This document shows, piece by piece, positions 1 to 64,000 of a stretch of DNA of 64,000 nt (positions within the stretch are counted from its first letter, which is position 1; the number at the start of each line of letters is the position of its first letter). The position numbers and the translations under genes are program-made. The notes beneath the pieces were generated by a model that worked only from the letters and a program-made list of their open reading frames with translations, did no database searches and had not been told where the DNA came from. The DNA is from Tilletia caries (taxonomy: Eukaryota; Basidiomycota; Exobasidiomycetes; Tilletiales; Tilletiaceae): assembly GCA_032718865.1 (NCBI GenBank), contig JALUTQ010000001.1, positions 186,001-250,000 of the forward strand, given 5' to 3'.

Positions 1-1093
1 TGTTGATGTATCCTATGAGACCTTTTTGTGACGCTGTGGCCACCTCGCTCAAAGTAGCGTCTGAACACATGTCATTCAACTGCAGTCAGCGCAGCACACC
101 AACCGCACAATGAAGCCATTGCTTGCAAAGCTACGTTCTTTTTCCCAGACGCGCAAGTGTACCCTCGCTGAAGTACCTCAGCATGTACCGCTGAGAAAAG
201 GTCAGTTGCTTTGAAGCAGCATGCGGATGTCGTGGTCTCAGCGTCTCAGCAGCGTCTCAGACTTTCTAGCGGGTCAGCCAGTTCTTTTTGAGCGTATGTG
301 TGTACCATGTCCATGTAAAGTCCTCTTGAAGCATCGTATCAGCAGCGTCCGGACAAAGAGTGCGTGGGGCGTAAGTTAAGGCGAAGCAGCCTGTGGACGT
401 CGCGTTGGCAGCGTGTCGGCGCATGAGAATCTTCTCCCTGGGTGTAGATACCTTGGCGGACTGGCAGCGTGGCAGCTCTCCCTCTATTTTTTACTTTCAA
501 ACCTCACAGCCTTTTCGGACAACGACCACTTGAGAGATGTGCAGGGACGTTTTTAAGAGCTTTATCAGGAAGCTGGCTGCGTTCATTGCGACGTCGAAAA
601 GGACATTGACGTTGTGATGAGGCGCTGGAGTTGACGTTGACGTGAAATTGTTGACGTGCGAGTGGAACCGCTTGATTACCGATGGTCAGTATCGTTGTGG
701 CCCTAACATGTACTGATGGCAATGGACATGCGCACCGGCAGCGACTTTGAGCGCGCCGATACGTTGCGATGCTGAGGAGCAGCATGCTCTCAAAGTTTGT
801 GACACGATTTTGACGTTTTTGACAGCTCTAGTGCCTCGAGCGTGACCATTTTGACACACCAAAACCTGTTCAAACACGATAACTTCCGCTACAGGTGTTC
901 AAATCGAGTCAAAGAACATGCGCTGGAAAGGTCTGAAACGATGGCGTTACATGAGCGAATTTTTGAGGTGTTGAGGTGTGAAAAGAGGAGTGGGAGTGGT
1001 GTGAAGGATCGCGGTAGGAATTCTCGAAGTTGCACTATAAGAATTAGTTATACTGAAGCCCCGGACTCCGGAGGCAGAGACTGGGGAATCCTC
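1..1093. other. No recognisable gene
   Basis: I see no convincing coding region here. Open frames on both strands are short, lack domain signatures and have no intron structure that joins them. Around 605-660 there are a few irregular repeats of a GTTGACGT-like motif. I see no tRNA, rRNA or transposon terminus. Confidence 0.5.
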
Positions 1094-1106
1094 CGGCCCA
1101 CAGCCG

Positions 1107-1293
1107 GGTCACTATCTTCAACTTTTCGACGAACGCAACTGCCAAAGTGCCAACTGCCCAACTTACTCCAGCGTTCACTAACCTTCAAGTTTCAACTCTG
1201 ACCTGCCCACAAAGTACAACTTACAAGTTACAAGTCGTGCCATTCTTAGATCTCTTGAGCTACACGCTTACACCTACCAGGTGATGGTGATTG
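1107..1293. repeat. Diverged repeat, left copy (pairs with 4103-4274)
   Basis: This stretch matches 4103-4274 in the same orientation. Shared blocks include the sequence around CAACTGCCCAACTTACTCC, an AACTCTGACCTGCC block, and an ACACCTACCAGGTGATGGTG block near the right edge. The copies differ by several small indels and substitutions. They lie on either side of the Mutator-like element but outside its target-site duplications, so they are not its ends. The family is unknown to me. Confidence 0.7.
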
Positions 1294-1329
1294 GCATTCC
1301 GGGTTCTATTCCCCAGACTTTAGTATGGG

Positions 1330-1339
1330 GTTATATCTG
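1330..1339. repeat. MULE target-site duplication, left
   Basis: GTTATATCTG lies immediately outside the left TIR and is repeated exactly at 3815-3824. A 10-bp duplication is typical of Mutator-like elements (usually 8-11 bp). Confidence 0.95.
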
Positions 1340-1423
1340 GAGGTTTATCACAGGATGGTACGGTATTTTGATTTTTATCCCAGGATGGTACAGTGGCAAA
1401 ATTCAAATTCTCCTTCACCTCAT
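1340..1423 (+). repeat. MULE left terminal inverted repeat
   Basis: 84 bp, identical to the reverse complement of 3731-3814. The match stops at 1424, where the right copy reads differently. Confidence 0.95.
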
Positions 1424-1540
1424 TAATGCACGAAGCTCAGAGTAATTGAAGACTGTGTTTCAGCCACAGGCGGCACTCCATCACTGTCCAGTCCAAAGCA
1501 CCATCTCGACACTCCCGCCTACAGCTGTCCTGCCTCCGAC

Positions 1541-3519
1541 ATGCCCACTGCTCTGCGGCCGGTCTCTGCCGACGACACCTACGCGTCGCTAGAGGACTTC
1601 AAGCATGCTGTTCGCCTCTATGCAATCCAAAACAACTTCAATCCCACATGGGAACAGTCGAAGTCGACGTGGGTTGTGGCAGTTTGCAAGCACAAGAAGG
1701 CCAGTGGCTGCACTTTTCGGATTCGGGCACATGTTGACCAAGACGACACTGACGTGGTGCGCGTCTCGACCTTCGACGAAGGGCATGCATTTTCCGGCAA
1801 AGCGCCTTCGAAGCGCAAAGCCTATGCAGATCACGGCTTTCTTGTTTGCTGGTGAGGAATTAATCTATTCCCCTTCTCCCCCTTGCCAGATTCCTGCTTG
1901 ATTTTCTCTCAGCAACAGCCAACAGGCCTGGTGCCGTCTGCTACATGGTCTGCAGTCTAGAGTACTGATTGGCGCTGAATTTCAATTTTACCTTATTGTT
2001 CTGACACAGATCCAGAGCTGCATGAGCATCGATCACAAGACGACCGACGCCCAGGTGCTCGCCCAGCTGAAGCAGATACACGGGATTACACTTCTCCAGA
2101 ACACGGTTAATAAAGCACGAAATGCTGTTATCGGTTCTGCGAAGGCGGCTCAGCAGGAGGAGTTCCGGTACATTGAAGCGTGGCTCATCCGACTCAGTGA
2201 GAAGGACCCCGGCGCCGTGACGGAGCATGTCACAGTCGACGGGACGTTCACCCGCACGTTCCTCAGCCCCGGTCCTGCTCGGCGGGCGTGGACGGCGTGC
2301 AAGCCGTTCATGGCAGTCGACGGCACCTTCACCAAGAACAAATTTAATATGGTTTTACTCCTTGCTGCCAGCATGGACGCCGACAGCAACCTCGTCATTC
2401 TCGCGTGGGCTTTCGTTCCAACTGAGAGTACGGACACGTGGGAATGGTTTCTCGGCAAGCTACTTATTGCCTTTCCCTCTCTCGCCCAGTCGTCAAGCAC
2501 AATCATCTCGGACCGACAGAAGGGACTCATCGCGGCAGTCCGAGCGGTGCTCCCCAATACAACCGAGGGATATTGCTGCTGGAATCTGGCTGAGAACGTG
2601 AAGAAGGGGTACGGAGCCGAGGCGCGAAAGCTGTTATGGCCGCTAGTCTACGCGCCTACGAAGGCTAAATTCGACACCTGCATGACGGCACTTCGCAGTG
2701 CAAACCCGGAGCAGCGGACTACTTAGTTGACACCGCCGTTCCACACAAACAATGGGCCAGTTACGCGTTCCCGGGTCGACGCTTCGACCACGTGACGTCT
2801 AATCTGAGCGAGATCGCCAACTCTGCTCTGCGACAGCACCGGGAACTCCCTCCCCTCCAGTTGATGGCGGGGGTGTACGATCACGAGATGGCGGCCTTCC
2901 ACGAGTGCGCACAGGCTGCTGCGCTCTGGAAACAGCCGCTTGCCCCGCATCCCCACGCGTGTTTCTCAATGCAGTCCAGCTTTCCCGCCGGATGAATGTG
3001 GCTCCGGCCAGCGACACGTCTGGCCTCGTGGCTTGCAACATGGGAAAGACTTTCGAAGTCACTCTCGCGACAGACCCCACTAAGGGTGTCAGCAAATGCA
3101 CGTGCGGCGTTCCCAACTGGATGTTGCTGCCATGTACACATGTGTGCTGTCTGGCCCTAGCGCTGGGAAAAGACGCTACCACGTACGCGTGGTATTACTG
3201 GACTTCGGCGACCTGGCGCCGCACATATCAGACGCCCTACACCCCGATCTCTCGTGACGACCTGCAGGCGAACGAGGTGGAAGCCCCCGCGATTGCCAAC
3301 AAGCGCGGTCGGCCCGCAACACAGCGCAAAAAGGCTGGGCAGGGTAAGGGTAAGAGGAAGTCTTCCACCAATGCTTTTTTTGCGGATTCTTCTAGCTCCG
3401 CAGGTGCAGGATCATCTACCCCTGCTCCCCCTGTCCCTACATTTTGCCGAACATGCGGTGATGGAGGACACACCACCAAACAGTGCCGCAACTTCCATCA
3501 GTCCTCCTTTCTCTCCTGA
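1541..3519 (+). pseudogene. MULE transposase, frame-shifted
   Basis: Starts at ATG 1541. The first part (1541-1851) is a FAR1/MuDR-like DNA-binding region with paired Cys residues (VAVCKHKKASGCTF). An intron probably runs from 1852 to about 2017; using the AG at 2016-2017 keeps frame with the next block at 2022. Residues from 2022 form the MULE DDE core, with Asp in PFMAVDGTFTKNKF and TIISDRQKGL. At about 2700-2720 the frame changes (a stop ends the first frame at 2726, while DYLVDTAVPHKQWASYAFPG continues in another). It changes again at about 2950. The last block has a SWIM finger (CTCGVPNWMLLPCTH, CxC...CxH) and a CX2CX4HX4C knuckle (CRTCGDGGHTTKQC), ending at 3519. Family assignment is firm. 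Whether both shifts are real is open. Confidence 0.85.
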
Positions 3520-3730
3520 CTCTTTCCCCATGCACCCTTTTGTCATTGTCATTGTTCCTTTCCCATGCCCATAATTTCCTTTGAACTCAAACACTTCAAC
3601 CTGTCTACTTCATCAGCCTTGACTCTTGATCTTTGACGGTTGACCAGTGTCTCTGAAGTATGGAAACATTTTCAATCATGAGCGCTCGAACATGTCTACT
3701 TGTCGAGTGTCGATTGTCCAGAAGAGGAAG

Positions 3731-3814
3731 ATGAGGTGAAGGAGAATTTGAATTTTGCCACTGTACCATCCTGGGATAAAAATCAAAATACCGTACCATC
3801 CTGTGATAAACCTC
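3731..3814 (-). repeat. MULE right terminal inverted repeat
   Basis: Exact inverse of 1340-1423, followed directly by the second TSD copy at 3815-3824. Confidence 0.95.
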
Positions 3815-3824
3815 GTTATATCTG
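3815..3824. repeat. MULE target-site duplication, right
   Basis: GTTATATCTG, identical to 1330-1339. Confidence 0.95.
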
Positions 3825-4102
3825 CCCCTTAGATCTTACGGCCGAGAGAATGTTGCAACACCCCTCGAATGAAATCTTTCAAAACTCCTTGAAATCTTCT
3901 CAAACTTCGCCTGGGTGTCCGTGTTATAAGCATCCATCGACGCTCTCGATATCTCCAAGTTTTCTTTATGAAGATAGCAATTTGCTGTTCACATTCCGTC
4001 CTTCCGCCGTTCTTTGCCCGTTTCTGTCTCTCTTCCACCTCCACTTTTCCCACGCCTTCGATAGCCATAGTCAAAACTCAAAACCCTCCGAGAAAGTTGA
4101 AA

Positions 4103-4274
4103 GGTCTTCAACTTTTTGACGAACGCAGGCGTTCCGCGTTACGCAGCTACCAACTGCCCAACTTACTCCAGCGTTCACTATTCACTAACCTTCAACTCTG
4201 ACCTGCCTACAACTTACAAGTCGTGCCAGTCGTAAGTTGCTTGAGATACACGCCTACACCTACCAGGTGATGGT
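4103..4274. repeat. Diverged repeat, right copy (pairs with 1107-1293)
   Basis: Same-orientation copy of 1107-1293. It is immediately followed by a run of GACTACT-type heptamer repeats (about 4285-4330). No coding potential is seen. Confidence 0.7.
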
Positions 4275-4624
4275 GCCCCAGATTGCTACTGAGTACTGAC
4301 TACTGACTACTGACTACTGACTACTGAGTAGGAGTACTGAGGTTTGACTGTCTGAGTACTGATATTGATTCGTTCTTTTCTATTCCGATTTTATTCTTGC
4401 TGCTGGTAATTGGTAATCCGGGGTCCTGATCAGCTTCATTGCTTCTATTTTAATCTCCTACGTTCTACCGGACTTGGCCTTACAATACTGACCCATTGTC
4501 ATATGCATTCATGCTGCATGCGTCATCGCGGGCAGCATTGCTTGTTTTCTGACATTTCAGAAAGATCTTGCAAGAACGAATGCACTCACACATTGAGGCC
4601 TGAGCGCAATTCTATCAGGTGAAT

Positions 4625-4715
4625 GAGATACTCATCTGCTCATCTGTGATCTGCTCATCTGTGATCTGCTCATCTGTGATCTGCTCATCTGCTCATGGGC
4701 TCATCCGCTCATCAT
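4625..4715. repeat. Minisatellite, about 16-bp unit
   Basis: Tandem copies of a CTGCTCATCTGTGAT-like unit, with three near-perfect repeats and degenerate edges (CTGCTCATGGGCTCATCCGC). It sits just before the first hairpin repeat. Confidence 0.8.
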
Positions 4716-4990
4716 ATACGTCATGTGTGACAACCCACGGCGGAGAGCTCGAAGGGACGAAGGGTAGCGAAGCTACCCTGAGTGCGAGGCGCGGTAGGCG
4801 CCAGTCCATATTGATTTATTAACTGTGGCCTGTGGGTCACCGATCAGGTATTCAGGTACGTACATACACATGACACTTTACACCTTTGGAAACTTATATC
4901 TGCTCATCATCTATGTTGTGTGAAAAATCATGGCGGAGAGCTCGAAGGGTAGCGAAGCTACCCTGAGAGCGAGGCGCGGTGGGCGTCGGT
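4702..4990. repeat. Two tandem copies of a hairpin-bearing repeat
   Basis: Copy 1 (about 4702-4803) and copy 2 (about 4905-4990) share GCTCATCATMTA, then GGCGGAGAGCTCGAAGGG, then a perfect short hairpin (AGGGTAGC-GAA-GCTACCCT), then GAG-GCGAGGCGCGGT-GGCG. Copy 1 has a few extra bases (ACGAAGGG) before the hairpin. The conserved stem with a GAA loop suggests a structured RNA or DNA element, possibly SINE-like. I found no known ribozyme core in it. Confidence 0.6.
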
Positions 4991-5243
4991 AAGAATTGAA
5001 TGATTGACTGAGTTATGTGGGCCATCGTTTAGGTATGCAATCCACATTCCAGATCTGACATCACGCCTTTTGAGAATTCGAGGTTCAGATATCCAGACCA
5101 AGCATTGGAGATTAAGCAACATCAAGGCATGCATGTTACTTGCTACTTCCTATTGCCTGTTCATATTTCATAAAACTAAAGTAATTAGTCATGGACCCAA
5201 AAAGTCTGGGGAACACTCTGGATCAAAAGCCAGGTCGGTGGGA
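4991..5243. other. No feature seen before the copia LTR
   Basis: No domain-bearing frame and no repeat partner recognised. No 5-bp duplication matching the far side of the copia element was found at the junction. Confidence 0.5.
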
Positions 5244-5565
5244 TAAAACAGGATGCTGCCCGGGCTGAGTTGATGTGACGGGTCAGACGGGATGGAGAAG
5301 CAAGGATGTGATGATCACCAACGGCACAGTGATCAATGGACATTCCTGGAGGACGCATGCATGAGGATGGCCAGCGGGACATCCAGCGAACTCTCAATTG
5401 GGGGTGTATATATAGCAGTCCACGAGCTTCATGTATCATCCCCCTTCCCTCTCTTTAGCTAAAAACACGATATACAGACATCTTCCTTGATCCACACCCC
5501 TGGTCTGAGGTACGTCTGTTCAGTGATAGCGATCCACCTGATCGAGTATCTTACGCTTTCCCACT
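5244..5565 (+). repeat. Copia 5' LTR
   Basis: About 322 bp. It matches the 3' LTR from AAACAGGATGCTGCCCGGG to TTACGCTTTCCCACT. A TATA-like element (GTGTATATATAGCAG, near 5404-5418) is followed by a CT-rich initiator-like stretch, as expected for the LTR promoter. Confidence 0.9.
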
Positions 5566-5575
5566 TGGTAGCTCC
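5566..5575 (+). promoter_or_regulatory. Copia primer-binding site, initiator-Met tRNA type
   Basis: TGGTAGCTCC immediately follows the LTR. TGGTAGC matches the start of the initiator methionine tRNA primer-binding site used by Ty1-like elements. The match beyond seven bases is imperfect. Confidence 0.7.
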
Positions 5576-5615
5576 GCATCGTCACCGATACTCTACCACA
5601 ACGTAGCCTTACACG

Positions 5616-7552
5616 ATGTCGGAAGGCACTGATACTGCTGAGCGGACTAACCAGACTCCGGACGCGACACTGGCCGAGATCGCGGCCAGCCTGCGTCGAA
5701 TGGAGTCAAGGATCGGCGGCGTTGAAAACGCCTTTGTCGATCATCAAGTCCGTCTATCCGCCATCGTCAACGCGTATCCAATGACGGCATCAGGTCCTTT
5801 CCATACGCCACCGCCCATGTCGATGGGTCCGAACTTTGGGTACATCGTCGGCCAAACCCCCGGTCATGTACAGTTCCAGCAAGGCCCCATACCGACCTAT
5901 GGAATGCCGTGGACTGTTCGAGGTTATGGACCACCTGGGTCTCCTCCGGGTCCAGCTCATACCCTGCTTCAGTCAGGATCCGTTCCTCAAGCCGGCGGAC
6001 CGTTCGGCCTCACGCCCCCGATGGCGCCTGTGCCCTTGCCCATGCATGTGCCGATACACAATCACGGCCCCCAGGTGCCTGTTCGCGGTCGCCAAAGCTT
6101 CGGCGTGTCCGGTTTCCCGCTCCCCCCGAGGCAACGCCTATTGGACCTCGGCTCTCCACCGCCGAGACACCTCAATCGGGACCGAGCGGACGACCGAACG
6201 AGCCGACATTCTCCTTGACGGATAACGATCCCATTCTGTTGGCAGCCCGCGCTCAGCTAGTCGAGGCATATTGCTTCTGCTACCGAGAACAGCATCCAGA
6301 TTGGGATTCCGATCGCCTGGAGAAGGAGCTGAAGGCGACCGTGTCTACGGAGTACCTTGCCTTGCGACGCAAGAAAATCGAGGAGGCCGTGCAAGCTGGG
6401 AAGGTCAGCAAGACCGGCAACGGAGGTTCCAACGAATCATCCCACAAGAAGAAGGAACAGTAAAATTGGAGCTTGGTCCGTAACCTTACGAAGCTCAACC
6501 CCGACAACTGGTCACTGTGGAGGGTCGGGATGTACAGCTTGCTCGCCTCAGTTCCAGGTGGAATCGGTATCCTCGAAGGAACCGTGTACGGTCCCCGATA
6601 CCTCAGCCCTGACGACTCGTCCTCCCACCCCTTCTACGATCACGCGTTGGATATCGAGCTCGGACAGGCCATCCTTGCGCTGATCGAAGAAGAAGTTATG
6701 GGAGACATCATGACGTCTCAGTCGGACGGCGAAGTTCGCGGAAGCATTTACTACAGAGAGCTACGTAACGCTCTTCAGCCATCAGCCGGATATGGAGCCA
6801 TGATCCTGGACGACAACATCGCTAAGGCCACCCAAAAGGATGGCGAGACGGCTCGCAAGTTCGGCTCGCGACTTCGAGGGATGTTCTTCGACATACAAGG
6901 CGCTGGAGACCCAGTGGCACCGCACAAGAAGGTCATGCACTTCCTCCTAGGCCTGAACCCCCGGTTCCATACGGCAAGAAACGAGTTCATCCACAAGCAG
7001 TCGACAGGACAAGGAATCGATTTCGACACTGCCCTTCGGATCGTTGCGGAGGCCGAGCATGCATATGGAGCTCTTATGCAACCACGATCGGCTCCCAGGG
7101 TTCCTTACCTCGCACGACCGACAGCCAATGCCGTGGTCGAAGAGTGCGTACGCTGTTTCCCATCACGTGAGGAGGGACAGGAGGACGACGAAGATCAGGC
7201 ACTCGCTGCCGGATGGCAACCTCGTCGGGAGGATCGAGCACCTCGACCGTTCACGAAGAACTGCTTCTGCTGCCGGAAAACAGGCCATCGTGCGGCTGAA
7301 TGCCCACATGTGCCTGTGGACGACGTCCCAACACAGCCTAGAGCTGACTTCCAACCTCACAGGGCTATGGTTGCTGCAGCAAACCCATCTGATGAGGAGT
7401 GTCGTCCCTGCACCCATGCCCATGCACCCCCAAACGAAGCCGTGGCGAGCATGGCTATGGCATTTCCAGCCTTTGGAAGCGTGGAAGCACAGGAGTGGGA
7501 GGACCAGATCGTTTCCTGGCCTGCTGCACTCAATGTGGTCCATAGCGAATAG
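5616..7552 (+). pseudogene. Copia gag, broken
   Basis: Starts at ATG 5616 with an N-terminal helical segment (LAEIAASLRRMESRIGGVE), then a Pro/Gly-rich region. Near 6150-6200 the reading frame shifts. The new frame continues through DNDPILLAARAQLVEAYCF to an in-frame TAA at 6461, then resumes with LTKLNPDNWSLWRVGMY, the start of the UBN2-like gag core of copia elements. It ends at 7552 after a CX2CX4HX4C zinc knuckle (CFCCRKTGHRAAEC, about 7261-7302). Gag would form the virus-like particle and the knuckle would bind element RNA. One frame shift and one stop make this copy non-functional unless they are sequence errors. Confidence 0.85.
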
Positions 7553-10461
7553 GGACTCGCGGCGGTAAGGAACCCTACCTTGCCGCCACCACCACCACAA
7601 CCAGGCGACATCACCTGGATACTCGACTCCGGGGCGACACATCACTTCGTTGGCAGCCACATCACGCTCGACCCTGGATCGGCTCAAGCTGTCAGTAAGC
7701 CCATCCGGGTCGCCAACGGAAAGAGAGTGCTGGCCACTCACTGCGGTTCAATTACTACTACCTTTACGACAAATCCATCTCTCACGGTCACCCTACAGGA
7801 CGTCCTTGTGGTGCCTTCTTTCCCTTTCAATCTACTTTCGGTTCAACGACTCAACCAAACAGGAGTCAGTGTGAACTTCCCTCGTGCTTCCGATATGACA
7901 ATGCTAGTCAGTTCGCTCGGAACGCATGAGGTCAAGCGCGATATGAACCGTGGCGCCACTGTCATCAGATCGTCGCAGAGGGGTCATGGCCATTTTGCTG
8001 GAGCGGCAGCAATGGTGTCCACCGAGGTGGACAAGCCTGACCCAACGGGATGCTCGCGAGCATCACAGCCTGCCCCCGTATCCTGTGTCACGAGAGACTC
8101 GTCTCAAGTGAATGCGCTCCACAGGATGGGGGCACCCTGTTCCGGTACGTGTTCGGATGTCCTACCTGCTCCACACATGTTCACCGCTGACCCTTTCTCT
8201 CCTCTCCGTTTGGTGCCCCACGAGCCCAAGCCCCCGACAGGCCAGACACTGCCTAGTCCGGGCGACGAGTGCGTGTGTCTGTGCATGCAGCACATGGCTA
8301 CCCTCGTCGGAGAGTTGGAAAAGGTGATGACGGTGAGCCGGAAGGACAGAGGACAGGGGCGCACAAGGTTGGACAAGCAGGACATTCGCCCCATTGGTCA
8401 CAGCTTCTCCTTACTGATGCAGCCAATGCGGCACGTGCACTCGCACTCGAACTAGCCACCATCCGCTGGCATCAGCGACTGGGTCACGCAAGCTTCAAGA
8501 CGATTGCACAACTGGTCGGTAATGGAGTCCTTGGCCTCGAAAAGCTTGGCAAGACAGCGGCCCTTCGCTTGGTTGGACGCGAAGACAAATGCGATGCCTG
8601 TGCGACTGCCAACCTCAAACGAGCGCCGTACGGCCTGTCGGACTCTAGAGCAGCACAGCCTGGTGACCTGTTCCATAATCCATTGCGATCTGATGGGACC
8701 ATTGGTTTGGAACCATGAGTACGCATACGCCCTCACGATTCAAGACGACCACAGTCGGAAGGGATGGTGCTTCCCTCTGCCCAACAAGGCCAGCGCGACC
8801 GTACTATCAGTGATGCAGAGATGGCATCGCCTTGTGATTGCTCACCTGGGTCGGCGAATCAAGATCCTCCACACGGATAACGGTACCGAGTTCGACAACA
8901 AAGCCATGGAGGAGTGGGCTGCATCTGAAGGAATAGGGTGGAAATGGACAGTGCCGGACTCTAGCGAACAAAATGGCCGAGTCGAACGGCTTCAAGGAGT
9001 CATCCAGGAACGAGGACGAGCCATGATGACAGCAGCACGCTTGCCACATGGATTCTGGCCATTCGCGTGGAGGTACGCGATGTACATCATCAATCGAACG
9101 CCCCATAGTCGCCTGGACTTTCAGATCCCACAAGAGTTGTGGACAGGCGACCGAGTCGACTTGAGCGGCCTGCGTACGTTTGGTTGCTTGTGCTGGACAA
9201 TACAGGACTCGAGACATCGATTGGAGGGGAAATTGTCAGCGCGAGGGGTCAGAGGAACGTTTCTCGGCATGTCGGAGGACCGCAAAGCGTGGTTAGTTTA
9301 CGTCCCATCCGACATCAGCTCCCCGCTCCGATACTCTCGCACAGTTGTCTTCGACAAAACCAGAACCTACGACGAGGGCAAGTCATTGAGGATTCCTCAA
9401 CGCCACACTCTCCGGCAAGACGTTGAAGTCGAAATGGTGCTGCCGATTTCACGTCTCCGCTAATGCCGTCGTGCTGTGGAGGGGGAGAACATTGACGAGG
9501 AACAAGCCACCGTTCCAAACGTCATCACGACCGCGGAGGAGCTCGAAAGCTTTGACAAGGACGACGTTTTGATGGAGGTTGCAGGGCAGGACGCGGGGCG
9601 ATCGCTGGAGCAGGAGGGGGAGAAGGAGCAGGAAGAGATGACGAAAAGGGTACAGGAGCAGGAGGGGGTAAGAGAGCGTGGGCCATCGGAGGAACAGCAG
9701 CAGCTGGGAATCCCAAGCACTGCCAATCTCGAGGAGACAGTCGAAGATCAAACGACCTCGGAGATGGACGATGCGGTCCAACGACGCAAGAGTCCTCGAC
9801 TACATGGAGTACAACCACTCAGCGCAGCCCTACATACGTGGTCCAAGGATGAGTATACCGAGCTTGTCGAACTTGTCGGGCTGATCCAGTGCTCGGAGTG
9901 CGAGGGGAACGCTCTCATGGCAACGACAGGAGCAGCGCGACGGACATTGGACGGACAGCTCCTTGAACCTGCTACGTTTGCAGAAGCGATGTCAAGAGAG
10001 GATGGGGCCGAATGGCAGCACTCGATGAATGATGAGTACAAGTCATTGGTCGAGATGAAGACATGGGAGTTGTGCCACTCTCCGCCAGGACGGAAACTGA
10101 TCGGGTGCAAATGGGTCTACAAGGTCATACTCGATCCTGAAGGCCGGGCAACGCGCAGGAAGTCAAGATTGGTGGCCCAAGGCTTCTCACAAGTCGAGGG
10201 GATTGACTATGATGAGACCTTCGCACCAGTGGCCCGGCTCAGCGCACTGCGGATCCTACTCGCCCTCTGTCCAATTCGGACTCGTCCTGCACGGAATGGA
10301 CGTCAAGGCGGCCTACCTCAATGGTGACCTCGATGGCTCGATGTGCCGATCTACATGAAGCAGCCGCCAGGATATGACGACGGGTCAGGTCGCGCTTGCC
10401 TACTACGTCGGACGTGGTACGGACTCAAACAGTCCGGGAGATTCTGGTACCACAAGGTGCG

Positions 10462-10469
10462 TTCGAAAC
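10462..10469. repeat. Target-site duplication of the nested element, left
   Basis: TTCGAAAC, repeated exactly at 11240-11247. Eight bases fits hAT-type insertion. Confidence 0.93.
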
Positions 10470-11239
10470 TAAGGAAGAGCACGGAGTGCCCCGGAATTTC
10501 CGTACTCCGGGGAGGACCTCCGCAGCAATTCCGGGGCCTCTCAGGGCATTCCGCATTCCGGTTAAATTACTCTTCTTTCGGGCGCAGAGCTCCGTATTCC
10601 GGGGAAAGATTCAGACTCATACATCTGGAATTCCGGCTTCCGTCAAAATTTTGGTTTTGATCAATTTTCGATTCCGCATTCCGCAGCTCCCGGAATGCGG
10701 AATTTCGCCGGATTCCTGGACTCTCCTCCGCAGTCACAAGATCATATGAAAACGAGTCGACCGTCTTCTAAATCGGCTTTGTACTCGTCCATAGTCTACA
10801 TTGAAGCTTTGCATTGGCCATTTGATGCCTCACTCGCATCAATTTGCTTTTCTTCAAGCCTCATGTGTCCTGTTGAGACCACAAGACTGGGTCTCCTCAT
10901 ATGTGAAACTCGCCGTAGAGTCTCATTTATAGCTGAAACCCCGAATGAGACCCCACATCACGTGATCCCCGGAATCTCCCGGAATTCGGCGGAATTTCGG
11001 GAGAATGAGCTTGTCTGGCCACAGATTCCGCATTCCGCAAGAAAAGTCACGGCCAAAGCAAAATCCATTCCGCATTCCGGTTGAGCGGTATCAGGAAATT
11101 CCGGCTTCCTGCTTAAAAGGACTGAATTGACAAAAATGGAAAATCAGCATTCCGGGTTCCGGGTACCGCCGGAACTCTGCCCGGAGTGCCCCGGAATTCC
11201 TGCAAACCCATTCCGGGGTCTACTCCGTGCTCTTCCTTA
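10470..11239. mobile_element. Non-autonomous TIR element, 770 bp, hAT-like, nested in copia RT
   Basis: Ends are 18-bp perfect inverted repeats (TAAGGAAGAGCACGGAGT at 10470-10487 and its inverse at 11222-11239), flanked by the 8-bp duplication TTCGAAAC. No transposase is encoded. The subterminal parts are packed with GGAATTCCGG/CATTCCGG-type palindromic motifs in both orientations, as expected of transposase-binding subterminal repeats. The 8-bp duplication points to the hAT superfamily. Its TIR differs from that of the hAT at 58.5-63.0 kb, so that transposase is not its obvious partner. Confidence 0.9.
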
Positions 11240-11247
11240 TTCGAAAC
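11240..11247. repeat. Target-site duplication of the nested element, right
   Basis: TTCGAAAC, identical to 10462-10469. The interrupted RT resumes here. Confidence 0.93.
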
Positions 11248-12305
11248 TTGTTGCGGCAAACTACCAACCTCAAAACTGAGCCCTGCGTGTTCTTCAAGAT
11301 GACAGAAAATGGCCCTACGATCATTCTAGTCTATGTGGATGACGTAGCGATCGCAGCCCCGACGGAACAGATGGTGGCCGCTGTCAAAAAGGAGTTCGAG
11401 GGCTGGTTCCACATGACGACAACGGACCGCTTACGTCTATGCTTGGAATCCGGATACATCGTTCCAGTTGTGGCAGAGTCGCCACCATGCATCAATCAGG
11501 ATATATTGAGAAGATCCTGCAGCGATACGGGATGCAGGAGTGCAAGGCAGCTACGACTCCCATGGCCGACTCGTCGAAGGATCTTGGACCACGTGAAGGA
11601 CCAGAGACGAGTAGGGAAGAACGATACGTAGCCCAAGGAACTCGACCAGACATCGCTTTTCCGGTCGGCAAGCTCGCAAGATTCATGGCCAACCCATCCC
11701 CGGAGCACACGGCAGCAGCGAAGAGGATCCTTCGGTACCTGGCCGGATCCAAGGAACTCGGTCTACGATTCCGCCACAGCGCTCTCGAGCAACTTGTGGG
11801 TTACAGCGATTCTGATCATGGGGCAGATCCATCTACGCGACGCAGCGTGTCTGGATACATGTTCTACCTCTTCGGGAACCCCGTGTCGTGGCGATCCAGG
11901 CTTCAGGATACGGTTGCAGTGTCTTCCACCGAGGCCGAATACGTGGCGTTGTCGGAAGCGGCTCGCGAAGCAGTCTGGGCCATTCAACTACTCGGAGAAC
12001 TGCATCTCAAGCAGGAATCGGGCGTCAAGCTTCACACGGACAACACCGGAGCAGAGGCTCTGTCACGAAATCCACAGTTCCATCAACGATCGAAGCACAT
12101 CAAGATTCATCATCATCTGGTGCGGGATCTGAACGAGGATGGAACGATCTCAGTGCGGCGTGTTCACACCGACGAGAATCCAGCAGACCTGATGACCAAA
12201 GCCGTCACTTTCGCACGGTTAACTTCAGGACGGGGGCAACTAGGACTGGGGCCAGCATGACTTACGAGCGAGATCGATGCGCTGATGGCAGGGATCAGCT
12301 TGGCA

Positions 12306-12319
12306 GCAGGAGGGGGAGT
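12306..12319 (+). promoter_or_regulatory. Copia polypurine tract
   Basis: AGCAGGAGGGGGAG directly precedes the 3' LTR. A purine run at this position serves as the plus-strand DNA primer in LTR retrotransposons. Confidence 0.75.
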
Positions 12320-12954
12320 TGAAACAGGATGCTGCCCGGGCTGAGTTGATGTGACGGGTCAGACGGGATGGAGAAGCAAGGATGTGATGATCACCAACGG
12401 CACAGTGATCAATGGACATTCCTGGAGGACGCATGCATGAGGATGGCCAGCGGGACATCCAGCGAACTCTCAATTGGGGGTGTATATATAGCAGTCCACG
12501 AGGTTCATTTATCATCCCCCTTCCCTCTCTTTAGCTAGAAACACGATATACAGACATCTTGTAATGGGCTCTCCATGACTTCTCTCTGTTCTCTCTGTTC
12601 TCTCTTCTCTCTGTTCTCTCTTTTGCGCTCCGTTCCGTTCCGTCCCGTTACGTTCTCTCTCACCATGGCTGCTTCACTCCACATGGTCTCGCTTCCCTCT
12701 TTTCTCCCACGCTCTTCTCTGCACTGTCGCATAGCAACTTCTCGCTCTCGTTGTACTTATGTAGCTCTCTCTCTCTCTTCATCATTCAACACCACTCTTA
12801 TTCATCGCTTCTGGTCAGCACCGTCTGAACCGAATAGAAGTAAGTAGCGCGCAACCTTGCCGTTACACATCTTCCTTGAACCACATCCCTGGTCTGAGGT
12901 ACGTCTGTTCAGTGATAGCGATCCACCTGATCGATTATCTTACGCTTTCCCACT
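12320..12954 (+). repeat. Copia 3' LTR, interrupted by a solo LTR
   Basis: Starts TGAAACAGGATGCTG and follows the 5' LTR closely to GATATACAGACATCT. It then breaks and resumes after 12867 with CATCTTCCTTGAACC, ending CGCTTTCCCACT. The inserted segment is 12560-12867. Small differences from the 5' LTR (for example GAGTATC versus GATTATC) show modest divergence. Confidence 0.9.
12560..12867 (+). mobile_element. Solo LTR of another LTR retrotransposon, 308 bp
   Basis: The segment starts TGTAATGG and ends CCGTTACA, so it has TG...CA ends with a short inverted terminal repeat (TGTAAYGG). It is flanked by a 5-bp direct repeat CATCT (12555-12559 and 12868-12872). These are the standard marks of an LTR inserted by an integrase. 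No internal domain is present, so it is a solo LTR left by recombination. It is CT-rich (TTCTCTCTGTTCTCTC). The superfamily (gypsy or copia) cannot be told from the LTR alone. A 7-bp duplication (ACATCTT) is an alternative reading of the same junction. Confidence 0.8.
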
Positions 12955-13044
12955 GTTGCGTTGATTTCCGAGGTTAATTGTTCGTTGTGCTCTTGCATTA
13001 TTCATTCCGTTGCCACCTCTCGCAGGAAGTTTTGGCTTTTTTTG

Positions 13045-13046
<2 letters not shown>

Positions 13047-13075
<29 letters not shown>
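13047..13075 (+). repeat. A29 homopolymer upstream of LINE ORF1
   Basis: 29 consecutive A residues after TTTGGCTTTTTTTGCT and 14 bp before the ORF1 ATG. It could be part of the LINE 5' leader, or the poly(A) tail of an upstream, severely truncated retrocopy (12955-13046) next to the LINE. Confidence 0.6.
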
Positions 13076-13077
<2 letters not shown>

Positions 13078-13089
13078 AAGGAAGAAGGT

Positions 13090-15293
13090 ATGAGCGCGGC
13101 TTCCTCTGGAAATCGCTTTGCGGCGCTCGCGAGCGCGGATATGGACGAAGACAGGGCAGGGGCCCCGCAGGCGCAAGCCACTCCCAAAGTAAGCACCCTA
13201 GATTTATCTGTATGCGCTCCGACTATCCAAGGCGTGCAATCATTGAACGGCGCGGGATTTCCCTCCGCAGATGCTATTGTTTTCGGGGAGAGCACTCTGT
13301 CAGAGAGTGCTCAGGGTGCAGCGTCTCTGAACGCGGCCCAGAGGGAACCCCATCCCTCGCTGCCCCCGCAGGCAAACACCGGCAAGACGACAAGCACGAC
13401 CGAGAGCTGGGCGGACCAAGTTCAGGCCGCCGACGAGGCCAGAAAGGCTCAAGCCGATCTAGAGGCCAGAGAGGCTGCTGCCGGCAGGGCTCTCAAGCGC
13501 AAGGCTGTGAGCATGTCTCCGTTGAAAGAGCGCTCTTCTGCTCTCGACGCGATGGAAAGCACCTCGGACAGTGGAGCGGACACGGACACCTCTGAAGCAC
13601 GAGCCTCCGTCCGGACTAAAGCGCCGCTCGCCCTCAAGCCCGCCTCCGTGTTCGCACGACGCGTTTCGGCGCGAATTCAGGAGAACCACATCCAGCCCGC
13701 CCCGGAAAAGCAGACAGTCGTCACCGGAGTCAGCCGAAACACCCGCCGCAAAGGAAGTGCCCGCTGCGAAGGAGGCACCAGCTTCCCCCGCGAAACGCGC
13801 TGCTCCGGCAGCGAAGACGAGGGCAAAGTCTGCTCCGCGCCCTCTACAAGCCCTGGAGCGCCGCATCCAGGCTGCCCTCAGTCAGCGCGACGAGAAGGAA
13901 GCGGCCTTGCGTGGCTTCTTCGAGACGTTGACGACCGGCCTTCGCAACATCGAGGGCCTCAATGCCCTCCACAGCGACAGGGTCGAATAGATCGGCACGC
14001 TCCTCTCCCTCGCCGCTGGTGTCGCCTTTGCCAAGCCGGGGAGCACTCCTATCTGCCCTGAGTGGCATTCTCTCCTCGCGAGCGCCGACCTCTCCAAGCT
14101 CCCTGCCCAGTCCGGCGTCCCACTCACAGCCGCCGACGCAACCACAGCCCTGGACACCTCTGCCTGGCCGCTGCCTTCCGCCTCTGGAACGACGAGGTCT
14201 TCCAAGCCCTCCTCCTCCCCCGCAAACGCTGCCCGCCCGGTCCTTTCCCCCCTTCAGGGGTACAAGACGCAGGGAGGCACGAAGGGAGACGCGGCAAAGC
14301 TAGCCGCTGCTGAAGGCTCGTAGGAAAACCGCACATTCATTCGCCTCTTGGACGGCAACAAAGCCCGGGACGAAGATCCCTTCGAGATTCGACTGCGGCT
14401 GGAGAAGCTCTTGGCCTCACTGAACCCCTTGCTGACCATTGGACGCGTCAAGGCGATCAAATCAGGCTTCTCATTCACGCCTGGTGTGAGTTGCAACGCT
14501 CGCGCCTTCGAGCCGTACTTCTCGCAAATCCAAAAAGCGTTCGATGCGAAGGACGTTGAGGGACCCTGCCAGTACCGCCAATTTTGTTTCCGAGGACTGC
14601 CAGCAAAAATTGTCTCCGGCGGTGCGCCCAAAGCGGTGACTCCGCACGACGTCCAGGTCCAGGTGTGCGCGCGCTTCCCCGGGATACAGCTGGCAATACA
14701 GCCCCGTATCCTCACCCCTGCCCGCCATGAGAGCCCCGCCCCCCTCTGGCTTCTCAGCGTCGCCGAAGGCGAATTCTCTTCGGACGGCCAGCCCTGCCCC
14801 AGTCGCGTCGACATAATGGATCGGACATGCACCCTCCGCCCATACCGCGCCAACAACGCCAGCAAACACTGCGGTCGATGCCTATCATGGCACCACACGA
14901 CGGACAAATGCCGCGCCGCCGCCCGTCTGTCCGCTGTGCAAGCCCAGTCAGCCTCCAGCGTGCGTCCCCGAGTGCGCGCATTGCAAGGCGCCACAGACTA
15001 CCGGCCACCCCGTCTGCCGAGCCCACCCGGTATGGGACAGCAAGGTCAATGCGGTCATTGTGCCGGAAGGAGAGCGGCTCGCCCGCATCCAGAACAGGGG
15101 CCGATCCGAGCGCAAGCTCACCATCTCCCGACTCCGCGCACAAGCCGCACAACGCACCACCTCAGCCGCCATCAGCGCAACCCAACCACCAGCCAACAGC
15201 GAGTCGTCAACTCGGCAAGAAGACACCACCCCCAACACCAACACACCTATCGACGCATCCGGGCCGCGCAGTAACGCCCTGGGTGAGTCCTAG
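13090..15293 (+). pseudogene. LINE ORF1, nucleic-acid-binding protein, broken
   Basis: ATG 13090 gives SAASSGNRFAALASADMDED, a start typical of fungal LINE ORF1. A low-complexity Ala/Ser/Lys region follows, then a frame change between 13650 and 13740 into KEVPAAKEAPASPAKRAAP. In-frame TAG codons occur at 13988 and 14321, with clearly continuous protein on each side. The conserved C-terminal half (DEDPFEIRLRLEKLLASL onward, from about 14366) leads to a zinc knuckle ([14 protein letters not shown], about 14870). A further shift lies near 14925. The rest has more Cys/His clusters ([19 protein letters not shown]) and ends at 15293. The protein would coat element RNA. Confidence 0.82.
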
Positions 15294-15387
15294 AATGTGT
15301 CCTGTTCAGGCTCGCACTGTTTCTGGCAGTGGCAGGGGGAGGGGCGCGGTGCGACGGGGGCACAGGGGACGCGGCGCTGGGCGTCGG

Positions 15388-18300
15388 ATGGTGGAGCTGA
15401 AGGTGATGCAGCTCAATGCGGGGCGAGGTGCTGATGCAACCAGCGCGATCCTGGAGATTGCGCGCAATAAAAAATGTGATGTGCTAATGCTACAAGAACC
15501 TGGCGGTTTCTTTTCCAACTCTAGAACCCTTCCCAGAATCCTTGGCAAGCATTTTCAGGTCTACCTGCCGGACACGCCCGACGGCATACGACCGCACGTG
15601 GCCACCTACGTCCGCAAACACGGACTCGATTGGGCACCAGCATCGCAAACGACAATGACAAAGGGCAGCCGCGACATACTCGTTCTCGAGCTGAAGCATG
15701 CGAGCGGGCAGAACATTCGGGTGGTCAATGTCTACAATGCACCGGCGGGATGCGACCACCCCGGAGAAGGGGCTAAGAAGCTGATGGAGCTCCCGGTCAC
15801 GCGCAGTCCATGTCTGGTCGGAGGCGATTTCAATCTTTGCCATGACGACTGGGCCGCGGAGTGGTGGGCGGGGAGTACTACGGCGCAAGCGGCAGAGCTC
15901 GGAGACTTCCTAGGGACAGAGGAGTGGGAATTGGGCCTGGAGAAAGGCTCCATCACGAGGATGTCGGAGGGGGGAGGATCGGCCCTGGACCTCGTCTTTC
16001 TCAACCGGCCACTCACTCAACGGGGCTGGTTAGCCAGCTGCGAGGTCCGACCTGATCTAAGCGCAGGCTCTGACCACTGGCCGGTGCTTACCAAGCTCCA
16101 GTGCGGTCAGGGCCAGGCGCTCCGCCGAGAGCTGCGCTTCCGGTTCGTTCGCGCCGAATGGGACAAGCTCCGGCAGCAGCTTATGTCCCAGAGAGACTCC
16201 CTTCTTGAGCCAGCACTCTCCAAGCTACGAGCAGGACGGGAACCAGCATCGGTCCGACACACCATCGACCGGCTGGCCGAGGCCATGCAGCGCTGGATCT
16301 TCGCTGGAATGGAAGCAGCAATCCCTCGCACAGCCACGACCGGACAGGGGCACCCCTGGTGGTCACCAGAGTGCACGACCGCGACAAAGGAGCTATCCAA
16401 GATGGAAGCGAAGCTTGCCCAAGTTCTATCCGGTGGCCTCGTTGACATGGTCCTCCAAGAGTCAGTGGCTCAAGCAAGGTCGACGGCGAAGCGGAAATTG
16501 GCAGCTGCGCGCCGGAACTTCTACAGGGAGCAGGCGGGGAAGATAGAGGGCAATGAGATCTTTGTGGTGCGGAAGTGGGCTCTAGGACAACGCCAGTACG
16601 CGTCAGCCGCGATGCGGGACTCCGACGGACGTGATTTCGTCACCCCGGCCGAGAAGCGAACCCTGCTGCGGGACACTCTGCTTCCCCACCACGACGAACA
16701 GGACCCACTACTCGTGCTCTCACAGCTCTCACCGAGTGCCGCGCGGAGCACGCACGCAAGTCTCACACGCGCGGAACTGAAGGAAGCAGTGTGAGCAGCG
16801 GCGCCGGACAAGGCCCCCGGCCCGGACGAGATCACAGGCAGAGTGCTGCGAGAGGGATGGTCGGCGATCGAGGAACCGCTCTTCGTGCTCGCGTCAGCAG
16901 CCTTCAACGAGGGATGGTACCCAACCGCCTTCCGTACCTCCACTCTATGTGCGCTGAAGAAAGGAGGCAAGCGCGATCCCGCCTTGGCGCGATCCTACCG
17001 TCTCATCGCATTGCTTCCCGTTCTCGGAAAAGCCCTGGAGAAGGTGGCGGCCAACCGACTAACGTGGTTCGCGGAGCAGTTCAGTGCAGTACCGCTCGAA
17101 CAGTATGGCGCGATGCCGAAGCGAAGTGCGACCGATGCGGGGGTGGCCCTCACACACGACATACACGTGGGTTGGGCACGCCACGACCGGCTCACCACAT
17201 CGGTACTCTTCTTCGATGTGGTCGGCGCATTCGACAACGTCACGCCGGGAAGAATGGTTCTGCGCCTGTGGGAGATAGGTGTCCCGCTCCCACTTATTGC
17301 CCTCGTCGCCTCGTGGCTGGCCGCCAGAGTTGCAGCCATCAGACTGGATGGTGAGATGGGCACAGCAGAGCCATGTGCAACTGGACTCCCACAAGGATCT
17401 CCGCTAAGCATGATCCTCTTTGTTCTCTTCCTCAGCCCGATGTGGGACGCCATCCCAGCCGGAGTCCGCCTCTTTGGGTTTGTGGACGACGGAGGACTGC
17501 GAACTCAGAGCACCACAATCGAGCAGAACTGCCGCACGCTCGAGCAGGCATACGACGCTGCATTGCACTGGGCGAACGAGAACGGACTGTGGTTTGACAA
17601 AGTCAAACGAGAGCTCATCCACTTTCCCCCTCCCCGCATCAAGCCCCTCCCAAAGCTGCTGCCCGTACGACTCGGTCCTGCCGAAGATGATCTGGTACAC
17701 CGCGTCGCGCGAGACGCCTCGGTACGTTGGCTAGGGATTTGGCTCAACCCTTCCCTCTGCTGGCAGCACCACGACGCACGCAAGCAGACAAGGCTCGTTC
17801 CGCCATAGGCTGCATGCGCATGCTCGCCCACACAGTACGCGGCCCTACGGCGCTGCTGTTGCGGCGGACATATGTAGCCTGCATCATGACGATCTTGCTG
17901 TATGCCTCCCCGGTCTGGTGGAGAGGCACGGAGCGGAAGGTCGCCCGACAGCCAAGGCCGAGGAGCGCCACAGCTCCAGCGCACACCGTCCGGGTGCCTG
18001 GCGCAAAGGGACTGGTGAACCTGGCGGAAGCGGTTCAGAATGTAGCATTGCGCCTAATTTTGCCCGTGTGGAGGACCACCCCCATCGTCTCCCTGCAGCG
18101 CGAGGCGAGTCTGCCACCGGTCCGTCTGGTGCTCGACTACCTACGCGCCCTTTATGCGATTCGGCTCCATGCACTCCCCCAACAGCACCCCGTCGCCGTT
18201 CGCCTGACTGCTGTGGTCCCGGCGCAAAAACGCAGCAGCCTCCTTCAAGTGCGCAGCCGCACGAACCGGGGCCACCTCACAATAAAAACCACACCATTGC

Positions 18301-19397
18301 TTGAGATGGCCAGGGAGGTACAGGACGTGGAACGGCATGGCCCAGGGCCAGACGCCCCTTGGCTCCCCACGTTCGAGCAACAGGCAGGTGTCACCATCTC
18401 TCTCTTTGAGGGCAGCGACAAGGACACCGTGGCGAAACAGCACAATGCTCTGATCGAGGCCAAAGCACCCACCCTGCTGGTGTACTCAGACGGCTCGCTA
18501 TCGGCAGAGGGCGCGGCAGGAGCTGGATTTGTCGTCTACCGAGCCCGCGAAAACACACGGAACAAGGTCCTTGACGCGAGCATCCATCTCCATCAAGACA
18601 AGGAGGTCTTTGATGCCGAGGTATATGGCATGTTCACAGGTCTCAAAACTGCGTTCAGTGCCGCAGACCGGAGTGGAGAGCAGGACATCATGGCCTTCAT
18701 TGACAACCAGGCAGCGCTCCGGGCACTCGCACAACGCTCAAGGACAAGTGCCAGCAGCGGATCTCTTCTCACCCTCACCCGCCGAGAAACTGTCAAGTGG
18801 CTGGAATCTGACCCAGCTCGCTCGGTTCACTTGGCATGGGTGCCGGGACACAAAGATATCGAGGGGAACGACTACGCAGACGAAATGGCAAAGAAGGGCT
18901 CCTCCGCGCTGCGAGCCGACATCAGCGTCGGCAGGCGATGGACAAGTCTTGCCAAGGCTAAGCGCCGGGCCAAGGAAAGGATGCTTCAACAATGGACGCG
19001 CGAGTGGAGCGACAGTGCGCGCCATGGTCAATACCGCCGCCTCCGCACACAGTCCCCATCATTGACGCCAGCGCCTCATTTGGGATCTCTTCCCCGTCGA
19101 GAACTGGGCCTATGGCTGCAGGCCAAAACGGGCCACGGAGATTTCAGCACATACCACCAAAGACCTCATTTCAAGCACCCCGACGCACACATCCACTGCC
19201 GATGTGGCCGCCATAAGACACGCCTTCACCCCCTCATATGCCCTACCTTTCTTCAACACCAGGATCTGCTGGACCCTGCCCGACTTCCGTCAGGTCAACT
19301 CAACTTCGAGTACCTCTTCAACGACAACAAGGGCATTTCCCTTTTTGCCGAGTATGCCACAATCTCGCGGGCCTACAGCTGCAACATGACAATCTGA
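15388..19397 (+). pseudogene. LINE ORF2: endonuclease, reverse transcriptase, RNase H, broken
   Basis: The coding core begins near 15388 (MVELKVMQLNAGRG). The APE-type endonuclease has LMLQEP (15486), GGDFN (15823) and GSDHWP (16067), which nick target DNA. A TGA at 16792-16794 interrupts KEAV-stop-AAAPDKAPGPDEI, the conserved RT entry motif. RT motifs follow: FFDVVGAFDNV (about 17212), GLPQGSPLS (17386) and FVDDGG (17479). A frame shift at about 17770-17800 leads into the thumb/connector region. RNase H has VYSDGSLS (18481), an acidic FDAEVYG, FIDNQAAL and VPGHKDIEGNDYAD. The C-terminus has a Cys/His cluster (CRCGRHKTRLHPLIC). The stop is at 19395-19397. The RNase H after RT and the zinc-finger tail match the Tad clade. 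Confidence 0.88.
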
Positions 19398-20319
19398 TTG
19401 TCAGAAGGCAGCGGGCGTATAGTTAGTCGCGACCACCATCTCTCGGGTTTATGAGCAGGCAGACGCGAGGGCAGCCCTCCGGCAGTAGCGAAAAATTTGT
19501 TGTTACTGGGTCTCTGGCTGGACGTCGATCTCCTCTTCCCCTATGTCTCTTCTCCACTCTTGTATGGCCCCTCTTGGTGCCCGCGACCAACGCTTCGCCC
19601 GTACGCTCCAACTTCACTGCCAGTTCGGTAGTGGAGGGTGGAGCTGCCGGTCGCTTCCCACGCTCTCAGTGGATTTTAAGCGACGTGAAATACACTTCCT
19701 TCCTTCCTTCCTAAGTTGTGGCTTTGTAGACGCTTGTGGATTGACAAAGATCATACATGGGTGAGTGATCGTGTCCTTTTGCACATGCCACATAGGGCTC
19801 ACCTATCTTGTCAAAAGACTCAATACTACAGTTGAGTCGTCACCAGTGTCCCTGTGATTGTCCTTGCACTGATGGATCAATGTTCCAAAATCTTCGCTCG
19901 CGTGCTGGACGACCACGTGGCTCTGCCACATGGCATCCATATCTAATCTCCTTTCGTTCTCCTTATCTTTCCTCTTACCTTTTCCCATGACTCCTGCATA
20001 GCAACATCCCGCCTCCACATTTCCCACGTTACATTTTCCTCGCTCTCATCCTTTCCGCTCTCGAGCTCATCCTTGTATTCTTTCGACTTCTCTCTGTCGC
20101 ATCACAACTCAACTCATACTTCACTTTACTTGCAAGACTAGTACTTCTCACAACTAGCGTCTTGTACATGGTGATGAGAGGTGATTTTTCTCTGCTGAGC
20201 GAACGACGCAAGCGGAGAGCCCACACGGCCACAACTACCCTTCTACTTCATCTCACCCCCTACTTCCAAACCTACCTTCCTTCAGCACCTCTTTTCTTTC
20301 ACACTTCTTCACACTCCAG
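19398..20319. other. No recognisable gene
   Basis: The LINE 3' untranslated part probably occupies the first 100-200 bp, but I cannot fix its end. The remainder is CT-rich with no domain-bearing frame. Confidence 0.4.
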
Positions 20320-21936
20320 ATGTTCGTCCTTGTTCGCCTTTCACCTCCCGACAGCGCCCTCGACCAGTCCGATTTCTTTCTGCATCCTCTTTTGGCCCCC
20401 TGAGCACCTCGACGACTTCTCTCTTCCCCTGCCCTTCTCTGTCGACGCGCAGGCGCAGCTTCGCCTTGAGGACGGACAGCCAGTCATTTACTGTCAGCAT
20501 CGCCGCTCTGACGTTCTGCACAACGCTCTTCCCGCCACGAAGACTCCCCGCCGCGTGCATACAGGGGATATCCTTACCGTCCTGTCGTCGGACAACCCAA
20601 CCACTGTCTCCGTCCGATATGCCGTTCAGGTGGCCTTCTTCTCCTTCTCGGCCGACCTGCGTGCAGAAGTGAACGTCGAGCTGCAGCGGCTTCAGTCCGC
20701 GTCGGTGCTCGCGTTACAGGCTCAAACATCACCCCACTTTCCCCTCGCGCTACCCCTCCACGGCAAGCTTCCAACTCCTGCACCGGATGGTACGAACTGG
20801 GATGGAGTGCGGGATCTCATCAAGACCGTTCAGAGTCATTCCTTCCAGAACGCCGATCAAGATCGAACGCGTGACGGCGTGGTCTGCGCATCATCTTCTT
20901 CCGCCCTTTCCAATCTGCCGCCGCCGCCGTCTTTGGAGTCTCGCACGTATGCACAGCTGATCGCCAACGAATCCTCCGCTGGACCGGCATCTTCATCATC
21001 CCCGCTCGTCTCGCCCTCTTCATCATCGTCGAGCTCCGGCTCACCGTTGGCTGCTACCTTCTCATCCGCTGGACGCACCCCTTCGGAATCTACCGGAAGT
21101 TCCCCCCTTCTCCACTCACTTCGGTACTCCCGTCTTCCGGGCTCGTAGACGGGACAAGTTCAAAGACCTCGTTGCCGGCATCCGTGTTCATCTCGTCGTC
21201 TGGACTGCTTCCATCAGCGACTGCGCAGGCCGGCTCGATCCGCGAGGTGTCCACTCCAGGCTCACCCAGGCCGTGTTCACCATCCGCACCCGTAGGAGCG
21301 TCCTCATCTGCTTTCGGGCCATCTTCGAATCCTGCTCGGTACGCTACAGCTCAATCGGCTGCGTCCCGGATGGCATCTACCCTATCTTTGGTATCGGCGG
21401 AAACGGCCCTTGCACGCGTCCGACAGGCGTGGTTAATGCTTCGATATGAGGTGCTACACTCTGAGCTCTCGGTGAACTTGGTGCGCGCTCCTGGTCGTGA
21501 TCAGCACCACCACGCGAACGATGCTGTCGATCCTCCCCCTGCGGTGCAGCACAGTCCTTCGGATACTATCGATGTCGTCCTATCACGCGTTCGCCGGGCA
21601 CTGACATCTTGCATTGCCGCGCGCACTGATGAGCATTCAGCATCGCCGATGACGGTCCCTGAAACTACTTCCGCCGCGACTTCTCCTAACTCCTCCGTCC
21701 CTCTGCCGGGCTTCGACGCTACAAGTTACGGATCACCTTCCTTCCCATTGCCTGGTTTCCACAGCTATCCGCCACCTCCGTTTACTCCCTTCATTTCGAA
21801 TTTGTGGCAGTCATTACCTCTCGCCGCGATCGCCACGAACATCACCCTTCTGCTTTCTGGCATCTTCAACCCGTTCGGTCCTCATCCTCTTGCTTCGCCA
21901 TGCCACGGTCATCTCCCGGCTTCACATCATTGGTGA
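20320..21936 (+). pseudogene. Unrecognised gene with two one-base frame breaks
   Basis: ATG 20320 opens MFVLVRLSPPDSALDQSDFF. The frame stops at TGA 20401, but the protein clearly continues one base over (EHLDDFSLPLPFSVD) across a C5 run at 20396-20400. A Ser/Pro-rich linker follows. A second switch at the C6 run near 21100-21106 rescues another premature stop, and the last part contains SAETALARVRQAWLMLRYEVL and a hydrophobic stretch (LAAIATNITLLLSGIF) near the end. Joined, about 540 residues. The segment DVLHNALPATKTPRRVHTGDI resembles the end of an FHA domain (N...L..GD), and FHA plus a C-terminal membrane anchor would make sense, but this is weak. Because both breaks lie in C runs, I suspect either assembly error or a very young pseudogene. 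Confidence 0.5.
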
Positions 21937-22394
21937 ACCTGTTTGTCGAGGTCATCGGTTCCTTTTCCTTCTCGCTTCTCGTTGCGCAACCTTGCTCCTC
22001 CCTTGCATACTCCTTTGCCGACCACAATCTCTCTCCTACTTTCCTTCACGACTAGGGACAGTCGTCTTTTTGTCGGTGGGGATGTGCTGGATGCCATGTG
22101 GCAGAGTGCTGGTTGAGTAGCTACGGTTCTCTTTCTATTTCTCCAATTGCTTTCCATTCTCCCTTTGTTCTCCACACGTGGCTCCCACGTGTTTCCTCCA
22201 CCTCCACTTCTTCCCACGACTCGATGCCTCTCTTCCTCCTCTCTTGATGACTTCCCACTTGTATTCTCTCTCTTCTTCCCTTTCTGCCTTGCAATCAATC
22301 CTCAGACAGCTTCTTCTTACCATAAAACTGAGCATCAGGATTGCTCATACTGACAGGTCCGGACTCCTGTCTAGTATACGTATCCTTGCGAGGA
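21937..22394. other. No recognisable gene
   Basis: CT-rich sequence downstream of the gene ending at 21936 and 3' of the transposase gene on the other strand. No TIR or domain identified. Confidence 0.4.
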
Positions 22395-25300
22395 TCAAGC
22401 GTCGAGTCCTCTCCTTAACTGACCAGGTGAAGGAGATTGCTTGCGAGTGCCACAGCCAAACATCTCCAGCAACTTCCCTTCGTGAAATGATTCTGCGAAT
22501 TGAAAGATCGCGGGAGAGCCGGGCCTCGGGTTATCGTCGTCGCCCAGCAAGCACGAACTTCCGATCATCAATTGTCGCAGAAGATCTTGGTCTGTCAGAC
22601 GCTGCGCAATATCTTTTGAGGGGGCGGTCCGGTTTGAGCATACGGAAGCGTTGCGAAGGATGGTGTTGAACGATTCGTATCGTTCTGTGGCGAAGTTCTT
22701 GCTTGGCCCGAAGTCTTGAATGCTATCGACGAGGTGTACCAGAAGATGGAACTTCCGCTTTGACACCACTCGAGCAGGAAAGAGCGAAGCTGCCGCCCAG
22801 AAGAAATTGTTGAGGGCGTTCGTCAGGTCGGTCTACAGAAGGGAATTTCAGCCTTGTCAATAAATCGTAAATCCATGCCTAGTTCTGATTGAAGCTTTGC
22901 TTCGCATGAAGAGCAAGGACATACGTTGTAGTCTTCCTACCCTGATCTGCTGATTGACTCAGCCAGAATCAGCCTCGTTACTACGCCAGCCCACCTCCAG
23001 GCCTCCCACAACACGTCCGAGATTATTCCGCTGGCCTTCAGAGGAAGGAAAGCCACTGCCGCCACTTGGCAAATTGCTTTAATCTCCTTCCCGACAAGCG
23101 AACCCGCATTCTGAACCAAATATCCTCCTCGCAGCGAACCTGTATCTCCCACACCGGTCATTGTAGCAGCTGATAGCCTGGTCTTCAAGGCGTCCCGCTT
23201 GGCGTCCGACATTGCACACGTTTCGATCCAAAGATACTTAGCGGGCCCAAGTAGCCAAGTGTGGAGAACCTCGATCGGCATCTGAGATGCTACGTCGAAA
23301 CCTGTCACCGCTGTCGCATGCAACGAATCTCGATCAGCTGAATCCCGACCGCAGTCAGCTCTTAGGCTATCCGCTACACCCGCAACTCACCGCGCAGTCT
23401 AAGCAGTGGCCCATGCCACGGCTGTGACCTTAGCCGGAGTTCCTCTGCGTCGCGAGCAGGCCCGTTCTGGTTTGCCCGTGCAAATCCGATCATTGCCGTT
23501 ACCGCACTTTCTGTGACTACGTCTTTGACCCCGTAACGCTTCCTAAGCTCGTCCACCCTCACCTTCACGCCGCCCTTTGCAGCCTTGATCTGCTCGTCAA
23601 GTCTGTATAGCTGCTGGACCGTGCATCTGAGCCGTCCTGGTCGCAGGTATTGCTCAAATTTTGGTCTGGTGTCGATAAGTGAGCCATCGGCATCACAAAG
23701 CCGACAGAACAGGTTCCCATTCAGACCGATAGATGCGCTGAGTTCTGCGGCCATCGGATTGTCACAGAATGCTGCGAGCAGGAAGGGTCGAACCAAAACG
23801 AGCTCGTTGCAAAGGACATCGAAAACTGTAATCGGATTGTTGTAGACATCGCTGCATGAGTCGTGGGAATCACGGAAGACATTGTAAGATTCGGCGTCTT
23901 TCCATACCTTTAAATCGGGCTGCAGGTAGAACTTACATGAGAGCGGTAACGACCACTTCGAGTTGCGCAGTCGCCGTGACAGATGCACTGACGGACAAGA
24001 AGTGTGTGTGTGCGTCCAAGTCTAGAAGGGCGCGGTCCAACAGTAGGTTCGAAAAATACAAGGCCTCGTGCTTGTTCCACTTCTTCGATTTGTTTCCAGA
24101 CAGATCGTCGCAGAAGATTCCAATCGGTACCGAATACACCTTCTTGTTGCCTGCCGTAACGCGTAATGGATTGCCGTGCCTGAGCTCTTCCTCTTGCAGA
24201 TCTGAAGGGAAGATCTGCGGTCAACGATAGCTGTAGATTGAAGTCACATGCGCAATCGCAACGTTCATTGGGCACTCATAGACACTCACAGAGAGGGAGT
24301 TTCTGAAGCTTGTCGCGCTGGTCGGAATCAACACCAAGCGCCGCAACTTTGAATGTGGTTCGCTCGTTTGACACATTCAAACGCCTCTCTTCCTGTACGA
24401 CGTTAAACCCCTCCCCATGCAGTTCGCCTACCTCATCTTCAAAGAAGATGTAAGGGCGAACGACGACATCATCATCAAGGCAGTATACCTCGTCCGTCCA
24501 AAACGAGTGTCCCTCGAGGTAGACCATGGGAGGCGACGTCCGTGTGTCCTCATTGAATGCCAACGCCTTGCCATCTCGAAACTCCTTGAGCTGAGGCCCC
24601 CGACGGGGAAGGAGATGCATGTTTGAGCGTGTTGAGGGGGAGGAAAAGTCCTGGTAAAGTACATAATCCAGTCAGCGTGCATACACAGTACAGGAACCCA
24701 TGGAATGAATAACGTGGGCTACGAACGTTTCGAATGATGTCCGCAATGCTTCTGACATATATGGGCTGTTTGGACGTATCTAGGTAACGTCGTGGCCGCG
24801 CCGGAAAGAGTTTGCGTGCTGCGGCCAAGTCGGTCTCAACACGATGGAGAATGGGAGGTGTTCCGCCGTACGTGCGAGCGATCTTGATGTGAGTTTGAAA
24901 CTCCTCCTTGGAGACCGCAAGTCTGGGAGATAGCCAGTAGCATATTGATGCAAAGCTCTGCGAAAAGGACAAGAGGATGGAGATGAGCCCGATGACATAG
25001 GTAAGAGCGATACAGTGTGCACGTACTTCTTTAGATAAAAAAGGAAACCAACCATCTGGGTTCGCTTTATGCTGTCTACGTAGACCATCTGCAGCCGCCT
25101 GAATAGTCAGATCGAGCTCTCGATTGCGTTCCTCCTCCTCTTCGTGCCGCAGGGCCAGCCAATCTTCATCTGCGTCACGTTCCGCCTCCTGCCAGAAGCG
25201 TTCAGCTCGACGGTCGCTGGCAGAGGCTCCAAGTAGATACTCATCTCCAAGCCCAACTCCTTGCGCGTCGTCTTCCAATGCTTCCCTCCCACCGATCTCC

Positions 25301-25706
25301 TCGTCGCGTAAGTGTGCAAATGCATCTATTCCAACTCCGCTCTATGTATGGCAAGTACAGGTGTCAACGAACGTATGGTTGAGGCTCGCTGACAACAAGA
25401 TGACTGACTACTCACCGTCTTGGCAATTGTTGTCTTGCAATCTTGATGCCTCATTGATCGAAAGTGATTTTGAACGTTTCTTCGTAGAACGATGCATACT
25501 CCGACTCCCATATCGCTGCAAGGAAGGCATTTGAATGTGTTGGTGTCTGCAACGGGCTCCAAGTCTTTATCGCACGGTTGCACGAAGATCAAGATCGTAC
25601 GCATCAGAAAATAGGACAGCAAGTTAGCAACGGACGCTCAACTCTCACCTATGTAGTCCAAGTCTTCGCTCTCGTTGACGCGCTTCCGTTTCTGACGACC
25701 TCGCAT
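22395..25706 (-). CDS. tnp2-like (CACTA-type) transposase gene, multi-exon
   Basis: Reading on the minus strand from ATG 25706 (MRGRQKRKRVNESEDLDYIG, then a GTGAGA donor). Exon 2 carries a zinc finger (FKCLPCSDMGVGV...NHFRSMRHQDC). Later exons give an acidic coiled segment (ALRHEEEEERNRELDL), a core block with GIFCDDLSGNKSKKWNKHEA (about 24120-24060), a block with FCDNPMAAELSASIGLNGN and FCRLC (about 23780-23690), and a C-terminal block with KRKFHLLVHLVDSIQDFGPS and FATERYESFNTILR (about 22760-22690). This set matches a large basidiomycete transposase family related to plant tnp2. Conserved Asp residues suggest a DDE catalytic core acting in the nucleus. At least six introns are needed. The C-terminus ends at 22395 and looks short for the family. 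I found no CACTA termini. Confidence 0.7.
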
Positions 25707-26084
25707 TGCTGAGTGCTGCCAGGTATGGAATACCGAGTTGTGGGCTGGAGAGTGGAGAGTGGAGACGGGGGGTCAAGAAAGATGAAGTGAGCGCTTTAGT
25801 TGCGTTGCATGGTCCCCGCTCTGGCCATCCCTTGTCTCACATTTTAGCGCTCTCCTTCCGCATCTGGCATCAGTGATCTTCGACAACTCTACTCTTTGCC
25901 ATCACCCAATTCCACATCGTCCACACTGTCAGCTCAAACTTTGCACCCCCCTCCTCCCCGACATCGTCTGCGCGCATCCAGAACAGGGAAAGGTCAGTCA
26001 ATCCTGCTATTGGCAAAGTGGTCCATTGTCAGCTGAAGCTGAAGCGTCTGTACGTTCCCAGGAAACGATTACTCACCAATCACC
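25707..26084. promoter_or_regulatory. Shared intergenic region between divergent genes
   Basis: 378 bp separate the starts of the minus-strand tnp2-like gene and the plus-strand acidic gene. No TATA box stands out. CT-rich stretches typical of fungal promoters are present on the plus strand. A common promoter is inferred from geometry only. Confidence 0.4.
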
Positions 26085-28338
26085 ATGCAAGCATTGATGA
26101 ACATGGCCGATGTTTCCCCCTGTCTTGCTGCCGACGCAGCGGCCCTTGCCGACGAAGACGATCTTGGCCCGATGTTTGAGAGGCATCGAAGATGGCAGGG
26201 CTTGCCTAGGAATGAGAAAGAAGACGACACGCAGTTTACGGACGAGAAAAGCGACCTTGGCAAGGTTCCTCGCCATATTCGTACCCCTCAAAACTCCCAG
26301 CGCGCAGGACCAAGTCAGCTCAACAGGACGCGACGCCACGTCTCGGATGACGAAGATGGAAACGTCAATCGAGACTCACAGTCGGGAGCCAAATTCAGTC
26401 GAGCAAGAACAGCAAGCGAGCCAGTTTGGATCTCAAAGACCTGCTCGCCTGCTACGACAGCGATGAGGAAGCGAGACCTGAAGTCAGGGAGAACTATGAG
26501 GAGATGGGTGACGGGGGAAAACCATGGTGGGAGGCGGAGGATGAAGAGGAGGAAGAGGAAGAGGAAGAGGAAGAGGAAGAGGAAGAGGAAGAGGAAGAGG
26601 AAGAGGAAGAGGAAGAGGAAGAGGAAGAGGAAGAGGAAGAGGAAGAGGAAGAGGAAGAGGAAGAGGAAGAGGAAGAGGAAGAGGAAGAGGAAGAGGAAGA
26701 GGAGGGAAGGGCAGATGAGGAGGACTTCGAAGGAGAAGAGGAGAAGGAGGACGAGGAGATGGACGAAGAGGATGGAGTTGAGGAGGAGAAGCGAAGTGAG
26801 GAGCGAGAAGAGGACGACGAGAAGGAGGACAAGAACGTTCGCACCTTCCGCAAATCGTACGGACTAAACGTAGCCGAAGCAGTGCAGGTACTTGACAGCA
26901 TTTTGGTAGTCGACGGCAAAGGTCAGGTGAGCTGATCGATTGCAGTCTGCCTCAACTTAAAGATAGTGCACGTATCGAGACTAGAGACCACACCCTCCAT
27001 TTGGTTCATGCTTCAGAACGCATCTCGAGAAGTGGTATGGTCTGCTGTCGCTTCCGTCAAGGCGATGAGCAAGATGGCTATGTCTATGCAACAGATCAAT
27101 GCCTACCAGAAGAGGAACGAGATGTTGCTCAGGCGTGTGGAACGAAACACCATACGTTTTGAGCAGATGCAGAGGAACTTGGAGTTGGTGCATGCAAAAC
27201 TCGAAGAGACAAACGCCAAGCTCGACGAGACGACCGTAAAGCTGGAAGAGCTGCAGGAGAGCCTCGCGGATATGAAGCCCACGAAGCTTCCTAAGCCCGA
27301 ACTTGTAAGCAGATACTGGTTCAGTGGATTCAACATCATGCTTATCACGTTCTATTGTGCTGATATCCACCTGCTGGCTGCTGTGTTCGGGACTGATCAG
27401 GCCAAATTGAAGCAGACCGCAGCGCAGCTTTTCTACAGCCCAAAGGTGGAGTCCTACTCGGCTCAAGGCAATCTTTTCAAGAACGTGAAGGTGGGTGGCA
27501 GTATGACCGCTGACCCTTCATCGTTCATTGTTCAAATCTGCTACCGAATTGGAAGTACTGAAGAAGCATTCAATAACGTTCCTCAGCGCTACATCATCAG
27601 CTTCCCATTGGACGTCGGGCCGATCTGCAAAACGATCCTAGACAGCGCCGACGAGGATACCATCAAGTCCGAAATATGGGAGCCTCTAGCACACAAGCTC
27701 GGCACCCTTAGATGCAACTTCAGGGACTATGTGAGTATATTTGCCGTCTGCATTCGCCCATGGCGGCTGACTGCTGAGCCACCTCAGTGTCACTGACTAA
27801 TATCATATATGTTTTTGTAAGCTGCATGAATCGATAGTGAAGCTTCAAACACTCCCGGAAGTCTTCCACAAAGCGACCGATAGCTATGAGGTTCCTATGA
27901 CCAGTGATCGCATTCGCAGGTTTGCACTTCTGGTGAGTATATCAATATCTTTATCTTTTGATTTGACATTGGAGCGCGCTTATGATGTCCATCCTGGATT
28001 CTTCGATCCCTTTCACAGAGATGCTATGTGAAACAAATCGGCGCTCGTAATGCCGATGGGACAACAAAGGCAGGCCTCTGGAAGACCGTTGATGAAGCTC
28101 TGGAAGGCGTCAGACAGCGCGAGAAGACGGAACCCCACTTGGTGAAAGCGTATGTTCTATTTGTGGTTTGCTACTCAGTTTACAGGGTGCTAAACTACAC
28201 ATACTGCTGTCTCTTACCGCTCGAAGCGACATGAAGGCAATCGTAACCCACGACAAGAAAAAGTACGGAGAATACTCGGACAAATCACTGGAGAAGGAAC
28301 CTTCGCGCGACGCTGAGTTCGCCAAATGCTTCAACTAG
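26085..28338 (+). CDS. Acidic, coiled-coil protein of unknown function, multi-exon
   Basis: Probable start ATG 26085 (MQALMNMADVSPCLAADAAA), with a second Met six codons on. Near 26410-26430 the frame shifts by one into SLDLKDLLACYDSDEEARPE, then enters an almost pure Glu tract encoded by GAGGAA repeats. After an intron near 26930 comes a coiled coil (QRNLELVHAKLEETNAKLDE, about 27166-27290), then a globular part (KVGGSMTADPSSFIVQICYR; EIWEPLAHKLGTLRCNFRDY). Further GT-AG introns separate small exons ending in KYGEYSDKSLEKEP and the stop at 28336-28338. I do not recognise the family. Its divergent pairing with the tnp2-like gene suggests it could be an accessory gene of the same transposon, but this is inference. 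The early frame shift needs checking. Confidence 0.55.
26544..26703 (+). repeat. GAGGAA microsatellite encoding poly-Glu
   Basis: About 26 uninterrupted copies of GAGGAA within the coding region. It reads Glu-Glu in frame on the plus strand. Such tracts change length readily. Confidence 0.95.
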
Positions 28339-28539
28339 ATCACTCATCTCTGTGAGTATTTCTCTCCCCCACTCGCTCCTTCTGAACTCTCAGACCTCAC
28401 AGCTCACTGTCGTATCCAGACCTCCTTCTCCCCTGTACTCGGATGATGGACTTTCGCTCTTTCGCAGTACGGTCTTTGATAGAATATCATCGACATCGAC
28501 ATCGCCTCGCCTTGTCTCTTCCTCTGGACCATCACGGAC

Positions 28540-29170
28540 CTCGCTTCTCGGTTCTCCTCTCGTGCCTTGTGCCTCTCGCCTCTCGGGTTTCCGTCTCTGG
28601 ATTCGTTCTCGACCCTTCAAAACCAGAAAACACGTCAAAACCTACCAAATGCCTACAAAACATCAACCTCGTCTCTTGAATCTTACTCTCGATTCTCGCC
28701 TCTCGACTCTCACTCTCGGTCCCGCTTCGTTTCTCGCCTTTTGCCTCTCGGTTCCGGTGAGCCTGATCCTGGTTCGAGAAGCATAGCAGAGTGGACATTC
28801 CTGAAAATTGAACATTGAACCAAGCTCGCTGCTGCCTGATGCCTCCAGAACCGTCTATCTGCATCACGCTCCACGGTTACGTATCGGTAATCGCCCCTGC
28901 TCTCGCCTCTCGCTCCGCGCCTCCCGGTTAATCTCCCTCACCTCGAGCCTCTCGGGTCTCCATCTCCTGCTTCGTTCTCGACCATTTCAAAACCCACAAA
29001 ACACGTCAAAACCTACCAAATCACTGCAAAACATCAGCCTCGTCTCTCAATTCTCGACTCTCGGCTCTTCGTTTCTCGCCTCTCGGTTCTCGCCTCTCGG
29101 TTCTCGCTCTCGGTTCGCGCTCTCGGTTCGCGCTCTCAGCTCCCGCCTCTCGCTCTCGGTCGAAACTGGA
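28540..29170. repeat. Degenerate tandem duplication rich in CTCTCGGTTCTCGC motifs
   Basis: Two units about 370 bp apart share the core AAAACACGTCAAAACCTACC (about 28630 and 28999), followed by AAAACATCA-CCTCGTCTCT and then runs of CTCGCCTCTCGGTTCTCG. The second unit has an expanded CTCTCGGTTCGCG array. Non-coding. Confidence 0.75.
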
Positions 29171-30984
29171 TTATGGATACCTATACGGAGCAACCGTCAT
29201 CCTCTCTGTGATCCACAATGTTCGTTGGCGAGACCCGAAAAGGAGAAGTGATCACCTCTCTTTTGACGCGCTGACCCTTGACCAGCATCTTCTCGTCTAT
29301 GACAACCACTGACCAACACCGACCGCGGACACTCACTACACTGACAACACATGTTATGTTTTCTCTAACGCTCTTCAGCCCCATGTCAGCTTTTTCTCCA
29401 GCCCGACAGTCTTTTGTTTCCATTCTTCTATCTCGGAAGACACCTTGGCTCAGTACGGCCACATGACGTTTATCCCCTAACAGCAGTCTATGTGTCCTGA
29501 ACTCTCCTTAATTACTGACTGTCTTTCCCTCGCACCCTAAGTACTATTGGGTCACAGATCACACGTGTCCTTTGACTTATGATGGGCGCAGCAGACAATA
29601 ACGTTACGCAGTACGCTGTACGCAAACGTCCGTGAGTCGATCGTCCATACACCTCCACGCTTCTTCGAGGAAGGCAACAATGCAACATCGCTTACTCCCT
29701 TCTCTTTATCGCGCTCTCTCTCGCAGTCTACGGCGTGTCCTGTCCCGTTGTCTCCGCCTAGGGTATGGCAGGTGCGTAAAATGACCAGGATCTACCAACA
29801 TCCATGCGCGTATGTAATGCTCACACCCTCTTTGGAAGCGCTCACGCTTCCGTTATTCCGTAGACCTCTCTGTCGTTCATTTCAAGATTTTCCATTCCTT
29901 TACTCCTCCCTTTCACCTTTGCCCCCAGATCTTCTTCCTGACGACCGCTTTCTCCCCAGGCTAAGCGTGGCAGTCAGCTTGTTACTGTCTGCTCCCCTCC
30001 CACGGCGTGTTCACTATCTCTCTCTCTCTCTTTCTTTTACGAAGGTGCCTTGTTCGTTCACCTTGCTCTCGCCATGACCCATCAAGTTGAGTGTTGCTTA
30101 TCTACGCATATCACCGTTTGCAACGTGCGTCGTACAACTGCTGACACTTGAGCCTTTATTGCTTCCGCTCCAATAGAGCTTCATCAAGAACATGCGGGAC
30201 GTGGCAGCCCGCTGCGTGAGTGCCGCGTCTACCTCTTGCCTTGACTCTGCTGATCTCCTATGCCGACTAAACATATTCACGGCATCGATACCAGTTACCA
30301 CATACACAGTCAATGTTGGGAGCCTCACTGAGTCAAACCCCCATCATCCTAAGAACTCCCTGTACACAGATGGCTCACACGACGATCGCTTCTGTTTCCT
30401 TCGTTTTTTTCTGCTGGTATCCTCTGCCGACTAACCATATCCAGTGTTCCACAGTCGCATGACAGAGACATAACGCCCATTCATCGATACTGATCATTTG
30501 TACATCCCCTTTCTCCACAGCGAGTGCCCTCTCTACGCCTCATTCGTGCCTGCCTCGCCACTGAACATATTACTCCCTTCCGACCCCTCTACCACGACCG
30601 TCCATCATCCCTCGAGCCGCCCACAGGCTTAGAGGCGAGCCTCGTATCCATCGGCCTGTCGAGTGAGTCTTTGAGGCCAGTGCTTACACCTCGACGATCT
30701 AAGCTGACACCCTCTTTCTTTCTCTCTCCACGTCCACATATACAGCCATGGTCGTAGAGACCCCTATGCCGAATGAAGTCGGATCGATACCTCCTCGGTC
30801 GCCGGCGGCGAGATCTTGAGATGCCTATCCAGGGAAGCACGGCCATCGCACAAAGGCCCGAGGGCAGAACATGATCTTGTCTCTGTCTTTGCGCTCACTG
30901 CTCACACCTCATAACCCTCCTCCCCTGCGCAGCTAACCCTCGTTTGATTGCTCCTCGCTCTCCCCTATAGTTCCAATCCCTTCC
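29171..30984. other. No recognisable gene
   Basis: Pyrimidine-rich sequence with scattered GT-AG-like signals and short open frames. None carries a recognisable domain, and I could not join any into a convincing gene. Confidence 0.4.
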
Positions 30985-31440
30985 CCCTCCTGCCTCTGCC
31001 TCGCCTCTGCCTCTCGCGTGTGACGTCTACGTTCTCACCTCCGCGCGCGCGCGCTCTCTCTACCCTCTCTCTCTTTCTCTGCAGACCTCTCTCTCTACCC
31101 TTTCTCTCTCTTTCTCTGCAGGCCTCTCTCTCTTCCCTCTCTCTCTTTCTCTGCAGACCTTTTTCTCTCTTTCCTGCAGACCTCTCCCTTTCTCTCACAC
31201 CCCCCTTTCCACCGCGACAGCGACATCATGACCATTGACCAGCAAGCGGGTAAGTCTCTCATTGTGTAGTCCCCCACTTTCGTCCCATCTACCGGTGCGG
31301 CTGTGCGAGCTGACCCGCTTCTGCTGTCGTCGTTCCTCTGCTTCCCCTCCAACAGGTCCTGCCATCCCCTCTCCCAGCGGCCAGCAGCGGCCTCCGTCCT
31401 CTCCCACCCAAGGCCCCAAGTCCTCTTATCCCTGTCAGTA
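30985..31440 (+). repeat. Segment with a paralogous copy at about 57100-57560
   Basis: Shares with 57100-57560, in the same orientation, a CTCTGCCTC run, GCGCGCGC-rich bases, repeats of CTCTCTCTTTCTCTGCAGACC, then GCGACATCA-GACCA...AGCGGGTAAGTCT and GTGCGA-CTG-ACGAGCTGACCCGCTTCTGC. Here the array is CT-rich; in the other copy the CTCTGC motif is expanded. Confidence 0.75.
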
Positions 31441-31498
31441 CTGCGTTCCCTCCCCGAACAGCATACGAGCATACGGAATAACCGTCACCACGATGTAA
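31228..31498 (+). CDS. Possible two-exon small protein or gene fragment
   Basis: ATG 31228 reads MTIDQQAG, then a good donor (G|GTAAGTCTC) and an acceptor at CCTCCAACAG before GTCCTGCC. The spliced frame gives PAIPSPSGQQRPPSSP, then SSYPCQYC, and stops at 31496-31498. YPCQYC looks like the first half of a C2H2 zinc finger, so this may be a truncated zinc-finger gene. The copy at 57.3 kb lacks the ATG. Weak. Confidence 0.3.
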
Positions 31499-31848
31499 TT
31501 ACATGCGACGTTCCGTAATGCTATAGCGATTCATACTTTTATACCCTAGCCTTTTGTGAGAGCTGTGGCCGGTGTGACTCTGAGTCCTCAGCGTGAGTAC
31601 TCGTGATCACTCAGAGCAAGGTCCTCATGATTCGCCCTGGAGCCACACTCAGGAATGCCTAAGAGGGGAACCCTCCTAGTGGCTCCCATTTATGCTCTAA
31701 GCCCTCAGGAAAACTCATGAGCCCACCTCCTACAGGGGTCTCGTAGCACTCTGAGAAGTTTCGGCTAGCGTTACTCTAACGCTAGAATTTGCCCGCAGTG
31801 TATACCTCGTGCACGCGAAGTGAAAGGTGACCGGTGACCGGCGACCCG

Positions 31849-31856
31849 TATAAAGG
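31849..31856 (+). promoter_or_regulatory. TATA box of the 32.0-kb secreted-protein gene
   Basis: TATAAAGG, 160 bp upstream of ATG 32016, followed by a pyrimidine-rich leader. Position fits a fungal core promoter. Confidence 0.5.
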
Positions 31857-32015
31857 AAGGTATTCACAGCATGCAGCACCGGTCAAGCTCCCTTCCACCA
31901 TCTGATCGCACCGCGCTCTTCCTAGCCTCTCCCCTCACCATCACCTCTCCTTCGCCATTCTGTCTTCCATCTTACAGCCACCTTCCTTTGCACAGCAAGA
32001 CTTGCGAAACTAGCC

Positions 32016-32765
32016 ATGCTCGCCGCCACGTTCATCGCTCTCGCCTCGACCTTCAGCGTTGCCCTGGCGGGGCTGACTTCCTTGAAGTCCGTCGGCCCCG
32101 TCTCACCTGCCACGAGCCTAAAGTCTTCGGCAACCTCCTATTGACGAAACCTTCTGGCAAGACGTTCGCTGCCTCATTCCAGAGCGCAACCGACAGTCAG
32201 AATCGCGTTCTGCTCTCCAGTGTGAGTACGGTCGGCTTCTGTGGCCCCATGGCAGTAGTCTGAATCGTGTCCTCTGATCCTCATCTTGTACTCATACACT
32301 GTTTTCTGTTTACTCCAGAGCGGCAAGAACACTACCGACCCCGCCTCCTCATTCCAGCTCACCCAGTGCGAATCCACAGTCATGCCTGAGACTGGAGCAG
32401 ACAATTCTGATGGCTCGATCACTTACTACGGCCAACTGCGATCCAACACTCATCCTGATCAGTGCGTTACTGCCACGACTTTCGGCGGTTCCTCTCCCTC
32501 TCCCTCGACTCTCGTGAGCCAGCCTTGTTCGTGGACGGACAACTCTGGGCTTATCGGCCAATGGTTTGCTCTCACGGAGTACAAGGCCACAGGCAAGCCG
32601 TCGACCTATGCACTCAACTTTGTCGGAAAGACGAGCTTCAGCACGAGGAACTCGACCTACGGCTGGACCAGCACTCGCGCAAAGAACGGCGCTCGCGTGG
32701 TCAAGCTCATCTACTCGCCGAATGGAAACACTACCACTGGTAGCTCGGTGACCATTCGTGCTTGA
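32016..32765 (+). pseudogene. Secreted protein gene with a one-base frame break
   Basis: ATG 32016 encodes a clear signal peptide (MLAATFIALASTFSVALA), but this frame stops after about 43 residues. The conserved-looking mature part lies one base over (LTCHEPKVFGNLLLTKPSG). The switch falls between the G4 run at 32069-32072 and the C4 run at 32096-32099. An intron runs 32222-32318 (GTGAGT...TCCAG). Exon 2 has NTHPDQCVTATTF and SQPCSWTDN followed by GQWFAL, with paired Cys and a QWF motif that recalls ricin-B-like beta-trefoil repeats, though weakly. The stop is at 32763-32765. It would be an extracellular protein of about 210 residues. Function unknown. Confidence 0.55.
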
Positions 32766-35700
32766 GAATCGAGATGTACACAGCGGTCCTTATCTCGTGG
32801 GTTTGTTGAAGTCGTCGGTCATCTGTTCATTCATTCATTCGATTGCAGAACAATAAATTTACCACAGTCCTTTCCGTTCTATTTTTGCTTTGAACTCGCG
32901 AACAAGACACGAAGCTGGGGAAATTAGGTATCCTTCTGCTACGTGCAGTCGTCCAGCGGACGAGTCTTCGGACTTCGAAGCGAGACATCAATGTCCTCTT
33001 ACGGGCAACCAGCTACAGGCCAACATGATCAGTCCCATCAGGAACCCCGCCCTTCGACACCTCAAAGCCCGAAATTCTCGACGCTGGCACTCGCTCTCAC
33101 TCTTCCGTCTTCAAGATTGCTCTCTTTCACCAAGGGCATGCTTTTCAATGGCCTGCTTCCTGTCTCCTACCTCCCCTCCTCATCTTCTCATCTCCTCATC
33201 GCCATTCCTCCGTCTTCCCTCTTGATCGTGATCAACAAGTCATGTGACTGCACGATGCCAAGGTGCCTGCCTGATGCTGAGGCCTTATGGCCTGATCCTT
33301 CGAATCGAACGTTACCTTCGATAAAGACGATTATTGGACTCCTTCTGACTTTTTCTCACATGCAGCTGAGATTGACCATCCCGACTTGCATTCGTTTTGC
33401 TCACCCATCCTTTAGATACACCTTTCGACAAAGACGTTGGAGCGCACAATCCCTCTATACAGCTTTCACCATAAGCGCATCAGCCGTAATATATGTACCA
33501 CCTGTCGTATTACAACAATGTAAGCCTAGGAAGTGAGTGAAGTCAGCGTACCGAGTATGATCGAGACTCTCCTCACCGTCTCCACATCTTCATCCTTTCC
33601 TATCCTTGCAGTCGACAAGAACCGGCCAGTCTGCGACGATGTTCGATTCTGATGCGACTCTCGTCCTCGGCGACCCCAAGGTGGCTGACTATTTAAGCTC
33701 TGGTGACGGTACAACGACAGATCAGATACTGCATCTGCAAGGGCCAAGGGCCAAGGTATCGAGCTCCTACCCTGTACGGAGACTGTGCAAATGTTTCTGG
33801 AGATCTGACGACCAAGCGTCTTTCTCCCTTCCTTCCTGTCCTTCAGCTCAGCAACGTCGTCATGCGCACGCTATGACGACCATATTTGGTTTCTTTCTTG
33901 ATACTACTCCACCCATCTCATCCAAGCTCAAGGTTCTTCGCCATTCTTCGCTGATACTGCATCATCATCCTGGAGTTCTCTTGCAGTACGTCGAATTTCT
34001 CTGTCACTACCTCGCTGGTGACGATCTTCGTGATGTTCGCAAGGGTAACGGCGAGGGGCTCTCTGGTGCGTCGAGTGCATAGGTCACATGTCCCCTTCCT
34101 TGTGACAGCATATGGCATTGACGCACGTCTTCCCTTGCCTTCCCACAATAGCGATCCTATCAGAAAGATTTGAAGTGAGTGAAGTATGCCTCGTCAGAAC
34201 ATGTCTGGATGCTGTCGGTACTGACTTCTGTTTCTACCCGGACGACGAGCCAGCGGGAACGTTCTGTTGGACCTCAGCCATCTAGACGCGATACAAGAAC
34301 TCTCCGCTGGTCATCATAAGCTTTATTCCATTACCTTAGCTTCTGGCTGACACTGCGAGAATCACCCCAACCTCAAGCCCCAAGCGGAAAGCTGTAGCCA
34401 ACCAAAAAGAGCGTGATAGGAAGCACGCTGCCGTGCTGACGAATGTTTTGGTGCCTGTAGTTCCAACAATCTCATTCTTCCACTCACTCGCTCGTTCTTT
34501 TGCTTCTGTATTCTCAGCTAATCGTCAACCTCACTGCCACTCTTACTGTATTACTCATCGATCCACTGCTCTATTTTCATACCGTGGCTACAAAAGGATA
34601 TCTTTTGTCCATCGTTTTCCATCTTGATTCACGGCTTCACGCTGAACGCTCTGTCTGTGACTGTGATTTGTTTGTTTGCTGTTGTTCCCGCTCATTATCG
34701 AGCTGCTGTATGTGAGTATATGTATACTGAGTATTAGAATGCACAATCAAGTTTGCTTTGTCGAGCTTCAGCACCACACTTCCTGGAAACGGGACCCACC
34801 GGGCGCAATTAATGCGTTGCGAATGTTCATCGTGGATGTGACAGAACGCTTCGAAATTGGATTCTTCGGCGTCATTACCCACATCCGCTAGTGTCCACTT
34901 GTTCCCTTCTATTCAACAGTGGTGATTCTTTCGGGCTAAGCACTGACGAGCTTGCTGTACAGAGTCCAAGCGTCCAAGCGTCCAAGCGTCTTGACTCTCG
35001 TGGCGAACGATATGTGTTTGGAGCTACACTGCTGTACGAGACTTTCCTTTCTCTCCTCCCAACCTGACAGGCTTATAAACACATTTGCCTGCTCATTCTT
35101 GCAGTTGGCTGCTCAGATGAAAGTAGAACTTGTACAGACGTCCGCTGAGGAGAACGGCGGCATCGATCCAGAGTCGTTATAGCGAAGGCCGAGGCGACGG
35201 ATACAAGGACTTCAACGTCCCGACATTGTCCGACATTGCTGTGTGATACCAAATCAGCCTTCGTCCTACCCACGGTCCGGAACGCAACAGAATATCCGAT
35301 GCAGATGTCGGGACGAATTCATATCTTGGAGGCAACAGATCTCACGTTGAAGCAGCTTCGACCTTTGAAGCCTTCGTGTAACACGAGGTCAGCGTCTCAG
35401 CAACAGGCAACGAGCAACGGAGAGCCAAACACAGCTCTCTCATACGTTCTGCTTGCTACCCGAGTAAGAAGCGCTAGAGATCAACGAACGAGCATGATAA
35501 TCATGGAATGAAATGAAGTCTACAGATCCAGGACCACTGTTTTCTTGTTCTCTCGACTCGGTTGCGTTGCCTACGGCGTGGAACGCATACCTGAAACATT
35601 TCATTTCATCCATCGGTATGCGATAGATCTCGTAGATTCTTGTACTCGCACAAGGTATGGTTCACCTTCTCTCCTCGCTATACTACTCTCTCGCTATTCT

Positions 35701-35869
35701 CGATGTGGTACCGCAGAAGGCAAAGAAGGGGAGGTATCTTTGACCCTGACTTCTGTTTTGACCTTCTTTCCTCATCCACTCTCTCCCTCTCTCACTCTCC
35801 CATCGTACCCCACCTCAGCCAATCTTTCCAGCTTCTGCTTCCATCTACGCCTTCACACAACTCTTCACA
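32766..35869. other. No firm gene; scattered exon-like frames
   Basis: Several short frames bounded by GT/AG signals occur (for example 33624-33752 with ATLVLGDPKVADYLSSGDG, 33984-34080 with QYVEFLCHYLAGDDLRD, and 34763-34891 with RMFIVDVTERFEIGFFGV). They could be exons of a degraded multi-exon gene on the plus strand, but I could not join them with confidence and recognise no domain. A triplicated GTCCAAGC unit lies at 34964-34987. Confidence 0.35.
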
Positions 35870-36509
35870 ATGCAGTTCACCGCCTCAATCGCTCTTCTTC
35901 TTCTCGCCATTGCCGGCTCGGCTGTCACCGCTATTGTCCCCGCATCCACAGACACCTGCACTGTCCTGCAGCGGGCCTCCCTCATCAGTGAGTCTCTACA
36001 TCCACGTTCATCATGCTTTCCCGGCGCACTCGTTGGCTGATCTCCCTTCCTCTCCCTCTGCAGACCTCGACAAACTTGGCTGCGCAAAGGTCAGCGCTGA
36101 CGTCCTCAGCAAGACGAAGCCGATCGCCAAGGACGAGACCTGCAAGGCCCTCCAGGACGGCGGCCTGATCAACCTGGACGCTCTCGGCTGTGCCAAGGTC
36201 GAGGCCAACGTTCTCGCTGATGGCACTGCCAAGTCTGCCTCTTGCTCCGCCAAGAAGCTCTGCACGGTCATGCAGAAGGGACTCCTGAACGTCGACCTCC
36301 TTGGCTGCACCAACGTCGACCTCGACGTCCTCGGCCTCGCCGGGGTCCACTTGGACGGCGGCCACGGCAAGCGCAAGCACGCCCACCTTCCCATTCCCGC
36401 CAAGCCTGCCACCTGTCGCGCCGAGACGTGCCAGATCCTCCAGAAGGGCGGTCTGGGCAACCTCGACCTCCTTGGCTGTGGGAACGTGGGCGCCCACGTC
36501 GGTCCTTGA
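35870..36509 (+). CDS. Secreted protein with four Cys-bearing repeats
   Basis: ATG 35870; exon 1 (35870-35987) encodes a signal peptide (MQFTASIALLLLAIAGSAVTA) and the start of repeat 1. The intron is 35988-36063 (GTGAGT...CTGCAG). Exon 2 (36064-36509) completes a 187-residue protein. Four repeats follow the pattern C-x2-[LM]-Q-x(2-3)-L-x-N-[LV]-D-x-L-G-C-x2-V, with a longer linker between repeats 3 and 4 containing GKRKHAHL, a possible Kex2 site (KR). Each repeat holds two Cys, suggesting disulphide-linked modules, and a cell-wall or host-interaction role is plausible for such repeat proteins. I do not recognise a named family. Exon 2 and downstream sequence are duplicated at 53649-54094. 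Confidence 0.85.
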
Positions 36510-38318
36510 ACAACCGATACCGGCACATGCCAACTTGCCGATCAGTTCTTTCCTTGCGGACGACGATTAGACCTAGCATCGTGACACTTCTTCCCTTTTG
36601 ACTCGCTCTCGCCCATAGATATGGACACACGGTTGCGGACGACCCTCTCTGTGATGCTTCTCGCATTCCTTCCTTCTCTCGACCTGTACTTTTCCGTTCG
36701 TTAATACAGCTCTCACACACATTACCTGTGGCATTCACTACACTTTCAGGGCGGCGGTGAAGCCTGCTGTCTTCTTCAGCTTGAATCCAGCCCGTTCCCT
36801 GCCCCGGAGACAATTTGGAGGCATTGCCCGAATAGCACGGCGTTGGGCGATCGAAAGTGAGCTTGAATGGATAGAAGCATCAGGCTGTGCTGGGCTGCAG
36901 GTGTTGTGAGAGGCTGAAGCATCTGCGCGGTCCCTTTCAACATTTCAACCTCATATAGCAACGAAACGTTGGCCAGCCAGGACGTAAGGCAATAAACATA
37001 CAAGCACCTACTGGGTTCTGTGGTCCTGAAGAACAAGGACAGCCAATAGGAGTTCGAGACACGCCAGTGGATGCGACGGACGGTGAGTCGCTTTGCGAAC
37101 ACCCCTTTTTCAAGGAGGTGAGAGCGTGAGAGAGAAGAAGAGAACGTTCAGTTTCGTATTTAATGCTGCGACCAAAAGGCAAAGAGGGCAAAATCGAACT
37201 AATCAGTACTGACTTCATCAGCTGGATATGTTATGTCGGTCTCCTTTTGCCTAGCATCGTAGGCATCAAGAGCCAGGCAAGCACGAGCCAATCTCAGCTA
37301 CCGTGGACCATTGGATCGTCACCCTCTTTGCGTGACCCTAGACACACCGGGCCTTTGGAGCCGCAGCGAAGGAGAGCGACGGTCCAGCAAGGGGGGACCG
37401 CCTATCTCTTTGTGTCACTCAACTATCCTTTGTGCCACTCACCTTCAGCCCACAGCGATATGCTCCCCTTTGTTTGCTTGCTATACTTAAGAAGACGTTG
37501 ATCCTCTTCCCCTTCCATCCTTCGGTCCCCCATAACGTTTCTTCCTCTCCTTCGCTCCTCACAGCATTAGCTCTTCTCTCAAATTTCGTTCGCCCACCCT
37601 TTTTCCCACCCTCTCAATTGTTTCTTCCTTTGATCAGGTCGTTTTCTCTCTCAAGATTGTCTCCAATGTGTATCTATGTATGTATTTAGTGCTTTGCTCG
37701 GGCTCTCTGCGCTTCTTGGAGTCCCGGTCTCGCACCCAAGTTGCAATCAATGCAACTTCATGCAACATTCAATCACACGTTCTTACTTCTTTCTCTTCTT
37801 ACCACAGCCTGTTGAGCAGGACGACAAAGGAAACTCGGTATCGCGGAAGGTTTGGGAGCTATGTTACATTGCTACGTGTGTGCACTCCGTCCCTGTTCCG
37901 CACTTTCCACATCGAAAGCATTCTGATGACTTTCCCTGCCACCTGGTTTTCAAACTGACTAACGTGGAGTCGTAAGACGCTGTAGCAATCTTGTACTTCA
38001 ATGCAGGCGATCGCAAGCGTCGGATGAACTGGCTTGTCCTGGGGGCTGATGACAGTGGATAGGATTTCATGGTGCAGTCGAGGCGCAACGAAGGGCGAGG
38101 CACTAAGGTGCCGTACAGGAAGCTACCGTATTTATACTGCAGTGGATAGGAAGACGAGGGAAGGATGGGGAGCAGAGGACTATGTGCGAAGAGGTCGATT
38201 GGCAGACTCTTCGCGCGTCCGATAGTGAACGAGATGGATGCCGTGATTTTGGCTGCTGATCGGGACGCGTTTGGAGATGGTAAGAGTGAGGGGGATTCAT
38301 GATTGTTAGTAACAAGGT
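36059..38318. repeat. Donor of the segmental duplication found at 53.6-55.4 kb
   Basis: 36059-37323 matches 53644-54904 with few substitutions (only two noticed over the 446-bp exon 2). 37324-37838 is absent from the copy. 37839-38318 matches about 54915-55397. Beyond this the two loci remain homologous but much more diverged, through the secreted-protein genes at 38.4-38.7 and 55.5-55.8 kb. Apart from exon 2, the segment shows no recognised gene. Confidence 0.9.
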
Positions 38319-38404
38319 GAGCGCTCTTGAAGAATGAAGGGAATCCTGCGACCGTAAACTGACCTCCTCGTCGGGCATGGAAGGAGCTTCGGGTTCTCCT
38401 TCAA

Positions 38405-38707
38405 CTAGCACTTCTTCCAGCACAAGCCACACTGCATGAACTCTTTCAAGGGGAGGCTACTGCGGTCATCAGGTCCCTGTAGAAGCCAGTGTGAAACGAA
38501 GAGTGTCAAACACAGCGTCACTGTCTTTAGATGGTAAGGAGGGAGACCGGCTTGGTACGTACATTAACGCTCCAGGCCTTCTTGCATGAGTTGTCGCAGA
38601 ATTCGTTGTGGATGTCCCCCCTGGCCTGAGCCATGACGTTGGCCTCGGCTACGACGGAGGTGGCCAGGCCAGCCACAGCAGCAACCAAAAAGGGCGGCGA
38701 ACTTCAT
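38405..38707 (-). pseudogene. Small secreted cysteine-rich protein, one-base frame break
   Basis: Minus strand, ATG 38707. Exon 1 (38707-38563) is 145 nt, one more than a multiple of three. The frame is lost in the A5 run 38687-38691 (T5 in the gene) within the signal peptide. Dropping one base restores a signal peptide (VAAVAGLATSVVAEANVMAQ) and a mature region with FCDNSCKKAW. The intron is 38562-38477 (GTACGT...CTACAG). Exon 2 (38476-38405) ends FMQCGLCWKKC-stop. The predicted product is 71 residues with five Cys. It is a diverged paralogue of the gene at 55491-55767. The single homopolymer defect may be an assembly error. Confidence 0.7.
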
Positions 38708-38782
38708 GGTAGTGATGACGGCAGGGATGAGGGAGGCAAGCTGAGAGATGATGACGGGGAGAGGCGGTGAAGCGGCTGAGGA

Positions 38783-38789
38783 TTTATAT
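38783..38789 (-). promoter_or_regulatory. TATA box of the 38.7-kb secreted-protein gene
   Basis: ATATAAA on the minus strand, about 76 bp upstream of ATG 38707. The paralogue at 55.8 kb has a similar box. A 13-G run (38805-38817) lies just upstream. Confidence 0.5.
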
Positions 38790-38817
38790 GCGAGGAGACA
38801 AGTTGGGGGGGGGGGGG

Positions 38818-39560
38818 CTCTGATGATACACCTTACTTATGTATGAGCACACCGGCCTTGGTGCACGGACAAGTAAAGAATGAAACGGCAGCCCGTCCGC
38901 CCGTCGAGTTACCGAGAAAAGAAGAAACGATGAGAAGGAGACCGCATCACCGCATTGCACATACGTAGCTTTCACTGAAGCCGGGTTACATTACATATGT
39001 CGTGCGGCACTACTTACCGAGGGTCGAGACCTTAAATAGCTCTCATATACATTTTGTACATGAATGCACGCATCGCCTCATTCAAAAGATACGTGACATT
39101 TTGGCGGAAGACCTCCAAGCCCGATACGTTTCCTTTCCGTCGCTTTGGTCCAGGTCCTACGGTCGCAAGACTATAGTATATACTCTGGAGACGACGGTCG
39201 TGCGGACGTGTTGGACCACATGGCGGAACGCAACAAACAAACGAAACAAACAAACGCAACAAACAAAGGCGCCGACAAAGCCCGAACATGCCTATACCGT
39301 GGCCATTACGGAGTCGCTAGTCACACATAAGTACAGGCCTGGCACACTTGATCTGTTCCCTCACCCGTTTCTTTACTTTCTTGATCTTTCAATTCGCATG
39401 ACCTCTGGTTTCCCAAATATTGGTCAGTGGCCCGACGGTCCAACAGGCAGTCAAGGGTTGTCGGACGAGGTACTACGCCAGCTAGCCTTCTATGTACATC
39501 GTCCATAGCGGCTTGTTACTCAGTCTTCGTCAAACCAGGCTCAATTCAAGGCGGGCATCG
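38818..39560. other. No recognisable gene
   Basis: Open frames are short and low in information. A stretch of AACAAACGAAACAAAC-type repeats lies near 39232-39265. Confidence 0.45.
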
Positions 39561-39663
39561 AGCAAGCTGAGTTTTTAGTCCGACACGCAGGCAATGGCCA
39601 TGGTCAGTAGTGATATGACTTTCCCTCCTCTGCCTTCTGTTACGAGCCGACTGTTCCACTCCT

Positions 39664-39960
39664 CTAAGCAGTCCATGTTGTCCTCACATTCCGCTCCGAC
39701 GACCAAGCCGAGGTCGAGCGAGTCAAGTCCGTGGCTTCACGCATGGTCGCCCATGCCCCGTCTTCTGGGGCCACAGCTTCGGGCGAGCACGGGGTTGGGG
39801 TTGGCAAACGTCAGTATCTGGAAAAAGGAGCTGGGCAAGGGAAGAGTTTAGCTCCGACCTCCAGAGGCCGTTGAAGCATAGCATCGACCTGGAAAGCACC
39901 TTCAAGCCTGGCAAACTTACACGCGGGAACATGACTCTGCTGAATGATGGACCTCACTAT
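39664..39960 (+). pseudogene. Relic of a D-lactate dehydrogenase (FAD-linked oxidase) gene, C-terminal part
   Basis: One frame from about 39670 reads AVHVVLTFRSDDQAEVERV, then ASGEHGVGVGKRQYLEK. GEHGVGxGK is the signature of the FAD-linked oxidase C-terminal domain in D-lactate dehydrogenase (cytochrome) and glycolate oxidase. After about 39830 the homologous end (LKHSIDLESTFKPGKL, matching K..lDP...NPGKL) continues in another frame. The N-terminal FAD-binding half is absent. A degraded trace of the preceding H-x-G-x-G region may lie near 39583-39600. This is a dead fragment of a mitochondrial enzyme gene. Confidence 0.75.
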
Positions 39961-40160
39961 GGGTCTCTGTGTGTACACGTTACTCTGCCTGAGTACGGAT
40001 GACAAGCTTCTACTCCTCCCTGCAAGACTGCAGCACTCCCCCCGACCGAATAGAACGATAAACTAAGCGTTGTTGCTGTGGAGACCAAGTATACGGATGG
40101 TAGAGACCGATCCGGACAGTGAGGGAGAAGTTTATGTTAAAGAGAGAAGAACGCTGAACT

Positions 40161-41535
40161 TTACTCTCGCGCCGCCGCGCCGTTTGCGAGAAGACCAGTC
40201 CGCTCGCTGTGATCACCTTCAACCTGCCCTCCTTCCTCTTCGACCTCGACGGCTCCGTACAAGACGTAGTGCTGGATTATGAAGATGATGTCGAATCCGA
40301 TACTGATAAGACCCAATCCGAGTTTGGAGAAGTCGCCTGGGGTGGATCAACGTATGAGTATGAGTCTGTGATCGGAAGGTGCAGTGGGTGGCAAGGGAAG
40401 TGCACACTCACCAACTGCGCTTGACCAGTCTCCTGTTTGAGACGAATCGATAAATAGCTGGAACAAGGAGAAGACCCCGCCTGTGAGATCGAGGAGGATG
40501 TTCTGTGGTGGTAAGGTCAGGAAAGTGAGCACAACTTCGCATAAGCAGGCGAGTGAAGGTGTAGAGAAACTCACCTCTATGCTCCACCCGAGCGTAGATT
40601 TGCGCCGGTAGTTGAGAAGCATCTGAGGCAGGTACTGATAGCGACGGTCGTGCAAAAATACAGTCAGCAGTCTGAGAAATTGGTACACTCGAAAGGGCAG
40701 TGAGTAGGCGGCCTTGAAATCTCACCTTGATGAAAGTGATGCACAGCTTGATGCTCGACAAGATCTGGACAAAGTCGAGCCATTCCAGTGGGACTGACTT
40801 GCCAGAACTTGTCTTACCGCCAGTGATGAGGCAGACCAAGGCTGATACAGTGACGATGAGGGCAAAGATAGCGATCAGGATTCGGATCGGTTTTGATGTC
40901 CGCTGGTCGGGGGCGCGGTGATAGGTCATGGTCTGAACGACGGTGACGCAGGTCAAGATCTGAGGGAGCGAGAACAGGCATCGTCAGTGATCCTCACGAT
41001 ACATATGTTGATTCGGCCTACAATACTCACAAACGCATGCACAGCAAAGGCGACGTCGTTCAAGCGAACGATGTTGTCGTGTCCACCGTGCCGGGCTCGA
41101 TACTGTTCCCTGACAAGGGGCGACGCGAAGAAGGCGAGGTTGAAGACTGCATAGCACAGAAACCCAAAGTTGTTCAGAAAGGCGAAGTCGAGGGAGAGGC
41201 CTGTCAATTGGAAAAGAGAGAGTCAAGAGTCAGTAGTCAGCCATCAGAAGACAGTGCTGGACGCAAGGGAAATGATTTTAGAACTGACCCGAGACGGACT
41301 TGCGGCGTGCATTGAGGACGACTTGCGGGTAGAAGCTCGCTGACCATGCTGCGGTGTAGATCCACCCACACGCAGTGGAGAGAGCGGTGAGGAAGACGGG
41401 CGTCGATCCATCCTGCCTCAGTGGCGCGATGTGACTCTCGCTCAGGACCAGTGCCGACGGCGAGGCTGATCCTGATGCTGATGCTGATGCTGATGCTGAC
41501 GACGGAGCGGGAGGGGAAGAAGGAGGAGGAGGCAT
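40161..41535 (-). CDS. Cystinosin-like lysosomal/vacuolar cystine transporter, PQ-loop family
   Basis: Minus strand from ATG 41535, with a Ser/Ala/Pro-rich N-terminus. The first PQ-loop motif is SASFYPQVVLNARRKSVSG (about 41360-41290). An intron follows, then membrane segments LSLDFAFLNNFGFLCYAVFN and PIRILIAIFALIVTVSALVC. The second PQ-loop is FIKYLPQMLLNYRRKSTLGW, then NILLDLTGGVFSLFQLFIDS and a last segment VKFGLGLISIGFDIIFIIQH. The frame ends at TAA 40161. This is the cystinosin/ERS1 topology, with seven membrane spans and the conserved LDLxGGxFS after PQ loop 2. It exports cystine from the vacuole with protons. At least five short introns. It is divergent from the HUA1-like gene, 242 bp between starts. 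Confidence 0.9.
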
Positions 41536-41777
41536 GACGAGGAGAATAAGTCAGATATGTTACTTAGTACTTAGGTAGATCCAATTCCCTCAGTGTTTAT
41601 GTATGTATGTGGACAGTGATCGTCGCTGTCTGGCTGGAGCTCAAGATGAGATGCCTCGATGGCAAGATGAGCATCCTTGTACTCGCACGACACTCGCCCG
41701 CACAACATCCATCTGGAGACGACCACAACGACGGCGCCGCGCAAGAACAGCATCGACGAGCACCGTTGCACCCGGCC

Positions 41778-43717
41778 ATGACCACCAGCAAGAAGAGCAG
41801 CGACGACGACGTGGACGAGATGCTCGCCCACGCAAAGCAGCATTTCCCCGAGAACCCATTTGCGGATGCCTCAGCGCACGAGCCTCAGCCTCAACCTCAC
41901 ACAGCGGGGATGAGCAGTGCCAGCGCCAGTACCAGTGCCAACACCGCCGAGACGCCCGCCATCGCTGCCAGCATCGGCGACAAGAATCCCTTCCGCGCTC
42001 ACATCGCCGCGGGGGCCAGCAGCGGCATCTTGTCTCCTCAGCATACTGCTGCGAGTGGGAGCACAGCCGGTCGTCAAGGCGGGACCGGCGCATTTAATCT
42101 CGCCGGTCTGAACGACTCGCTTCCCAGGCCTCCTGCGGTCGGAGAGGCGCCGGCACCTGCCACCGCGGCCTCGTCAGGAGGGCCAGCGCAGACTGCAGCG
42201 CAAGCACCCTCAGAGCCGACCGTACGGAGCGAGATCTCAGCTGCGGAAGCATCAAGCACGGCCATTCCTTCCCCACCCACGTATGCTCCCGATGCGCCAT
42301 CTCCTTTGGGTGCTCCATCAGCGACAGCCTCGACGTATGCACCTCCAGTCGGACCGCCCCCCGAGCACCGGCCTGATGCGCCTGACCGCATAGATTCTCA
42401 TCGGCGTGCCGCTTCCACCAATTCCTCACACCCCTCACACTCGTCCGCGCACGTACCACCTCCTCAGGCTCCAGCTCCAGTTCCAGCCCCAGCGCCGATG
42501 GCTTACGTACCGACTAATGTACCCACTCCCGGCGCGCCCCTCCTGCGCAAGGGCAAACTCCTCGTCTACCCACGCGGAATGGCTGAATGCCACAAATGCC
42601 ACAACACGGGCTACAAGTTCGACGATCCTACCCATCCCTGCCGCGGCTGTTGGTCCCGCTACGGCGATTCTGTCAATTCAATCTTGCACCGATATGCATC
42701 CTTTGATCGTGTTCCGGGCGTCCTACAGAGTCCGCTGCCCATACGCTCCGGTCCGTCTGTTGGCGTGCATCGGCCGTATGATGGCTCGCATCGGCCCTCT
42801 GCCTCGGCGGGATACCCGGGCGCGATGGCCAGCACGAATACGTACCGATATATGGACAACGCCTACGACGGTGGGTTTGGGCACGGCATTCATACAGCTG
42901 TTCTTCCAGCCTGGCTCCGAGACCCGCAACCACAACCGCAGCGGAGGCCTTCATCGTCAACTCCGGCCTTTCAGCCCCCGCCGGGACCTCCGGGACCACA
43001 GCCTCCATCGACCCGTCCTGCTCCCGCTCAGGACGAGGCGCGTGCTGGGGGACGACAGCGAACGGACGCGGAACCCACGGGCGACGAGGGCGTCTCCGCC
43101 GAAGGAGAGGTGCCTCCTTCGTACGACGAAGCCGTGTCGGCCGCAGCCGACGGGAGGACCTTGAACCCGCAGCATGTGCCCCCACGACCACATGGACTGC
43201 CCACGTCGAACCGACCCCACGTCCAAACCGGTCCAGCTCCGCCACCACCACCGCGGCCGGCCGGATATGGTGCTTACAACGCCGGTCCACAGTCTCCCTA
43301 TGGCGCACCACATCATCCTCACAACCCGCACGCGCCCTACCAACCACATCAACACGCTCCTTCGAACCCACCCGTGGTCGGTCCGCCGGAGGCACCCTAC
43401 GGCTTTGCACCCGTGTCGAATGTGCATTTTGTCGACTCGAGGCGCCGGCCGCCGGCTGGTGCGCTCGTTGTCAGACCGGGCGATCCCAGGATTGGCGGTC
43501 GGCTCTGTCTGAATTGTGGAGGGGAAGGGAGCGTGACGGCTTCGTGAGTTTTCTTCTTGGCAATTTGCTGCTTACCTTTTCGGCGACGATTGTATGGGGG
43601 ATTGACTGATTCTGAACTCTTCTTACTCTTTCGGATGGTAGGTTCTTGGACTCCCTCTTTGGTGCGCCGGACGAGCAGTGCTATGCTTGTCGCGGCAGTG
43701 GGCGCGTGTTTCGCTAG
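41778..43717 (+). CDS. HUA1-like zinc-finger protein
   Basis: Start chosen at ATG 41778 (MTTSKKSSDDDVDEMLAHAK); the frame is open upstream but that part looks like leader sequence. A long Pro/Ala/Ser-rich disordered region leads to GKLLVYPRGMAECHKCHNTG and CRGCWSRYG (about 42554-42662), then another Pro-rich stretch with PPSYDEA (a PPxY motif for WW domains, about 43110), and finally CLNCGGEG. One intron (43544-43642) precedes the last exon, which ends CYACRGSGRVF and stops at 43715-43717. The paired CxxCxGxG fingers resemble the DnaJ zinc finger and match yeast Hua1, a cytoplasmic protein linked to the ubiquitin ligase Rsp5 and actin patches. The PPxY motif supports Rsp5-type binding. About 610 residues. 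Confidence 0.85.
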
Positions 43718-44003
43718 CACGAGTGGCCAGAAAGTCGCCCCTCGCCGACGAGCATCCAACTCTTAACCGTTTACATCGCCAGAACCATCAACTCTGGCCT
43801 GAATGCGTTTCATGCGCTCCTTGAATGTAAATGACCTATAGTCTCTAAACTCCAGCGAAGTCCCTCTCGGTTTGTAGCATAAGAATATCGCAACGCAAAG
43901 GTTTTCGACATGGTGTCTCCAAATGCTTGGGAACTCCCAAGGCCACACTGCGTGAGGAAACCCATCAAGCTCGAAGATGATCTGCTTTGCTCGCGATATT
44001 CAA

Positions 44004-45661
44004 TTACGGCCGCATCCTGGCGGGACTCCATCTGCGAATGGCCACCTCCCGGACGGACCACAGCTGGCCAGCTTTGAGTTGCTTGACCATCTCCTCTGGG
44101 CTGGACAGGTAGGACGTTGGCGTCCGTGAGAGGGCGGGGATGTGTACATGCGCCAGGATGAGAGTCTGAAGTGAGGCATGAAAGAGAGAAAGAGCATTGT
44201 TAGAAGGATTTGTTCCGCTCTCGCGATAGTACCACACACCACACAAAACCTCAGTCGTACCTTTTGGACGTGTGTGTTGACTCTGTTGTAGGTGTGGAAC
44301 TTGATCCAGTCGAGTTCACCGGAGCAGTTGAGCAGGGGAGTCTCGAAGGGGTACGACTTGGCATCCTCTGGATCTTCGTACACGGGAACGACGAGGACGG
44401 CAAATCTGCGGAGTGGAGATATTGGGCGGAAATGATTGTCAGGTTCAGGTAGTGAACATTTGATCCTTAGTCCGGGGGAGATAAGACTCACTCGGCATGC
44501 GAGAAGACGGGCCCGCGCTTGTAGATGAGCAAGTCGACACAGAATTTCAGGCCCGTCTTGACGACCCAGCCGAGGGAGCGGAAGTGGTGGTATGCGATGT
44601 AGTGCACGAGGAAAGGGTTGTCTGGTCGCAGATACGTGGTCGGTTGGACTGATGGCTGAGCCCGTACCGTGGGCGAGAGCGGGGAGCGGAGAAGGGTGTG
44701 ATATAGGTCTTCCAGGTGTAATAACCGATCCTGTTCAGAGAGCGAAGTGTGCCAGAGATTCCTCTTCAGAACCCGTATCTCCTTGAGGTTGCAAGAAAAT
44801 GGGAGTAGAAAAGAAGAGAAGACTCACTTGTTCGTCCCGCACATCCAGCACGCCGAGCATCCCAGCGAGGAAGAACGTCTCCTGCAATGAGAGTTGCATA
44901 CGCTCCAACTCGAGCAGGTCAAAGTCGTCCTCGTCGTTCGCCCCGTCTGGCACGATGTCCTCGAGTGAGGCCTGGGAGACGGCTTGTGGACCGGCTTGCA
45001 TCGATTGTCGGATCACATCGTCTGCGACTTTTCCCTTGCCCTTGGCGGTTGGTCTGAGATGGACCAGGCCGGGGACAAAGGTCCGGTAGCCCTCGTCGGC
45101 AAGACCGCTTCCTCCAGTCGTAGTCTCTCCCATCTGCTCTGTCCCTCCCTCATCCAGCTCATCGTCATCGAGGTCGTCCTCGAGGCTACCCCCAAGGGCA
45201 ACGATGCCATCCTTGAGCATGGTCCCCGCCTTGACGGCCAACTTGGCCCTCTCGATCTTCGCCTGCATGCGTTCCCTCCGTCTCCAAGCGGTCATTTCCT
45301 CCGGCGTGAGTTTGTCACTGCTGAGACGCCCCTGCTGACGTGCGCGTTGGATCTGGACGGAGGCGAGGGTACGAGTGTGCCAGGTGGGTTCGGAGCGGGA
45401 GAGGGTTCCTTTCCCGAAGAAACCGGCGTGCCAGAGGCCGAGGTTGTCGATGTGGGTCGCAGTTGAGGTGGACGCGGCGAAGTCGAGCCAGACGGTATTG
45501 AGGAGCGAGTCGTAGCGGGCGGTGAAGAAGGACGGCTGTTGCTGCTCCTGCTGTTGATGTGGACTGAAGATGCTGAGTGGGAGCAGACGCGCGTACAGTG
45601 ACTTCTTCTCATAGGTTGCGCGCTTGACTGCGCTGCCACGCGCTCCTGTGTTGGTTGCCAT
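44004..45661 (-). CDS. SEN2: tRNA-splicing endonuclease subunit Sen2
   Basis: Minus strand, ATG 45661 ([20 protein letters not shown]). Four exons: 45661-44828, 44730-44492, 44405-44261 and 44165-44004, each with GT-AG introns. Exon 1 holds the N-terminal domain ([18 protein letters not shown]). Exon 2 carries the nuclease fold: [20 protein letters not shown] followed by [14 protein letters not shown]. The Tyr of LIYKRGP and the His of FSHAE are eight residues apart, the spacing of the catalytic Tyr and His in yeast Sen2. The catalytic Lys is probably in RVNTHVQK at the end of exon 3. With Sen34, Sen54 and Sen15 it cuts the 5' splice site of pre-tRNA introns. Its start lies 140 bp from the transposon at 45802. 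Confidence 0.92.
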
Positions 45662-45795
45662 ACTGAGTGTACTGAGTGAGTGAGTGAAGAATCAAGAAAT
45701 GCTCTCGATGTCAAGATGAAGCCCGCCGCTGTCGAGCTCGGAGCCTTTTCCACAATCTTCCTATGTGGTGATGGTGATGAGGCACTGACCACCTC

Positions 45796-45801
45796 AACGC
45801 C
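45796..45801. repeat. Target-site duplication, left, of the integrase-type transposon
   Basis: AACGCC abuts the left TIR and recurs at 50886-50891. Confidence 0.88.
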
Positions 45802-45869
45802 TATGGAACGCCGTTTCGGCCACCTCATCAACAACCACGATCAACAACCAACGACCATCGACCATGAGC
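45802..45869 (+). repeat. Left TIR of the integrase-type transposon
   Basis: 68 bp, one mismatch against the inverse of 50818-50885 (CACCTCATC versus CACCTTATC). Both TIRs contain an inward-facing ATG (ATGGAACGCCG) followed by an open frame, so each could supply a leader or start for the inward-reading gene. Confidence 0.93.
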
Positions 45870-46503
45870 CCAAGCGAGAAGGAACAGCCAGCAGGGATCA
45901 GTCCCGATCACAAGCAGTGAGTATGAGCTCTTGCTCCTCCCTCTCCGCTGCACCAGCGACGCCCCAAGCTCGAGTTCCAAGACTGATCCTCGATGGCCCT
46001 CTTGTACAGACTACAGATTGATCACCAGACACATTTTGCAGAATGAAATGCACGGCCTGCGCGGTGGAGAGCAGCGCATCTCAGTCTCTGCCTTGAAGAC
46101 GACGCGCTGGTCCCCTATGCTTCTCCGGCGCGCTGGTCCTCTATGCTCTATGCTTCTCCTCCTTCATAGCTGACGCATCTTTCTTGCCTCCCACCACATT
46201 CTTCTGCAATCGCCTACCCTTTACCACCCTTCTGACCACTCTTCCCTCGACCCTGCTGCTGGTACGGCTCATCGTTCTTCTTCACGGTCCTCTTCTCCCT
46301 CTGCTTCACGTCCTCCATTGCTGCTCACTCGTCAGCCTGTCCGTCGGCCGCGTCCATCTCAACTCTCAAGTCAACATCAGGTGAATCTTGTTTGTTCTGT
46401 GTGTCCCTTACCTTACAGACTCACCGTGCCCCACTAACACTCACTACTCTCTCCGCCTGTATTCTAGCCTCTGCAGGCTGCAACAGGTAGCTTCCTCGTC
46501 AAA

Positions 46504-48483
46504 ATGAGCACCAGGTACAGCAACGACAATGAATACGATGATATTGCTAATCTCATGACGTCTGGACACAGCGACGTGAGTATATCCTCTAACCTCCCCC
46601 ACCTCATGCTGTTCACCATGCCACAATGCTGGAGTCTCTTATTCACTTACGCACACAACCCATTTTCAATCTCAGAATTCTTTCCAAAGCGGCAACGACA
46701 TGCGAGGGTCTCGGTACGAACGCTCTTCTCCTCTGCCTCGTCGCGACACGCACAGTTCATGCATGGGATGCGAGTCCCTCACGAGGGAGGTGGATTCCTT
46801 GCGTACAACTGTCGTCACCCTTGTCTCTCGGATTGAGACTCTAGAACAGACCTCTCAACTGTTTCCACAGAGTGAGCGAGAGATGGGAAAGTCTGGTGAG
46901 TATCTACGGACTGTGTTCTGCGAATGAGTAAGTCTTATGTGTTCTTATAGCAACCTCTACATCCCTGTAGCAGTGCGCAGTTTGTCTCCTGGTGGTCTCG
47001 GGTACGCCGACTCACGTCCGCGCGTGGGGTCTTCCTCGTCTTACGGGCAGATGGGTGCCGGATCTTCGCGTCTTGGATTCATTGCACCACGCCCAGTTTC
47101 TACCAGCGCTGCAGCTAGTTTGTCTGCCCGTCTGCATAAATCTACAGGCGGCATACGCACCGCAGCAGCCAAAGCGTCAGCATCAAGCTCTCCCTCAGTG
47201 TCATCGTTCAAAGACACCGTTAACCTCACTGACGGCGTCACTCTCGTCAAAGATCGACGACTTCTGGACCAGTCGATTGCTTCTCACACTGCCAATCGAG
47301 TGTTCAAAGATATCACGGAGCGGGAGAGACTTCAGGCATTTCCTGTCATCGGGAAAGGCTTCAATGCCGTACAAGTGTACAATGCCATCATCGAAGCCTT
47401 TCGCAAACAGAATCACGACCTAGTACGCGACGGTCAGAAGGGCTACGAGTGAGTCTACACTTCCGCACAGCGTTTACAGCTGTTGCCTCTTGACAACACT
47501 ATGATCGTCATTGCTCAGTATGTCATTCTCTATCTCCATCGTCTTCAGATTCTGTCGCCTGTTGAATCATTCCGCTCGATTGCAGACCCTCCGGTCTGAT
47601 CCACCCAGTATTACACTCACGGGAGTCGAGCTGGCCACAGAATACAAACGAAACAAGTGCTTCATTGTCGTGCGTTCAGACAAGAAATTCGACAAGTACG
47701 ACCCACTCCTCCATCAGCTCCTCGGTACCTCTGTGGACGACGACAGTCCTTTCGAATCGGCCGATGATAGCGACATCGACTTACCAGATATCACTCAAAG
47801 CGACCGCGCCTGGAAGAAGTGCGCGTTTTGCAAGGAGCTCATCGGTATCAAAGAGCACGCGGCTCACGAATATGAATGTGGTATAGAATGGAAGACTCAA
47901 AAGGTTTGTGCCTCGTGAGACTTCACATATTGATCTTATGGCTAGTGCTGATCATGACTTCTCTTCTTCTCAATCAAGGATCTTCGCAAAGAACTTGAAG
48001 ACCTCCGCAAGCAACGTGTCGCCGTGAAGGAGGAAGCAGAGACGGCAGCCGCGGCTTTGAACGAAGCAAACTCTCTTCCCAAAGGTTCTGTTTCCCTGCA
48101 GCCTCCCGCCGGTAGCTGCGCGTGTGGCGAGGCGGATGCGGGTGAGGTACGTGGTCGCCCCTTTCATTCAATGTGATATTCGTTCTGTTCATGATCTTCT
48201 TTTTGCATTACAGATGGTGGGTTGTGACGGAGCAGACTGCGAAGTCTGGCGCCATAAGAATTGCACCGAAGCTTTCCAGGGTTGGACCAGTCCCGAGAAC
48301 GACTGGTACTGCTCTTTTGGCTGTCTCAAAAGAGTCTCTTCAGCCGCGCATACCACGTCTGACGTTCTCCCCACGTCTGCTACTGATGCTGATGTGCCGC
48401 AGGCGACGAAGAGTCCCACCAAGCGAGCAAGCAGTTCCAACGCCCCTGCACAGCGATCAAGTACTCGTGTGCGCCGAACCTGA
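46504..48483 (+). CDS. Transposon-borne PHD-finger protein with zinc motif and coiled coil
   Basis: Probable start ATG 46504 (MSTRYSNDNEYDDIANLMTS), then a GTGAGT donor. Exon 2 has a Cys pair (SSCMGCESL) and a short coiled coil (LTREVDSLRTTVVTLVSRIE). Exon 3 has a Ser/Ala-rich part and DTVNLTDGVTLVKDRRLLDQ. Exon 4 ends with a C2HC-type zinc motif (CAFCKELIGIKEHAAHEYEC). Exon 5 is a helix (LRKELEDLRKQRVAVKEEAE) followed by CACGEADAGE, and the last exon gives MVGCDGADCEVWRHKNC and WYCSFGC. Together the last two exons form a PHD finger (C-x-C, C-x4-C, H-x2-C, C-x2-C) closest in layout to the ING-type fingers that read methylated H3K4. The stop is at 48481-48483. The exon 3/4 junction is not resolved. 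About 480 residues; chromatin or DNA targeting is inferred. Confidence 0.75.
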
Positions 48484-48536
48484 CGTGAGTGAAGTTTGGG
48501 TTGTTCTTCTGATTTGTCATAATGCCGAGCAATCTA

Positions 48537-50337
48537 CTAGATAAGGTCATTGATAGCATCCAACACATCTAGGTATGCGGTCAAGCCAAAATCTGCGGGA
48601 GGGGGAAATGGCGGATAAGGGAGGAGGAGTCGAAGAGCCGCGTGGGTGCTGGGCTCATTCAGCACCGGAGGAACCCGCTCGCTGATTCGGTCGACGCGCA
48701 CATGGGGTTGCTCGCCCTGTCTCTCAGATCGCCATCCGTCTAGACCGTAATCCTCCCAGCCCTCAATGTCGAGTCCAACCTCCTGCATAGCTGCCCTCTC
48801 CGCCATATCGAGTAACCCAACATCGTAGCCGCGTCGAGCAGCGTCCCATGCCCCTTCAGAAATGAATATGTGTTCAGAATCAGTGTGTCTGTTCTCTGAT
48901 GTGTAACGATTCGCTCTGACAGTACTAACCTTGGAGAAACATCTGTTCGGGTGTCTGGTTACCCAGGCCCGGTGTCCGCATCTTGTGATTGTTCCACATG
49001 CGAACGAAGTGCTCGAGGGCGCCATTCAGCTGCGGGAGAAAGACGAAGTGCAGAGCCCACAGATGCACATCGCAATCAACGTCTAGGACTCTCATCTCCT
49101 CCAGGTGTTCAAACCATGCTCTGTATTTTTTTGGTCGTCCATTTCTGTACGTCGACCCACAGACGCTCAATCCTCTGATTTCGCGTAGAGGGACCTTGAA
49201 TGAAAGACCCTCGACCGAAACCTACACGGCCCAAGTGTGAGGGTTGAGAAGTTCAAGTGTGATCAATGACAATGGTAAGGACAGACGACGGTGTGTGAAC
49301 AGCAGATACGCACCTCGGTATTCTTCCATCAACTTAAGAACACCCATGTTCTCCCCGCCATGGTCTCCTCGTACCCTGCTGGGCGATCCGCGAGCTTGAA
49401 CGGCCTCGAGGAAGAGAGCTGCGACAGTGTTGGCTCGATTGTTGCTACTTGCGCGCAAGAAAGTAACGAGCCTGGACTTCCCGTCGATCGCTCCATGTAT
49501 AACAATCTTCCACTTGATAAGTTTGTGGTGGCCGTCCATGTGCCACAAGGAATTTACGAAAGGCACGTAGTACTGCCGACGTTTGAGGTGCCGCGCCCAT
49601 CGGGGATTCTGTGAGATAGGGTCCGTAGCCTGCACGATTCGCCGCAGACGTGCCCGGCTGATCCTCAGTCCTTGACTGCGCAGAGCACCCCACGTGCCTC
49701 GCTCGCCGACGTCCTCACTGTGCATTGTCTGTAGCTGGGTTATGATCTGAGAGGAGTGAAGTGGAGAGTTGGAGTCAGAACTAACCATAGAACAGGTCAC
49801 AGGAGTCGTCCTGCGCATCAATCACCAAGACTCGCTACTCACGCTGCTCAACTCCTCATCGGACAAGTCTCGATCATTCCACCGTTGCAGGTCCAGCTCG
49901 ACCCTGCGCCTGCGCAAAGTCCGCTCCGAACACCCTAGAAATAGGGCGCTATCTTTGTCCGAGAAGCCGAGCTCGAGAAGCTCGATCAGAAGATCGACGG
50001 GCAAATGAATCTTCATCTGTCCGGCCTCCGTCCTAACCCATTCGCGAGAGCCAGTGGCAGCGTCCTCTTCTATGTGTCCCGCGCGTTTGATTTCGTGCAA
50101 GCGTGCCTCGAGACAGAGGATGGGCTGAACGATAGCATCGAAGACTCGTGGGTGGATTTTGTTGGCCATGAGATGCAATGACACCAACAGCTCCTCGACT
50201 GACAGCATATGTGTCAGGAGCGCAGTCTCCGAGTGTATCGCGCTGCTGATAAATGAGGTGATGGGGCCGAGGAGGGCGTAGATATCCAGTCGCAGCTCAG
50301 CAATCTCTGCGGCATCCATCGAAGAGGGAGGAGACAT
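48537..50337 (-). pseudogene. Integrase-type DDE transposase, one apparent frame break
   Basis: Minus strand; start taken at ATG 50337 (MSPPSSMDAAEIAELRLDIY), although the frame is open further upstream. The N-terminal part ends in a helix-turn-helix (LGFSDKDSALFLGCSERTLRRRR), with an intron after DEELSS. The catalytic core begins RRQYYVPFVNSLWHMDGHHKL, giving the first Asp, then HGAIDGKSRLVTFLRAS, then VRGDHGGENMGV with the second Asp. The Glu is in GPSTRNQRIERLWVDVQKW (about 49195-49140). Immediately after, a T7 run on the plus strand (49126-49132) shifts the frame, and the rest continues as AWFEHLEEMRVLDVDCDVHL and WNNHKMRTPGLGNQTPEQMF to the stop at 48537. All catalytic residues are present. 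This is an rve/IS3-like family widespread in basidiomycetes. It would cut and join element ends in the nucleus. Confidence 0.85.
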
Positions 50338-50817
50338 GCGATTTGCGAAAGACGAGGATGTGAACCGCAAACGGAAAGGTGAGACGGTGGGCTGCAGAGG
50401 GCCTGGGACGTGCCGAGAAGCGCAAGCGAAAATGGATGTGATCAAGAGTGCTGTATGAATATGATACGCAGTGAAAAGACAGTTGTCAGTGGCAGCAGTT
50501 TCAAAATGAGAGTGCGGATGTATCATGTACTGACCAGGCTGATGGGGAGTGAGCACGAAGAAGGAAGGTACTGAGAGCAGTGGCGGCGGCGGCGCAGCAA
50601 CGAGGAGGGCGGCAGCGAGCGCAGCGACGAGAAGGGCAGCGAGCGCAGCGGTTGCTGTTGAGGCGTCTAACCACGAATAAAAGGGAGTCAGAATCGTGAA
50701 ATTTGCGCAGTACAAGCGGAGAAGAACAAGAAAGAGAGAGGGGGAGGTACTGGGAGAGAAGAAACGCACTCACCTGTATGTATTTGTCGCTCAATGCTTG
50801 ACTATGGCAGCGGTTCT

Positions 50818-50885
50818 GCTCATGGTCGATGGTCGTTGGTTGTTGATCGTGGTTGTTGATAAGGTGGCCGAAACGGCGTTCCATA
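50818..50885 (-). repeat. Right TIR of the integrase-type transposon
   Basis: Inverse of 45802-45869 with one mismatch. It ends 40 bp before the CSN6 start codon. Confidence 0.93.
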
Positions 50886-50891
50886 AACGCC
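50886..50891. repeat. Target-site duplication, right, of the integrase-type transposon
   Basis: AACGCC, identical to 45796-45801. Confidence 0.88.
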
Positions 50892-50925
50892 TGAACCATC
50901 TCCCAACTCCCACATACTCAACAAT

Positions 50926-52728
50926 ATGGCAGCAGCAAGCAGTCCGCTCATTCTCCAGCGCAGTGCGCATGCGCGCTCAGCAGCAGGGAGCAGCGCACTC
51001 GGCAGCACGTCCACTGCACCGGCCGTAGCCGCAGCAGGCACAGGCGGGCGCACAACCAACCTTGCCATTCACCCACTGCCCATCCTCAACATGTCAGAGC
51101 ATCACACCCGCTTCCGCTCTCAGGCTGGCCACGACAATGTCCATGGTGAGACTTTGTCCACATCAGTCCCAAATCCTGTGCTGTGGTCCCCCGTGGTACT
51201 GACTTCGCTTCGTCTCCCCGCAGTGTACGGTATTCTGCTTGGCACTCAGCAGGGTCGCGAGATCGAGCTCCATAACTCGTTTGAGATCGTGCTGGTCGAT
51301 AACAAGGCAAACAAGGACTCAATATCAGCGTCGGCCCCAAAGGTGGACCACGACATGCTCAAGGCGCGTCAAGACCAGTGTGAGTTGTGGCTATTGGGGC
51401 TATCGTACAAATCCTGAGTGCTGAGCGCTGAGCAATCGGAGAGGATCGATAGTCAAGCAAGTTTTTCCCTCCTTCGAAATCATGGGCTGGTACTCAAGCG
51501 GGCCGGAACCAAATGAGCGCGATATGACAATCCATAAACAGGTAGGTTTGTGACCAAGTCAGATTGACGCAAGTCGTAGCCCCTTACTCAGAGCTGACAA
51601 CACCTTGAGTTCACAAACTATCCCCAGTTGCTCGCATACAATGAGACGCTCCTCTTCCTCAAGCTGTCTCCATCACATCTGGACAACGATCCATCTGCAG
51701 CATCGTCCGACTCAAGCGCCGTGCCCAAGCGCGGAGACGATGATCTGCCACTCTATGCATACGAAACCGTACTGGAAGTCGCAGGGCCGAGCAAGAAGGA
51801 CGCAACGTCCACATCAGCAAGCAGTGCAGACGCCGGGAAGCAAACGGACGAAGAGGCGGAGTCTATGCATGTCCTGTGGGCGCCTTGTGGCTATCGGATC
51901 GAGACGGGCGAGGCTGAGCGGATTGCTGTCGACCATGCTAGCAAGCCTCCCGAGAGCGGAAGTGGCGAAGCGACTTCCTGTCAGTTTGCAGATCGACGAA
52001 GATCAAAGAATGGTACTCGTCTTGGGACGATAAACCCTATACTGACTCGCCTTCCATTGTCCCTCTCTTCGAAGTGATTGCCAATCTGACGACTCAGTAC
52101 AACGCCGTCAAGATGCTCTCCGATCGGGTCCGGGCAGTCTCGCAGTACATCGCCCTTGTTCAGAGTGGCGCTTTCCCACGCGATCACGAGACATTGCGAC
52201 AAGTGCGCGCTTTGGTCAGCTGCCTTCCCGTCGTCGGAATGCCCGAGCTCAAAGACGAGATTATCGAGGTACGCTCTCTCTCTCTTTCTCTCGTCGTACA
52301 GTCCATGCCTCGTGGCGTAAGCCCAAGTGACTTCTAACATTCTTTGGACCATCCGCCTTCTTTGCACATAGGAGTACAACGATGTATTGCTCACTTCATA
52401 CCTGTCAAACCTGACGCAGCAAGTCACGAATCTCAACGAGGTGAGCCTCTTCCACCCCAAGCTGTTTCTGTTCAAATTATTTTGTTTTCTCCCGCGGTGT
52501 TCTGACAAAGAATCTGTGCATCTTGCGGATGTGTTTCAGCTGGTCGACAAGTTTGACGTCACGCAGGAGCCAAACGGAGCGAACGCCGCGGGCGGACTGT
52601 TCGGCGGCGGGCTCGGTGGACCCAGACGCATGCCCCGACTTGCACCGACATCACTGCAGCATGGAATGGGCGGCAGCAGTACACTCGGCGGTGGCGGCAA
52701 TCTCGGTGGTGATGCTGACGGCTGGTAG
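50926..52728 (+). CDS. CSN6: COP9 signalosome subunit 6
   Basis: ATG 50926 (MAAASSPLILQRSAHARSAA). Exon 1 ends at 51145, exon 2 is 51224-51379, exon 3 is 51453-51541 and exon 4 starts at 51628; two or more further exons lead to the stop at 52726-52728. The MPN domain reads VYGILLGTQQGREIELHNSF, then QVFPSFEIMGWYSSG and DMTIHKQ. The metal-binding JAMM residues are not evident, as in the catalytically inactive MPN subunits. The C-terminal helical part has NLTTQYNAVKMLSDRVRAVS and LPVVGMPELKDEII, then a Gly-rich tail. CSN6 pairs with CSN5 in the complex that removes Nedd8 from cullins. The end of exon 4 (either TCCT|GTCAG or AATG|GTACTC) is uncertain. The start codon is only 40 bp from the transposon's right end. 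Confidence 0.92.
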
Positions 52729-52966
52729 CGCGGGTGGGCTGTTAAGATGATGCTGCTTGCAGTTGTGTGAGGGTCAGTTCTTTTTCTTGTCAGCGCACAT
52801 TCTAATCTGAGCTGCGCAATCTTGAGCACCGCTGGGACCATACCGGGGTTGTGCGAGAGTGCCTTGTTGGGCCACTTCGATAACATTGAGCTTGTGCTGG
52901 ATAACTCGGTGGCCTCGATGCCGAACCATGATCAAGACCGAGCTTGGCTGCACCGTCAGGCCGCAG

Positions 52967-52975
52967 GCGTCAGGC
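52967..52975. repeat. 9-bp direct repeat at left end of Pack-MULE-like element
   Basis: GCGTCAGGC, repeated exactly at 58080-58088. A 9-bp duplication is the commonest size for Mutator-like elements. Confidence 0.8.
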
Positions 52976-53082
52976 TCAGTGAAAATTTAAATGGATCCCC
53001 TGTGTATCAAACCTGTTTTTGTGTATCCGCTGTGTATTTTCTATGGATCAGTGCACGAAATGTCGCCGATCTGCACGCATCA

Positions 53083-53539
53083 AACCTCCCCAGCTACCTC
53101 TCAAAAAAACTAAGGGTGCAACACCGTGTCGCGAAAATCGGCTGGGGGGGCCAGCCCCCCCAGACCCCCCAACCTAACTCTTCACTAAGTTATCTCAACA
53201 TATTCCCTAAGTTTTCTAACGGGTGCTCACGCACCCACTAACCCTAACTGTACTCGCTACGCGCTAACCCAGCGACCAAGTTCTCTAACCCAGCGACGGT
53301 GGGCAAAAAAAGAAAAAAAAGAATGAATGAAAAGAGTGGGAATCGATCCGACGACCTGCGCAGATTTGACCTGCATATCAGACCGCTGAACTATAGTGGC
53401 GGTTTGATGATGACAACTTTTCTGCTCTGCCTTTATGATCACAAAGATTAGAGCTCGCGCGAAAGAAAGAAAGATCAATCAATGATCAAGATCATGATCA
53501 TCGTCACCCTAGTTTTTTTGAGAGGGAGCTGGATCCTTC
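53083..53539. mobile_element. Nested non-autonomous TIR element, 457 bp
   Basis: Flanked by the direct repeat CACGCATCA (53074-53082 and 53540-53548). Its ends are inverted repeats: CAGCTACCTCTCAAAAAAAC reading in from the left and CAGCTCCCTCTCAAAAAAAC from the right, followed by CTA(A)GGGTG. Removing it and one repeat copy restores the sequence seen in the internal left-end copy at 56470-56500. It contains a GGGGGGG/CCCCCCC hairpin (53141-53163) and a tRNA-like sequence on the minus strand. No protein is encoded. Confidence 0.8.
53335..53397 (-). ncRNA. tRNA-like sequence without acceptor stem
   Basis: On the minus strand it reads TATAGTTCAGCGG (A-box-like), then a five-base stem around loop GTCAAAT (positioned as anticodon CAA), then GGATCGATTCCC (B-box-like, one base off GGTTCGANTCC), followed closely by TTTT. 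The two sides of the acceptor stem do not pair, so it is not an intact tRNA. It may be a Pol III promoter of SINE origin captured by the nested element. Confidence 0.45.
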
Positions 53540-53648
53540 CACGCATCACGAGTGCACGACACGCATCACATGCATAACATTCATGACATCCGTGCGTGAC
53601 ATGCGTGAAATGCGTGCGTGACATGAATGAATGACTAACCCTCTGCAG

Positions 53649-54094
53649 ACCTCGACAAGCTTGGCTGCGCAAAGGTCAGCGCTGACGTCCTCAGCAAGAC
53701 GAAGCCGATCGCCAAGGACGAGACCTGCAAGGCCCTCCAGGACGGTGGCCTGATCAACCTGGACGCTCTCGGCTGTGCCAAGGTCGAGGCCAACGTTCTC
53801 GCTGATGGCACTGCCAAGTCTGCCTCTTGCTCCGCCAAGAAGCTCTGCACGGTCATGCAGAAGGGACTCCTGAACGTCGACCTCCTTGGCTGCACCAACG
53901 TCGACCTCGACGTCCTCGGCCTCGCCGGGGTCCACTTGGACGGCGGCCACGGCAAGCGCAAGCACGCCCACCTTCCCATTCCCGCCAAGCCTGCCACCTG
54001 TCGCGCCGAGACGTGCCAGATCCTCCAGAAGGGCGGTCTGGGCAACCTCGACCTCCTTGGCTGTGGGAACGTGGGCGCCCACGTCGGTCCTTGA
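53649..54094 (+). pseudogene. Captured exon 2 of the secreted repeat protein
   Basis: Same length and nearly the same sequence as 36064-36509, with the frame open to the stop at 54092-54094. Exon 1, with the start and signal peptide, is missing. The match to the donor begins a few bases before the splice acceptor (CCCTCTGCAG), where element sequence ends. Without a new start or signal the product would not be secreted by the same route. The acceptor site is kept, so fusion to an upstream exon is possible. Confidence 0.85.
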
Positions 54095-55490
54095 ACAACC
54101 GATACCGGCACATGCCAACTTGCCGATCAGTTCTTTCCTTGCGGACGACGATTAGACCTAGCATCGTGACACTTCTTCCCTTTTGACTCGCTCTCGCCTA
54201 TGGATATGGACACACGGTTGCGGACGACCCTCTCTGTGATGCTTCTCGCATTCCTTCCCTCTCTCGACCTGTACTTTTCCGTTCGTTAATACAGCTCTCA
54301 CACACATTGCCTGTGGCATTCACTACACTTTCAGTGCGGCGGTAAAGCCTGCTGTCTTCTTCAGCTTGAATCCAGCCCGTTCCCTGCCCCGGAGACAATT
54401 TGGAGGCATTGCCCGAATAGCACGGCGTTGGGCGATCGAAAGTGAGCTTGAATGGATAGAAGCATCAGGCTGTGCTGGGCTGCAGGTGTTGTGAGAGGCT
54501 GAAGCATCTGCGCGGTCCCTTTCAACATTTCAACCTCATATAGCAACGAAACGTTGGCCAGCCAGGACGTAAGGCAATAAACATACAAGCACCTACTGGG
54601 TTCTGTGGTCCTGAAGAACAAGGACAGCCAATAGGAGTTCGACACACGCCAGTGGATGCGACGGACGGTGAGTCGATTTGCGAACACCCCTTTTTCAAGG
54701 AGGTGAGAGCGTGAGAGAGAAGAAGAGAACGTTCAGTTTCGTATTTAATGCTGCGACCAAAAGGCAAAGAGGGCAAAATCGAACTGCTTAGTGCTGACTC
54801 CATCAGCTGGCTATGTTATGTCGGTCTCCTTTTGCCTAGCATCGTAGGCATCAAGAGTCAGGCAAGGACGAGCAATCTCAGTCACCATGGACCATTGGAT
54901 CATCACCCAAACCCCGTATCGCGGAAGATTTGGGAGCTATGTTACATTGCTACGTGTGTGCACTCCGTCCCTGTTCCGCACTTTCCACATCGAAAGCATT
55001 CTGATGACTTTCCCTGCCACCTGGTTTTTCAAACTGACTAACGTGGAGTCGTAAGACGCTGTAGCAATCTTGTACTTCGATGCAGGCGATCGCAAGCGTC
55101 GGATGAACTGGCTCGTCCTGGGGGCTGATGACAGTGGATAGGATTTCATGGTGCAGTCGAGGCGCAACGAAGGGCGAGGCACTAAGGTGCCATACAGGAA
55201 GCTACCGTATTTAGACTGCAGTGGATAGGAAGACGAGGGAAGGATGGGGAGCAGAGGACCATGTGCGAAGAGGTCGATTGGCGGGCTCTTCGCGCGGCCG
55301 ATCGTGAACGAGATGGATGCCGTGATTTTGGCTGCTGATCGGGACGCGTTTGGAGATGGTAAGGGTGAGGGGGGGAGTCATGATTGTTAGTAACAAGTTT
55401 CGCGCTCGCGAGATCGAAAGGATCAAGGGGAGCTTACTACCGTGAACTGACCTTTTTCGTCGTGCGTGGCAGGAAATTGCAATCTGTGCA

Positions 55491-55767
55491 TCAGAAGCAG
55501 TTCTTCCAGCAGAAATTACACTCGATGGCTTTTGTGAGGGGCTTTTTCGGGCACTTGTCCTTTCGCTGTAGAGGTGGGCACGAAACGAAGAGCGTCAGAC
55601 CCTTTGTCAGTATCCTAAGATCGAAAAGAGGAAGAAGGCTTGGAACGTACATAGAGAGCCCAGTACGGCGCACATGTTTCCTTGCAGAATGGGTTGTCCT
55701 TCACCTGAGCCATGACGGATGTGGCTAAGCCAGCAACGACAGCAATAGAAAGGGCGGTCAGCTTCAT
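55491..55767 (-). CDS. Small secreted cysteine-rich protein, intact
   Basis: Minus strand, ATG 55767. Exon 1 (55767-55651) encodes signal peptide MKLTALSIAVVAGLATSVMA and then QVKDNPFCKETCAPYWALY. The intron is 55650-55566 (GTACGT...CTACAG). Exon 2 (55565-55491) encodes RKDKCPKKPLTKAIECNFCW and KNCF. Total 63 residues, mature part about 43 with six Cys (C-x3-C, C, C-x2-C-x3-C). It is homologous to the broken gene at 38405-38707 in gene structure, signal peptide and the terminal C-x2-CWK-x-C. It lies inside the Pack-MULE-like element. Small size, high Cys and secretion fit a candidate effector or cell-surface protein, with function unknown. Confidence 0.8.
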
Positions 55768-55896
55768 GGTAGTAATGATGACAGGGATGTGGTGAGGCAA
55801 GCTGAGAGATGCTGATGAGGAAGTGAAGGTGATAGTGGGTGAGGCGGTGAGGGAGAGAGAAGTGAGGGTACTGCTGGGGACATCTGATGGCCCACC

Positions 55897-55904
55897 TTTA
55901 TATA
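55897..55904 (-). promoter_or_regulatory. TATA box of the 55.8-kb secreted-protein gene
   Basis: TATATAAA on the minus strand, about 130 bp upstream of ATG 55767. Confidence 0.5.
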
Positions 55905-56018
55905 CCACTATAGTGCAACTGAGCTTCGGAGGCAGTGCAGGCGCCAGTGCCGGCTTGGGAAGGATGAGCTATGCTACGGGGTTTGGAAGGATGAACTATA
56001 ACTACATGAGGGCATGAG

Positions 56019-56150
56019 GCAGTGCGAAATCATCGCGGACATGGACATGGAGAGGCAGTTGTACCGGTTACGGAAGAATGGAGTTCCGCCGGCTGCGCCC
56101 AAGTCGGACGTCAGTCGGGCGAAGGCAGTGCGATCACGGAGGTAGCTCGA
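56019..56150 (+). CDS. Short open frame, possible captured exon
   Basis: Reads MRQCEIIADMDMERQLYRLR then KNGVPPAAPKSDVSRAKAVR and stops at about 56150. The composition, with charged residues and PPAAPKSD, looks like the C-terminus of a real protein rather than random sequence. No partner elsewhere in the window was found. It lies between the captured segment and the internal left-end copy of the element, so it may be another captured fragment. Confidence 0.3.
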
Positions 56151-56389
56151 GGCGACACCCGCCTCAGCTACGCTCCGTTTCATCTCATTGAAAGTTCTCT
56201 GCACTTCCCTCTCTTCTCCCAGCAGACAGGGACATGCAGAAACATCACCTCCTTCCTCTCCTCCCGCTCTCGCACTGCCTCTCGGCTCCCTGATCCTTCG
56301 TGAGCGTGCGCGAACGTTCTTCGTTGCGTTGTCTCTGTCTCGTTTCATCTCTTTTCTCCCACCCTCCACACCCTCTTCAGTCTTCACGC

Positions 56390-56570
56390 TCGGTGAAAAT
56401 TTAAATGGATCCCCTGTGTATCAAACCTGTTTTTGTGTATCCGCTGTGTATTTTCTATGGATCAGTCGCCGATCTGCACGCATCACGAGTGCACGACACG
56501 CGTGACATGCATGACATTCATGACATCCGTGCGTGACATGCATGAAATGCGTGCGTGACATGAACCCGTG
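56390..56570. repeat. Internal second copy of the Pack-MULE-like left end
   Basis: TCGGTGAAAATTTAAATGG then the same sequence as 52977-53095 plus 53540-53630, including GATCTGCACGCATCA and the CGTGACATG-type subrepeats. It lacks the 457-bp nested insertion, so that insertion happened in the other copy only. Confidence 0.85.
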
Positions 56571-56634
56571 CTTCGAGTCGGCTGTCGTGCAGTCGTGACA
56601 GCGTGACATGCATTACTCTCTGCTGGCCGCTGGC

Positions 56635-56805
56635 CTCTGGGTGAGAGATGAGGAATGCGTGCCCCGTTTGACTTACGGCTACCACACTCGCTTCCCACCA
56701 TCTCATTCCCTCTCTTGCCTCTGGCTCGGAGATGAGAAATGCATACTCCGCTTGACTTACGGCTAACGCGCTCGCTTACCATCGTCTCATTCCCTCTCAG
56801 AAAGG
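56635..56805. repeat. Tandem duplication of an about 85-bp unit
   Basis: Two copies of a unit containing GAGATGAGRAATGC, CCG-TTGACTTACGGCTA and CTCATTCCCTCTC. Non-coding, within the Pack-MULE-like element. Confidence 0.7.
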
Positions 56806-57057
56806 GTGACATGCCAAGTGTGGCCGGGGCGCTGGCGTCGCCGCGTTCTCATCTTCCCAAGGGCCTCGAAAATTTTCTTTCTCTTCCTGCTTCTTCTCTC
56901 TCCCTGCTCTTCCTTCTTCTCTCCCACCACCATCCTTCTCCTCTCCCACCATCATCTCTTCTCCCCCCACCAGAATCGCCACAGCACCCACACAGTCCAC
57001 ATCACATCAAGATCAAGGCGATCAGCAGCTTCAGGTGAGTTCTGCCCCCCCTTCTCC

Positions 57058-57163
57058 CCTCTGCCTCTGCCTCTGCCTCTGCCTCTGCCTCTGCCTCTGC
57101 CTCTGCCTCTGCCTCTGCCTCTGCCTCTGCCTCTGCCTCTGCCTCTGCCTCTGCCTCTGCCTC
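57058..57163. repeat. CTCTGC microsatellite
   Basis: About 17 tandem copies of the hexamer CTCTGC, at the left edge of the segment paralogous to 30985-31440, where the run is short and degenerate. Confidence 0.9.
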
Positions 57164-57560
57164 TCGCGCGTTACGCCTATGTCCTCACCTGGGCACGCGC
57201 GCTTTCTTTCTTCCCTGTCTCTCTCTCTCTCTCTGAGTCTCTGCAGACCTCTCTCCCTTTCTCTCTCCCTCTTTCTCTGCAGCCCTCTCTTTTTCTCTCT
57301 CTCGCAGTGACGGCGACATCAGGACCAGCCAGCGGGTAAGTCTGACATTGTCTCCTCTCCCACGTTCGTCCCATCCATCCGTGCGACTGTACGAGCTGAC
57401 CCGCTTCTGCCGTTGTCGTTCCTCTGCAGTTTGCTTCCCCTCCACCAGCTCCAGCCAACGTCTCTCCCCGCAGCAGCCTCGGTCCTCTCGCCTCCAGGTC
57501 TTCTTCTTCCCGTCAGTCCTGCATCCCCTTCCCAACAACTGCTGCTGCTGGTGCTGCTGC
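57100..57560 (+). repeat. Paralogue of 30985-31440 inside the Pack-MULE-like element
   Basis: Same order of landmarks as at 31 kb: CTCTCGCGCGTTACGCC, CT-rich runs with CTGCAGACC, GCGACATCAGGACCAG, AGCGGGTAAGTCT, and CGAGCTGACCCGCTTCTGCC. More diverged than the 36-kb duplication. It is followed by a CTG-rich stretch (57536-57562). Confidence 0.7.
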
Positions 57561-58079
57561 TGATCCTCTGACTCCGTGCTGACTCTGTTTCCTCCTCCTC
57601 CGATGCACTGCAGCACTTGGTCACTGCCCCTGCCCCGAACCCCCTCCACCTCCGCAGGCCCGTCGAGCACCGCAGCTCACTTGTTAGGCTTCCCAGTCCG
57701 AGAAATACACTCATTGATCCCTGCTATGCCTGTCTGATTCCTGTGCGTGAGTTAATGGTACACTAATGACACACATACGATAGACGAGTGTGTATGGTCC
57801 GTGTATCCCGAGCGCACAATCACAGCGGCACGACACACGCGCGTGTACGTCCCGTGAATTTTTGGCACACGGCCGTGTACTGCCTGTGTATCGACGATCC
57901 ACGACCGTGTACTATATGTGTATGATGATCCACAGGCGTGTAGCACATACACGCACGATACACACATGGCACACAAAGCTGTGGATCCTCCGTGGTTGAA
58001 ACCTGATTTTTGTGTCCAATGTGTATCGTGCGTGTGTCAAGAAGAGGATACACGGGGGATCCATATTAATATTTACTGA

Positions 58080-58088
58080 GCGTCAGGC
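58080..58088. repeat. 9-bp direct repeat at right end of Pack-MULE-like element
   Basis: GCGTCAGGC, identical to 52967-52975. Confidence 0.8.
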
Positions 58089-58470
58089 GTCAGGGCTCAT
58101 CCCCTCATCGTTGTGACTCTGGGTTTCTTGGACTTTAGAAACGTTCGATTAATGTCATAATGTCATCGTACTCGATCCGACTCTAGCATGCTGCGTGGTT
58201 GGATATCAGAGGCATACGGAATGGACACAGGCGAATCGATCTGATGCTCTGATTACACCCCCAAAATTTAAAGAGGACCCAGGATCCTCCTGACGGAAAT
58301 CCTCTCTTGTAATCTTAAGGGTTTGTTGAGGAGGCTATTCAAGATGAAAGTAAACAATTTTGGAGACCTCATGCCCAGGAGTATCCTCAAAGTCTCCTGG
58401 GCAATCCTGAGGGCTAAGATTCCACCACGACATCCTAGAAAGATCATCTTCGACACGACGACACCTCAAC
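58089..58470. other. No recognisable gene
   Basis: Spacer between the Pack-MULE-like element and the hAT. No domain-bearing frame or repeat partner found. Confidence 0.45.
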
Positions 58471-58478
58471 GCCTTTAC
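58471..58478. repeat. hAT target-site duplication, left
   Basis: GCCTTTAC, repeated exactly at 62956-62963. Confidence 0.95.
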
Positions 58479-61400
58479 CAGAGGTCGGCATGGGTTAGGT
58501 ATTGGGTATTTGGGGTCCCATACCCATACCCGCGGGTAAACCAATTTTTCTGACGGGGCTCATACCCACACCCAAGGGTATACCTATAATATACCTAGGT
58601 ATACCCGTGTACCCGCGTCCCGCTTACAAAATCTTACGTAATTAATTTTCTTGCCTGTATCAAAGCATGATAGCGTTCTTAAGGTTGTTCATGACGTTCC
58701 AGAGCGTGAGCGGTGCTCCAGCCGGTGATGTGTGAGTTTCAGTCGAATATTGTCATGATTTCAGAGAAGGTACGATAATTCGTCTAAAGCACAGGAATCT
58801 ATGGACGCTGAGAGATGCTAGGCTCAGCAGTAGTCGCCGTTGTCCAGGTGGAGTTCCGAGCTGGTGTATCGGCCTCTTGATTGTCGATCTTGTATGGGTC
58901 GAATCCGCTTTGCGTCAAGAGCTTGCACGTCGTGAGCATGGTAATGCTGTTGGCACCAAGATTGCGCCTAGAGAGCAGAAGATACCAGCATGGCTGAAGC
59001 CACGCTCCGCAATAGCGGTGGTCAAGGGCACTGCCAACAGTATTTGGGCCAGCTTAGCGAGACGAGGCAAAAACTGGGCATGCTGTCGCCACCAAGTGAG
59101 GGCTCCCTTTGTCGTATCCGGCCCATAGTCGTCTGTCCATTCATAGCGGCCGGACAGGTAAATGTCGATCTCGCTTGACGAAGGATCGGGAACCGTGACG
59201 GTTGTGTCATCCTCGTCATCGCTGTCGATATCGACGCCGTATCTTGATACGCTCGTTGGCTCGTTTCGTGGTTTTGGCGACGGCTGAACTGACTCTTTGC
59301 CGAGGAACCGGTCAGCCATAACGCCGAGGAGCGCAGATGCCGATTCGCCGTCCGGAGAAGGGGCGAGAGGTTTTCGGCGTCGCCTGGGGTGCAAAATAGA
59401 GGCTGCAACCACCATCTTGTTGGCCTTCGCTTTGGTTTCGTATTTTTCCAGCTTGATCTGAATTGCAAGGATAGCTTTCTTGACTCCATATGCCGGACTG
59501 TCCTCGTGAACGTCGTGAAGCGCTTCGAGCCGCGTAATCATGAAGCGTCGTAGGATGCGATGGAAAAAGAGAACATCAGCGATGCTGGACTCGGCTGCCT
59601 GAACGTCCAGGCTGACGAGCTCGGCCGTCTCCAGGACCTGACAGAGTTGGTTCATTGCCGTCCATTCTGCTGGTCGTAACCGAAATCCCGTCCAGATGCC
59701 CTCGTCGTCCTCGTTGACGAGACATGTGAAAGCCTTTTGAATCCGAACGCAACCCCTCAGCTCAACAAGAAAGGAGTTCCAGCGTGTGGCGCCACGCAGC
59801 GATGGAAGTGTCCGTTTCTTTTCGCCAGGATAGAGCTCGGCAACAAGTTCCTTGAACATCTTGTACTGCTTTGTCGACGAACGGATCTTGACGAGGCAGT
59901 TGTGAAGGCGGGTGATGGCGCTGTCGACGTTGTCGTCTTCTGGATCAGCATTATAGTCGTCCACAATTCCCTCCACTTCAGCATCAAAATCGGACTGCCC
60001 ACTGGCACCATCTTTCCCCCCTCCGAGCTCCTCCATGAGCTCATCAACCTCTTGCTGCAGCTCGGCATATTCGCGGTCAACCCGGGCAGCAGAAACTAAA
60101 TCATCCATCTGCCCGTCGGTGGCTTGGGCGGCTTGATTGGCGTGGGTGTCTTGGTTTTCAGCTTCAGGTTCCGCAACTTTGTCGAGTCTCTGAATAGAGC
60201 CTCCTACCTCCGTACTATCCAGAAAGATGGCTGGACGAATAATCTTGTCCGTATCTTTTGACACCATGGATGTGTGGGCACCAGCAGCGGCCGTTCCATC
60301 CACAACCGCGCGGTTGAGACCGTGTGCGAAGCAAAGAACCACGTTGTCCCGAATGGAGAAAGGAAGCAGCTTCTGGCGGATAGCAGTAGGGAGAGATCGA
60401 GTCTCGGAAGTAATCTCCCGCTCAATGAAGCGGATTGCTCGGACGTTGGACTCGGCAGCGTCGGAAACTACGATTCCAGACCATTGAGACCACAGCTGAT
60501 GAGAGTCAAGAAGCCCAGCGAGATGACCGGCAAAAGCTGCGCCAGTATGGTCGATCCCCAGGCGCTCGAACCCTATACAGGAAGCACGAGGCTGCCACTT
60601 CTCGTCGATCCAGGTCGCGTGGACGGCGAGGAATGCTTCGCGCCGACTCGGTGTTGTCCACGTATCGTGTTGGAGAGTGAAGCGGCCTGGGCAGCGTCGC
60701 AGGGCTTTGATTGCTTGACCAAACAGGGAATCATAGAGCACCTCCATGTCCCGCACAAGCGTGCGAGGCGATTTCAGGGCAGCAAGGTCCGGATTGGCGG
60801 TGGCCCAAAGCGAGCGAAAATAGGGGTTGCTGGGGGCGGTGAAGGGCTGCGCCGTCATAACAACCCAAACCAACACGGCACGCCGCTGCAGCTTAGTTTG
60901 CTTTTGATTGGCCTGATCCGTAACCATGGACCGCCATTTGTCCATACTGCGGCGCGATTGTGAAACAACGGCCGATTCAGACTTTGGACCGGCAGAGGGA
61001 GGGAGTGAATGATCGATGTCGATCAGGTTGTCTTCTTCCGGGGTCCATGGGCGAACGGCAGAGTCACAGGGAGTCTTGCGCATGTGACAGTGTGGTATCG
61101 GTGGCTTTGCACGAATGTGCGAAGACAGATTGCTGAAGCCCGTCGAGGGAGTGCTTCGCGGCTTGCCGCAGCACCGACACTTCCAGGTGAGTTGCCAGTT
61201 TCCGTTCTTTTTGACCCGTGACATGAGGTCGAAGTAGTACAGCACTGTCTGACTGTGGACCTTGTTGAGGTATTCGTGGCGCCACTCCTTCGCTCCAGAC
61301 TTCAGAGGCGCCCAGCGATCCTTTGCGGCCTGCCTAATTGTAACCGTCTCCAATGTTCCCACACCGTCTCCTCTCTTGTCCTCGTCATCTTTCAAAGGCT

Positions 61401-62955
61401 CGACATCTTCATCGGCATCTGCCGTCGCAGGGGGGACTCTGCCTTTTGGCGGCGGAGTACTGGTGAGCGGAACGATGGTACGTGGTCGGCCCCTGGCCTG
61501 ATCGAAGACACGCTCTTCTGCAGAAGAGGCTTTGAGCTTCTTAGATGGCGCATTCTGCTGACGAGTTGCTGAACCAGCCTTCCTTTTCCCTCTGAGGTCG
61601 GAGCTGCGGTTGACCTCGTCCTCTTCGGAGAAGTCGTCGTCAAAGTCGTCGTTGCCAGAGTCGGGTTTGCCTGGCTGGGGACCGTGGGCTGACGTATTTT
61701 GAATCCGAAATGTTAAATCCGTCCCATCGTGATCCTCTTCGTCCTCATCCCCGTCTTCTGATTCTTGAGCAGCATGTTGACCTTTGGAATGGGAATGGTC
61801 GAGAGAGTATGACTTGTCGGCATACCGCGCGTTGGGACTTCGAGTGCGGCCACTGCGGCGGGGGCGCAACCCGTTTTCGTCCAATTCGTTGTTCTTTGGG
61901 AGCGAAAGCAGGTTTGAGGTGGAGGTAGGACAACCGGGGTCCGGGAGCTTTCAAAGGATCGGAGATGCCGGGTAGGTAGAGCGTAGGATTTGAACGAGAT
62001 GCGAGCGGATGATCCGGGGCCGACGAGACAGGAGGCTTTCGAAGCTTGATGAGCTCCTGGTCGAAGGTAACTTTGTCGGGAGCGCGAGAGAACGCCTGGA
62101 AAGCAAGCTTGATCGCTTCGTTGTCACAAGATGGCTGACATAGAGAAAGAGTACGGGAGCAGGGAGAGAGGTTCAGTTTGGATTTTTGAGCATCACCATC
62201 TTACGCCATCCTGGAGCTACTTACCAAACAGGTGAAATCGTAGAGGCTCGTGTCACCGGTGTCGATGGCTTCTCCCTGACGATCTAAGAAGCGTTTCCAA
62301 GCGACAGTCTCAGCCGGAGTGAAAAGTTTGAGAGCTTCAATGGCCTCTCAGTAAAAAAAAAAAACCAGGCCAGATCGTGCCAGGCGAGTAGGAGAAACCA
62401 CCCATGCTGTAATATCAGAGTTATTTGGGGAAAAAAGATGGTTGTCAAGGTGTGAGGAGATTCTCAGTGGGAGCTCGGAGCCTTAAGTTGCTTCAGAATC
62501 CTGAAGCATAGTATAGGCCCTCAGAAACCCGCAAGAACTGGCCTGGGGCGCCATTACACAACGGCAACGACCGCAGTACCATCCCAGGGCCCAGAGCGTC
62601 ATGGGCAATTGAAAATGCTTCAATGCTTTCAGACAGTACCCTCGCATTTACCCGGGTATATGTGGGTATACCTAGGTATAAACAGGCGTGCCTGAGAATT
62701 CTGAGTTCTTACGGCAGTCATTTGAAAATAGGTATAAACCACACAGAAGACCCTGCGAATGATGTTGGGTCACCCAGAGACCATAACTGGCAAAAAATCA
62801 GCCTAGGTATGGGCCAGGTATGGTGGGTATACCTGGGTCATACCCACATACCTAACCTCGTGGGTATGGTGGACCCCATACCCAATACCGTACCCATACC
62901 CACAGGGTAGGTACTAAGTATACCCAAGGTGTACCCATACCCATGCCGACCTCTG
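58479..62955. mobile_element. hAT transposon, 4,477 bp, near-complete
   Basis: Terminal inverted repeats CAGAGGTCGGCATGGGT (58479-58495 and the inverse at 62939-62955) with the 8-bp duplication GCCTTTAC. Both subterminal zones (58500-58620, 62640-62940) are filled with GGTATGGGTA/TACCCATACCC motifs, probable transposase-binding sites. One minus-strand transposase gene fills the interior. Short TIR, CAG start and 8-bp duplication are the standard hAT marks. Confidence 0.95.
58799..62345 (-). pseudogene. hAT transposase, long open frame with frame breaks near both ends
   Basis: The main open frame (61884-58915, 989 residues) has an acidic N-terminus, a BED-type zinc finger (WKCRCCGKPRSTPS, then H...HCH, about 61200-61080), the first catalytic block QHDTWTTPSRREAFLAVHAT (about 60670), VVSDAAESNVRAI with the second Asp (about 60470), and the hATC dimerisation region VPLTTAIAERGFSHAG (about 59030). 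After SHAG the natural end (RRNLGANSITMLTTCKLL) lies one base over and stops at 58799. Upstream of 61884 another frame (FQAFSRAPDKVTFDQELIKL, from about 62130) and a further exon after an intron (ETVAWKRFLDRQGEAIDTGD, about 62320-62240) look coding, with a break near the C4 run at 61935. All catalytic signatures are present. If the two breaks are sequence errors, the element could be autonomous. Confidence 0.85.
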
Positions 62956-62963
62956 GCCTTTAC
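62956..62963. repeat. hAT target-site duplication, right
   Basis: GCCTTTAC, identical to 58471-58478. Confidence 0.95.
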
Positions 62964-64000
62964 CCTTGAAGCTGGACACTCTCTCTGTTCGCTTTTGACC
63001 GTGCTTACTGATGCTCGTCGGGCTGACTACTTATTCCTGCAGGCCATATTGCAGCGGCCAGCGCCAAAGATATTTTCAAGTTTCAAGAGAACAATGCAGG
63101 GCGCAAGCTCATGAATCACGTCCCCACTGCCCCTCTGATTCTCGTCTGCTCAGTGCTCACCAGTCTGATACGCTCCCTGTCGAGACCTGATCGTTGTTTA
63201 TCACTGTGATTCATACTGCATACACAACTGCTAACTTTTTTTCTTTGCCTGTCTTTTCTTTTCGTCCCTTCGACTTCCCCAGCGATCTGTCCCAACCTCA
63301 GCTGCTCATATCCATGGGCCTTGAACTCTGCTTCTCTCGTGCTTCCCGTTTCAAGAATAGATACTTCGTCACCCGCTCCCGAGCGTTCAGTCGCATGATC
63401 TACACGTTGAGAAATGCGAGCTTCGTTGTGAGTTATCACTTATAGGCACACCGCAATGCAACGTCGCTCTTGTCAGAAACGTACATTCGTACATCTATCG
63501 CTGATTATCATGTTGTTCCTTAACCACACATCAGATCAGACGCCCAATTTTCGTTCTCCTCGACTGTTTGGTTTTCCATTTGCGGCCGTCGCTATGAGCT
63601 CTGTTTCTCACAGCAGTGAGCAGGTAGAAGCATCGAGTCACGCGTGCGGTAATCGGTTTTGCTACATGAGCCCACTTCTCATGCTCTGCTCTCGCGTTCG
63701 ACTGTGGCTAACTGCTTCTCAAATCTCCCCTAAGATACGATTTACGAATGGCTTTCTGGCTTGCTGCTCACTTCCCCATTTGCTCTGTGACTCTTCTTTT
63801 TCCCTGTTGTCTTTACTTCATGCCTTTCCGCTAATCCTACTGTCCCAAGTCCCAACTCCCACACTTCAATGCAGCTATATACAATCCTCACAGACCACGG
63901 TTTCTATACCGCTTGAACTCTGACTTCTCCCGCATTTTTCTTTTGTTCTCTTCTGTTCCTTTGACTCCTGCTTCTCGTACAACCTCTGTCCAGGTCAATT
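62964..64000. other. No recognisable gene
   Basis: Pyrimidine-rich sequence. Short frames only, without domains or a convincing exon chain. Confidence 0.45.

What the first reader, a model, noticed from the sequence alone, without database searches (positions are those of the whole stretch)
45802..50885. Two-gene integrase-type transposon with a PHD-finger partner protein
Seen: 68-bp TIRs with one mismatch, a 6-bp target duplication (AACGCC), a DDE integrase-type transposase and a second, convergent gene ending in a PHD finger with all eight zinc ligands, both fully inside the TIRs. Known: chromodomain fusions guide some retrotransposon integrases to chromatin. I know of no description of an IS3-like eukaryotic DNA transposon with a separate PHD-finger gene. 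If the pair is conserved across copies, this is a new transposition system.
Basis: partly seen in the sequence, partly recalled or inferred. Interest (0 to 1): 0.88.

Follow-up and report, generated by a model that had tools for sequence, protein, structure and literature searches.

The report
Jumping gene with chromatin-reader partner
A wheat-bunt fungus carries a family of cut-and-paste jumping genes whose DNA-cutting enzyme has long been inherited together with a second protein that often ends in a PHD finger resembling known histone readers, a layout like that of the ancestor of our own antibody-gene recombinase and possibly a way of choosing where to land.

Summary
45802-50885 is a transposon with 68-bp inverted repeats (TATGG..CCATA), a 6-bp target duplication, an integrase-type (rva_4) transposase and a convergent gene B with an eight-ligand PHD finger. 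Termini, duplication and transposase type fit the known superfamily IS3EU, so the element class is not new. The partner seems to be: my literature searches (open-licence papers only) showed no PHD partner for IS3EU. In this genome (Tilletia caries, by two contig lengths) 30 of 39 transposase loci have gene B nearby, all 30 convergent, and 30 of 31 gene-B loci lie near a transposase. The two genes co-diversified (Mantel r 0.89). Eight-ligand PHD fingers were read in four families; others look split by introns, one family's is degenerate and one lacks it, so the PHD is common, not obligatory. The PHD's closest solved relatives are ING-type histone readers, and insertions cluster near putative gene starts (13 of 18 versus 29% expected; one heuristic background). 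Best reading: gene B is a transposition cofactor whose PHD steers insertion to promoter chromatin, a layout like RAG1-RAG2 without shared ancestry. Pairing is shown; targeting is inferred.

The parts
45796..45801 (.). target-site duplication AACGCC, left copy
45802..45869 (+). left terminal inverted repeat, 68 bp, starts TATGGAACGCCGTTTCGGCC
46504..46575 (+). gene B exon 1 (N-terminus)
   Evidence: the same N-terminus in T. caries/laevis P0001
46676..46895 (+). gene B exon 2; corresponds to a helix in the low-confidence model of the T. indica homologue
46971..47448 (+). gene B exon 3, first part of the conserved core
47549..47903 (+). gene B exon 4, core plus a C2HC zinc finger at 47820-47879
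   Evidence: splice site corrected against P0001 and P0002
47979..48146 (+). gene B exon 5, includes the first two PHD ligands (PHD begins at 48117)
48214..48483 (+). gene B exon 6, rest of the PHD finger (to 48324) and tail, stop at 48483
48537..48853 (-). transposase exon 4 (C-terminal region)
48930..49221 (-). transposase exon 3 with the catalytic E; reading frame shifts inside this exon in the window copy
49314..49746 (-). transposase exon 2 with the two catalytic D residues, PF24764 rva_4
49843..50337 (-). transposase exon 1, weak helix-turn-helix matches (E 0.027 and 0.097)
50818..50885 (-). right terminal inverted repeat, 68 bp, ends GGCCGAAACGGCGTTCCATA
50886..50891 (.). target-site duplication AACGCC, right copy
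44735..45661 (-). flanking ORF whose start codon lies 140 bp from the left end
   Evidence: no Pfam match at E 0.01
50926..51417 (+). flanking ORF (JAB/MPN domain), start codon 34 bp beyond the right TSD: the element sits between two divergent ORF starts about 175 bp apart

Best explanation
This is a two-gene element of the IS3EU superfamily in Tilletia caries; the window copy itself is probably inactive because its transposase is out of frame. The integrase-type transposase cuts and joins the TATGG..CCATA ends and leaves 6-bp duplications. Gene B is a dedicated second transposition protein, inherited with the transposase since before the families in this genome split. Its N-terminal helix and fast-evolving core, with a C2HC zinc finger, probably bind the transposase or its DNA complex. 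Its C-terminal ING-like PHD finger probably reads the methylated tail of histone H3 at promoters and so brings the integration complex to the 5' ends of active genes. Shown: the ends, duplications, convergent gene pair, its conservation and co-diversification, the likeness of the F1-type PHD to ING fingers, and an excess of insertions near putative gene starts. Inferred: that gene B acts in transposition, that its core touches the transposase, and that the PHD reads H3K4me3 and directs insertion.
For: Element structure. Five delimited families hold both genes between matching TIRs with perfect 6-bp TSDs: F1 AACGCC, F2 GTTCGC, F5 GAGACT, F3 CACCTG, F4 GTATCG. 30 of 39 transposase loci paired within 10 kb (27 within 5 kb), 30 of 30 convergent, 30 of 31 gene-B loci paired (loci grouped by hand). 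Same three groups in both trees; Mantel r 0.888, reached by 17 of 40,320 permutations. Eight-ligand PHD in F1, F3, F4 and F6 and in the T. indica protein P0002, 51% identical over its whole length. P0002's PHD matches ING4 (1wen) at 3.5e-7, best of 37 sequences at E up to 1; the strongest are ING-family PHDs, with TAF3, KDM5B, SPP1, CXXC1 and BPTF among the weaker ones; that these read H3K4me3 is recalled. Insertion sites: 13 of 18 within 350 bp of a >=150-aa ATG ORF reading away, against 0.292 expected (P 0.0002); 3' ends not enriched, 6 of 18 against 0.252. The window element lies between divergent ORF starts ~175 bp apart. One informative copy pair shows purifying selection on both genes: F2 C36 v C27, dN/dS 0.30 (transposase) and 0.50 (gene B), Fisher p 1.3e-5 and 0.029.
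Against: F2 has spread (seven places; one with a perfect TSD) with a gene B that has no recognisable PHD, and F5's PHD is degenerate, so the PHD is not essential for movement. Pfam's PHD model stays below its cut-off (16.4 of 24 bits in P0002, 9.3 in P0123). P0123's PHD matches ING2 only at E 0.044. Weaker hits of P0002 include PHDs not known to me as H3K4me3 readers (AF-10, SIZ1). The insertion test uses ORFs as stand-ins for genes, 18 sites, and one 59-kb background; the 10 sites of other families alone give P 0.04-0.17, and sites inside long open frames are not clearly depleted (7 of 18 against 0.455). Recent copy pairs carry no clear selection signal (F5 gene B 1 synonymous to 5 non-synonymous; F1 gene B 0 to 2). 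AlphaFold models were useless (mean pLDDT 36). Gene-B homologues were found only in Tilletia (2 and 4 proteins), in word-limited searches.
Confidence: 0.55

Rival explanations
1. Gene B is a transposition cofactor, but its PHD-like finger binds the transposon's own terminal DNA or holds the complex together, as the PHD-like cysteine-rich domain of piggyBac transposase does, and has nothing to do with histones.
For: piggyBac's CRD has a PHD-like cross-brace fold, binds transposon-end DNA and is essential (PMC8086355, passages). The TIRs are long, with room for such sites.
Against: The TIR core TATGGAACGCCGTT is shared by PHD-bearing F1, F3 and F4 and by PHD-less F2 and degenerate F5 (F2-F5 were delimited with that core, and it was also seen in other transposase loci), so recognition of the outermost bases does not follow the PHD. 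The F1-type PHD resembles ING readers.
Confidence: 0.17
2. Gene B protects or activates the element (anti-silencing or transcription at its own promoter) rather than steering insertion, comparable to the TET/JBP genes carried by fungal transposons.
For: Fungal IS3EU and other transposons carry TET/JBP dioxygenases thought to counter methylation silencing (PMC12730594, passages and part of one section). A histone reader could recruit transcription factors.
Against: Insertions cluster near putative gene starts, which anti-silencing does not predict by itself. No enzymatic Pfam domain over its cut-off was found in four gene-B proteins.
Confidence: 0.2
3. Gene B is a passenger: a host gene fragment caught by one ancestor and carried along without a role in transposition.
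For: Gene B evolves much faster than the transposase (28% against 75% identity between F1 and F2), and recent copies carry no clear selection signal.
Against: Kept near 30 of 39 transposase loci and in three deep groups with the same orientation, with the C2HC zinc ligands conserved at 16-47% identity between families; purifying selection in the one informative pair.
Confidence: 0.06
4. Insertion near gene starts is a by-product of open chromatin or of selection against insertions in coding DNA; the PHD plays no part in choosing sites.
For: Many DNA transposons prefer promoters (recalled). The ten sites from other families are not classified by PHD status.
Against: 3' ends, equally free of coding constraint, are not enriched, and sites inside long open frames are not clearly depleted. 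This does not separate open chromatin from histone reading.
Confidence: 0.35

Closest known systems
IS3EU superfamily of eukaryotic DNA transposons (Repbase; not separated from GingerRoot in Kojima 2023, PMC10045372)
   Same: TA..TA termini, TAYGG..CCRTA in the rust members described, 6-bp TSD, integrase-like DDE transposase without the retroviral HHCC motif
   Different: a convergent second gene with a C2HC finger and often a PHD finger; 'PHD' does not occur in the main text of either Kojima paper
TET+ IS3EU elements of rust fungi (Kojima 2025, PMC12730594)
   Same: same superfamily, 6-bp TSD; transposase and second gene in opposite orientations
   Different: their partner is an alpha-kinase plus a TET/JBP dioxygenase; no alpha-kinase match among four gene-B proteins at E up to 10. 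Whether the partners are related was not tested otherwise
RAG-like transposons (RAG1L/RAG2L, ProtoRAG; PMC7204232)
   Same: transposase gene and a convergent partner gene, in many cases ending in a PHD finger, between TIRs
   Different: RAG2L has a kelch propeller core and RAG1L is a Transib-related transposase with 5-bp TSDs; nothing here shows common descent
Ginger1 (PMC2836005) and Rehavkus (PMC6446971)
   Same: transposases associated with a PHD finger
   Different: the PHD is part of the transposase protein, with Ulp1 in one listed Ginger1 family; other transposase types and TSDs
ING-family PHD fingers (ING4, PDB 1wen)
   Same: spacing and sequence of the eight-ligand finger, 3.5e-7 by sequence
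   Different: only the PHD matches; found inside a transposon gene; the tyrosine of the ING methyl-lysine cage (recalled) is serine in F1

Membership tests
IS3EU | TA..TA termini, in described fungal members TAYGG..CCRTA | tested here: met
   TATGG..CCATA in the window element and in F2-F5; definition from passages of PMC10045372 and PMC12730594
IS3EU | 6-bp target-site duplication | tested here: met
   11 of 12 complete elements perfect (window, six non-autonomous, F2-F5; miss L009), and 7 of 10 further elements
IS3EU | integrase-type DDE transposase without an upstream HHCC motif | tested here: met
   PF24764/rve; no CxxC upstream of the first D in the string, read by eye
IS3EU | transposase groups with Repbase IS3EU transposases in a tree | not testable with these tools
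   Repbase sequences are not held; only Pfam and protein-database relatives were seen
IS481EU | TSDs of about 4, 15 or 25 bp and a single encoded protein | tested here: not met
   6-bp TSD and two genes (definition)
Ginger1 | CCGG/CCGT TSD (recalled) and PHD or protease domain in the transposase protein | tested here: not met
   6-bp TSDs without CCGG; PHD on a separate gene
RAG-like transposon | RAG1/Transib-type transposase and 5-bp TSD | tested here: not met
   rva_4 integrase core, 6-bp TSD (definition)
RAG-like transposon | partner with a kelch propeller, in many cases followed by a PHD | tested here: not met
   no kelch match in P0002, P0123, P0124 or P0125 at E up to 10; a PHD is present in P0002 and P0123
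H3K4me3-reading PHD | binds trimethylated H3K4 | not tested
   sequence relatives are ING-type fingers; cage only partly matched; needs a binding assay

The most novel reading that the evidence does not exclude
Probability: 0.4. Interest if true: 0.85.

Novelty: new variant of a known kind. Interest (0 to 1): 0.68.

Why it matters
Why some transposons land in promoters is often unexplained, and the best-known recombinase with a histone-reading partner, RAG, is studied mainly in its domesticated form (both recalled). Here one genome holds related element families with an intact, degenerate or missing PHD, so the contribution of a histone reader to site choice could be measured by comparing families. 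It would also be a second origin of the RAG-like layout of a transposase plus a convergent PHD partner. For annotation: the part of the published repeat table of this species' assembly that I saw gives 283 DNA transposons and names no IS3EU class (PMC10684912, passages), while the TIR core alone occurs 184 times, that is, 184 element ends.

Tried and rejected
Host-gene reading of gene B: rejected, 30 of 31 loci lie near a transposase. Structure prediction of two gene-B homologues: mean pLDDT 36 in both, so no fold search was run. dN/dS between recent copies: too few changes; pairs within F3, F6 and F7 were not run. Pfam on gene B: no named domain over its cut-off. A Rad18-type ubiquitin-binding finger for the C2HC motif (spacing resembles it, recalled): no Pfam match, not claimed. 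Homologue search of gene B beyond Tilletia: none found, but these searches need shared 5-residue words. The first gene-B query carried a wrong acceptor at exon 4, corrected. Alpha-kinase partner as in rust IS3EU: no match. Two regular expressions for the PHD were too strict and were widened. Rows left out of the gene-B loci: C39:1543860 and C34:1359638 (PHD region only, also PHD-family hits) and C7:2567359 (E 0.022).
Full report
What is there. The window is C1:186001-250000 of a 38,104,258-base, 40-contig genome. Two of its contigs have lengths 2,689,501 and 1,798,756, exactly the largest contig and the N50 given for Tilletia caries TC1_MSG (PMC10684912, passages). The totals differ a little (38.18 Mb and 46 contigs in the paper), but I take it to be that assembly. 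At 45802-50885 lies a 5,084-bp element with 68-bp terminal inverted repeats (one mismatch), ends TATGG..CCATA and the 6-bp duplication AACGCC. On the minus strand four exons encode a transposase of the PF24764 rva_4/rve type with D, D and E spaced 56 and 34 residues apart. On the plus strand six exons encode a 520-aa protein, gene B: an N-terminal part with a probable helix, a Ser/Ala-rich stretch, a core, a C2HC finger, and a PHD finger with all eight ligands interrupted by one intron. The genes converge. Exon borders are my reading of splice sites, checked against database proteins, not transcripts.

Copies. The left end finds 17 matches in the genome. They give a second full-length copy at C1:1703359-1709076 (99.3-99.5% identical, no TSD, with a 629-bp insertion made of 2.3 copies of a 275-bp unit in the last exon of gene B), six non-autonomous copies of 1,874-1,921 bp sharing only about 160-175 bp at each end, each with a perfect 6-bp TSD, and a fragment on C40 bordered by telomere-like repeats. 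The window copy's transposase is out of frame in exon 3. The assembly is nanopore-based and polished with short reads, so an assembly error cannot be excluded. A 99%-identical T. caries protein (P0003) is open through this region.

Other families. PF24764 matches in the genome, 82 in all, were grouped by hand into 39 loci. Gene-B matches were grouped by hand into 31 loci, the weakest at E 0.0087 (C40:1591066); three rows that look like host PHD genes or noise were left out (named under Tried and rejected). Pairing by position: 30 of 39 transposase loci have a gene B within 10 kb, 27 of them within 5 kb; all 30 pairs converge; 30 of 31 gene-B loci are paired (exception C32:27346-28197). Of the nine transposase loci without a match, two (C7:192640, C5:1424019) show, by eye, a convergent gene with PHD-like pieces split by introns, the second less clearly; one is a copy of family 2 that matches only in the transposase part of the stretch held; six are short or broken matches. 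The tool calls its counts lower bounds.

Delimited elements. The TIR core TATGGAACGCCGTT occurs 95 times forward and 89 times in reverse (control 0 and 1, only the first 100 places listed). Together with the held sequence it delimits four more families with perfect 6-bp TSDs, each holding both genes: F2 C11:5781-14955, F5 C5:962496-967905, F3 C7:600515-605408, F4 C21:1036356-1040869. So five families in all hold both genes inside matching TIRs. The other paired loci were not delimited. Ten further TIR-core elements gave 7 of 10 perfect TSDs.

Is the PHD always there? Eight-ligand PHD fingers were read in F1 (window, across one intron), F3 (C7, C39), F4 (C21) and F6 (C15, C36:1242k, C40); the second F1 copy keeps the same finger's later part. 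Pieces of a finger split by introns, read by eye, are seen at C25:806.8k, in F7 (C22, C5:1273k, C6), at C1:473k, C7:192k and, less clearly, C5:1423k. F5 lacks the middle ligands in the frame that I read. F2, at seven places, has gene B with the C2HC finger; neither reading of C36 and C11 nor the wider pattern over the six F2 stretches held shows a PHD, and the database protein P0124 also ends without one. The seventh (C11:38.8k) was not read. Since the PHD is present in all three groups of the tree, loss in F2 is the simplest reading (inference).

Age and selection. From eight matched pairs (F1-F7 and T. indica; the T. indica pairing of P0002 and P0004 is assumed), identity matrices of transposase core and gene-B core correlate at r 0.888 (17 of 40,320 permutations reach it), and both trees give the groups (F1, T. 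indica, F2), (F5, F7) and (F3, F4, F6). Order inside the last group differs between the trees. Gene B changes much faster: 28% against 75% identity between F1 and F2. dN/dS: F2 C36 v C27, transposase 0.30 (27.5 synonymous, 27.5 non-synonymous) and gene B 0.50 (15, 26), Fisher p 1.3e-5 and 0.029. Four other F2 pairs gave 0.32-0.63 and 0.12-0.44 on few changes. The F5 pair gave 0.62 and 1.49 (gene B 1 synonymous, 5 non-synonymous). The F1 pair gave 0.74 for the transposase and 0 synonymous, 2 non-synonymous for gene B. Only the C36-C27 pair is informative, and it is of the PHD-less family. Selection on the PHD itself rests on the conservation of its ligands between families.

What the PHD resembles. 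Against solved structures, the T. indica gene-B protein matches 37 sequences at E up to 1: ING4 at 3.5e-7, then other ING PHDs, with PHO23, YNG1, png2, TAF3, KDM5B, SPP1, CXXC1, AF-10, BPTF and SIZ1 at weaker values; many are H3K4me3 readers (recalled), not all. P0123 of F3 matches ING2 only at 0.044. In the window PHD the methionine and tryptophan of the ING cage are kept and the tyrosine before the first cysteine is serine (residue roles recalled, sequence). Histone reading is therefore likely but not shown.

Where the elements land. The window element sits between ORF starts at 45661 (minus) and 50926 (plus, a JAB/MPN protein), about 175 bp apart without it. For 18 insertion sites (eight F1-type, one of them without a TSD, and ten other TIR-core elements, three of them without a perfect TSD) I asked whether an ATG-ORF of at least 150 aa reading away begins within 250 or 350 bp. 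Observed 11 and 13 of 18, expected 0.242 and 0.292 (P 0.0009 and 0.0002); with 180 aa and 350 bp, 9 of 18 against 0.216 (P 0.0074). ORF ends are not enriched: 3, 6 and 4 of 18 against 0.160, 0.252 and 0.150; sites inside long open frames 7 of 18 against 0.455. F1 sites alone: 5-7 of 8, P 0.0016-0.017; the other ten alone: 4-7 of 10, P 0.04-0.17. I regard this as suggestive.

Comparison with the known. IS3EU is defined by TA..TA termini and usually 6-bp TSDs (PMC10045372, passages); the rust members described end TAYGG..CCRTA (PMC12730594, passages and part 1 of section 9). The element meets the criteria that I could test. Rust IS3EU elements with TET genes have an alpha-kinase gene opposite the transposase, so a second, oppositely oriented gene has precedent. 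A PHD partner was not seen in searches: these are listings of open-licence papers; of the 35 papers that name IS3EU (30 listed) I searched the main text of two for 'PHD'; Repbase Reports are not held. The closest working parallel is the RAG-like transposon with convergent RAG1L and RAG2L, the latter often with a C-terminal PHD, which in sea urchin binds H3 methylated at K4 (PMC7204232, passages). Defining features of that family (Transib-type transposase, 5-bp TSD, kelch core) are not met, so the likeness is of layout, not descent.

Verdict. The pair is real, old, and inherited as a unit; it adds a conserved second gene to IS3EU, at least in Tilletia. A histone-guided choice of promoter sites is the best single mechanism, at about even odds, with TIR binding, anti-silencing and plain open-chromatin preference as rivals. 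The rival odds overlap and are not meant to add to one.

Noticed in passing
L009 5410-6038 (G000:C1:1705909-1706537): 629-bp insertion in gene B of the second F1 copy, 2.3 copies of a 275-bp unit holding a stretch like a tRNA B box by eye; perhaps a SINE in tandem. ARAGORN found no tRNA.
   Followed up: partly
L010-L015: Six non-autonomous elements of 1.87-1.92 kb share only ~160-175 bp at each end with the autonomous F1 element; their ~1.5-kb interiors gave no match to it and are unexplained.
   Followed up: no
G000:C11:10600-14955 (L071): The delimited family 2 element holds about 4 kb more beyond gene B, with a fragment resembling a LINE reverse transcriptase by eye; extra genes or a nested insertion.
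   Followed up: no
L016 4250-4408 (G000:C40:2014749-2014907): F1 end fragment that stops beside TTAGGG-type repeats.
   Followed up: no
G000:C32:27346-28197: Gene-B homologue with no transposase match nearby, the single unpaired locus.
   Followed up: no
window 47820-47879 and the gene-B cores of F2-F7: C2HC finger in gene B: CxxC-x11-HxxxC in F1, F2, F3 and F6 and a shorter HxC end in F4, F5 and F7; spacing like the Rad18 ubiquitin-binding finger (recalled); kept in F2 where the PHD is missing, though one T. controversa protein (P0125) lacks the last cysteine.
   Followed up: partly
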